Assembly (NCBI RefSeq): GCF_029243085.1
Contig: NZ_JAQWSS010000115.1
Location: 1 to 39,840 of the forward strand
From: Candidatus Thioglobus sp.
GTDB lineage: Bacteria > Pseudomonadota > Gammaproteobacteria > PS1 > Pseudothioglobaceae
DNA length: 39,840 nucleotides
Direction: 5' to 3'
How positions within the stretch are numbered: position 1 is the first letter of the stretch; each line of letters starts with the position of its first letter. The position numbers were made by a program, and so were the translations under genes. This document shows, piece by piece, positions 1-39,840 of the stretch. The notes below the pieces were generated by a model, which saw only the letters and a program-made list of their open reading frames with translations, searched no databases and was not told the origin of the DNA.

Positions 1-389
1 CGCTTATTGGCCTCAACAGTTGAATACATGCATAGTCTAGAATTGCTTTCTATATTGTCAATACCATAAGCTTGAGAAAATTTTTTCGCAACATACAAAT
101 CTTCCATAAGCATTTGTCCAGATAAATATAAAGCAATCTGAGTTTTTTCAACTAATTGAAAATTTTTTACAATTTTATCAATAGTTTTATTCCAAGAGCC
201 AATTGAAGGCTCCAACAATCTATCATTGTCTGTACCAACGGTTTCTAGCAAAGTTTGACCTTTGATACACAGCATGCCCTGGTTAACTGGAGAATCTTTA
301 TCGCCAATTAATTTCAATAAAGAGCCGCTGCGGCTAATTTCAATCCCGCACCCAACACCGCAATATGGACAAGTCGTTTTAAAGCTCAT
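1..389 (-). CDS. nasA: Assimilatory nitrate reductase catalytic subunit, N-terminal part
   Basis: This gene is not in the ORF track because it is cut by the window edge. Translation from the ATG at 389 begins MSFKTTCPYCGVGCGIEI, and about 129 residues are visible. The Cys pattern C-x2-C-x3-C near the start, followed by a fourth Cys in GMLCIKGQ, is the [4Fe-4S] ligand set of molybdopterin oxidoreductases. The segment NSRLCMYSTVEANK resembles the NasA/NapA group. The family reduces nitrate to nitrite in the cytoplasm using bis-MGD. The start codon directly abuts the stop of the kinase gene with no clear Shine-Dalgarno, which suggests translational coupling. NasA is favoured over NapA because of the nirB/narK context and the absence of a Tat signal. 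The C-terminal part, including any BFD domain, lies outside the window. Confidence 0.88.
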   Translation of the reverse strand, partial: MSFKTTCPYCGVGCGIEISRSGSLLKLIGDKDSPVNQGMLCIKGQTLLETVGTDNDRLLEPSIGSWNKTIDKIVKNFQLVEKTQIALYLSGQMLMEDLYVAKKFSQAYGIDNIESNSRLCMYSTVEANK

Positions 390-2087
390 TTAAACAATTA
401 GTAGTAGTAGTAAAATAAAATTAATGATAAACAATAAGGCGATATACAATCGATACCTATTTAAGTGTGACGATGGCTCTATACTCTTTGCAATCTTTAA
501 AAAATTTGAATTCGGATGTTCCAAATCATACAAAAATTCACTTAAAACCTCATAACGTAAATTTTTATCTAAATGGCAAGCTTTTCGAATAGCGCCATCA
601 ATCCAAAGTGGTAAATTTGGATTATACCCAATTGCCGAATCATAAGTTAATTTAGATAATTTCTTGGTGTTTATATTCTTATCTAATTTATCTTGATATG
701 GCAGAACCGAAGTAAACATTTCATAAACAATTGCACCTAAACTAAATTGATCTGAAGCTTGAGAAACTCGCTCTTCTAAAATAACTTCTGGTGCAGTATA
801 GCCCTGTGTACCTTGATTTCCAAGTAATACTATCGGGTTGTTTAATTCTGCAACGCCAGCTATACGTGTCGAACCAAAATCAATTAATTTGATTTGCCCC
901 ATTTTATCAATCATAATGTTTTCTGGTTTTAGATCACAATGTAGCATTTCTTGTCGATGAAACGCTCTTAAACCCTTAATGATCTGCTTAACAAAACTAA
1001 CAACGGTTTTAGGATCGGGCTGCTTGTTTTCATCCATCCATTGTCGTAATGTCTGACCTTCAATATATTCCATCGCATATGCTAAAAATACTGGTTTTTC
1101 ATTATTAGTATAAATTTTAACCACATGAGGACTTTGCACTCTTTGTCCAGCCCATTGTTCATACATAAAATGCTTAAGATATTGCGGATCATCTTCGAAA
1201 TTAACTGATGGCGTCTTTAATGCAACTTTTAGACCTGATTCTATATCCTTTGCTAGATACAATTGCATCTTGGAGCTTGAAGAATGTAAAGAGCTAATTT
1301 CAAAACCGTTAAGCTTCATTCCTTTAGTTAAATCTGGTGGCACAGGTCGTTGTGTTAGCTCATCAAACTCCTCGTCCATTTTTTTTTCGGGTAATTCTTT
1401 AATGTTTACAATTGCAGCTGTAATATTATCTAAACTGCCTGAATTCAATGCCCGATTCACCAGGTCTTTCGAATTTGAATCGTGATTCATAAGGATTTCC
1501 AACAGTGCATTATCTAAATAATCATGCACACCATCAGTTGTCATTAGTAGCTTATCACCCACTTTAACATCTAGGGTTTGATAATCAACATTTACCTTTA
1601 AGTCAAACCCCATCGCACGTGACAAATAAGCTTTTTCTTTATTGATGTTGATAACGTGATCTTTTGTTAATTGGGTTAGCACACCCGTACGATAACGATA
1701 TACTCGTGAGTCTCCTACATGAAAAATATGAGCAGTATTAGATTTAACAATTACTGTACTCAAAGTCGATAACATTGAAGAAACTTCGTTGTCACGCATT
1801 GATTGGGAAAACAACCAATTGTTTAATGCTGAGATAACTTTGGTCGCTGAATGCTCTACACTCCAAGAGTCAGGAGTTGAATAATAATCGCTTAAGAAAC
1901 TATTCACACAACAGCTACTCGCCTCTGAGGCTCTTTCACAAGCACTAACACCATCAGAAATTACAGCAGAGACTCCTTTATATTCAATCGCTTGCTGATC
2001 AGGAATATGATATGCGCAAGCATCTTGATTTTCAGACTTTACACCAGGAATTGAATGCAAATCAACATTGATTTTAAGCTTCTTCAT
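390..2087 (-). CDS. Bifunctional PP2C-type phosphatase / Ser-Thr protein kinase
   Basis: The 565-residue protein fuses two signalling domains. Residues about 5-230 carry PP2C metal-site motifs: ENQD (19-22), SDG (44-46), HVGDSR (123-128), TTDGVHD (183-189) and DN (220-221). Residues about 260-530 form a kinase with VALK (Lys291), HCDLKPEN (383-390), DFG (403-405) and APE (432-434). The nucleotide loop at 264-275 is Ser-rich and lacks the usual GxGxxG. A single hydrophobic helix (about 547-565) ends the protein, so it probably sits on the inner membrane facing the cytoplasm. A similar fusion lies in the assimilatory nitrate cluster of Pseudomonas, which supports a role tied to nitrate uptake or reduction. 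Its substrate is unknown. It lies 6 bases after narK and abuts nasA. Confidence 0.9.
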   Translation of the reverse strand: MKKLKINVDLHSIPGVKSENQDACAYHIPDQQAIEYKGVSAVISDGVSACERASEASSCCVNSFLSDYYSTPDSWSVEHSATKVISALNNWLFSQSMRDNEVSSMLSTLSTVIVKSNTAHIFHVGDSRVYRYRTGVLTQLTKDHVININKEKAYLSRAMGFDLKVNVDYQTLDVKVGDKLLMTTDGVHDYLDNALLEILMNHDSNSKDLVNRALNSGSLDNITAAIVNIKELPEKKMDEEFDELTQRPVPPDLTKGMKLNGFEISSLHSSSSKMQLYLAKDIESGLKVALKTPSVNFEDDPQYLKHFMYEQWAGQRVQSPHVVKIYTNNEKPVFLAYAMEYIEGQTLRQWMDENKQPDPKTVVSFVKQIIKGLRAFHRQEMLHCDLKPENIMIDKMGQIKLIDFGSTRIAGVAELNNPIVLLGNQGTQGYTAPEVILEERVSQASDQFSLGAIVYEMFTSVLPYQDKLDKNINTKKLSKLTYDSAIGYNPNLPLWIDGAIRKACHLDKNLRYEVLSEFLYDLEHPNSNFLKIAKSIEPSSHLNRYRLYIALLFIINFILLLLLIV

Positions 2088-2093
2088 CTCTAA

Positions 2094-3563
2094 TTAATTT
2101 ACTTTAATAATCTCAACTGTACCGTCATCCAATATTTCAGTCATTTGACCCTTAGGCTCATCCAAAAACAATACGATTAGCGATAAGACAATTAAAGCCA
2201 TAATCCCAATTAACATAAAGAAATCATCATATTCTACCAAAGAATTTACCGTTAGAAACATTACTGAACCAGCGGCGCCAAACGCTCCAACCATACCAGC
2301 AATTTGTCCTGTCAAACGTCGTTGTATTAATGGAACCATGGCAAAAATTGCACCTGATCCTGCTTGTGAAAAGATTCCACCTAAAATTGTTAGACCAACA
2401 ACCCACCCAATATGCCAGGTATCTTTATCAATATTTCCCAGCGCTATAAAACTAATCGAAAGTCCAAAAAAAGCAATCACTAAAGAAAGTTTTCTGCCAA
2501 TTCTGTCACTAATCCAACCGCCGCCTGGTCGTGCTACTAAATTAATAAATGGATATGCGCCTGCTAGTAATGCAGCAGTAACTTTTGGCAGGTCAAACCA
2601 GTCAACATAAAACATCGCCAGAATAGAGACCACGGCTAACTCAGTGCCAAAAGTAACAAAATAAGCCCAATCTAGAATGACAACTTGTTTGAAATTGTAC
2701 CGACTTTGCTTTGGTATTGTATTTTTAACTATCTCTGAATTTACTTGCCAGATTTTAACTAGTTGAGCCATGAATACTAACATTAAGATTGTATAAACTA
2801 TCCAGGCTGTTTCTAGTGAAATCATGTTGGCCATAGCAGGGGATAATTTCCATGTTAACAATGCCAAGGCTAAATAAAGAGGTATATTCATCAGAATGTA
2901 CATAACCAAGTCTCTTAAACTAGAAACTTCCATAGCGCCCGACTTTTTCGGTTTAAAGTAAGTTGACCCTTTTGGCGTATTAGTCACATTAAAATAATAG
3001 AATACGCCATAGATTATTGCAGCAACACTTGCGATTGTGATGGCAAATCTCCATCCATCTATATCTCCAAAGCTTGCGGCAACAAATGGCAAAGTGAACA
3101 TTGCACCCGCTGAACCAAAATTACCCCATCCGCCATATATACCTTGCGCCGTACCAGTTTGCTTTGCCGGAAACCATTCGGAAATCATACGAATACCGAC
3201 AACAAAACCAGCGCCAATAAATCCTGAAAAGAATCTCATTAACGCTAGCTTATCATAATCCTGCATCCAGCTAAAAGATATAGAGATAAGGCCACCTAAT
3301 ATCAAAATCGATGAAAACATGATTTTAGGCCCTAATTTATCAACAAGCATTCCTACTACAACTCTTGCAGGAATTGTTAATGCAACATTTAATATTAAAA
3401 GAACTTTTGCCTGTTGATCGCTTAACTCTAAAGCTTCTTGGATAAATGGCATCATTGGTCCTATGCCCAACCAAACCACAAAAGTCATAAAAAATGCAAA
3501 CCATGTCAGATGAAGAATTTTATATTTACCTCTAAATGATAGTATGTTTAATTTATCTTTCAT
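2094..3563 (-). CDS. narK: NarK-type nitrate/nitrite MFS transporter
   Basis: The 489-residue major-facilitator protein has about 12 hydrophobic segments spread through its length. It carries NarK/NrtP-family signatures: RMISEWFPAKQTGTAQG and GGWGNFGSAG in the first half, and ARPGGGWISDRIGRK after the central loop. It should move nitrate in, or exchange nitrate for nitrite, across the inner membrane. It lies 14 bases after nirB and 6 bases before the kinase/phosphatase gene, so all are probably one transcript. With nasA and nirB next to it, assimilation of nitrate to ammonium is the likely job. Whether it is a proton symporter or an exchanger cannot be told from the sequence. Confidence 0.92.
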   Translation of the reverse strand: MKDKLNILSFRGKYKILHLTWFAFFMTFVVWLGIGPMMPFIQEALELSDQQAKVLLILNVALTIPARVVVGMLVDKLGPKIMFSSILILGGLISISFSWMQDYDKLALMRFFSGFIGAGFVVGIRMISEWFPAKQTGTAQGIYGGWGNFGSAGAMFTLPFVAASFGDIDGWRFAITIASVAAIIYGVFYYFNVTNTPKGSTYFKPKKSGAMEVSSLRDLVMYILMNIPLYLALALLTWKLSPAMANMISLETAWIVYTILMLVFMAQLVKIWQVNSEIVKNTIPKQSRYNFKQVVILDWAYFVTFGTELAVVSILAMFYVDWFDLPKVTAALLAGAYPFINLVARPGGGWISDRIGRKLSLVIAFFGLSISFIALGNIDKDTWHIGWVVGLTILGGIFSQAGSGAIFAMVPLIQRRLTGQIAGMVGAFGAAGSVMFLTVNSLVEYDDFFMLIGIMALIVLSLIVLFLDEPKGQMTEILDDGTVEIIKVN

Positions 3564-3577
3564 TGTTACTGCCTAGA

Positions 3578-5962
3578 CTAAGCCGACTTATCACTTCTGT
3601 GATCTACTGTCACCCACGGATTTTTAATCGTCTTAGGTAATTGATCTGCCCATTTTTTGATTTTATCCGGTGTGTCTAATTTTGATTGGATGTATTCCAA
3701 GCCAACACGCTCTTCAAAATGCATTACGCGCTCAAGGTAATTTGCTTCAACACGATACAACTGCACAAAAGCCTTTAAATACTCAACTACATCGGTTTCT
3801 GACTCGAAGAATCGGTCCTTCAAACACGCCTTTGTACGAATACCACAAGCACCTGCCACATGAATTTCATAGCCTTTTTCTGTACAAATAACGCCAAAAT
3901 CTTTAATGGTTGCTTCGGCACAATTACGAGGACAGCCACTCACACCCATCTTAAATTTATGTGGCATAAAGTGCGACCAAACCGCATCTTCCATCTTCAC
4001 CGATAAACCCATAGAATCCTGTGTACCCATCATACAATGCTCGGTACCCACACAAGATTTACAAGTTCTCGTCGCCTTTCCGTATGCGTAACCAGATTCC
4101 ATTCCTGCATCAGCAATCTCTTCCCACATATCGTTCAAATTCTCTTTTGGAATGCCTAATAAATCAATACGTTGTCCACCCGTCACTTTTACCGTCGGCA
4201 CTTCATACTTAACTGCAATTTCAGCTAATGACTTAAGCTCTGCAGGGGTTGTTAAACCACCCTGCATTTGCGGCACAATTGAATAAGTACCATCACGTTG
4301 CTTGTTTGCATGCATCATTTCGTTATGCGGTCGCTCTACATCATTATGCTCATACTCATCATTAAATTGTGAAGATAAATAGTAGTTAATTGCCGCACCA
4401 CAAGCTTCACAAGAGCCATTAAAACCCATTTCAGAACGAACTTCATCGATGGTTTTTACACAGTCTAACGCCCTGATATATTCACGTACCTCCTCTGTTG
4501 AATACTTGCTACAATCGCATAGTGTCTCTTTAGCAACTAATTCTGCACCTGAAACAAAGCTAAATATTTGCTTTGCCACTGATCCACACCCGCCACAACC
4601 TGTTGCACAACCTGTCTCTTCTTGCATTGCTTCGAAAGTATCACAGCCGCCTGAAACTGCACTAACAATGTCACCCTTGGTAACGCCCATGCAGCCACAA
4701 ACCTGTTCATCGTCTGCCATTTTTTCGACGCCTGAAGCTCCTGCACTTGCCTCATCAATACCAATATCACCAAACAGTAAAGTTTTTCGCATATCGGTGA
4801 TATCTGTTTCATTTTTAATTAAATCAAAATAAAACAACCCATCAGTCGAATCACCGAATAAAACAGCGCCCACTAATTTATTATCTCTAATTGATAGACG
4901 TTTCCTAGTGTTAAGAGCATGATCCTTAGAACACATGACCTCATCATCTGGATTGTCAAATTCTCCCGCTGAAAAAACATCAACGCCTGATATTTTTAAC
5001 TTAGTAGATAAATCTGATCCAGTGTACATATGATGATTTACCTCGCACACTTGCTCTGCGCAAACACGCGCCTGCTCAAATAATGGCGCAACCAAACCAT
5101 AAGTTGTGCCACGATGCCTAATGCATTCACCCACTGAATAAATAGTAGGATCAGAAGTCATCATCGTGTCAGTCACCACAATTCCTCGATCAGCATGCAA
5201 GCCAATTTCATGAGCTAAGGCATCATTTGGAATAATGCCAACAGACATAACCACCATGTCGGCTGCCATAGTACTTCCATCCTCAAATTCAAGCGACTCA
5301 ACTTTATTACTACCAACAATTTTGGTAGTAATTGCATCCAGTTTGAATTTAATATCCTTTTGCTCTAGCACTTTTTGCAGTAATCCGCCAGATGATGAAT
5401 CTAGCTGCATATTCATAATTGAACTCATATTGCCAATAACAGTAACATCAAACCCAAGTTCATTTAAGCCGTTTGCTGCTTCAAGGCCTAATAATCCAGT
5501 GCCAATCACGGCAACCTTCTTACCTTTGCCAGCTTCTGATTTCATATATTCAACATCATAAATATCTCTGAACGAAACCACACCCTCCAATTCGTTACCC
5601 GGCAGTGGCAAAATAAACGGAGTTGAGCCTGTGCACAATACAAGTCGATCATAATTCAATGATCCGACATTACCCTTGTCATCCGTTAAAGTCACATTTT
5701 TACCTTTACGATCAACCGTATTTACAATATGACCAGGCTTGAATACAATATTATTCTGTGCAAAATATTTGTGATCATGAGTTTGTATTTCTTCAAAAGT
5801 TTTCTCACCTGCTAAAACTGGCGATAGCATAATTCTATTGTAAGGAAGTACAGCCTCCTCTCCTACAACTGTAATGTGATACTTTAATGGATCAATCTTT
5901 AAAACCTCGTCCACCACCTTCATTGCACTCATTCCAGATCCAACTATTACCAAATTTTTCAT
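3578..5962 (-). CDS. nirB: NAD(P)H nitrite reductase, large subunit
   Basis: The 794-residue protein should reduce nitrite to ammonium in the cytoplasm with siroheme and iron-sulfur clusters. It begins with an FAD-binding GSGMSAMK motif. A second Rossmann motif, VIGTGLLGLEA, lies near 152-162. Two BFD-like [2Fe-2S] regions follow, at about 422-459 (CGCMGVTKGDIVSAV and CATGCGGC) and 482-521. Siroheme/[4Fe-4S] ligands are visible as CVGTEHC (637-643) and CPRNC (677-681), matching the NirB spacing. It is the first gene of the minus-strand operon, with a plausible ribosome site AAAGG about 8 bases before the ATG. The small subunit gene nirD is not next to it, which is unlike many nirBD operons. 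Length is slightly below the E. coli protein. Confidence 0.95.
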   Translation of the reverse strand: MKNLVIVGSGMSAMKVVDEVLKIDPLKYHITVVGEEAVLPYNRIMLSPVLAGEKTFEEIQTHDHKYFAQNNIVFKPGHIVNTVDRKGKNVTLTDDKGNVGSLNYDRLVLCTGSTPFILPLPGNELEGVVSFRDIYDVEYMKSEAGKGKKVAVIGTGLLGLEAANGLNELGFDVTVIGNMSSIMNMQLDSSSGGLLQKVLEQKDIKFKLDAITTKIVGSNKVESLEFEDGSTMAADMVVMSVGIIPNDALAHEIGLHADRGIVVTDTMMTSDPTIYSVGECIRHRGTTYGLVAPLFEQARVCAEQVCEVNHHMYTGSDLSTKLKISGVDVFSAGEFDNPDDEVMCSKDHALNTRKRLSIRDNKLVGAVLFGDSTDGLFYFDLIKNETDITDMRKTLLFGDIGIDEASAGASGVEKMADDEQVCGCMGVTKGDIVSAVSGGCDTFEAMQEETGCATGCGGCGSVAKQIFSFVSGAELVAKETLCDCSKYSTEEVREYIRALDCVKTIDEVRSEMGFNGSCEACGAAINYYLSSQFNDEYEHNDVERPHNEMMHANKQRDGTYSIVPQMQGGLTTPAELKSLAEIAVKYEVPTVKVTGGQRIDLLGIPKENLNDMWEEIADAGMESGYAYGKATRTCKSCVGTEHCMMGTQDSMGLSVKMEDAVWSHFMPHKFKMGVSGCPRNCAEATIKDFGVICTEKGYEIHVAGACGIRTKACLKDRFFESETDVVEYLKAFVQLYRVEANYLERVMHFEERVGLEYIQSKLDTPDKIKKWADQLPKTIKNPWVTVDHRSDKSA

Positions 5963-6004
5963 TTTTTCTACCTTTGTTATTCGAGACTAGAGTTATTCTT
6001 AGCC

Positions 6005-6058
6005 AAAAAAAAGCCAGACATTAGGCAAGCAATTCAATGCATGCCCAATGTCTGGCTT
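6005..6058 (-). terminator. Leader terminator 2 of the nir-nas operon
   Basis: On the minus strand AAGCCAGACATT (6058-6047) pairs with AATGTCTGGCTT, and an inner GGC/GCC extends the stem. Eight T residues follow. It lies 42 bases upstream of the nirB start codon, after the second hexaloop pair. It is a strong intrinsic terminator that any transcript reaching nirB must pass. Confidence 0.82.
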
Positions 6059-6095
6059 CAATACCTTGTATGGCCTATCCATCTTTGAATTGGCC
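6054..6095 (-). promoter_or_regulatory. Second ANTAR-like hexaloop pair (module 2) in the nirB leader
   Basis: Directly after the T-run of terminator 1 comes hairpin P1' (6095-6072). Its outer GGCC/GGCC and inner ATTC/GGAT arms are separated by one mismatch, and it carries the hexaloop AAAGAT, again A1 and G4. Six bases later, GGT-ATTGAA-GCC (6065-6054) can form a small hairpin whose six-base loop also has A1 and G4. Its 3' arm lies inside the 5' arm of terminator 2. The P1' hairpin is convincing. The second one has only three pairs and is speculative. The layout repeats module 1, which suggests two attenuators in series. Confidence 0.5.
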
Positions 6096-6146
6096 AAAAA
6101 AAAATGTTTACTTATTTTTTCTATTTAAGAAAGAACAAGTAAACAT
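6096..6146 (-). terminator. Leader terminator 1 of the nir-nas operon
   Basis: ATGTTTACTT (6146-6137) pairs perfectly with AAGTAAACAT (6113-6104). A run of nine T residues (6104-6096) follows on the minus strand. The 5' arm overlaps the second hexaloop hairpin, which makes this a conditional terminator and not the end of an upstream gene; no minus-strand gene ends here. Confidence 0.72.
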
Positions 6147-6177
6147 CTGTGTCTGTTGTTAACCATCGTTGGATAAC
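6096..6177 (-). promoter_or_regulatory. ANTAR-type antiterminator/attenuator module 1 in the nirB leader
   Basis: Read as RNA, the leader starts with hairpin P1 (6177-6158), GTTATCC-AACGAT-GGTTAAC. Its six-base loop has A at position 1 and G at position 4. Three bases later, hairpin P2 (6154-6141), AGAC-ACAGAT-GTTT, has another A1/G4 hexaloop. The 3' arm of P2 is shared with the 5' arm of an intrinsic terminator, so P2 and the terminator exclude each other. Two such hexaloops form the published ANTAR-protein target (NasR/NasT/EutV class). I infer that a NasT-like protein stabilises P1-P2 and lets transcription continue when nitrate is present. No nasT or nasR gene is in the window. The P2 stem is short and includes one G-U pair. 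Confidence 0.68.
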
Positions 6178-6186
6178 TATAAATTT

Positions 6187-6217
6187 ATTATATACTAGAT
6201 AAAGTATGCAATATCAA
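6187..6217 (-). promoter_or_regulatory. Probable sigma-70 promoter of the nirB-narK-kinase-nasA operon
   Basis: On the minus strand TTGATA (6217-6212) and TATAAT (6192-6187) are separated by 19 bases, which is slightly long. Initiation about seven bases later would fall near 6180, just before the first leader hairpin, as expected for a leader that starts with an antiterminator element. A short inverted repeat, ATACT/AGTAT (6192-6207), lies in the spacer and overlaps the edge of the -10 box; it could be an operator. No GG-N10-GC sigma-54 pattern is seen. Confidence 0.5.
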
Positions 6218-6247
6218 TTTATCCTAATATTTTGGTAAAATTTAAAT

Positions 6248-6697
6248 ATGGATAAAATTGTCATTCAAGAACAGGATTTTGACTTAACCACTGAGGTTGG
6301 TTTAGCTCGTAACAATATTAACAATATTGGTGCCGTGGTCAGTTTTGTAGGGACGGTTCGTGACTTAGACGAAGAGTCTATCACTAAAATGACACTTGAG
6401 TACTATCCAGAAATGACTGAAAAAACCCTGATCTCAATTGCTAATCAAGCTCACGATCGTTGGAAGTTAGGAAATATAACCATCATTCATCGTGTTGGTG
6501 AACTTAAAGTTAATGATCAAATTGTATTAGTGATTACCACTAGTAAGCATAGAAAATCAGCCTTCGAATCCTGTGAATTTATCATGGATTATCTTAAAAC
6601 TCAAGCGCCTTTTTGGAAAAAAGAACATACTCAAAATTCTAGTCAATGGGTTCAGTCTAAAACAATAGACAAAGATCAAAGTAGCAGTTGGGATTAA
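6248..6697 (+). CDS. moaE: Molybdopterin synthase catalytic (large) subunit MoaE
   Basis: The 149-residue protein shows the MoaE signature GAVVSFVGTVRD, followed by LEYYPEMTEK, IIHRVGELKVND and the C-terminal substrate-site region PFWKKE. With MoaD it inserts two sulfurs into precursor Z (cPMP) to make molybdopterin in the cytoplasm. It is divergent from the nir-nas operon and shares its upstream region, which fits a supply role for the molybdenum nitrate reductase. Its stop overlaps the convergent mobA stop by four bases. It is separated from moaD, which lies in the next moa cluster. No clear Shine-Dalgarno precedes the ATG. Confidence 0.95.
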   Translation: MDKIVIQEQDFDLTTEVGLARNNINNIGAVVSFVGTVRDLDEESITKMTLEYYPEMTEKTLISIANQAHDRWKLGNITIIHRVGELKVNDQIVLVITTSKHRKSAFESCEFIMDYLKTQAPFWKKEHTQNSSQWVQSKTIDKDQSSSWD

Positions 6698-7269
6698 ACT
6701 CTCTTGAAATCTTGAGGACTATTTAAATTAACAAATGCCTGTGGTTGATCCGAGCAGTCCACTCTTTGAAAGTTATTCTGTTCAATCCATAGTCCCAATT
6801 TTCGCTCACCAGAATCCAAAAATTCCAATAAATCGTACTTTAGATTGGTTTTTATTAGCATGAAAGTTGGGTGTATGCGTGTGCCATCATCAGCCACGCA
6901 GATGTCTGCATCCTTATCTGACATACACTGAATTAATCTATCGATAACTACTTCATTAATTAATGGACTATCACACGGCAGTACTAGCAAGTACGGTGTA
7001 CTTGCCACTGATATTGCTTTAGAAATACCTGCTAATGGCCCTTGAAAATCAATCAAATCATCTTTAATAACCTCGCCATATTGTTTGTATTTTTCAATAT
7101 TACGGTTGGCGCTAATCAATAATCGACCTGCCTTGACATTAACAATATTGACCGCATACTCAATTAATGGTTTATCGTTTAACAAGATCAAGCCCTTGTC
7201 GTTACCTTGCATTCGGCTCGATCGACCTCCTGAAAGAATAACGGTAGTAATGTTGTTTTTAACAATCAT
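6694..7269 (-). CDS. mobA: Molybdenum cofactor guanylyltransferase MobA
   Basis: The 191-residue protein starts with the nucleotidyltransferase loop VILSGGRSSRMQGNDKG near residues 11-27. LVLPCDSPL follows around residue 95, the metal/GTP-binding acidic site of MobA. The family links GMP to molybdopterin, making the MGD form used by NasA-class nitrate reductases. It is a single minus-strand gene, convergent with moaE and divergent from moeA, with a 97-base gap (7270-7366) that must hold promoters for both mobA and moeA. Length is close to the E. coli enzyme. Confidence 0.95.
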   Translation of the reverse strand: MIVKNNITTVILSGGRSSRMQGNDKGLILLNDKPLIEYAVNIVNVKAGRLLISANRNIEKYKQYGEVIKDDLIDFQGPLAGISKAISVASTPYLLVLPCDSPLINEVVIDRLIQCMSDKDADICVADDGTRIHPTFMLIKTNLKYDLLEFLDSGERKLGLWIEQNNFQRVDCSDQPQAFVNLNSPQDFKRV

Positions 7270-7366
7270 AAGTCTTGAATGCTTATCATTTATTGTTGAC
7301 AGTCATATATGTTTATATTAGTGTTCTATGATACAATTAAATCAGTTAGTGTAAATTACAATTATC

Positions 7367-8632
7367 ATGAACAAACAGAAAATTGATTGCGGTTGCGATC
7401 AAGTACAACAGCCTTTATTAGCAATGGATAAAGCATTAAATATTTTACTAGATGCTGCAACAATCAATACTAACACGCATTGTACTTCACTTGACGATTC
7501 TCTATATCAGGTACTAGCAGAGGATATTTGTTCAACGATCAATGTTCCCGATTTTGACAACTCTGCCATGGATGGTTATGCCATTAATCTTAAAAAAGAT
7601 CAAATCAATACACCAGGCATATTAGAGTTTCAAGTTACTGACCGAATTCCTGCAGGCAATATCGGCAATGAATTAAAGCCAGGTCATGCAGCTAGAATTT
7701 TTACAGGCGCTCCTGTACCTAAGGGCGCTAACACTGTTGTCATGCAAGAAGAATGCGAACCCTCTAAAGAGGGCAATAGTATCGAAACCTGGCGTCCATT
7801 ATCACTAAATGAAAATATTCGACCATTGGGCAATGATATTCAAATAGGCGATGTAATTTTACCTGCTGGGTTACAACTCAAGCCACAAGACATTGGTCTG
7901 GCAGCTTCAGTTGGTGTGGCCAAACTAAAAGTTATTAAAAAGTTAAGGGTTGGTGTTTTTTTTACTGGAAACGAATTGGTTGAGCCTGGCAATATATTAA
8001 AGAATGGACAAATTTTTAATTCTAATAGATACGCACTTGTCCCTCTACTTAAACAACTAAATTGTGAAGTGATAAATCTTGGAAATATTCAAGATGATTT
8101 AAACTCAACTTGCAAAGCCTTGGAAACTCTAGCAATTGATTGCAACTTAATTATGACTACTGGCGGTGTATCAGTTGGCGAAGAAGATCATGTTAAATCT
8201 GCACTAGAAAAGTTGGGTAAACTCTCTCTATGGCGTATTAAAATGAAGCCGGGAAAGCCTCTAGCTTTTGGCCATATTGGTAAGGCAGCTTTTATTGGAT
8301 TACCTGGAAATCCGGTATCAGCCATAGTGACATTCTGTCTATTTGCACGACCTTATATCAAAAAAATGCAAGGCATTAGCAATTATAAAAATCAACCCGT
8401 TCAGGTGCAATGTAATTTTGATTGGCGTAGACCAAGACCACGCCGGGAGTTCGTCAGAGTAAAATTAGACCATTCAACAATTCCTGCTTCAGCCAACCTT
8501 TATCCAAAACAAGGTTCAGATGTTTTAAGTTCTATAGTTTGGGCTGATGGCTTAATAGAAATACCAGAAAACAGCACCTTCTCTCAGGGAGAGGTGCTAA
8601 ATTATTATTCATTAACTGAGCTGACTCAATGA
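7367..8632 (+). CDS. moeA: Molybdopterin molybdenumtransferase MoeA
   Basis: The 421-residue protein matches MoeA in length and motifs: [14 protein letters not shown] near the N-terminus, [20 protein letters not shown] in the middle, and the MPT-binding [14 protein letters not shown] and GLPGNPVSA in the C-terminal half. It inserts molybdate into adenylylated molybdopterin. The N-terminus has a small Cys cluster (CGCD) of unknown use. It is the first gene of a tight run with moaC, moaA, moaD and mog, and its stop overlaps the moaC start in ATGA. The upstream region is AT-rich, but I find no convincing -35/-10 pair with proper spacing. Confidence 0.95.
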
Positions 8633-9102
8633 GCAAACTAACCCATATTAACGATAAAGGTGATGCACAAATGGTTGATGTATCTGACAAGGCTGTCACT
8701 ACTCGAATTGCTGTAGCTAAGTCAGTCGTACTCATGCAACCATCAACCTTGGAACTGATTACTTCTGGTCAGCATAAAAAAGGGGATGTGTTAGCTGTGG
8801 CCCGTATTGCAGGCATTCAAGCAGCCAAAAAATGCGCTGATCTTATCCCACTATGCCACCCCTTGATGTTAACCAAGGTCAGTGTGGAGTTGACCGCTAA
8901 CACTCAAGATTCAAGCATTGAAATTATTGCCACTACGAAACTAGATGGAAAAACTGGTGTAGAAATGGAGGCACTTACTGCTGCAAGTGTGGCCGCCCTT
9001 ACAGTTTATGATATGTGCAAAGCGGTAGATCGCGGCATGATAATTAATCAAACTCAATTGCTCGAAAAATCTGGCGGCAAATCGGGTGATTGGAGCGTCT
9101 AA
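8629..9102 (+). CDS. moaC: Cyclic pyranopterin monophosphate synthase MoaC
   Basis: The 157-residue protein shows the MoaC motifs [16 protein letters not shown] near the start, [19 protein letters not shown] in the middle and [25 protein letters not shown] toward the end. With MoaA it converts GTP to cPMP, the first step of molybdenum cofactor synthesis. Its ATG overlaps the moeA stop by four bases, so translation is probably coupled. Length equals the usual family length. The moaA ribosome site GGAG lies in its last codons. Confidence 0.96.
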
Positions 9103-9104
9103 AC

Positions 9105-10100
9105 ATGGATCAATTAATCGATCCTTTTAATCGAAAAATTACCTATCTTAGGGTGTCGGTTACGGATCATTGCAACTATCGCTGTCACTACTGTCGAGGC
9201 GAAGATCATCTAACAAACACTGCAAGAGATGATTTGTTATCCTATGAAGAACTTGCTAGAATTGTGCGGCTATTTTCTGAACTGGGTATTACCAAAGTTA
9301 GATTAACAGGTGGCGAGCCACTTTTACGCAAAGATATTCTCAAACTTGCAATCATGCTTGGTGAAATTCCTGGTATTGACGATATCCCGCTTTCAACTAA
9401 TGCCCATTTATTATCTCCAATGGCCGAACAATTACAAAAAGCTGGTATTAATCGAGTTAACATTTCTATTGACTCACTAAGCCAAGATCGATTTAAGCAA
9501 ATTACTCGTGGTGGCGATTTAGATAAAGTGATTCAAGGTATTGATGCAGCTATTGAATCAGGCATGCACCCTATTAAACTAAATATGGTGGTGATGCGTG
9601 GTGTGAATGATGATGAGATTGAAGCTATGATCAACTTTGCCATTGAGCGTAAGATAGATATTCGCTTCATTGAAACTATGCCAATTGGCACGGCAGGTAT
9701 TGACGCAGTCGATCATCACTATAGTGAGGCTGATATTTTAAAAAGAATACATACGCACTTGCCAAATCGCTTGGTTACCACTAAATCTAAACAAACTTCG
9801 GGACCTGCAAAATCTTACTTAATTAGCGATACGAACACCTCAGTTGGCACAATATCTGCCGTTTCAAATAATTTTTGCAGTAGTTGCAACCGAGTCAGAC
9901 TAACCGCAAAAGGACGATTAATACTTTGCTTAGGTCAAAAAAATTCCATCTCATTACGCGATTTATTAAGATTAGGTAAGAGTGATAAAGAAATAAAAAA
10001 TATGATTGTTGATGCTATTAACAGAAAACCTGAAAAACATGAATTCGATACTGATATTGATAATATTGATGGCGCGCAAATGGTGGAGATCGGCGGATGA
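9105..10100 (+). CDS. moaA: GTP 3',8-cyclase MoaA (radical SAM)
   Basis: The ORF track starts at a TTG (9090) inside moaC. I prefer the ATG at 9105, which has GGAG nine bases upstream and gives MDQLIDPFNRKITYLRVSVTD, aligning with known MoaA N-termini (331 residues). CNYRCHYC is the radical-SAM [4Fe-4S] site. The second cluster appears as FCSSCNRVRLTAKGRLILCLG. The protein ends in Gly-Gly, the conserved MoaA tail. It rearranges GTP into the precursor that MoaC turns into cPMP. The stop overlaps the moaD start (ATGA). Confidence 0.95.
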   Translation: MDQLIDPFNRKITYLRVSVTDHCNYRCHYCRGEDHLTNTARDDLLSYEELARIVRLFSELGITKVRLTGGEPLLRKDILKLAIMLGEIPGIDDIPLSTNAHLLSPMAEQLQKAGINRVNISIDSLSQDRFKQITRGGDLDKVIQGIDAAIESGMHPIKLNMVVMRGVNDDEIEAMINFAIERKIDIRFIETMPIGTAGIDAVDHHYSEADILKRIHTHLPNRLVTTKSKQTSGPAKSYLISDTNTSVGTISAVSNNFCSSCNRVRLTAKGRLILCLGQKNSISLRDLLRLGKSDKEIKNMIVDAINRKPEKHEFDTDIDNIDGAQMVEIGG

Positions 10101-10333
10101 AAATATTGTATTTTGCTTCACTTAGAGAAGTGCTTGGCATTAATAGCGAGGAAATCATAGTGTCTGAGAAAATGACGGTAAACTCCCTTAGAAAATTATT
10201 AATCAATAAATATGGAGACAATCAATTTCCTAACAATATTCTTTGTGCAGTGAATCATGAAATTGCCAATGACGCTACACAACTAAATGATAATGACGAG
10301 GTGGCGTTCTATCCACCTGTTACTGGAGGCTAG
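10097..10333 (+). CDS. moaD: Molybdopterin synthase sulfur carrier MoaD
   Basis: The 78-residue ubiquitin-like protein ends in PPVTGG. The terminal Gly-Gly is the site that is adenylylated and turned into a thiocarboxylate. It passes sulfur to MoaE during molybdopterin synthesis. The start overlaps the moaA stop by four bases, and mog follows after eight bases. The activating enzyme MoeB is not in the window. The length and the IKIL-like opening strand are typical of the family. Confidence 0.94.
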   Translation: MKILYFASLREVLGINSEEIIVSEKMTVNSLRKLLINKYGDNQFPNNILCAVNHEIANDATQLNDNDEVAFYPPVTGG

Positions 10334-10341
10334 AAAAATTT

Positions 10342-10869
10342 ATGAACAATACAAAAATTAAGGTTGGCTTTATCACTATCTCTGATCGTGCAGCTCGTGG
10401 AGAGTATGAAGATATTGGTGGACCTGCCATGCAAAAATGGATTAACAACGCCCTACTTTCACCTTACGAAATCGATAGTATTATCATTGAAGATGAACAA
10501 AGTCTGATTGAACAAACCATGAAAGATTTTGCTGATAATAAAAATTGTAATTTAATTCTAACCACTGGTGGCACAGGGCCAACAACTCGTGATGTCACGC
10601 CAGAAGCAACACATGCAGTATGTGAACGTATATTTGATGGATTTGCAGAACAAATGCGTAGCGTCTCATTGCGCACTGTCCCGACAGCGATTTTGTCTCG
10701 GCAAACAGCAGGTACAAGAGGTCACAGTCTAATTATCAATTTACCTGGAAAGCCTGACGCCATTGATGTATGCTTAAGTGCTGTATTTTTAGCAGTTCCA
10801 AAATGTTTAGAACTGCTAGATAACTCCAATATTCAAATTGATTTAGATTTTGTTGAGCAAGAATTCTGA
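10342..10869 (+). CDS. mog: Molybdopterin adenylyltransferase Mog/MogA
   Basis: The 175-residue protein carries GFITISDRAARGEYEDIGGPA near the start, LILTTGGTGPTTRDVTPEAT in the middle and INLPGKPDAI near the end, the MPT-binding loops of MogA. The pattern EQMRSVSL..VPTAILSRQTAG favours MogA over MoaB. It adenylylates molybdopterin ahead of MoeA-dependent molybdenum insertion. It is the last gene of the moeA-moaC-moaA-moaD-mog run and is convergent with cnoX, with only two bases between the stops and no visible terminator. It is somewhat shorter than the E. coli protein. Confidence 0.92.
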   Translation: MNNTKIKVGFITISDRAARGEYEDIGGPAMQKWINNALLSPYEIDSIIIEDEQSLIEQTMKDFADNKNCNLILTTGGTGPTTRDVTPEATHAVCERIFDGFAEQMRSVSLRTVPTAILSRQTAGTRGHSLIINLPGKPDAIDVCLSAVFLAVPKCLELLDNSNIQIDLDFVEQEF

Positions 10870-10871
10870 CT

Positions 10872-11750
10872 CTAGCCACTAACTAAATTAGCCAAACGAC
10901 GACGGTAGGTATTGCTTTCCTCTGGATTACTGTTGGCCAGCATATTACAAATCATGCCAATCATTTCCCGTGCCGCGCCATCTTTGAAGCTTGCATCTTT
11001 TTCTTGAATGAAAAACAACATTTCCATACCTTGTTCAATATCATATTCAGAAAACAAACAAACTGCCAAATCAAAACGAGCTTGATAATCATCGGGTGCC
11101 TGCTTGATTTGAGCTTGGAGCGATTCTCTTCCAGTAGTTTTTTTTGCCAACCGTAAAAAATTTAACTGCGCAAATATTGACAAACCCATATCCAGCTTTT
11201 GAGCAGATTCAGGTAACTTATCAAACAAACTTTGAGCTTGATCAATTTCTTTCATATCTATAAAGATTTGAATCATATCCAATACAACACGAGCATTGCT
11301 AGGATCTGATGAAATTGCTTTAGTTAAGAGCATAATAGCTGATTGGGTGTCACCAGACATGTGCATTTCCCGAGCTTGCTCCCTTAATTCATCTGATTTT
11401 CTATAAACACCATAATGCTTAAGCAATACGCGTAACTCTTCAGATCTTAACTCGCCCTCTTCTCGTTGAACTTCAATACCATCTTTAAATACGAGTACTG
11501 TTGGGATGTTAACAATTGAAAACTTCTCCTTTAACTCTGGCTGCTCTTCAATGTCAATTTTTGCAAAAATAAAATCGCCTGGAAATTCTTTAGCTAAATC
11601 GGATAATGCGTATTCTGTCTTGATACAAGGCTCAGACCATACACCCATAAACTCTACTACAACAGGCAAATGTGTTGAATTGTGAATAATCAAATCTTCA
11701 AAATTATTTTGACTGACCTCAAAAATTAACGGCTTATCTTTTGTGCTCAA
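10872..11750 (-). CDS. cnoX: Thioredoxin-fold/TPR co-chaperone, CnoX (YbbN) type
   Basis: The 292-residue protein joins an N-terminal thioredoxin domain (about 5-115) to a helical TPR-like C-terminal region. The active-site position reads WSEPC in place of WCGPC, so the first Cys is missing and it cannot be a normal disulfide reductase. This is known for E. coli YbbN/CnoX, a holdase that passes substrates to GroEL/DnaK under oxidative stress. The start is TTG at 11750 with AAGGAAG upstream; the nearby ATG is out of frame and stops at once. It is divergent from a LysR gene. Confidence 0.85.
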   Translation of the reverse strand: MSTKDKPLIFEVSQNNFEDLIIHNSTHLPVVVEFMGVWSEPCIKTEYALSDLAKEFPGDFIFAKIDIEEQPELKEKFSIVNIPTVLVFKDGIEVQREEGELRSEELRVLLKHYGVYRKSDELREQAREMHMSGDTQSAIMLLTKAISSDPSNARVVLDMIQIFIDMKEIDQAQSLFDKLPESAQKLDMGLSIFAQLNFLRLAKKTTGRESLQAQIKQAPDDYQARFDLAVCLFSEYDIEQGMEMLFFIQEKDASFKDGAAREMIGMICNMLANSNPEESNTYRRRLANLVSG

Positions 11751-11852
11751 AACATCTTCCTTTTAATAGTTTAATAGTAATATATTGAAATCATACAATA
11801 CTCATTAAATAATGTGCAATAATATTTATTTACTAAATAATAAAAAAACTTT

Positions 11853-12728
11853 ATGATTAATTACACCTTGAAACAACTTTACAGTTTCGAAGCTGTGGTG
11901 CGTCTGAAGAGCTTTACAAAAGCAAGCAAGGAGCTGTTTATAACCCAGCCTGCTGTGTATATGCAAATTCAGCAATTAACTGAAAACATAGGATCTGATC
12001 TTCTTAAAACCCATGGAAAAACAGTAACACCGACATATATAGGAAAATTGTTGTACAAAACCTGTTTAGAGGTAATCTCATTACTTGAGCAATCAAGGGT
12101 CGATATTAATCAAACCCTTGATCCCGATGCTGGACATCTTCAAATTGCGGTAGCAACCACTACTAACTCTTTTGTCTCAAGAGCATTAGCGCAATTCAAA
12201 TCAAAATATCCAAAAATGACATTTCATCTAGAGGTAACCAACCGAGAATTGTTACTGGAAAAATTAAGCAATAATGATACTGATTTAGTAATCATGGGGG
12301 AGCCACCGAATGATATGAATCTAGACATACAGCCTTTTATGGAAAATCCTCTTATTGTTATTGCACATCCTGAAAACCCGCTACTTCATCAAAACAACAC
12401 GATTGAAGACTTAGAAAATGAAACACTAATTACTCGTGAACAAGGGTCTGGAACTCGACACACTATTGAAAGAGTAACAGGCATGGTCTTTGATTCAGAA
12501 ATTCAGATTAATTCCAACGAAGCAATTATTGAGGCAGTGCAGGCTGGCCTTGGGATTGGTTTTGTATCAAAACATACGGTAGAGCTTGAACTTAATTATG
12601 GAATTATTAAACAATTAAAGATGGAGAAATTTCCGATAACTAGACATTGGCATGTAGTTCATAACAAAAAGAGTAAACTTTCTCCTATTGCGCAACGTTT
12701 CAAGAAGTTCATCATTGAACATTGTTAG
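11853..12728 (+). CDS. LysR-family regulator, CbbR-like
   Basis: The 291-residue protein has an N-terminal winged helix (about 5-65: LKQLYSFEAVVRLKSFTKASKELFITQPAV) and a C-terminal substrate-sensing domain with SNEAIIEAVQAGLGIGFVS. The DNA-binding helix pattern (TQPAVxMQIQQL) is closest in my memory to CbbR, the activator of Calvin-cycle RuBisCO genes, but no cbb gene is in the window. In position 3 of that motif, Tyr replaces the usual Ser (AVYMQI). Its stop overlaps the convergent TSUP gene by four bases. Targets are unknown; divergent cnoX is the simplest candidate. Confidence 0.85.
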   Translation: MINYTLKQLYSFEAVVRLKSFTKASKELFITQPAVYMQIQQLTENIGSDLLKTHGKTVTPTYIGKLLYKTCLEVISLLEQSRVDINQTLDPDAGHLQIAVATTTNSFVSRALAQFKSKYPKMTFHLEVTNRELLLEKLSNNDTDLVIMGEPPNDMNLDIQPFMENPLIVIAHPENPLLHQNNTIEDLENETLITREQGSGTRHTIERVTGMVFDSEIQINSNEAIIEAVQAGLGIGFVSKHTVELELNYGIIKQLKMEKFPITRHWHVVHNKKSKLSPIAQRFKKFIIEHC

Positions 12729-13483
12729 ATAAAAATTTTTTTTATTAGGAAAACAATTGCCACAATAATAACAACACCAAGTGTCTTTTCCATGGTTTTA
12801 TGACTAAATTTAAAAGATCCCATATAAGAGCCTAAAAAACCACCAACAATAACTGATAAGATTAATGGAACATATTCGAATAAATCTATTGAATTATATT
12901 GCAAACGAGAGATTAGGCCAGAAAAAGACACCATCCATACAAAAATAACACCGGCTGCTGCTGCTTCTTTTTGGGTGCCAAGATTAAGCAAAATAATCAA
13001 TGGTACTAAATAAACACCGCCACCAATGCCAACAATACCTGCGACCAAACCTAAAATTGACCCTGCTACAAGAGAAATAACAACTTTTTGCTGCTGGTTT
13101 AAATTTAATCTAAATCCAGTATCCTCCCAAAAATAAATTCTTAACGCAACTAATACCAATGAAGCTAACAAGATCCATAGAAAAATCTCTTTGGGAATAT
13201 AGAATGAACCACCTAAATAAGCAAAAGGTATGGCGGTAATCAAAAAAGGCAAAATAATATCAATTCTGCCATGCTTATTGCGCAAATAATTATAACTACC
13301 CAAAGTTGTTACAAATAAATTAAGCGATAATGAAACCATAGGAATGACCATGGTAGACATTCCCACAACAACCATGATTGCAGTATAAGATGAGCCACCA
13401 CCCAAGCCAACAGAAGAGTAAACAAATGCTACTATAAAGAACAATAGTGGCAATATAGTATCAATATAAGGAGTGAGATCCAT
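12725..13483 (-). CDS. TSUP (TauE/SafE) family membrane permease
   Basis: The 252-residue protein is almost wholly hydrophobic, with about seven or eight membrane segments. The family glycine motifs are visible: FVYSSVGLGGGSSYTA near the start and GLVAGIVGIGGGVYLVPL in the second half. TSUP proteins export or import small sulfur-containing anions such as sulfite, or organic acids. In a sulfur-oxidising host, sulfite export would be reasonable, but the substrate cannot be read from the sequence. It is convergent with the LysR gene and lies 35 bases after purU on the same strand. Confidence 0.85.
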   Translation of the reverse strand: MDLTPYIDTILPLLFFIVAFVYSSVGLGGGSSYTAIMVVVGMSTMVIPMVSLSLNLFVTTLGSYNYLRNKHGRIDIILPFLITAIPFAYLGGSFYIPKEIFLWILLASLVLVALRIYFWEDTGFRLNLNQQQKVVISLVAGSILGLVAGIVGIGGGVYLVPLIILLNLGTQKEAAAAGVIFVWMVSFSGLISRLQYNSIDLFEYVPLILSVIVGGFLGSYMGSFKFSHKTMEKTLGVVIIVAIVFLIKKIFI

Positions 13484-13518
13484 CTTAAATTACACTAATT
13501 CTTTATGCTTAAAATGGC

Positions 13519-14370
13519 TCAAGAAAAGACAATTGTTTTATTGTTACACACCAAAACTCGATCCTCTAAATGATATTGCAATCCTTTAGACAAAGTAATT
13601 TTTTCTACATCCTGACCCATTTTTTTCATATCATCAGCACTATCAGCATGATCAACACGTACAACATCCTGCTCAATAATCGGACCTTCATCAAGATCAG
13701 CTGTCACATAATGACAGGTTGCACCAATGAGTTTAACGCCGCGTTCAGCTGCACGCTTGTAAGGATTAGCGCCCACAAATGAAGGTAAGAATGAATGATG
13801 AATATTAATGATTTTTCCTTCAAATTTTTTGCACAAGTCTTGTGGAATAATTTGCATGTAGCGCGCCAATACCACCACATCTGGATTAAATTCAACCACC
13901 GCTTGTGTCATAGTCGCAATATCTTCTACTTTAGTATCTGCCTCAATACTCACTTGCTTAAAAGGCACATCATACCAACTAGCGATCTTTGACAATCGTT
14001 GATGGTTAGACAACACGCCAACGATTTCACCTTCGAGTTCGTTTTCATGTCCGCGATGTAATAAGTCAGCGACACAGTGCGAGCTTTTAGAGCCCATAAT
14101 CAGAACTCGTTTTAATTTAGAGGCGTCACTCAAACGCCAAGCCATATTATAAGTATTGGCAATGGTTTCAAAATCAGCTTGAAAATCCTCAATCGAACAT
14201 GACAAAGAGCTTGACTCAATTTCAATGCGCATAAAGAAACGTTTATTCAAATCATCAAGATGATGGTGCGCTTCTTTAATATTACCATCGTGTTCAAAAA
14301 TAAAGTGGCTTACTTGAGCAACCAAGCCATGTGCATCAGGACAAGAAATTAACAATCGGTAAACACTCAC
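13519..14370 (-). CDS. purU: Formyltetrahydrofolate deformylase PurU
   Basis: The 283-residue protein begins with an ACT domain (about 3-80: RLLISCPDAHGLVAQVSHFI), followed by a formyltransferase-like domain with INIHHSFLPSFVGANPYKRA and GATCHYVTADLDEGPIIEQD. The His and Asp in these two segments are the catalytic residues of the family. It hydrolyses 10-formyl-THF to formate and THF, balancing one-carbon pools. The start is a GTG that overlaps the argJ stop by four bases, so argJ and purU are co-transcribed. Length matches the E. coli enzyme. Confidence 0.94.
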   Translation of the reverse strand: MSVYRLLISCPDAHGLVAQVSHFIFEHDGNIKEAHHHLDDLNKRFFMRIEIESSSLSCSIEDFQADFETIANTYNMAWRLSDASKLKRVLIMGSKSSHCVADLLHRGHENELEGEIVGVLSNHQRLSKIASWYDVPFKQVSIEADTKVEDIATMTQAVVEFNPDVVVLARYMQIIPQDLCKKFEGKIINIHHSFLPSFVGANPYKRAAERGVKLIGATCHYVTADLDEGPIIEQDVVRVDHADSADDMKKMGQDVEKITLSKGLQYHLEDRVLVCNNKTIVFS

Positions 14371-15551
14371 GTGCGATACTCCGCATTAATCTTAACATAA
14401 TCATAAGAGAAGTCTGTGGTCCACACGCTTTCTTGCGTATCACCTGTACCAATCCCAATAGTAATCACAATTGTATCTTTTGCCATCTCGACGCTGCCTG
14501 CAGCTTCCGTATAGCTTTGATCTGGCTCACCTGATTGAACAACACTCACTTCGTTCAGATAAATATTAATGTCTTCAATATTTAGATTGTCAATATTCGC
14601 ACGACCAACCGCTGCCAAAATACGCCCCCAATTAGCGTCCGAAGCAAATAGCGCAGTCTTCACCAATGGTGAGTGTGCCACCGTATAAGCAACCTCTAAA
14701 CAATCTTGATTAATAACACCACCCTTCACGCAAACTTCAACAAACTTAGTGGCACCCTCACCGTCTTTAATAATCTGGTGTGCCAATGATTGAGTTACCT
14801 CGTCAAGTGCTTGCTGAAACTCATCAACACAATCGTGTATATCAACACCACTTGCGCCTGTTGCACTGAGTGTGCAAGCATCATTGGTTGAAGTGTCACC
14901 ATCAACTGTAATACGATTAAACGATTGATTAACCGAAGTTGTTAAGCATTGTTGTAATTTAGCTTGTGTGGATTTAACATCGGTAAAAACAAAGCTAAGC
15001 ATGGTTGCCATATCTGGGCGAATCATGCCTGAACCTTTAGCAATTCCGCTAATATTAATAGTTTTTCCGTTAACTTCAAAACTCTTAGAGCAGATCTTTT
15101 CCACTAAATCTGTGGTCAGAATACCTTTAGATACTTGTGCTAGATTAGCACTTGATAATTGAGCCGTTACCTGAGGAATGCCTGCTTTAAATTTTGACAA
15201 ATCCAACTGTTGCCCAATCACACCTGTTGAAAACGGCAATACCTGTTCAAAGTTAATACCGAGTTCACTGGCTAATAACTCGCATGTTTTAACGGTATTT
15301 TCCATGCCTTGTGAGCCAGTTCCGGCATTTGCATTTCCACTATTAATCAACAATGCTAGTGGTGATTTTTGTAAATGATTCTTTGCAACTAGAACTGGTG
15401 CGGCACAAAAAACATTCTGTGTAAAAACACCTGCTGTAGTAGTTCCGGGTGTTAATAAAACAACAGATAGGTCTAATGCGTTATTACTTTTAATATCGGC
15501 ATTAATTGCTGCAGATTTAACCCCTTTAATATCTAGTAAAGTATCATCCAT
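14367..15551 (-). CDS. argJ: Bifunctional ornithine acetyltransferase / N-acetylglutamate synthase ArgJ
   Basis: The 394-residue precursor cleaves itself before the Thr of RPDMATMLSF (Thr183), which becomes the nucleophile of the beta chain. Other family motifs are INSGNANAGTG (69-79) and RITVDGDTSTNDAC. It recycles the acetyl group from N-acetylornithine to glutamate in the cyclic arginine pathway. It lies upstream of purU with coupled translation, and 47 bases after the iron permease gene. There is no terminator between those two, so read-through is possible. Length is within the usual range. Confidence 0.95.
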   Translation of the reverse strand: MDDTLLDIKGVKSAAINADIKSNNALDLSVVLLTPGTTTAGVFTQNVFCAAPVLVAKNHLQKSPLALLINSGNANAGTGSQGMENTVKTCELLASELGINFEQVLPFSTGVIGQQLDLSKFKAGIPQVTAQLSSANLAQVSKGILTTDLVEKICSKSFEVNGKTINISGIAKGSGMIRPDMATMLSFVFTDVKSTQAKLQQCLTTSVNQSFNRITVDGDTSTNDACTLSATGASGVDIHDCVDEFQQALDEVTQSLAHQIIKDGEGATKFVEVCVKGGVINQDCLEVAYTVAHSPLVKTALFASDANWGRILAAVGRANIDNLNIEDINIYLNEVSVVQSGEPDQSYTEAAGSVEMAKDTIVITIGIGTGDTQESVWTTDFSYDYVKINAEYRT

Positions 15552-15598
15552 AATTTTAGTGGTTTCTTAATTATTAAAGATATTTTACTGACTTAAGA

Positions 15599-17200
15599 CT
15601 ATCTGGTTGATTTTTTATCCAAGTACTGAAAAACAACCATTAGCAGTGACCCAAACAACACCATGATTAATGCTGGAACAGCAGCACGCTCAAACAAACC
15701 TTCGGCACTTAATTCGTAAGTTTGAATGGCTAATGTATCCCAGCCAAAAGGTCTTAATAGATATGTTGCTGGTAACTCCTTCATAACATCTACTGCCACT
15801 AAAAGCCCACCCGCTAAAATACCTGGTGCCATCATGGGTAAATAAACCTTAGAAATTAGGCGTATTCTTGAAGCGCCCAATAAGCGTGCAGTTTGAGTAA
15901 ATACCGGTTTGATCTGTTGAGCGCTAGCTTCGATGGAACTGTACGCAATCGCCATAAAGCGTGATACGTAAGCAAACAATAGAAGGGTAATCGAACCATA
16001 GATAATATGATTAACACTCTCACCGCCAAAATAAATATTAATGATTGAAATTTGATTAATACCATAAAGCAGCCCAACAGCCATCACTGAACCGGGCAAA
16101 GCATAACCTAAGGTTGCTAAACGAGTGACACTTTTTAGCCAGATACTATCCTTTTTACATCTACTAGGCAGCGCCAATATGGTTGCCAAAATAACGGTAA
16201 TAAGCGCTGCTAAAATAGTCAAGGTTACAGTTGAGTTTATTAAATCAATATATTTAACACTCCATTCTTCAGCTATAGACTCCCAGCCCCACAATATCAA
16301 CTGCAACATTGGCATCGCAAAAGAAAGCATAAACACAGAAAATACAAATAAGCTGATGAACCATGCTGTTACACCTTTTGCATGGTATGGCTTCTTATTA
16401 GTAACATCAGCTGAATAATATTTAGCTTGTCCACGTGCCTTTTTTTCAAAATAAATTAAGAAAAATGCTACCAAAACCAAAAGTGAAGCCAATTGAGAAG
16501 CTACTTCAATAGACCTAAAATCTCCCCAAGCTGAATAAATAGCAGTTGTAAAAGTGTCATAGTTAAATAAACTTACCACACCAAAATCGGCCAATGTTTC
16601 CATTAATGTTACCAGTAGTCCAGCTGCCACCGCCGGACGGGCTAATGGCAATGACACTTGAAAAAAAGTGCGTAATGGACCTGCTCCTAATAGTCTACTC
16701 ACTTCTATCATATTAAGCTTTTGACGCTTAAACGAAGCCCTTGCCATCATATAAACATAAGGATAAAAAACCAAGACAAAAGTCAAAATAATAGCCCATG
16801 ATCCAGAGCGAACATCAAATCCAGGCAGACCTAACACCTCACGCATCCATACTTGTGCATAACCTGCATAATCAAACACACCTAAATACACAAAGGCCAG
16901 CACATAAGCAGGAATAGCAAACGGCAAAAACAACGCCCATTCAAGCCACTTTCTACCTGGAAATTCAACCATGACTACCAAATATGCTAAGACAGTGCCC
17001 AATAAAGTGACACCAATACCCACGCCTAATAACAATATCAGGGTGGATTGGACCAATTCCGATAAAAGATTCTCAGAAAAATGTACCCATAATTCATGTT
17101 CGGGCAACAACCATGAAAAAGCTACTACAAAGATTGGCATTGCCACTAGTAAAGCGACAACAGTGGTCAAAGTTTTTGATTTTATGCAGTTTTTTTCCAA
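15599..17200 (-). CDS. fbpB: Iron(III) ABC transporter permease, FbpB/FutB type
   Basis: The 533-residue protein has about 12 membrane segments in two homologous halves, each with a binding-protein-dependent permease loop (for example EVSRLLGAGPLRTFFQVSLPLARPA and QTARLLGASRIRLISKVYLPMMAPG). This fused two-half layout is typical of FbpB/ThiP-like permeases. With the adjacent FutA-like binding protein and ATPase, ferric iron import across the inner membrane is the likely role. The called start is TTG at 17200; AAAGG lies about 15 bases upstream, so the true start is uncertain. A terminator hairpin separates it from the binding-protein gene. Confidence 0.9.
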   Translation of the reverse strand: MEKNCIKSKTLTTVVALLVAMPIFVVAFSWLLPEHELWVHFSENLLSELVQSTLILLLGVGIGVTLLGTVLAYLVVMVEFPGRKWLEWALFLPFAIPAYVLAFVYLGVFDYAGYAQVWMREVLGLPGFDVRSGSWAIILTFVLVFYPYVYMMARASFKRQKLNMIEVSRLLGAGPLRTFFQVSLPLARPAVAAGLLVTLMETLADFGVVSLFNYDTFTTAIYSAWGDFRSIEVASQLASLLVLVAFFLIYFEKKARGQAKYYSADVTNKKPYHAKGVTAWFISLFVFSVFMLSFAMPMLQLILWGWESIAEEWSVKYIDLINSTVTLTILAALITVILATILALPSRCKKDSIWLKSVTRLATLGYALPGSVMAVGLLYGINQISIINIYFGGESVNHIIYGSITLLLFAYVSRFMAIAYSSIEASAQQIKPVFTQTARLLGASRIRLISKVYLPMMAPGILAGGLLVAVDVMKELPATYLLRPFGWDTLAIQTYELSAEGLFERAAVPALIMVLFGSLLMVVFQYLDKKSTR

Positions 17201-17234
17201 ATTATTAATCGTATACCTTTTTAATATTGTTTAT

Positions 17235-17262
17235 AAAAAACCCAAGGTTTTGACCTTGGGTT
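17235..17262 (-). terminator. Intrinsic terminator between fbpA and fbpB
   Basis: A ten-pair stem, AACCCAAGGT/ACCTTGGGTT, with a four-base loop is followed on the minus strand by a T-run of six, the first two being part of the stem. It sits 22 bases after the binding-protein stop and ahead of the permease gene. Partial termination here would give more binding protein than permease, a common pattern in ABC importers. Confidence 0.85.
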
Positions 17263-17284
17263 GTTTATATTGATATGCTCAAGC

Positions 17285-18304
17285 TTATTTGTAACCTTTG
17301 ATTTGCATCATTCTAACTGCTTTTGCTTGCAAAATTCCTGCTTGAGATAAATTCATATCATCTTGTTTAAACTCACCCCATGCAGACACGATATCATCTG
17401 ATGCTACATTCGAATTCGCCGGATACTCTTTGTTAAGAGAGCCATAAATTGATTGAGCCTTAGATGATGACAACCACTCTAGCAACTTAGTCGCTCCTGC
17501 TACATTAGATGCATACTTAGTTACACCAGCGCCTGATACATTAACATGAACACCAGTAGTATCTTGATTTGCCCAGAATAACTTAAGGGGTGCTGCAGGA
17601 TCTTTTTCAATTAAACGACCATAATAATAGGTATTAACCAAACCAACATCGCACTGACCTGCAAGTATGGCGTTCATCACATGAGAATCTTTAGCATTTG
17701 GCGTTGCTGCTAAATTCCCTACCCAGCCGGAAATAATATTACCAGCCTCTTTTTCACCATGGTTATAAATCATGGATGCTACCAATGATTTTGTATAGAT
17801 CTTTTTACTAGTCCTAAGGCATAAACGATCCTTCCATTCTGGTGATGCTAAATTAGCATAAGTTGACAGTTTAGAAGCGTTAACACGATCAGTAGAATAA
17901 ACAATAGTACGTGCACGAATTGATAATCCAGTCCATAAACCCTTAGGGTCTCTCAAATGTTTTGGAATATTATTTTGTATTTTTTCTGTCTTAATAGGCT
18001 GAAACAAATCTTCTGATCCTGCATACCAAAGATTTCCCGCATCTACTGTCATAAACATATCAGCAGGTGTATGCTCACCCTCTAGCTTCAATCGCTCAAT
18101 CAGCGCCGCACCTTTACCAGTTAGATACTCAACTTGTATACCCGTCTCTTCAGTGAACGACTTAAATAATGGCTTAATAAGATGCTCTTTTCTTGCGCTA
18201 TATACAGTGACCGTGTCATTTGCTGCAGCTTGTACAGCTGTAATGCTAGACATCATAATTATTGCAACCATGACTGCTGATGATATTAATACTTTTATAT
18301 TCAT
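17285..18304 (-). CDS. fbpA: Periplasmic iron-binding protein, FutA/FbpA type
   Basis: The 339-residue protein has an N-terminal signal peptide (about 1-27, ending AVQAAA). The mature start VTVYSARKEHLIKPLFKSF and the segment DVGLVNTYYYGRLIEKD carry the tyrosine cluster that binds Fe(III) in FutA/IdiA proteins. It should capture ferric iron in the periplasm and hand it to FbpB/FbpC. A Fur-box-like palindrome lies just upstream and a terminator just downstream, so it may be its own iron-regulated unit as well as part of the operon. No lipobox is seen. Another cation or thiamine is less likely given the tyrosines. Confidence 0.92.
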   Translation of the reverse strand: MNIKVLISSAVMVAIIMMSSITAVQAAANDTVTVYSARKEHLIKPLFKSFTEETGIQVEYLTGKGAALIERLKLEGEHTPADMFMTVDAGNLWYAGSEDLFQPIKTEKIQNNIPKHLRDPKGLWTGLSIRARTIVYSTDRVNASKLSTYANLASPEWKDRLCLRTSKKIYTKSLVASMIYNHGEKEAGNIISGWVGNLAATPNAKDSHVMNAILAGQCDVGLVNTYYYGRLIEKDPAAPLKLFWANQDTTGVHVNVSGAGVTKYASNVAGATKLLEWLSSSKAQSIYGSLNKEYPANSNVASDDIVSAWGEFKQDDMNLSQAGILQAKAVRMMQIKGYK

Positions 18305-18330
18305 TGTTTTTATATTCCTTATTAAAGTTT

Positions 18331-18353
18331 AAATGATAATGATTATCAATAAC
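18331..18353 (-). promoter_or_regulatory. Fur-box-like site upstream of fbpA
   Basis: GATAATGATTATC (18335-18347), extended to TGATAATGATTATCA, is a near-perfect inverted repeat. It matches most of the classic 19-base Fur consensus built from GATAAT units. It lies about 30 bases upstream of the binding-protein start, between the ATPase and binding-protein genes. This implies a second iron-repressed promoter inside the cluster. A Fur protein gene is present at 33423-33830. Confidence 0.8.
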
Positions 18354-18368
18354 TAATAATACCTATTA

Positions 18369-19019
18369 TCATTCAATTGTCAATGATTTATTATTAATAT
18401 GGCCAATAATATCAGCAAATTTGGTCGCTTCCTGATCATCGTGTGTCACCAAAATAGAGGTAACTCGCGCTTTCTTAAGAATATCACGAACTTGGGCAAC
18501 CAACTGCTCTCGATGAGATTTATCTAAACTCGAAAAAGGTTCGTCAAGTAACAATAACTTAGGAGAAGGCGCTAAAGCTCTAGCTAAGGCAACACGCTGT
18601 TGCTCACCACCAGAAAGTTGATGAGGGTATTTTTTTTCAATGCCGGGCAAATCAATCAATAAAAGCAATTCTTTTACTCGTGATTGCCTAATCTTTTTAG
18701 ATTGATGGCTGATACCAAAACATATGTTTTTTTCAACAGACATATGCGGAAAAAGCGCATAATCTTGAAACACCATGCCCACTTCTCTTGATTCAGGGGA
18801 AATTAGATGTTCACCATTATGTGATAAGCGTTTTCCATCTAACTTAACATTACCCTTACTAGTCGTATTAAGTCCAGCTATAAATTTTAATGCTGAACTT
18901 TTTCCACTACCACTATCGCCCAATAAGGCAAAAATATCGCCCTGATTAAGACTTATATTAAAATTACTTAAAACCTTTTTATTGTTATAGGTGATTGTTA
19001 AATCTTCAACAGTTAACAT
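18369..19019 (-). CDS. fbpC: ABC transporter ATP-binding protein, FbpC type
   Basis: The 216-residue ATPase has Walker A GDSGSGKSSALK (35-46 region), signature LSGGEQQRVALARAL and Walker B LLLLDEPFSSLD, then the H-loop in VTHDDQEA. It powers the adjacent iron importer. It is shorter than classical FbpC (about 350 residues) because it lacks the C-terminal regulatory/TOBE region. It is the first gene of the cluster, preceded by a Fur-box-like site that overlaps the likely promoter. The order ATPase, binding protein, permease is less usual than ABC. Confidence 0.87.
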   Translation of the reverse strand: MLTVEDLTITYNNKKVLSNFNISLNQGDIFALLGDSGSGKSSALKFIAGLNTTSKGNVKLDGKRLSHNGEHLISPESREVGMVFQDYALFPHMSVEKNICFGISHQSKKIRQSRVKELLLLIDLPGIEKKYPHQLSGGEQQRVALARALAPSPKLLLLDEPFSSLDKSHREQLVAQVRDILKKARVTSILVTHDDQEATKFADIIGHINNKSLTIE

Positions 19020-19036
19020 TTAATAATGAAAATACT

Positions 19037-19061
19037 AATAAGAATGATTCTCAATATTATA
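19037..19061 (-). promoter_or_regulatory. Promoter -10 with overlapping Fur-box-like site upstream of fbpC
   Basis: On the minus strand TATAAT (19061-19056) is followed at once by ATTGAGAATCATTCTTATT (19055-19037), which resembles the GAGAATCATTCTC-like form of the Fur box. Fur bound here would cover the transcription start. The site lies in the 144-base divergent region shared with the cation efflux gene, so it may also affect that gene. No good -35 element is visible. Confidence 0.65.
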
Positions 19062-19163
19062 TAAGAAAATCATAATTAGAATTAATAAATATAAAATAAG
19101 GTAAATACACAGTTACTAGCAGATAACTTAAAATATAGAAAAAACTTATAAGCACAGGGTGTT

Positions 19164-20303
19164 ATGAATACAGAAGATCGGACTCAAGCCAGTCAACGAG
19201 TGACTATTATTGGTGCTATTGTTGACTTTACTCTAGCCATATTAAAGGTTATTATTGGTGTTATTGGTAACTCTGGTGCCTTAATTGCTGATGGAATTCA
19301 TTCTTTTTCAGATCTTTTATCAGATGGCGTAGTTTGGTATGCAGCTGTTCACTCTTCAGAGGAAGCAGATGAAGAGCACCCTTATGGACATGAACGATTT
19401 GAGACTGTTGCAACCCTAGGATTAGCGATTATTTTAGCTATTGTTGGTACAGGAATTGTATTTGACGGCTTTAACCGACTATCTAACCCAAGTTCTTTAA
19501 CACATAGCACGCTTTTATTAAGTGTAGCCGCACTATCTATTCTTTCAAAAGAGGCACTGTATTGGTACACACTCAAGGTTGCTAAAACTTACAAATCAGA
19601 TATGTTAAAAGCTAATGCGTGGCATCATCGTAGCGACGCACTGTCCTCAATAGTTGTGCTTGTTGGAATCTTAGGTAGTTTAAGTGGTTATTTATACCTA
19701 GATAGCATAGCAGCCATGATTGTAGGTCTCATGGTTATTTATATTGCTTGGGAACTTGGAACAGGTGCCACTAAAGAATTGGTAGACACTTCAATTGATG
19801 CTCACCAGGTGCAACAACTAAGAGATTCGATTGGTCGAATTAGTGGGGTAAATAATGTACATTCATTACGTACTAGAAAAATTGGACACTTGATTGCCGC
19901 AGATGTGCATGTACAAGTTGACCCCTTCTTAAGTGTTAGTGAAGGACATATTATTAGCGTTAGTGTTGAGCGAGTTGCTAAAGAGTGTTTAGAAAATTTA
20001 CATGATGTAACCGTACATATTGACCCTGAAGATGACGAAACCGCAGCACCATGTGAACATCTACCAGAGCGTGCACAAGCGCTGGGAATTTTAACAAAGG
20101 CCTTATACAGCAATCAATGTGATGGAGAAATTGATAGAATCCAACTTCATTATTTAGACGGTAAGATTCATGTCGATTTCTTTTTGCCGTTATCCTGTCT
20201 AACAACAAAAAAGAGTAGTGATGAAATCTTGAAAAAACTTCATAACACCGTTAAAGATCTTAAAAGTTTTGGAAAAATTAGGGTCTACTTTGGCAAAGAC
20301 TAA
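19164..20303 (+). CDS. Cation diffusion facilitator (CDF) efflux transporter
   Basis: The 379-residue protein has about six membrane helices, then a cytoplasmic domain. Metal-site residues fall as H46/D50 in HSFSD and H154/D158 in HHRSD, an H-D-H-D set usually linked to zinc preference, where FieF/YiiP has D-D-H-D. The loop HPYGHERFE is typical of the family. After the usual C-terminal domain ending VHIDPEDDE there are about 80 more residues (with CEHLPERA and HVDFFLP), which makes it longer than most CDF proteins. It is divergent from the iron importer and overlaps the ruvC stop by four bases. Zn(II) or Fe(II) export is possible. Confidence 0.88.
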   Translation: MNTEDRTQASQRVTIIGAIVDFTLAILKVIIGVIGNSGALIADGIHSFSDLLSDGVVWYAAVHSSEEADEEHPYGHERFETVATLGLAIILAIVGTGIVFDGFNRLSNPSSLTHSTLLLSVAALSILSKEALYWYTLKVAKTYKSDMLKANAWHHRSDALSSIVVLVGILGSLSGYLYLDSIAAMIVGLMVIYIAWELGTGATKELVDTSIDAHQVQQLRDSIGRISGVNNVHSLRTRKIGHLIAADVHVQVDPFLSVSEGHIISVSVERVAKECLENLHDVTVHIDPEDDETAAPCEHLPERAQALGILTKALYSNQCDGEIDRIQLHYLDGKIHVDFFLPLSCLTTKKSSDEILKKLHNTVKDLKSFGKIRVYFGKD

Positions 20304-20770
20304 AGGCAGTGATACGCGTGACAAATAGCACCTGCTAACGCATCTGCCGCATCCTCTTGTGGTGCTTTATTAAGTTTTAATGACTCACACACCATATAAG
20401 ACACCTGATCTTTAGCTGCATGTCCCTTGCCAACTACAGCTTTTTTAATTTGGTTTGGACTATATTCCACCATAGTAATACCGTTCATCCCTGCTGCAGA
20501 AATAATGGCGCCACGAGCATGACCAAGTTTAATTGCAGCATCTGGATTAGGCCGATCAGGACGCATAAATGCACGCTCTATCACCACAATATTTGGCTGA
20601 TGTTTCTTAATGATTTGATCAACCTCTAAAAAAATAGTCGTTATACGGTCAGTTAACTCGCCCTTAGTACGAATACAGCCACTTGCAATATAATTAAATT
20701 TAAGCTTATCTGCTTCGATTAAGCCGAACCCAGTCACTCTTGAGCCTGGATCTACCCCTAAAATCTTCAT
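20300..20770 (-). CDS. ruvC: Holliday junction endonuclease RuvC
   Basis: The 156-residue protein carries the acidic catalytic residues of RuvC: Asp7 in GVDPGSRVTG, Glu in VVIERAFM, and the Asp pair in QEDAADALAGAI. It resolves Holliday junctions with RuvAB. It is slightly shorter than the E. coli protein at the C-terminus. The usual ruvC-ruvA-ruvB order is broken here: ruvB is 8 kb away in the tol operon and ruvA is not in the window. Convergent with the CDF gene, with overlapping stops. Confidence 0.95.
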   Translation of the reverse strand: MKILGVDPGSRVTGFGLIEADKLKFNYIASGCIRTKGELTDRITTIFLEVDQIIKKHQPNIVVIERAFMRPDRPNPDAAIKLGHARGAIISAAGMNGITMVEYSPNQIKKAVVGKGHAAKDQVSYMVCESLKLNKAPQEDAADALAGAICHAYHCL

Positions 20771-20860
20771 TGAAATATTTTAGCACTTGCTAGCTTTTTC
20801 TTATATATATAAGGGTTGTATGATATACTTAAGTTTTTTAATAATTAATAAGGACTAACC

Positions 20861-21229
20861 ATGGCAGTTTTAGAATTAAACAAAGACAATTTTGATGCGA
20901 CAATCAAGGATAACGATATTGTTATTCTAGATTTTTGGGCACCATGGTGTGGCCCTTGTAAATCTTTTGCACCAACATATGAAGCAATGAGTGAGAAAAT
21001 TGAAGGTGTAACTTTTGCAAAAATCAATACAGAAGATGAGCAAGACTTAGCTGGTCACTTTCAAATCCGCTCAATTCCAACTTTGATGATTTTTAGAGAG
21101 CAAATTGCTATTTTTCAACAACCTGGCGCCATGGCTGAGGCAGACTTAGAAACAGTGCTCAACAAAGCTAAAGAGCTTGATATGTCAGTAGTTCGTAAAG
21201 AAATAGAAGAGCAACAAGCTAAAAGTTAA
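20861..21229 (+). CDS. trxA: Thioredoxin
   Basis: The 122-residue protein has the intact active site FWAPWCGPCK near residues 28-37 and the cis-Pro loop RSIPTLMIF, the marks of a thioredoxin. A Glu/Lys/Gln-rich tail of about 15 residues extends it beyond the usual 108. It should reduce disulfides in the cytoplasm. AAGGA lies a few bases before the ATG. The 90-base upstream gap is AT-rich and likely holds its promoter, but I could not fix the elements. The stop overlaps the convergent arsC/Spx-like gene by four bases. Confidence 0.9.
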   Translation: MAVLELNKDNFDATIKDNDIVILDFWAPWCGPCKSFAPTYEAMSEKIEGVTFAKINTEDEQDLAGHFQIRSIPTLMIFREQIAIFQQPGAMAEADLETVLNKAKELDMSVVRKEIEEQQAKS

Positions 21230-21552
21230 ATCAAGTCTAAATAACTTTTTTCACTAAACCCAACCCTTATATCGCTATCTGTTACTAAAACAGGTCGCTT
21301 AATAAGCGTTGGGTTTTTTAACGTCAATTCAAACGTAATATTAGACTTTTGACTATCGGTTAGGTTTCTATAAGTGGCTGATCGTTTATTAATAACTTTA
21401 TCCCATCCAAGCTCATCTAGAAATCCTTGAAGCGTTGCCTTGTCAATTGGCTGTTCGCGAAAATCTATAAATTCAAATTTAATCTTGTGCAACTCTAAAA
21501 ACTTTCTTGCTTTTTTAACGGTGTCACAATTTTTAATGCCATACAGTTTCAT
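21226..21552 (-). CDS. ArsC/Spx/YffB-family thioredoxin-like reductase
   Basis: The 108-residue protein starts MKLYGIKNCDTVKKARKFL, with a single active Cys in the NCDT motif of the YffB branch. It continues with IDFREQPID and an IKRPVL segment, where the Arg-Pro pair is conserved. The family is related to glutaredoxin-dependent arsenate reductases, but YffB members have no settled physiological role. It is the last gene of the long minus-strand train starting at ruvB and lies nine bases after an unknown membrane-anchored protein. A true arsenate reductase role is possible but not supported by context. Confidence 0.8.
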   Translation of the reverse strand: MKLYGIKNCDTVKKARKFLELHKIKFEFIDFREQPIDKATLQGFLDELGWDKVINKRSATYRNLTDSQKSNITFELTLKNPTLIKRPVLVTDSDIRVGFSEKSYLDLI

Positions 21553-21561
21553 TAAACACTC

Positions 21562-22185
21562 CTACTGATTATAAAACTCAAGGATTTCTTTTTGCTCATT
21601 ATCAACAATAATACGCAAACCTTTCTGCTGGTAATGCCAATAAGTTACCTCTTTTGTAGCCGGTTCAATTCTATCTGGTTTGCCAAATAAATCTTCAATT
21701 ACCTGTTCTTCCAAATTCGTTCTTGGAACAAAACTTAAAGACTTGATTGTAAGATTTGACATCAGCCTCTCACCAGTTGGTGTAAAAGTTGTTTTCCTCA
21801 CTCCTGATGGCATTAACATCGATTCATCTATATTTTTTAGCAATTTTTCAATTGTTTGATCATTGACTAATAAATTTAGCACAATCCGAGCACTAATACC
21901 ACCCACTTTAGTACTGGAAAAATAAACTTCCAATTCTGGCTCTACTGAATCATTTTCAAATAGCGAAGCTTCAATTTCTGTACCAAATTGGCGAGCAGCA
22001 TCAATTAAATGACTTTCTCCCATGGTTAAATTAAACACTACTGTTTGTTGCTTATCATTGATATAACTTTGCCAAGGCATGGCCTGATTCTTTGGCATTT
22101 CCATATCACGTGTGAATAAGAAAATTGCTAAAAATACCAATATGGCACCCAATACTGTATAACCAATTATGTGTCTTTCTTTCAT
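21562..22185 (-). CDS. Membrane-anchored protein of unknown function
   Basis: I do not recognise this 207-residue protein. Residues about 7-25 form one hydrophobic helix (GYTVLGAILVFLAIFLF), so the rest is probably periplasmic. The C-terminal stretch DLFGKPDRIEPATKEVTYWHYQQKGLRIIVDN recalls the small SmpA/OmlA-like fold, in which a protein name-giving GxP turn and a W-Y/F pair occur, but that is a weak impression. Its ATG overlaps the stop of the PGPGW-like gene in ATGA, so the two products are made together. No Cys is seen. Confidence 0.7.
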   Translation of the reverse strand: MKERHIIGYTVLGAILVFLAIFLFTRDMEMPKNQAMPWQSYINDKQQTVVFNLTMGESHLIDAARQFGTEIEASLFENDSVEPELEVYFSSTKVGGISARIVLNLLVNDQTIEKLLKNIDESMLMPSGVRKTTFTPTGERLMSNLTIKSLSFVPRTNLEEQVIEDLFGKPDRIEPATKEVTYWHYQQKGLRIIVDNEQKEILEFYNQ

Positions 22186-22592
22186 CGTATAAAAGGAGGT
22201 TTTGCCGCTTTATTTCGCAGCCAATTGAGTGCTTTAAAAGTTGAATTATGCTTGATCAATTTTAATTCTAATTTTCGTTTTCCCGGAAACTGCATCAAAA
22301 ACAAGCCTATTAAAATTGAAATTACTCCCTGCCCTGGTGTAACTAACATAATAATACCAGCCAATAGTAAAACCGTACCTAGTATAGTAGTCACTATAGT
22401 TTTAATAAAACCCAGTAAAGTATTTGACTGAGTTGGCTTTACATAACTGGCTGAAAAATAATTTTCTGGTATGAGTCCTAATAAAAATGGTGTTATCAGT
22501 AATGTCAATACAAATATGACACCTGAGATAATGCTCAGCATAATCAGTATTTCTTCATACTGATTAATAATCGCTAGAATTTGATCTAACAT
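22182..22592 (-). CDS. Small membrane protein, PGPGW-like
   Basis: The 136-residue protein has about three hydrophobic segments and the motif LLLAGIIMLVTPGQGVISILIGLFLMQFPGKRKLE, which resembles the PGPGW family of transmembrane proteins (no known function). The C-terminus is basic and probably cytoplasmic. It overlaps dtd by seven bases upstream and the unknown membrane-anchored gene by four bases downstream, so it belongs to the same transcript. No enzymatic motif is seen. Confidence 0.75.
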   Translation of the reverse strand: MLDQILAIINQYEEILIMLSIISGVIFVLTLLITPFLLGLIPENYFSASYVKPTQSNTLLGFIKTIVTTILGTVLLLAGIIMLVTPGQGVISILIGLFLMQFPGKRKLELKLIKHNSTFKALNWLRNKAAKPPFIR

Positions 22593-23023
22593 GATAATAA
22601 AAAAGTTACTGGCCCATCATTGGTGAGCGTTACTTGCATGTCAGCACCAAATTCACCACTTTGCACAATTGGATACTGTTGAGTTATTTGCGTCATAAAA
22701 TAATCATACAATATCTTTGCTTCTGTTGGTATTTTGGCAGTTGAAAATCCTGGTCTGGTGCCAGAGCTAGTATCCGCTGCTAGAGTAAACTGTGAAACTA
22801 TTAAAATACCACCATTGATATCTGCTACCGATAAATTCATCTTCTCCTCATCATCGTAAAATACTCGGTAAGACAATAAGCGTTTAATCATTTTATCTAT
22901 CTGTGGCTTTTCATCATTTTTTTCAATGCCGATAAAAACCAATAATCCTTGATTAATTTCACCAACAATTCTATTGTCTATTTCAACTTTACTATTTAAT
23001 ACACGTTGAATTAATGCCTTCAC
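22586..23023 (-). CDS. dtd: D-aminoacyl-tRNA deacylase Dtd
   Basis: The protein removes D-amino acids (and Gly mischarged on tRNA-Ala) from tRNA. I start it at GTG (23023), giving (M)KALIQRVLNSKVEIDN, which fits the family and gives 145 residues. The track start at 23083 adds 20 residues inside glyS that the family lacks. Signature motifs are LLVFIGIEKND, VSQFTLAADTSSGTRPGFS and the C-terminal NDGPVTFLL, where the cross-subunit Gly-Pro motif enforces chirality. It lies eight bases after glyS, a sensible pairing for translation quality control. Confidence 0.94.
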   Translation of the reverse strand: MKALIQRVLNSKVEIDNRIVGEINQGLLVFIGIEKNDEKPQIDKMIKRLLSYRVFYDDEEKMNLSVADINGGILIVSQFTLAADTSSGTRPGFSTAKIPTEAKILYDYFMTQITQQYPIVQSGEFGADMQVTLTNDGPVTFLLSC

Positions 23024-23031
23024 AAGTAAAG

Positions 23032-25065
23032 CTAGCTTAAGTGAGATACATCCGCTACTGACAAAAATAACGACCTTACCCAATTAATCAAACTCAAGCG
23101 CGCAGTTTTAAGTTGCACGTCATCTGCATTAACCATGACTTCATCAAAGAATGTATCAATACTCGTTTTAAGCGAGATAAGCTGATTGATGTTGTCAATA
23201 TAGTCGGATGATTCTACCAAGCCAGATGCCACAGTATTAGTAGCCGCATATAAAGCTTTCTCAGCAGGCTCAATTAACACTGACTGATCAACGTTGATTG
23301 ATAATTGCTGATGATCTTTCAGCATGTTGGCAATTCTCTTATTCGCCTCAATTAAACTTACTGACGCTTCATCTGCAATAAATATATTTAAAGCTTCTAC
23401 ACGAAGATGAAAATCAAATGGAGATTCAGGTTTAACCGCAAATACCGCTTCAAATGCCTTAAGGCTCATTTTTTGTTCTTTATAGTATGCACGCAAACGA
23501 TCCATCATAAACTTATAAATAGCAGATGCACACTCTCTATTTACTTCGTTTGAGTGTGCTGCTAATGATGCTGAAATCAAATCTTTAAGATTAAGATTTA
23601 ATTTGCTTTCTACCATTATTCTTAACAAACCGAGGGCCATCCTGCGCAAAGCATAAGGATCCTTAGAGCCTGTAGGACCTTGACCTATTCCATAAATACC
23701 TGTAATTGTGTCAAGCTTATCTGCAATAGCAACAACCAAACCTTCTGGTGTTGATGGCAACGTATCACCGGCAAATCTTGGATGATAATGCTCACTAATA
23801 GCTGTAGCTACAGCAGCGCTTTCACCGTCATTTAATGCATAGTAGCCACCCATAACGCCTTGTAGATCCGCAAACTCACCAACCATTTCAGTCACTAAGT
23901 CAGTCTTACATAATAATCCTGCACGCTTTGAATCCTGCTCATTGGCATCAATCATGACTGCAATAGCGCCTGACAATTTTTCAATACGTTTAGCCTTATC
24001 ACCCATTGATCCGAGTGATTTCATAAATAGCACTCGATCAAGCTTTTCTAAATGAGATTCTAATGTTTGACGCTTATCCTGTTCCCAAAAAAATTCAGAA
24101 TCAGCCAGTCTTGGACGTATAACTCGCTCATTACCATCTACAATTACTGAGATATCACTAGACTCAATATTTGCTACAGATATAAAATTTGGCAGTAATT
24201 CTCCTGTCTCATCCAGCATGTGGAAATACTTCTGATGAGATTTCATTGCTGAAATTAACGCTTCTTCAGGGACTGCCAAAAATGATTTGTTAAATCCACC
24301 AGAAAATGCACATGGATACTCTACCAAAGCACATACTTCAGACAAAAGCGCCTCATCAATAACAGCTGTAGCATGATTGTTATTAGCAACTTGTATTACT
24401 TGCTGACGTATGTTCTCTTTACGTAATTCAAAATCAACCTCTATCTGCGCTTTATCCATCATTACTTGACGATAATCTTTTGCGTGTGGAATACTAAATT
24501 CTTGTTTTCCAGTAAAACGCAATCCACGAGTAATATTATTTGATGTCAAACCCATGATATTAGCATCCACAATTTCATCGCCTAATAACATTACCAACCA
24601 ATGAGTTGGACGTACAAATTGCATATCAGAATTGCCCCAGCGCATAGGCTTAGCAATTGGAATATTTTTAATGGCTGTATCGGCAACTTGTTGCAATAGG
24701 CTTTTTGTTTCTAGCCCTTTTTGCTCTTTACTAAAGAAATAATATGTTGCTTTACCTAAAGTCTTTTGTTCTAGTTCAGATTTTGATACGCCACACGACT
24801 TTGCAAAACCATCGACTGCCTGATCTGGTGCGTTGACTGCAGGTCCTTTACGCTCAATGAGTTGATCTTCTTGCTGTAATTGTAAATTATGCACCAAAAC
24901 CGCTAAACGCCGCGGTGTTGCGAATGATTCAACAGCTGAAAAATCAAGTTTTAGTGTCTTTAATTCGGTTATTAAGTTATCAGTTAATGCTTTTGATAAT
25001 TTTGGTAATAATTTAGGAGGTAATTCTTCAGTACCGAGTTCTAATAAAAAGTCTTGTGTTGTCAT
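23032..25065 (-). CDS. glyS: Glycyl-tRNA synthetase beta subunit
   Basis: The 677-residue protein has the opening [22 protein letters not shown] and the internal [36 protein letters not shown] and [17 protein letters not shown] of GlyS. It forms the alpha2-beta2 bacterial enzyme that charges tRNA-Gly; the alpha subunit gene glyQ is not next to it. The track ORF starts at 25104, but the ATG at 25065 fits the family N-terminus better and avoids overlap with minC. It is followed by dtd. No clear ribosome site precedes the chosen ATG. Confidence 0.95.
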
Positions 25066-25075
25066 AATAATAAAT

Positions 25076-25798
25076 TTATATAATCTGAAAACGAAGCTGG
25101 CCATTTACCAGATCGATCATAACGGAACGCGCATATAATTTAGTTGGCACTACGTCAAATTTTTTGTAAACGCCAGCAATCGAAACCAATTCCACATTAA
25201 ACGACTGTACAAAGATTGTGGCTTTTTCATCACCCTGGATTCCAGCAAATAAATTACCCTGAACCTCTTTATAGGCCGAAATAGAGCCAAATGACATGAT
25301 GTCAGCACCTGATTTTACCTTTGACAATAAAACTAAATCTCTGTCATGTGACACCACTTGTTGGAATGAATAAACTTTGTTAGCCACAATTTTCGGCGCC
25401 TGGTAAGCTTTATCTTGGTGCGGGTTAGGGGTATTTATCACAGGTTGTTCAACTTTCTGCACTTTTATTTTAGCCTTGCTTCCTGTTGACAAAGACTTAC
25501 CAAAAACCGCCAAACCAGAAAACTTGGCAAAATCAATTAACTCTTGCTTGCGAGAGCGAATTCCTACCGCTACCATTTCATTTTGTGACAATATTTCAAT
25601 TAAAACAGCTAACTCATTAGCTTGAAAATGCTTATTATCAATTTCCAAAATAACGGGTGCATGTTGAAATTGAGCCTTATTACTACAAAGCAATGAATTG
25701 ATTTCATCCACCAAGACATCGGTATTGTTAGTTAAAACCTTTAAGGTATACAAGGCTTCAGTCTGAGTAATAACCTCAATGTTATTCAACTTCTCCAT
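25076..25798 (-). CDS. minC: Septum site-determining protein MinC
   Basis: The protein blocks FtsZ assembly away from midcell. The C-terminal beta-helical domain is clear: a run with [59 protein letters not shown], ending in a strand-rich tail. The N-terminal domain ([10 protein letters not shown], then AVGIRSRK) is consistent with the family. I prefer the ATG at 25798 (240 residues) over the TTG at 25825 because the extra residues lie inside the upstream gene and the MinC family starts here. The gene overlaps the antitoxin-fold gene by 13 bases. minD and minE are not in the window. Confidence 0.9.
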
Positions 25799-26178
25799 CC
25801 TTGGGTGCAATCTAGAAAATGCCAAACTCGATTCATACCGGTATCGCCACTAAGCATTAACTCTAATGGTGTTTTATGCTTAAACTTTTTAACATTACGC
25901 TTAAGCCATACACTAGCATATTCTTTATTGGTTGGAAAGGTTGTACCTAAAGACTCATTAATACCAAGAATCATCTTTGTACGCTTTACCATGTTATCAT
26001 CAAAAACAAAGGATTTATCGCCCCGACGATACATGTACAAATGTCTTGGTTTGATTGTATCTTCCAATCCTAAAATGTTCAATTGATCGCCATCTTCTAG
26101 CTTCCAATTCTCTAAAATTTGAGTCAATTGAAAAGTTAGTTGTGCTTGCTCTTCATTATTTAAATTGATAATATCCAT
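25786..26178 (-). CDS. MbcA/ParS/Xre antitoxin-like protein
   Basis: The 130-residue protein has the layout of MbcA/ParS-type antitoxins. Residues about 15-55 form a divergent Xre-like helix-turn-helix (ILENWKLEDGDQLNILGL). The C-terminal toxin-binding domain reads FPTNKEYASVWLKRNVKKFKHKTPLELMLSGDTGMNRVWHFLD, the former DUF2384 pattern. The family normally pairs with a RES-domain toxin that degrades NAD, but no such gene is here. The start overlaps the tolA stop (TAATG) and the end overlaps minC, so it is locked into a cell-envelope/division operon. A domesticated regulator is my inference. Confidence 0.82.
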   Translation of the reverse strand: MDIINLNNEEQAQLTFQLTQILENWKLEDGDQLNILGLEDTIKPRHLYMYRRGDKSFVFDDNMVKRTKMILGINESLGTTFPTNKEYASVWLKRNVKKFKHKTPLELMLSGDTGMNRVWHFLDCTQGWRS

Positions 26179-27092
26179 TAATTTATCCTGAAATGAAATA
26201 ATATTTCACGATCAAAAACACTTTTATCAGGCGCTTGTGGCAGTGGTGATGCTTTGTAAACTGCTCGCTCAATAGCATCTTTAAACGCTTTAGCTTTTAC
26301 GTTGTTATCAATATTACAAGATTGTATATTGACACTTTGTACTTTGCCATGCAAATCTTGCAATATGTGGACATCACATCCCCAATGGTCTGGAATGCCT
26401 TTATTGTATCGCCATTTATCTCTTACTTTTGATTGAATGCGATTCATGTAGCTAACTTTAAGTTTATTCAAGTTATCTTCTAAAGCGATTTCTCTCTCTT
26501 GATCTTCTTCAGCTTGAATCTCTTTCTTAAGGGCGCGATTGTCCTGTTCTTTTTCGAATTTATTAGCCTCTATATTTCTAAGCTTTTCTATTTTTTGTTT
26601 TTCTTGTTCGGCTACCTTAGCTTTTTTTTCTGCTTCACGTGCTTTTTTTTCTGCAAGTTTCTTTTTCTTTAATGCTTGCTTGATTTTTTGTTCTGCCGCT
26701 TTTCTATTTTTTTCTGCTTCCGCTTTAGCCTGGTTTTCTTTCTTAACCTTGGCTTTTAATTTTTTTAGACGTTGTTGTTCTTTATAGCGCTCGTTTTCAA
26801 CACGCTTTTCAGCACGCTTAAGTTCAGCCAAACGCTTTTCACGCTTTTGCTGAATGTCAATTAATCGCTGTTTTTCTTTTTTTATCTCAGTTAAGTCGAT
26901 AGTAACTGCTTTAGGCATAGCGCTAGATGATGTCTTTGGCGGTTGTTTAGGAATTTCCCAACGCTGTACATTAGAAAACAACAGGCCGATCACTAAAACA
27001 ACATGGAGAGCGATCGCCGTCCAAAAGGCTACAGGATGTTTTTTAGCAATACGAGGTAACTTTATATTTTTAATTAAGTCAGGTTTCATCAT
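26178..27092 (-). CDS. tolA: Tol-Pal system protein TolA
   Basis: The 304-residue protein has one N-terminal membrane helix (about 20-40, FWTAIALHVVLVIGLLF), a long Lys/Glu/Ala-rich coiled coil (about 70-205) and a C-terminal domain with WRYNKGIPDHWGCDVHILQDLHGKVQSVNIQSCN, whose two Cys match the disulfide of TolA domain III. It spans the periplasm and links the TolQR motor to the outer membrane. Its start overlaps tolR by four bases. The next genes are an antitoxin-fold gene and minC; tolB and pal are not there. Confidence 0.93.
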   Translation of the reverse strand: MMKPDLIKNIKLPRIAKKHPVAFWTAIALHVVLVIGLLFSNVQRWEIPKQPPKTSSSAMPKAVTIDLTEIKKEKQRLIDIQQKREKRLAELKRAEKRVENERYKEQQRLKKLKAKVKKENQAKAEAEKNRKAAEQKIKQALKKKKLAEKKAREAEKKAKVAEQEKQKIEKLRNIEANKFEKEQDNRALKKEIQAEEDQEREIALEDNLNKLKVSYMNRIQSKVRDKWRYNKGIPDHWGCDVHILQDLHGKVQSVNIQSCNIDNNVKAKAFKDAIERAVYKASPLPQAPDKSVFDREILFHFRIN

Positions 27093-27541
27093 TTAGTATT
27101 ATCCGACTCTGTCACAATACCTACTTTTTCAATCCCATTTTTCTGCAAGAAAGACATTAAAGAAACAACCACGCCATAAGCAACATTCGCATCACCACGC
27201 ACAAATACCTTCATACTAGGATAAATTTCTAACCTAGCACTAACTCTTGCAGCAACAATACCCAATGGTAGTTTTTCGCCTTTAGCAACATCTGAATTAT
27301 CTTCATTAAGTGAATTAATAAAATACTCACCTTCTTTATTAATTGTCACAATAGTTGGCTGTTGTTCGGTGAAATCCACCATTTTTGCATCTGCTGTTGG
27401 TAAATCTACCTCAATACCTTGCTCAATAATTGGTGTGGTCATCATGAAAATAACCAATAACACCAACATTACATCAATATAGGGAACAATATTAATGTGT
27501 GCATCAACCTTAGGTCTATGACGTTGCGGTAATTCAATCAT
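27089..27541 (-). CDS. tolR: Tol-Pal system protein TolR (ExbD family)
   Basis: The 150-residue protein has one membrane helix near residues 18-38 (NIVPYIDVMLVLLVIFMM), carrying the conserved Asp that takes part in proton flow, and a periplasmic domain with FVRGDANVAYGVVVSLM. With TolQ it forms the proton-driven motor for TolA. It lies nine bases after tolQ and overlaps tolA by four bases. It is close to the usual 142 residues. TolR is preferred over ExbD because of the tolQ-tolA-ybgC context. Confidence 0.95.
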   Translation of the reverse strand: MIELPQRHRPKVDAHINIVPYIDVMLVLLVIFMMTTPIIEQGIEVDLPTADAKMVDFTEQQPTIVTINKEGEYFINSLNEDNSDVAKGEKLPLGIVAARVSARLEIYPSMKVFVRGDANVAYGVVVSLMSFLQKNGIEKVGIVTESDNTK

Positions 27542-27550
27542 AATTTAGGG

Positions 27551-28219
27551 TTATTTTTGCCTTTGGAAAGTAACAAATAATTCCTCGACAAACGAGGTGT
27601 ATTTATTATTAATTTCACCAACTTGAGTAATTAAGCGATTATAGGCAATAGTCGCTGGTATTGCAGCAAACAAACCAAATGCAGTGGCAATCAACGCTTC
27701 AGCAATACCTGGCGCCACAATTGAAATAGTCGCCTGTTTAACTGACGCGAGCCCAATAAAAGAGTGCATGATGCCCCAAACGGTGCCAAATAAACCAATA
27801 TAAGGACTTGAAGAGGCAATCATTGCAAGCACACTAAGCCCGTGATCAAGATCATCAACTTCCTTATTAACTGCAGTATTCATTGAACGATACGCACGCT
27901 CTGAATTTAATACTAAAGCTTGATTAGAGGCTGATGTGGAGTGTGTAAATTCACCATAACCAGCACCAAAAATATGCTCCATTGCCGAACGATTAGACAC
28001 TTGTTCAGGTATTTGTCCATGCAACAAAGCAAGATCCGTATCCACTAAAAATTTATTATGAAAGTGCTCAATATCCTTGTTAGCATTCATTAAGGTTTTT
28101 TTCTTAGACATAATAATCGTCCAAGAGTAGATGCTCATAAGTACAAGTACAAACATGACTAATTGCACAACAAAACCTGCGCTGATAATTAAGCTAAAAA
28201 TTGATAAACTGCTATCCAT
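27551..28219 (-). CDS. tolQ: Tol-Pal system protein TolQ (ExbB family)
   Basis: The 222-residue inner-membrane protein has three hydrophobic helices: near 10-35, and in SPYIGLFGTVWGIMHSFIGL and ALIATAFGLFAAIPATIAYN. The second and third carry the conserved Thr/Gly residues lining the MotA/ExbB proton path. It forms a pentamer around the TolR dimer. Its start overlaps the ybgC end by eight bases, the usual ybgC-tolQ order of gammaproteobacteria. Confidence 0.96.
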   Translation of the reverse strand: MDSSLSIFSLIISAGFVVQLVMFVLVLMSIYSWTIIMSKKKTLMNANKDIEHFHNKFLVDTDLALLHGQIPEQVSNRSAMEHIFGAGYGEFTHSTSASNQALVLNSERAYRSMNTAVNKEVDDLDHGLSVLAMIASSSPYIGLFGTVWGIMHSFIGLASVKQATISIVAPGIAEALIATAFGLFAAIPATIAYNRLITQVGEINNKYTSFVEELFVTFQRQK

Positions 28220-28610
28220 TTATTTTCTCCAGAATGTTACTTGGGATGGCACATGGTTTAAAATTCTGTGCATCTAAACAAGCAACGGTGATTTGTGCCT
28301 TAAATAATACCTTATTTTGCTTAAGATCCTTTATTTTCTGTGAAAAAATCAAGCTCGCATGGCGAGTTTTTATTACTTCAGTATGAACGCTAAGCAAATC
28401 ATTAAACCGTGCCGGTAATAGATAGTCCGCCTGAATAGATCTGACCGCAAAAATAATATTTTGATGTTGGGTAAGCGAATCTTGTTCAAAGCCTAGGTCA
28501 CGTAAAAACTCACTACGACCACGTTCAATAAATTTTAAATAATTAGCATAATAAACTACGCCACCACTATCAGTATCTTCGTAATAAACTCTAACCTTTA
28601 ACTTAGTCAT
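28212..28610 (-). CDS. ybgC: Acyl-CoA thioesterase YbgC
   Basis: The 132-residue hotdog-fold protein shows the 4HBT motif [31 protein letters not shown], with the catalytic Asp in the TDSGG segment. It hydrolyses short- or medium-chain acyl-CoA and is tied to Tol-Pal and phospholipid enzymes at the inner membrane. It overlaps both ruvB and tolQ by eight bases. Length and position match the standard ybgC-tolQRA locus. Confidence 0.95.
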
Positions 28611-29631
28611 TAAACAAATCTTGGTGTTTTTCAGGGGTTGGCAAACCCAAATGTCGATAAGTTAAATTAGTGGCACTTCGCCCACGAGGCGTTCGATGAA
28701 TAAATCCTTGTTGGATTAAATACGGCTCAACCATATCTTCTAAGGTGCCACGCTCCTCACCAATTGCGGTTGCCAAAGTATCCAAGCCAACAGGACCGCC
28801 TGAAAATTTATTAGTCATAATTAACAAATAATCACGATCAAGCTGCTCTAAACCCACATTATCAACTTTCAGCGTGGTAAGCGCCTCATTGGCGATTTGC
28901 TCATGAATAATGCCATTGGTTTTTACATCGGCAAAATCTCGGACACGGCGCAACAATCGATTGGCAATTCGTGGCGTACCGCGAGATCGCCTGGCAATTT
29001 CATAAGCGCCATTTGATTCAATTTCAATACCTAAAATTTTGGCAGAACGCTCTACAATTACTTGTAAATCTTCGTTGTTATAAAATTCTAAACGTTGAAC
29101 AATACCAAATCGATCACGTAGTGGAGAAGTTAGCATGCCAGCGCGCGTAGTTGCCCCAATAAGTGTAAATGGTGGCAATTCCAGCTGTACCGAGTGTGCA
29201 GCCACCCCTTCACCCACCATAATGTCCAATTTAAAATCTTCCAAAGCCGGATACAATATTTCCTCAACCACAGGATTAAGACGATGAATCTCATCAATAA
29301 ACAAGACATCATAAGGCTCTAATTTAGTTAAAATTGCTGCTAAATCACCTGATCGTTCTAATACTGGCCCTGAAGTTTGTTTGAAACCAGCACCCATTTG
29401 ATTGGCAATCACATTGGCTAATGTTGTTTTACCAAGGCCAGGAGGTCCGTAAATTAAACAATGATCAAGTGCATCTTGACGTTTTTTGGCAGCTTCAATA
29501 AATAACGACATTTGAGATTTAACATCGTCTTGGCCAATATACTCAGATAAACTATCTGGACGCACAGATGTCATAACAATATCTTCGCCACCATGGTCTT
29601 GTCCACCTACTAAAGAATCTTCTTCTATCAT
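28603..29631 (-). CDS. ruvB: Holliday junction ATPase RuvB
   Basis: The 342-residue AAA+ motor has Walker [15 protein letters not shown], Walker [11 protein letters not shown], sensor motif [19 protein letters not shown] with the arginine finger nearby, and the winged-helix end [21 protein letters not shown]. It drives branch migration with RuvA. It is the first gene of the minus-strand train through ybgC-tolQRA. ruvA is missing from its usual place and ruvC is separate at 20300. Confidence 0.96.
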
Positions 29632-29658
29632 GCTAATTTAATGAATTTTTCAGTTATT

Positions 29659-30186
29659 TTAACTTGCGAGCTTTACTTGTGTCGCAGTAATTTCTTGTAA
29701 CAAGAATTTGATTCTAATTGGCTTGCTCTTGTGATTTAATTTGATTATTTTGGCAACGCTCATTTCTTTAAAAGACTTAAGTTTAGTAATTTCAATTTGC
29801 CAATCACTACCTACATCCAATTGATGTTTGAACACAATTGCAGGTAATTTATCTAAGGGAAAATGCCATCCTAAAGTTCGCTTCATCCATTGATGTAAAT
29901 TAAGCTTTAATGTATTGCCATTAATCTGCAACCCTTGAATGCTAGAAACAATATTAACCTCGCCCATCCCCAAAGCGCTAGTCAGTGTTAAATTAAAATT
30001 CTGATCTTTGAAATTAGCCACAAAACCTAAATTTTGCATCTTATTATCATGGACCACACCTAACCTACCTTTAGCTTGCCATACAGTAGGAATATTTCCA
30101 GGCTTAATAACCAGCTGTTGACGAGAATCTTGGGTTGTGCAACTTTGCAATAATAGCAAAACAAACAATGTGATCAGTAATTTCAT
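29659..30186 (-). CDS. lolB: Outer-membrane lipoprotein insertase LolB
   Basis: The 175-residue protein starts with a lipoprotein signal peptide, MKLLITLFVLLLLQSC, where the lipobox Cys is residue 16. The mature part has strand-rich segments with WQAKGRLGVVHDNKMQNLGFVANF and LGMGEVNIVSS, consistent with LolB, which accepts lipoproteins from LolA and inserts them in the outer membrane. It is shorter than the E. coli protein. The divergent placement against hemA-prfA is the conserved lolB/hemA arrangement, and this lifts an otherwise weak sequence call. ispE does not follow; ruvB does, after 27 bases. Confidence 0.85.
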   Translation of the reverse strand: MKLLITLFVLLLLQSCTTQDSRQQLVIKPGNIPTVWQAKGRLGVVHDNKMQNLGFVANFKDQNFNLTLTSALGMGEVNIVSSIQGLQINGNTLKLNLHQWMKRTLGWHFPLDKLPAIVFKHQLDVGSDWQIEITKLKSFKEMSVAKIIKLNHKSKPIRIKFLLQEITATQVKLAS

Positions 30187-30223
30187 AAGCCGATATATTC
30201 TAACATTGACAGGTGTTTAGCAA

Positions 30224-30249
30224 ATACCTAAAAATTACTACTTAGGTAT
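30224..30249. promoter_or_regulatory. Inverted repeat in the lolB-hemA divergent region
   Basis: ATACCTAA and TTAGGTAT form a perfect 8-base inverted repeat separated by ten bases. The right arm runs into a TATAAT (30247-30252) placed to serve as a hemA -10 box. The spacing of about 18 bases centre to centre would suit a dimeric DNA-binding protein. As a hairpin it has no T-run on either strand. No known operator is recognised. Confidence 0.4.
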
Positions 30250-30284
30250 AATTAGGCGCTTATTTGTCATTATTATTTGGGTTT

Positions 30285-31535
30285 ATGTCACGCATTGCTA
30301 TTTTAAGTGTTAATCACGCACAAGCTCCAGTTGCGGTGCGTGAGCGTGTTGCTTTTGCGCCCAATCAACTAGCTGACGAACTAAAAAAACTTAATTCCGT
30401 AGCAGGTGTTGAGGCTTGTGTAATTTTATCTACTTGCAATCGATCTGAAATTTATGCTGTTATTGAAGATGAAAATTCTCGTGAAATTCTCAGTAACTAT
30501 TTATCTCAGACGCATCAAATTTCTAGAGAAGAGATCGATCCTTATTTGGTTTATTTCGAAAATGATTCAGCACTAGATCATATTTGCAATGTTGCTTGTG
30601 GACTTGATTCTTTGGTTTTAGGTGAGCCACAAATTCTAGGTCAATTAAAAGATGCCTATCATGCTGCCAAACAATCACAAACCCTTGATAAAAAATTAGA
30701 GAAATTGTTTCAACACGCTTTTTCTACTGCTAAAAAAGTTCGTACTGACACCCAAATTGGCTCATCACCAGTTTCAATTGCTTATTGCGCTGTGAAACTA
30801 AGCGAGAAAATTTTTACTGACTTGTCAGAACAAACTGTTCTATTAATTGGTGCAGGAGAGATGATTGAACTATGCGCTCAACATCTTAATCAAAAAGGCG
30901 TACAAAATATGATTGTTGCCAACAGAACGATTGAAAATGCAGAAAAAATTGCTAATCAATATAATGCTCAATCAGTTAGCTTAAAACAGTTCTCTACAAT
31001 TATTCATCAAGCAGATATTATTATTTCATCTACTGCCGCTTCTGTACCTATTATTGGTAAAGGTCTTATTGAAAGCGCGCTTAAACAACGTAAACATAAA
31101 CCTGTGTTTATGCTTGATATCGCCATTCCGCGTGATATTGAGCCAGAAGTTGGACAATTAGATGATGTATATCTTTATACCATTGATGATTTAGAGCAGG
31201 TGGTTAGTGATAATGTCGATTCTCGTGAAAAAGAAAAAGTCTTGGCACAAGAAATTATTATTAAACAAGCTCAAGTTTTTAACAAATGGTTATCGGTACT
31301 GCCTAACGAGCAACTAGTTCAAAGTTACCGAATGAGTGCCAATCAAATTAAGGATGATATCGTGCTGGATGCCTTAAGACGCCTTAAAAATGGCGGCGAC
31401 AGCGAGCAAATTATTAAAAAACTTGCTGACCAGCTTACTAATAAAATCCTTCATACCACCTTTAACAACATTAAACAAACTTCCCATGAAAATATAGCCC
31501 AATGTGAAGGTTGTATTCCTAATATTAAAAAATAA
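30285..31535 (+). CDS. hemA: Glutamyl-tRNA reductase HemA
   Basis: The protein makes glutamate-1-semialdehyde from Glu-tRNA, the first step of C5-pathway heme synthesis. I start at the ATG 30285 ([24 protein letters not shown], 416 residues); the track TTG start adds seven residues the family lacks. Catalytic Cys is in [30 protein letters not shown], the NADPH-binding [12 protein letters not shown] and [15 protein letters not shown] follow. GGG lies three bases before the ATG. The stop overlaps the prfA start by one base (TAATG). Confidence 0.95.
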
Positions 31536-32626
31536 TGAACGAATCAATTCTTGCCAAATTAGAACAAATGTCCATGCGCTTAGAAGAAGTTGGCGCCATG
31601 CTCAGCGACCCAGAAATTGCTAGCGATGCTAAAAAATTTAGAGAATTATCTATTGAGCATTCACAACTAACTCCGGTCAACGAGCAGTATCAAGAATACT
31701 TGTCAACTGAGCAAAATCTTGAAGATGCAAAATTAATGCTTGAGGAAGATGATGCTGAAATCAAAGCGATGGCCAAGGATGAAATTAATGAAGCTAAAGA
31801 TAGTTTAGAGCGTCTTGATTTAGAGCTTAAAAAATCCTTACTCCCTAAAGATCCAAATGATTCTCGTAATATTATTGTTGAAATACGTGCAGGTACTGGT
31901 GGTGATGAGGCCTCTATCTTCTCGGGTGATCTTTTTAGAATGTACTCGCGTTACTGTGAAAAACTAAAATGGCAAATTGAAATCATGAGTTCCAATACGG
32001 GAGATCATGGCGGCTATAAAGAAATCATTGCACGTATTAGCGGTGTTGATGTTTATTCAAAGTTAAAATTTGAATCGGGTGCTCATCGTGTGCAACGCGT
32101 CCCTGACACTGAAAGCCAGGGTCGCGTCCATACCTCTGCTTGTACAGTTGCCATCATGCCAGAAGTTGAAAATATTGAAGAAGTTAATATTAATATGAGT
32201 GATGTACGTGTAGATACATTTAGAGCTAGTGGTGCAGGTGGTCAGCACGTGAATAAAACCGACTCGGCAGTTCGTGTAACCCACATACCTACTGGTACTG
32301 TGGTTGAGTGTCAAGATGGTCGCTCTCAACATAAAAATAAAGCGCAGGCCATGTCTGTTTTAGCTTCTAGAATTTTAGATGCACAACAACAGGTTCAGCA
32401 AAAGGAGCAAGCTTCTCAGCGTAAAGAGCTAGTTGGTAGTGGCGATCGATCACAACGTATTCGCACTTATAACTACCCTCAAGGGCGAATCACTGACCAT
32501 AGAATTAATCTAACACTATACAAATTAGCAGAAATAATGGAAGGTGATCTAGAGTCTATTATTGAACCATTGATTGTAGAACAGCAAACCAATCAGTTGA
32601 CTGAGTTGAACGACGCACTAATTTAG
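31535..32626 (+). CDS. prfA: Peptide chain release factor 1
   Basis: The 363-residue protein reads UAA and UAG stop codons. The GGQ loop is in [20 protein letters not shown], and the long N-terminal helical domain and the segment [16 protein letters not shown] are typical for RF1. It is coupled to hemA by a one-base overlap, the conserved hemA-prfA pair. The methyltransferase gene prmC, which usually comes next and modifies the GGQ Gln, is not here; prfA instead runs into the convergent znuB gene with a nine-base overlap. Confidence 0.97.
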
Positions 32627-33406
32627 TCTTTTTGGTAATAGTTGAGAAACTATAAATAGAGCACCTAGTGCAATAACTATCATTGGTCCCGTTGCTAAAT
32701 CATAAAGCATAGAAGCGCTCAATCCCAAAAATACAGCCACAATTGATATGGCAATTGATTGAAGAGCCATAGTGTGTGGCGTGTGTGCAAACATTCTTGC
32801 AACTGCTGGCGGGATAATCAACAATGACGTAATTAATAACACGCCAACAATTTGAACAGAAACAGAAACTGCAAGCGCAATCATCAACATAAACAATAGT
32901 TGATAAGCAGTTCGATTAAGCCCTTGAGAAACAGCTAATTCTTCATTAAGTGTTAGTAGCAACAATCTTTGCCAGAATATAACTAGCAACCCAACAATCA
33001 CAACCAAAATCGCATAAATCCACACAATATCTTGATTGGTAATAGATAAGATATCGCCAAATAACACTGAAAAATAGTCTGTATTGGAGCCACCTACAAC
33101 ACTAAGAACAACAATACCAAGTGATAATGCAAGGTGGGAAAATATCCCTAAAATAGCATCATTGGATAAAATCTGTTTTTGTTGCAAAACAACAATTAAA
33201 CTAGCAAAAATCACGCCAGTAACAACCAAACCTATGTGAATACCAAGACCACTAGCAAGTCCAAGAGAAACACCCAATAAAGCAGAATGAGAAATAGACT
33301 CGGAGAAATAACTCATGCGCTTCCAAATCACGAAACAGCCGAGCGAACCAGCAATAATAGAAATGCCTAGCGCTCCGATAAGCGCCCTTAGAATAAAATC
33401 TTCCAT
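32618..33406 (-). CDS. znuB: Zinc ABC transporter permease ZnuB
   Basis: The 262-residue protein has about eight membrane helices and the ABC-3 family motifs [23 protein letters not shown] near the start and [27 protein letters not shown]. It should be the channel subunit of a high-affinity zinc (or manganese) importer. The ATPase and binding protein genes (znuC, znuA) are not in the window. It lies 16 bases after fur on the same strand, so iron-regulator and metal-permease genes probably share a transcript. Its 3' end overlaps prfA. Confidence 0.9.
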
Positions 33407-33422
33407 GGCTTAAATTATAGAA

Positions 33423-33830
33423 TTACTGACAATCCTGACACAATCCATACAAATATAGACAATGATCAGTTAATTTAAATCCGTGTTTAGTAGCAATATC
33501 ATGTTGATGTTGCTCAATAACTTCATCACTAAATTCATCAATCTTCCCACATTTAATACATAATAAATGATCATGATGTTCAGCATTTGATAGCTCATAC
33601 ATGCTTTGACCATTGTCAAAATTCAATTTGTTTATCATACCCGCTTCTTCAAATTGAGTTAGTACTCGATAAATAGTAGCAACACCCACTTCCTCTCCTT
33701 GCATCACTAGCGTTCGATAGATATCTTCGGCACTCATATGATGATTTTCACTTTTCTCTAAAATTTCTAAAATTTTAAGCCTAGGTAGCGTTACCTTAAG
33801 TCCTGCCGTTTTTAAATCTTGAGCGTCCAT
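33423..33830 (-). CDS. fur: Ferric uptake regulator Fur
   Basis: The 135-residue protein matches Fur closely: LKTAGLKVTLPRLKILEILE and AEDIYRTLVMQGEEVGVATIYRVLTQFEEAGMI form the winged helix. HHDHLLCIKCGKIDEFSDEVIEQ holds the metal-binding His/Cys set. The C-terminal C-x2-C (CQDC) may hold structural zinc. The HHDH and EFSD motifs and the high N-terminal match favour Fur over Zur despite the neighbouring zinc permease. AAGGA lies seven bases before the ATG. It is divergent from a bamE-like gene, a conserved fur-omlA arrangement. Fur-box-like sites occur at 18331 and 19037. Confidence 0.95.
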   Translation of the reverse strand: MDAQDLKTAGLKVTLPRLKILEILEKSENHHMSAEDIYRTLVMQGEEVGVATIYRVLTQFEEAGMINKLNFDNGQSMYELSNAEHHDHLLCIKCGKIDEFSDEVIEQHQHDIATKHGFKLTDHCLYLYGLCQDCQ

Positions 33831-33893
33831 ATTCGCATCCTTGAGGTAAAATCAATTAAATAATTCCTAACTATTTTAATCAATTAATTACAA

Positions 33894-34676
33894 ATGAATA
33901 AACTAACTTTAATTGCATTCTCATTTTCATTGCCGTTTTTATCTGCCTGTACACCTTCTATGCCAACGCTACCAGACCTACCTACTATGTCTGATATGGT
34001 TCCAGATATGTCACTACCTACTCCCTATAAAGATGATATTGAACAAGGCTCGGTTTTAGATAGATTTACAATCAATCAACTAAAAGTTGGCATGTCTCAA
34101 ATTCAAGTGCAAGACTTAATTGGCTCTCCTAGTATTATTGATCCATTTCACAGTAATCAATGGCATTACATTAATCATTCAACGCGACACGAAAAAGATG
34201 ATATTCATTACCGCTTAATACTGAGTTTTAGTAACAGTCAATTATCCAAGATAGACACTATTGGCATTGAAAGCTTGCCAGATCTTTCTGATACTGAAAA
34301 AGCATTAGAAGAAAAACGTATTGCCGATGAAAAAGCAGCTGAAGAGGCGCTTAAACAAGCCAAAATTAAAGCTCAAAAACTCGCTGCAGCACAAGCCAAA
34401 GCGGCTGAAGAGAAACGTATTGCAGAGGAGAAGCTAGCCATACAAAAAGCACAAGCTGCCGCTTTAAAAAAAAAGCTTGATCTAGAACAAGCTCAACAAC
34501 GAGAAATAGATCGTCAAAATGCAATCAAAGCTGCCGCTGAATTAAAAAAAATACAAGCAAATAAGCTTGCTCAAGAGCAACTTGAACAGCAGAAAAAGGC
34601 TAATGAAAAAGCTGTCATAGAAGCAGCTGATAAAGCAGCAAAAGAGGCTGAAAAACCTTGGTACAAATTCTGGTAG
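33894..34676 (+). CDS. bamE: BamE/SmpA-type outer-membrane lipoprotein with coiled-coil tail
   Basis: The 260-residue protein has a lipoprotein signal peptide with lipobox LSAC (Cys19), a Pro/Met-rich linker and a SmpA/OmlA domain (about 55-130) with INQLKVGMSQIQVQDLIGSPSIIDPFHSNQWHYI, the BamE core that assists the BAM outer-membrane assembly machine. Residues about 140-253 are an Ala/Lys/Glu/Gln-rich coiled coil like that of TolA, and the protein ends in the aromatic tail KPWYKFW. Ordinary BamE is about 110 residues with no such tail. It is divergent from fur and 13 bases ahead of ccmA. Confidence 0.85.
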   Translation: MNKLTLIAFSFSLPFLSACTPSMPTLPDLPTMSDMVPDMSLPTPYKDDIEQGSVLDRFTINQLKVGMSQIQVQDLIGSPSIIDPFHSNQWHYINHSTRHEKDDIHYRLILSFSNSQLSKIDTIGIESLPDLSDTEKALEEKRIADEKAAEEALKQAKIKAQKLAAAQAKAAEEKRIAEEKLAIQKAQAAALKKKLDLEQAQQREIDRQNAIKAAAELKKIQANKLAQEQLEQQKKANEKAVIEAADKAAKEAEKPWYKFW

Positions 34677-34689
34677 GACCTTATTAATC

Positions 34690-35292
34690 GTGTCATCACT
34701 TGTTGTTAACAACCTAAGTTGTCAAAGAGGCTACAACCAACTTTTTAATAATCTTTCTTTTCAGGTAAGGGGTGGAGAAGTGTTACGCATTACAGGTGCT
34801 AACGGTAGTGGAAAAACGTCACTATTAAAAATATTGGCAGGTGTTAGTGCAATTGAACAAGGTGGGGTTAAGTGGAATCAGCACTTAGTTAAATCTGATG
34901 AATATCAAAGTGATATTTTTTATCTGGGCCATCAAGCTGCATTAAGTGGCGAACTTAGCAGTCTTGAAAATCTTGAATATTTAAGTAACCTGAATAAAAC
35001 TACTAAACAGCAACAACTTATTCAAGCTTTAGAAGCTATTGGACTAATAGGTTATGAAGATGAATATTGTATCAATCTGTCTGCAGGGCAAAAACGTCGA
35101 GTCATTCTAGCCGGTCTATTTGTCTCAAAAGCTAAAATATGGCTACTTGACGAACCCTTTACCGCACTTGATCCAGCAGGTGTTAAGATTGTGGAGCAGA
35201 GAATCTCTCAACACTGTGACAATGGCGGTTTGTGCTTATTTACTACACATCAAGATTCAGCTCTCGCCAATCAACGAATATTAGCCTTATGA
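34690..35292 (+). CDS. ccmA: Cytochrome c biogenesis ATPase CcmA
   Basis: The 200-residue ABC ATPase shows Walker A ITGANGSGKTSLLKIL, signature NLSAGQKRRVILAGL and Walker B IWLLDEPFTALD, with the short size of CcmA. With CcmB and CcmC it releases heme-loaded CcmE for cytochrome c maturation. The start is GTG at 34690 with AGGA upstream. Its stop overlaps the ccmB ATG (ATGA). It lies 13 bases after the bamE-like gene with no obvious promoter, so it may be co-transcribed with it. Confidence 0.93.
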   Translation: MSSLVVNNLSCQRGYNQLFNNLSFQVRGGEVLRITGANGSGKTSLLKILAGVSAIEQGGVKWNQHLVKSDEYQSDIFYLGHQAALSGELSSLENLEYLSNLNKTTKQQQLIQALEAIGLIGYEDEYCINLSAGQKRRVILAGLFVSKAKIWLLDEPFTALDPAGVKIVEQRISQHCDNGGLCLFTTHQDSALANQRILAL

Positions 35293-35954
35293 ATATCTAC
35301 TTGCAAACGTTAAGTCGAGATTTACGGGTTGCCCTACGCAATCCTTCTAGCATTCTTAACCCCTTGTTATTTTTTGTTATTTCTGTAGCGCTATTTCCTT
35401 TAGCAATTAGCCCAGAAGCCGCAACACTTTCACAAATTGCTGCTGGTATTATTTGGGTGGCAAGTATGTTGGCCGTACTACTATCGCTCAACGCACTATT
35501 TCATCACGATTATGAGAATGGCGTTTTGGAGCAAATGATTACCTCGCACCACTCCCTGCCATTATTAATTTTGGCAAAAATAACGGCACACTGGTTACTT
35601 ACTGGCATCCCTATTATATTACTATCACCCTTGTTAGGTATTTTTCTATTTTTGGATGGCGAGGGTATCAAAGTATTAATGATTACCCTCTTACTTGCCA
35701 CGCCCAGTCTAAGTCTTATTGGTAGCATTGGCGCCTCATTGATTGTTGGCGTTAAAAACTCAGGAATGTTGTTATCGCTATTAATTTTGCCACTTTACAT
35801 CCCTATTCTAATTTTTGCCTCAAGTGCTGTATCTCAAGCTCAATTTGGTCTCGCTATTGACGGACAGCTATACTTCTTGGCAATGTTTTTAATACTTAGC
35901 CTGATGAGTGCACCATTTGTAAGTGCTATTGCCCTGAAGATTAGTCTAGAGTGA
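35289..35954 (+). CDS. ccmB: Cytochrome c biogenesis membrane protein CcmB
   Basis: The track ORF begins inside ccmA; I start at the ATG 35289 overlapping the ccmA stop, giving MNIYLQTLSRDLRVALRNPSS and 221 residues, the family length. It has about six membrane helices, and the central ENGVLEQM and LLSPLLGIFL segments are typical of CcmB. It forms the membrane part of the CcmAB heme-handling transporter. ccmC and the rest of the ccm genes are not next to it; the metK riboswitch follows. Confidence 0.93.
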   Translation: MNIYLQTLSRDLRVALRNPSSILNPLLFFVISVALFPLAISPEAATLSQIAAGIIWVASMLAVLLSLNALFHHDYENGVLEQMITSHHSLPLLILAKITAHWLLTGIPIILLSPLLGIFLFLDGEGIKVLMITLLLATPSLSLIGSIGASLIVGVKNSGMLLSLLILPLYIPILIFASSAVSQAQFGLAIDGQLYFLAMFLILSLMSAPFVSAIALKISLE

Positions 35955-35957
35955 ACT

Positions 35958-35985
35958 TTACTTTATAAAAAATTTTGTTATAATT
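35958..35985 (+). promoter_or_regulatory. Probable metK promoter
   Basis: TTTACT (35958-35963) and TATAAT (35980-35985) are separated by 16 bases. Transcription would start about 35992, three bases before the first helix of the SAM riboswitch, as expected for a leader that begins with the aptamer. The -10 box is perfect, while the -35 box matches four of six positions. Confidence 0.6.
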
Positions 35986-35994
35986 CTAACAATA

Positions 35995-36056
35995 CGCTGA
36001 TTTGTCCCGATTGCTAGCGTTACTACCTTGAGTAGTTAAATTAAGCTAAAGCAGGT
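35995..36056 (+). ncRNA. SAM-II/SAM-V-type riboswitch upstream of metK
   Basis: The leader reads ACGCT (35995-35999), then the conserved loop GATTTGTCCCGATTGCT, then AGCGT (36017-36021), which closes helix P1. Downstream is GCTAAAGCAGG (36046-36056). The elements CGCTGATTT, CCGATTGC, AGCG and GCTAAA-GG are those of the SAM-II pseudoknot, related to SAM-V. A small hairpin ACTAC/GTAGT sits in the joining loop. It should sense SAM and reduce metK expression. I cannot separate SAM-II from SAM-V by eye, and I could confirm only two or three of the second-helix pairs (CC with GG). Confidence 0.8.
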
Positions 36057-36072
36057 GTTCTTCTTTATTGAT

Positions 36073-36097
36073 AACCCTTCTTGAAAAGGGTTTTTTT
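36073..36097 (+). terminator. Riboswitch-controlled terminator upstream of metK
   Basis: AACCCTT (36073-36079) pairs with AAGGGTT (36086-36092) and a T-run follows to 36097, just before the metK ribosome site. The aptamer end AGGTGTT (about 36054-36060) can pair with AACCCTT at six of seven positions, giving a possible antiterminator that SAM binding would remove. It is probably the OFF switch for metK. Confidence 0.8.
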
Positions 36098-36118
36098 ACG
36101 TTCACAAGGAGAACAAAA

Positions 36119-37252
36119 ATGATATTTACTTCTGAATCAGTGTCTGCAGGACACCCTGATAAAGTTTGCGATCAAATTTCTGATGCAATTTTAGATGCCG
36201 CCCTAACTGAGGATAAAAACTCACGTGTTGCTGTTGAAACTTTAGTTAAAGATAACCATGTGGTGTTAGCAGGTGAAATCACCACAGGTGCCAACATCAA
36301 TTATGAACAAATTGTACGAGATACCATTATTGGCATTGGTTATGATAAAGATGAATATGGCTTTAATGGTCATACCTGCGATTTAATTAATCTATTGGGT
36401 GAGCAATCACAAGATATCGCCATGGGTGTTGATGAGTTTGAAAATCATGAGCAAGGTGCAGGCGATCAAGGTTTAATGTTTGGCTATGCTTGTAATGCTA
36501 CTGATGTTTATATGCCTGCACCAGTTTTATACGCACATCGTTTGGTTGCCAAACAAGCTGAGTTAATGAAAAATGGCGCACTTGCATGGTTACGTCCCGA
36601 TGCTAAATCTCAAGTATCTTGTATCTACGATGGTCATAAAATTGTGGGTATTGATGCTGTTGTACTGTCTACACAGCATGATGAAGATGTCTCGTTAGAT
36701 GAGTTACGCGAAGCAGTATTAGAAGAGATTATCAAACCTGTTTTACCAAATGAATGGATTACTAATTCAACCAAGCTACACATCAATCCAACTGGTAATT
36801 TTGTTATTGGCGGCCCTGTCGGTGATGCCGGCCTAACTGGCAGAAAAATTATTGTAGATACGTATGGTGGAATGGCCCGTCATGGTGGTGGCGCCTTTTC
36901 AGGCAAAGACCCTTCTAAAGTAGATCGTTCTGCTGCTTATGCCACTCGTTATGTTGCAAAAAATATTGTAGCTGCTGGATTAGCAGCCAGATGTGAGGTG
37001 CAGGTTTCTTATGCTATTGGCGTTGCTGAACCAACCAGTATTAGTGTTGAAACATTTGGCACGGGTAAGATTTCAAATGATGAAATTGAAACTTTGGTGC
37101 GTGAACATTTCGACTTACGCCCAAAAGGTCTTATCGCCATGCTTGATCTTAAACGCCCAATCTATCAACAAACAGCAAGTTATGGTCACTTTGGTCGCAC
37201 TGAAGAGGCTATTAGCTGGGAAAAGACTGATCGCACCCATTTATTGAAATAA
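36119..37252 (+). CDS. metK: S-adenosylmethionine synthetase
   Basis: The enzyme makes SAM from methionine and ATP. The track start (36068) lies inside the leader terminator; I use ATG 36119, with AAGGAG eight bases upstream, giving 377 residues beginning [22 protein letters not shown]. Active-site motifs are [12 protein letters not shown] in the middle and [19 protein letters not shown] in the second half. The gene sits behind a SAM-sensing riboswitch and terminator and 132 bases ahead of ahcY, which has its own promoter and an SAH riboswitch. Confidence 0.97.
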
Positions 37253-37270
37253 ATTTAAATTTTACAAGTT

Positions 37271-37279
37271 TGGTATAAT
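37271..37279 (+). promoter_or_regulatory. Probable ahcY promoter (extended -10)
   Basis: TGGTATAAT is a perfect extended -10 element. No good -35 hexamer is found at 16-18 bases. Initiation would be near 37286, three bases before the SAH riboswitch. It indicates that ahcY is transcribed apart from metK. Confidence 0.6.
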
Positions 37280-37288
37280 GGCCAAACT

Positions 37289-37357
37289 GCCAAGGAGCGT
37301 TGCGTTGAAACATGTTTTCAATCAGGCTTGGCTATCAAAATACTCAAAACGACGCTC
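37289..37357 (+). ncRNA. SAH riboswitch upstream of ahcY
   Basis: The sequence has the consensus parts CCAAGGAGCGTTGCG, CAGGCTTGG and AACGACGCTC. GCCAAG (37289-37294) pairs perfectly with CTTGGC (37327-37332). TTGAAA/TTTCAA forms the inner hairpin. GAGCGTTG pairs with CGACGCTC (37350-37357) as the pseudoknot with one wobble. The class binds S-adenosylhomocysteine and turns on SAH-recycling genes. The aptamer ends 15 bases before the AAGGAG ribosome site of ahcY. No separate terminator is visible, although a T-run follows the last helix. Confidence 0.93.
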
Positions 37358-37384
37358 ATTTTTTAATTTTTTAAGGAGAAAAAA

Positions 37385-38755
37385 ATGAGTAATTTAACAA
37401 TGGATAACAACGACTACAAAGTAGCTGACATGGGTTTGGCTGATTATGGCCGCAAAGAGGTTGAGCTTGCTGAAGCTGAAATGCCAGCATTAATGACACT
37501 ACGTGACAAATATCGCAACGAACAACCGCTAAAAGGCGCTCGCATCTTAGGTTGTATCCATATGACCATTCAAACTGCAGTACTCATGGAAACTTTGGTT
37601 GACCTAGGCGCACAAGTGCGCTGGTCTAGTTGTAATATCTTTTCAACACAAGATCATGCAGCTGCGGCAATGGTAGCTGCAGACATTCCAACATTTGCCT
37701 GGAAGGGTGAAACTGAAGAAGAGTTCTTATGGTGTATTGAACAAACTATTTTAGACAATGGCAAGCCTTGGAATGCCAATATGGTGCTTGACGATGGTGG
37801 TGATCTTACTGAAATGTTGCATGTCAAATATCCTGAAATGTTAAATGACATTCACGGGATCAGTGAAGAAACCACAACGGGTGTTCACCGTTTATTAGAA
37901 ATGATGGAAGCCGGCACTTTAAAAGTACCTGCAATTAACGTGAACGACTCTGTAACTAAATCTAAAAATGATAACAAATACGGTTGTCGTCATTCCCTAA
38001 ATGATGCAATTAAACGTGGTACTGACATGCTAATGTCGGGCAAAAAAGCTTTGGTCATTGGTTATGGTGATGTGGGCAAAGGTTCAGCACAGTCACTTCG
38101 TCAAGAAGGCATGATTGTTAAAATTTCTGAAATTGATCCAATCTGTGCGATGCAAGCTTGTATGGATGGCTTTGAAATTGTCTCTCCTTACAACAACGGC
38201 ATAAATACCGGAACAGTTGACGGCATTAATCAAGAATTATTGTCAGCCACCGATCTAATTGTGACCACTACGGGTAATATGAATGTTTGTGACAGCGCCA
38301 TGTTGCAAAGCATTAAATCAGGTTCGGTAGTTTGCAATATTGGTCATTTCGATAATGAAATTGACACTCAATATATGCGTGACAATTGGCGCTGGGATGA
38401 GGTTAAGCCTCAGGTGCATCGTGTATTTAGAAGTGACGATAAAAATGATTACTTAATTCTATTATCTGAGGGTCGTTTGGTTAATTTGGGTAATGCAACA
38501 GGACATCCGAGCCGTATTATGGACGGTTCATTTGCCAACCAAGTATTGGCACAAATGCATTTATTTGACGAAAAATTTGCTGACAATGGTGGTGATATCT
38601 ACGTTGAAGTTCTACCTAAAAAGCTTGATGAAGAAGTGGCGGCAGGCATGGTAAGTGGTTTTGGCGGTGTATTAACCACTTTAACTGACAAGCAAGCTGA
38701 CTACATCAATGTGCCTAAAGAAGGACCATTTAAGCCAGAATCTTATAAATACTAG
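37385..38755 (+). CDS. ahcY: S-adenosylhomocysteine hydrolase
   Basis: The 456-residue protein splits SAH into homocysteine and adenosine, removing a strong inhibitor of methyltransferases. It shows [25 protein letters not shown] at the start, the NAD site [19 protein letters not shown], and ends in FKPESYKY, where the final Lys-Tyr closes the NAD pocket of the neighbouring subunit. AAGGAG lies six bases before the ATG. Expression should rise with SAH through the upstream riboswitch. A strong terminator follows. Confidence 0.97.
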
Positions 38756-38777
38756 ATTCAAGCTTTAGTAAAATATT

Positions 38778-38804
38778 AAATGCGGCTTACAAGCCGCATT
38801 TTTT
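38778..38804 (+). terminator. Terminator after ahcY
   Basis: AATGCGGCTT/AAGCCGCATT forms a stem with a tiny AC-containing loop, followed by a T-run of six or more. It lies 22 bases after the ahcY stop and 43 bases before the next ATG. The A-rich 5' side could allow some function on the other strand, but no minus-strand gene ends here. Confidence 0.88.
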
Positions 38805-38846
38805 ATGACATTTTGAATATTTGTTAATTTTTTAAGGTACTTTTCT

Positions 38847-39830
38847 ATGTTAAATCCTATTTTTACTGAACAAAAATCATTCGAACAAGCGTTTTCAAAA
38901 GGATTAGAATCAATGCTAGAGCATGATGAGTTGGGTGTTTTCATCTTGGTGTTAGCCAATACGCTCGCTGATGAAAAATTGTGGCGTCAATTTAAACCTA
39001 CCTTAATCACTAAGTTTGAGCAGTTAAAAGCAGGTGATATTGCCGGATCTGAAGATGATGTAGCGGTGTTTAATCAATTACTTGATTTAGATCTAAATAA
39101 TCTTGAGATTACCAAATATAAAACGCTAGGCGGCTTTGAACTGCAATATAATCCACTGCGTGCATTGCGCCCACAAAGAATGTCTAAGGCAAAAACCACT
39201 GGAATGAGTTTAGATTTTGACGTCGATGGTTTTAACTTTAACAAGTCTTTTTTACAAACAGAAATCTTCTGGAAAGGTAATTTTTTCGCTAAAAATATTG
39301 CTCTTTTTTATAATAAATTTCCCTTTGCTAAACTACATGGACTAGTTGTCGTTGAACCGGAAAAACAACACCCACAACTACTTACACCAGAACTTCATCA
39401 GTTTGCCTGGATGATGGCTAATAGTGTTGGTTTAAATATTAAGGGCTTTACTTTGGCTTACAATTCTTATGGCGCTTACGCTTCGGTTAATCATTTTCAT
39501 TTACAGTGCTTTGTTAGAGAGACACCATTGCCTATCGAAAACAACGAAAAGTATCCCTTGGTTAATCATTGGTTTAATTCGGTTGGTGATGCTTGGGAGT
39601 TTATTGAAAGTCTACATCGTGACAACCAACCCTACCATTTAATCTATCGTGATCAGGCTATTTTGTGTATTGTGCGTCAAAGACAAGACGATTACCAACA
39701 TGCCGACTGGACTTCAGGCTACGCCTGGTATGAAGCATGTGGCGGACTAAGCACTTCTACTTTAAATGATTTTGACCAACTAACCGAACAGCAACTCAAT
39801 AATGAACTATTAAAACTTAAAATAACCTAA
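38847..39830 (+). CDS. HIT-superfamily protein of unknown role, GDP-hexose phosphorylase-like
   Basis: The 327-residue protein has a central segment with NSYGAYASVNHFHLQ (206-220). The His-x-His-x-Gln pattern is the nucleotide-phosphate site of the HIT/GalT superfamily, and the preceding context recalls VTC2/GDPGP1-type GDP-hexose phosphorylases. KLHGLVVVEPEKQHPQLL (about 162-179) fits the first strands of the same fold. The first 90 residues and the last 60 are not recognised. It lies after a strong terminator, 91 bases from ahcY, with only a weak ribosome site (AAGGTA). The true substrate is unknown. Confidence 0.72.
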   Translation: MLNPIFTEQKSFEQAFSKGLESMLEHDELGVFILVLANTLADEKLWRQFKPTLITKFEQLKAGDIAGSEDDVAVFNQLLDLDLNNLEITKYKTLGGFELQYNPLRALRPQRMSKAKTTGMSLDFDVDGFNFNKSFLQTEIFWKGNFFAKNIALFYNKFPFAKLHGLVVVEPEKQHPQLLTPELHQFAWMMANSVGLNIKGFTLAYNSYGAYASVNHFHLQCFVRETPLPIENNEKYPLVNHWFNSVGDAWEFIESLHRDNQPYHLIYRDQAILCIVRQRQDDYQHADWTSGYAWYEACGGLSTSTLNDFDQLTEQQLNNELLKLKIT

Positions 39831-39840
39831 GCCTTTATTG

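Follow-up and report, generated by a model that had tools for sequence, protein, structure and literature searches.

The nirB leader of this Candidatus Thioglobus sp. is predicted to be a tandem attenuator, in which two ANTAR modules stand in series and a NasT-like protein would act at both of them. From the sequence comparisons set out below, we put the probability of this reading at about 0.8. The leader lies in the window, by which we mean the whole stretch of 39,840 nucleotides that was analysed (contig C34; the draft genome comprises 1.16 Mb). The original prediction of two ANTAR-type attenuators in series is borne out by conservation and covariation across relatives, by the presence of an ANTAR gene in the genome, and by outgroup leaders that carry a single module.

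Architecture of the nirB leader

The leader occupies the minus strand from about 6180 to 5963, with a TATAAT hexamer ahead of it and nirB starting at 5962. Between 6180 and 6005 it reads, from 5' to 3', P1, P2, terminator 1, P3, P4, and terminator 2. The features of the leader and of the operon behind it are as follows, with the evidence for each in brackets.

6187..6192, minus strand: -10 hexamer TATAAT in extended context (sequence; similar spacing to P1 in aligned relatives)
6158..6177, minus strand: P1, GTTAuCC-AACGAT-GGuTAAC, predicted recruitment hairpin of module 1 (fold, sequence, compensatory stem changes)
6141..6154, minus strand: P2, AGAC-ACAGAT-GTTT, predicted antiterminator hairpin of module 1 (sequence, conservation)
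6096..6148, minus strand: terminator 1, hairpin 6148-6102 with T9 at 6104-6096 (fold, covariation)
6072..6095, minus strand: P3, GGCCaATTC-AAAGAT-GGATaGGCC, predicted recruitment hairpin of module 2 (fold, conservation)
6054..6065, minus strand: P4, GGT-ATTGAA-GCC, 3-bp stem, predicted antiterminator hairpin of module 2 (conservation)
6005..6059, minus strand: terminator 2, hairpin 6059-6010 with T8 at 6012-6005 (fold, covariation)
3578..5962, minus strand: nirB, large subunit of NADH nitrite reductase, predicted first controlled gene (Pfam Pyr_redox_2, Fer2_BFD, NIR_SIR)
2094..3563, minus strand: MFS transporter, narK-type nitrate or nitrite transporter (Pfam MFS_1; operon position)
390..2087, minus strand: fusion of PP2C phosphatase and Ser/Thr kinase, inside the nitrate assimilation operon (Pfam)
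3..389, minus strand: start of nasA, molybdopterin nitrate reductase, cut by the contig end (ORF MSFKTTCPYCGVGCG...; name inferred from motif and position)

All four hexaloop hairpins and both terminators that had been proposed for 6005-6180 are present in the predicted order, and each of the four loops (AACGAT, ACAGAT, AAAGAT, and ATTGAA) has A at position 1 and G at position 4 (A1/G4), as claimed, a pattern that is largely kept in relatives. The second hairpin of each module was said to overlap the 5' arm of its terminator, which is confirmed for both: the 3' arm and loop end of P2 sit within the 5' arm of terminator 1, while P4 spans the start of terminator 2 and overlaps its 5' arm. P3 begins directly after the T tract of terminator 1. 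The linkers measure 3 bases between P1 and P2 and 6 bases between P3 and P4, and the loop-to-loop distance in module 1 of nirB and glnK leaders is 20-25. P4, with its three pairs, has no stable fold alone. As a whole, the leader strand folds better than its shuffles (z = -9.2), and among 5000 dinucleotide shuffles of the leader 0.5% contain four separate A1/G4 hexaloops, a rate that leaves out the further demand that two of the hexaloops overlap terminator arms. The leader combines the features of an ANTAR target RNA, namely paired A1/G4 hexaloops (twice), a short linker and terminator overlap, with an ANTAR gene in the genome, and is predicted to form two complete sensor-terminator units within 176 bases.

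Transcription is expected to start at around 6180, immediately 5' of P1. A simple promoter scan gave no full sigma-70 match at the nirB promoter, so its -35 element appears to be weak or absent. An Rfam search of the window returned no ANTAR family match at the nirB leader; loose matches at this position (microRNA, telomerase, and others) were put down to chance similarity with long hairpins and discarded. Nor was the fold of the plus strand in the leader region taken as a second RNA, since it reflects the palindromic terminators. Elsewhere in the window, an SAH riboswitch at 37286-37364 on the plus strand exceeds the Rfam cut-off.

In the published ANTAR model, a dimer attaches to the first hexaloop before the second, preventing the terminator, and A1/G4 are required (PMC3369931, PMC8934654). 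For the nirB leader this would mean that RNA polymerase initiates just 5' of P1 and that transcription is halted ahead of nirB, first at terminator 1 and next at terminator 2, whenever active ANTAR protein is absent. An active NasT-like ANTAR dimer would bind P1 and then P2, and with P2 held terminator 1 would be prevented; the same action repeated at P3 and P4 would prevent terminator 2, and only transcripts past both terminators would reach nirB, narK, the kinase gene, and nasA. Doubling would lower the leak and steepen the response, because read-through would be the product of two similar probabilities if one protein serves both modules. On this reasoning, a steeper response from doubled modules is plausible.

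Conservation and covariation across relatives

The family compared, whose name came from a search with the ANTAR protein, is the SUP05/Thioglobus group, including Ruthia, Vesicomyosocius, and the Bathymodiolus thiotrophic symbionts. In the upstream regions of NirB relatives (five genera, one family), about 29 of 30 nirB leaders share the tandem layout; in leader L008 module 2 is decayed. A1 and G4 are found in 31/32 and 32/32 loops of P1, 31/31 and 30/31 of P2, and 26/31 and 30/31 of P3, where these counts take in one or two glnK leaders and those of P3 come from a loop-anchored alignment, the automatic alignment of module 2 (A2) misaligning this hairpin. Retention of A1/G4 in relatives thus agrees with the original prediction, except for A1 of P3, which is lost in five leaders. 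The fourth hairpin had been considered doubtful and does have three pairs only, but both A1 and G4 are present in 30/30 relatives and its GGY/GCC stem is kept in nearly all of them, although the linker 5' of P4 is variable.

In the alignment of module 1, 99% of cells pair and five pairs have changes on both sides; its covariation score was reached by 0 of 500 shuffles, and pairing falls to 35-56% when the partner strand is shifted by 1-3 columns. Helix cells of terminator 1 are paired in 99.4% of cases, with compensatory changes at 4 pairs, and in terminator 2, 12 of the 16 pairs show double changes with pairing kept. Covariation in the hexaloop stems, which had been suggested as a check, is present in part: P1 has clear compensatory changes across relatives, but P2 and P4 hardly vary. 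Because the latter stems are nearly invariant and their 3' arms are shared with the terminators, they offer little independent covariation, and P2 and P4 are supported by their conserved sequence and their position rather than by covariation.

Single modules outside the family

In other Gammaproteobacteria, ranging from Thiotrichaceae to Enterobacter, 19 ANTAR leaders next to nasT/nasR-like genes were compared; all have one module and a single terminator before the gene, in keeping with the earlier statement that one unit is usual in ANTAR leaders. Module doubling therefore looks like a trait of the SUP05/Thioglobus family. The outgroup comparison rests on these 19 nas leaders and not on R1, the covariance model of module 1. 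R1 matches 72 of 83 family genomes, frequently with two or three matches per genome, and has no match outside the family among 369 genomes sampled from the class (the sampled order holds the SUP05/Thioglobus family alone); the model is family-specific, and its silence in other families is no evidence that ANTAR RNAs are missing there.

To gauge chance overlap, terminators elsewhere in the compared loci were scanned, and 24 of 152 overlapped an A1/G4 hexaloop in the raw scan. By reading, about 19 of these 24 are ANTAR leaders, which leaves a chance rate of about 4-5 in about 133 unrelated terminators. A different arrangement is seen 5' of nirB in L032-L035, which belong to a second NirB lineage (about 66% identical) and have no terminators. 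There, dual A1/G4 hexaloops stand directly before a hairpin that covers the RBS (CCTTTTAA...TTAAAAGG), which suggests a translational ANTAR switch.

The putative NasT-like regulator

The ANTAR gene is found in 68 of 83 family genomes, nearly always as a single copy, closed genomes included. In the window's own genome a contig end (C100) truncates it to its C-terminal part, and the neighbouring glnK-amtB genes are missing from the assembly. The regulator is a 194-aa receiver-ANTAR protein with 79-91% identity across the family and 40-51% identity to NasT-type proteins encoded beside nas operons or NasS elsewhere. When its receiver domain is aligned with EutV, Asn56 replaces the phospho-Asp and Asp105 the conserved Lys, and both residues are invariant in five relatives. 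Phosphorylation of the regulator is therefore unlikely.

A nasT or nasR gene, and with it nitrate sensing, had been expected. A NasT-like protein was indeed found, but a search of the window's own genome and 16 relatives detected no member of the NasS family (PF13379), while PF13379 was found in 12 of 14 control genomes. The gene itself travels with glnK-amtB: glnK lies upstream of it in 33 of 40 loci having at least 2.5 kb of upstream sequence, and amtB and a CBS protein gene may be present or absent. In the clam symbionts (L076, L187, L192, and L197), amtB is missing or decayed and glnK, the CBS gene, and the ANTAR gene are retained. With NasS undetected and the gene most often part of the glnK-amtB operon, nitrogen status is a likelier signal than nitrate, and the regulator probably responds to this broader cue. 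We infer that the family ANTAR protein is the ligand at both modules and that a nitrogen-status signal would be relayed by GlnK, AmtB or another partner, rather than by NasS or phosphorylation.

The architecture could be as described and the regulator still sense nitrate or nitrite like NasT, via an unrecognised NasS substitute. Its closest counterparts are the NasT proteins adjoining nitrate genes in other Gammaproteobacteria, and nirB is among its targets; however, the lack of detectable NasS in the 17 genomes, the main linkage to glnK-amtB, a target set that includes ammonium, urea, and serine genes, and the retention of the regulator in genomes without full-length nirB make nitrate sensing unlikely.

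Predicted targets across the family and alternative readings of the doubling

The element belongs to a predicted regulon, which the original prediction did not foresee. With the targets of R1 assigned by eye from the first downstream reading frame, double modules stand before glnK-amtB (nearly all leaders), with the ANTAR gene usually in that operon, before nirB or narK, before urtA, and, within a captured glnK-type leader, before serB. Autoregulation of the ANTAR gene is therefore implied by the glnK leader. Single modules precede serC, fructose-bisphosphate aldolase, a small DUF-type gene, and porin-like genes, and one genome (G007) carries both forms, double at glnK (L078) and single at serC (L136). 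In L128 and L130, a glnK-type double leader and a truncated glnK start precede serB, as if promoter and leader had been captured from glnK. In the urtA leader L139 (G047:C16), modules 1 and 2 are almost identical copies in tandem and apparently arose by a separate, recent duplication. In the glnK leader L076, module 1 is lost and module 2 alone is kept.

Losses of this kind (L008 at nirB, L076 at glnK), together with the weak P4 and the less strict loops of P3, would agree with only one module being responsive, the other terminator acting as a constitutive brake or being a decaying relic. This is rather improbable, since a constitutive second terminator would silence the operon, A1/G4 of P4 are invariant in 30 leaders although the linker varies, strong terminators persist at both sites across five genera, and the urtA leader L139 represents a separate duplication of a near-identical module. 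The original prediction had also allowed for a two-input switch, with modules answering to different proteins or signals. The hexaloop sequences do differ between the modules and P3 is longer than P1, but each genome has essentially one ANTAR gene and the same module pair recurs at glnK, nirB, urtA, and serB, which makes two inputs very improbable. Tandem terminators are common and both hairpins are strong, but that they merely insulate nirB from upstream transcription, with hexaloops by chance, is scarcely credible and was dropped: a conserved -10 is found between the terminators and the upstream gene, this gene, moaE, is divergent and there is therefore no transcript to insulate from, and in nearly all relatives an A1/G4 loop overlaps each of the two terminators, an arrangement that is rare by chance.

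Relation to known systems

With the ANTAR dual-hexaloop attenuators of EutV/eut, NasR/nasF, and AmiR/amiE (PMC3369931, PMC8934654), the nirB leader shares the A1/G4 hexaloop pair, the terminator overlap, an ANTAR protein in the genome, and nitrogen genes downstream. The four attenuators of eut are spread between operon genes, whereas here a single 176-base leader ahead of the first gene holds two complete ones, and, unlike a phospho-activated regulator of the EutV type, the receiver lacks the phospho-acceptor Asp and the conserved Lys. The NasS-NasT system of Azotobacter, Pseudomonas, and Paracoccus (PMC3795266, PMC5424462) likewise has a NasT-like REC-ANTAR regulator and targets in nitrite/nitrate assimilation; in the present case NasS is undetected, the gene lies in the glnK-amtB operon, the leader is doubled, and the target set is wider.

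Nitrogen regulons of a similar kind, with the same target classes and more than one attenuator per unit, were described by Ramesh et al. (2012), who predicted ANTAR RNAs upstream of genes for P-II, ammonium, urea, and nitrite and, in Desulfotomaculum acetoxidans, counted 13 attenuators distributed over six transcription units. ANTAR RNAs before these gene classes are thus already published. The text of that study is silent on two attenuators sharing one leader, the literature consulted describes no tandem leader conserved throughout a family, and our literature search found no mention of SUP05 together with ANTAR; what appears to be new is a conserved leader with two modules and a regulator that is linked to glnK and has no NasS. 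Outside the ANTAR systems, the closest parallel is found in pseudo-cooperative tandem riboswitches, such as tandem TPP riboswitches, in which independent attenuators for the same signal stand in series and a steeper response is expected (PMC9481103). These act by metabolite-induced termination, whereas a protein ligand and anti-termination are predicted here.

Nitrogen control in the SUP05/Thioglobus family

The sigma-54 DNA-binding domain is missing above cut-off in 71 of 83 genomes, the window's own included, and classical NtrC control would therefore be unable to operate in most genomes of the family. GlnD is present in 51 of 83 genomes, again including the window's own, and was undetected in the many g5 genomes. 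ANTAR control may have replaced NtrBC. The fuller proposal is tentative, at somewhat less than even odds: in SUP05/Thioglobus and the animal symbionts, an orphaned NasT-like ANTAR protein coupled to GlnK-AmtB may have taken over general nitrogen control from NtrBC, with tandem attenuators providing sharp switching of the genes that take up ammonium, nitrate, and urea.

In the literature consulted, ANTAR leaders place one attenuator before a gene, and a family-wide double leader would be the protein-ligand counterpart of pseudo-cooperative tandem riboswitches. The occurrence of single and double leaders within one genome makes the question of what doubling buys directly testable. Tandem ANTAR leaders look like a form of sharp RNA-level nitrogen control common to the whole family, and may explain how nitrogen uptake is controlled in abundant marine sulfur oxidisers and in the reduced symbionts of clams and mussels, most of which have no detectable sigma-54.
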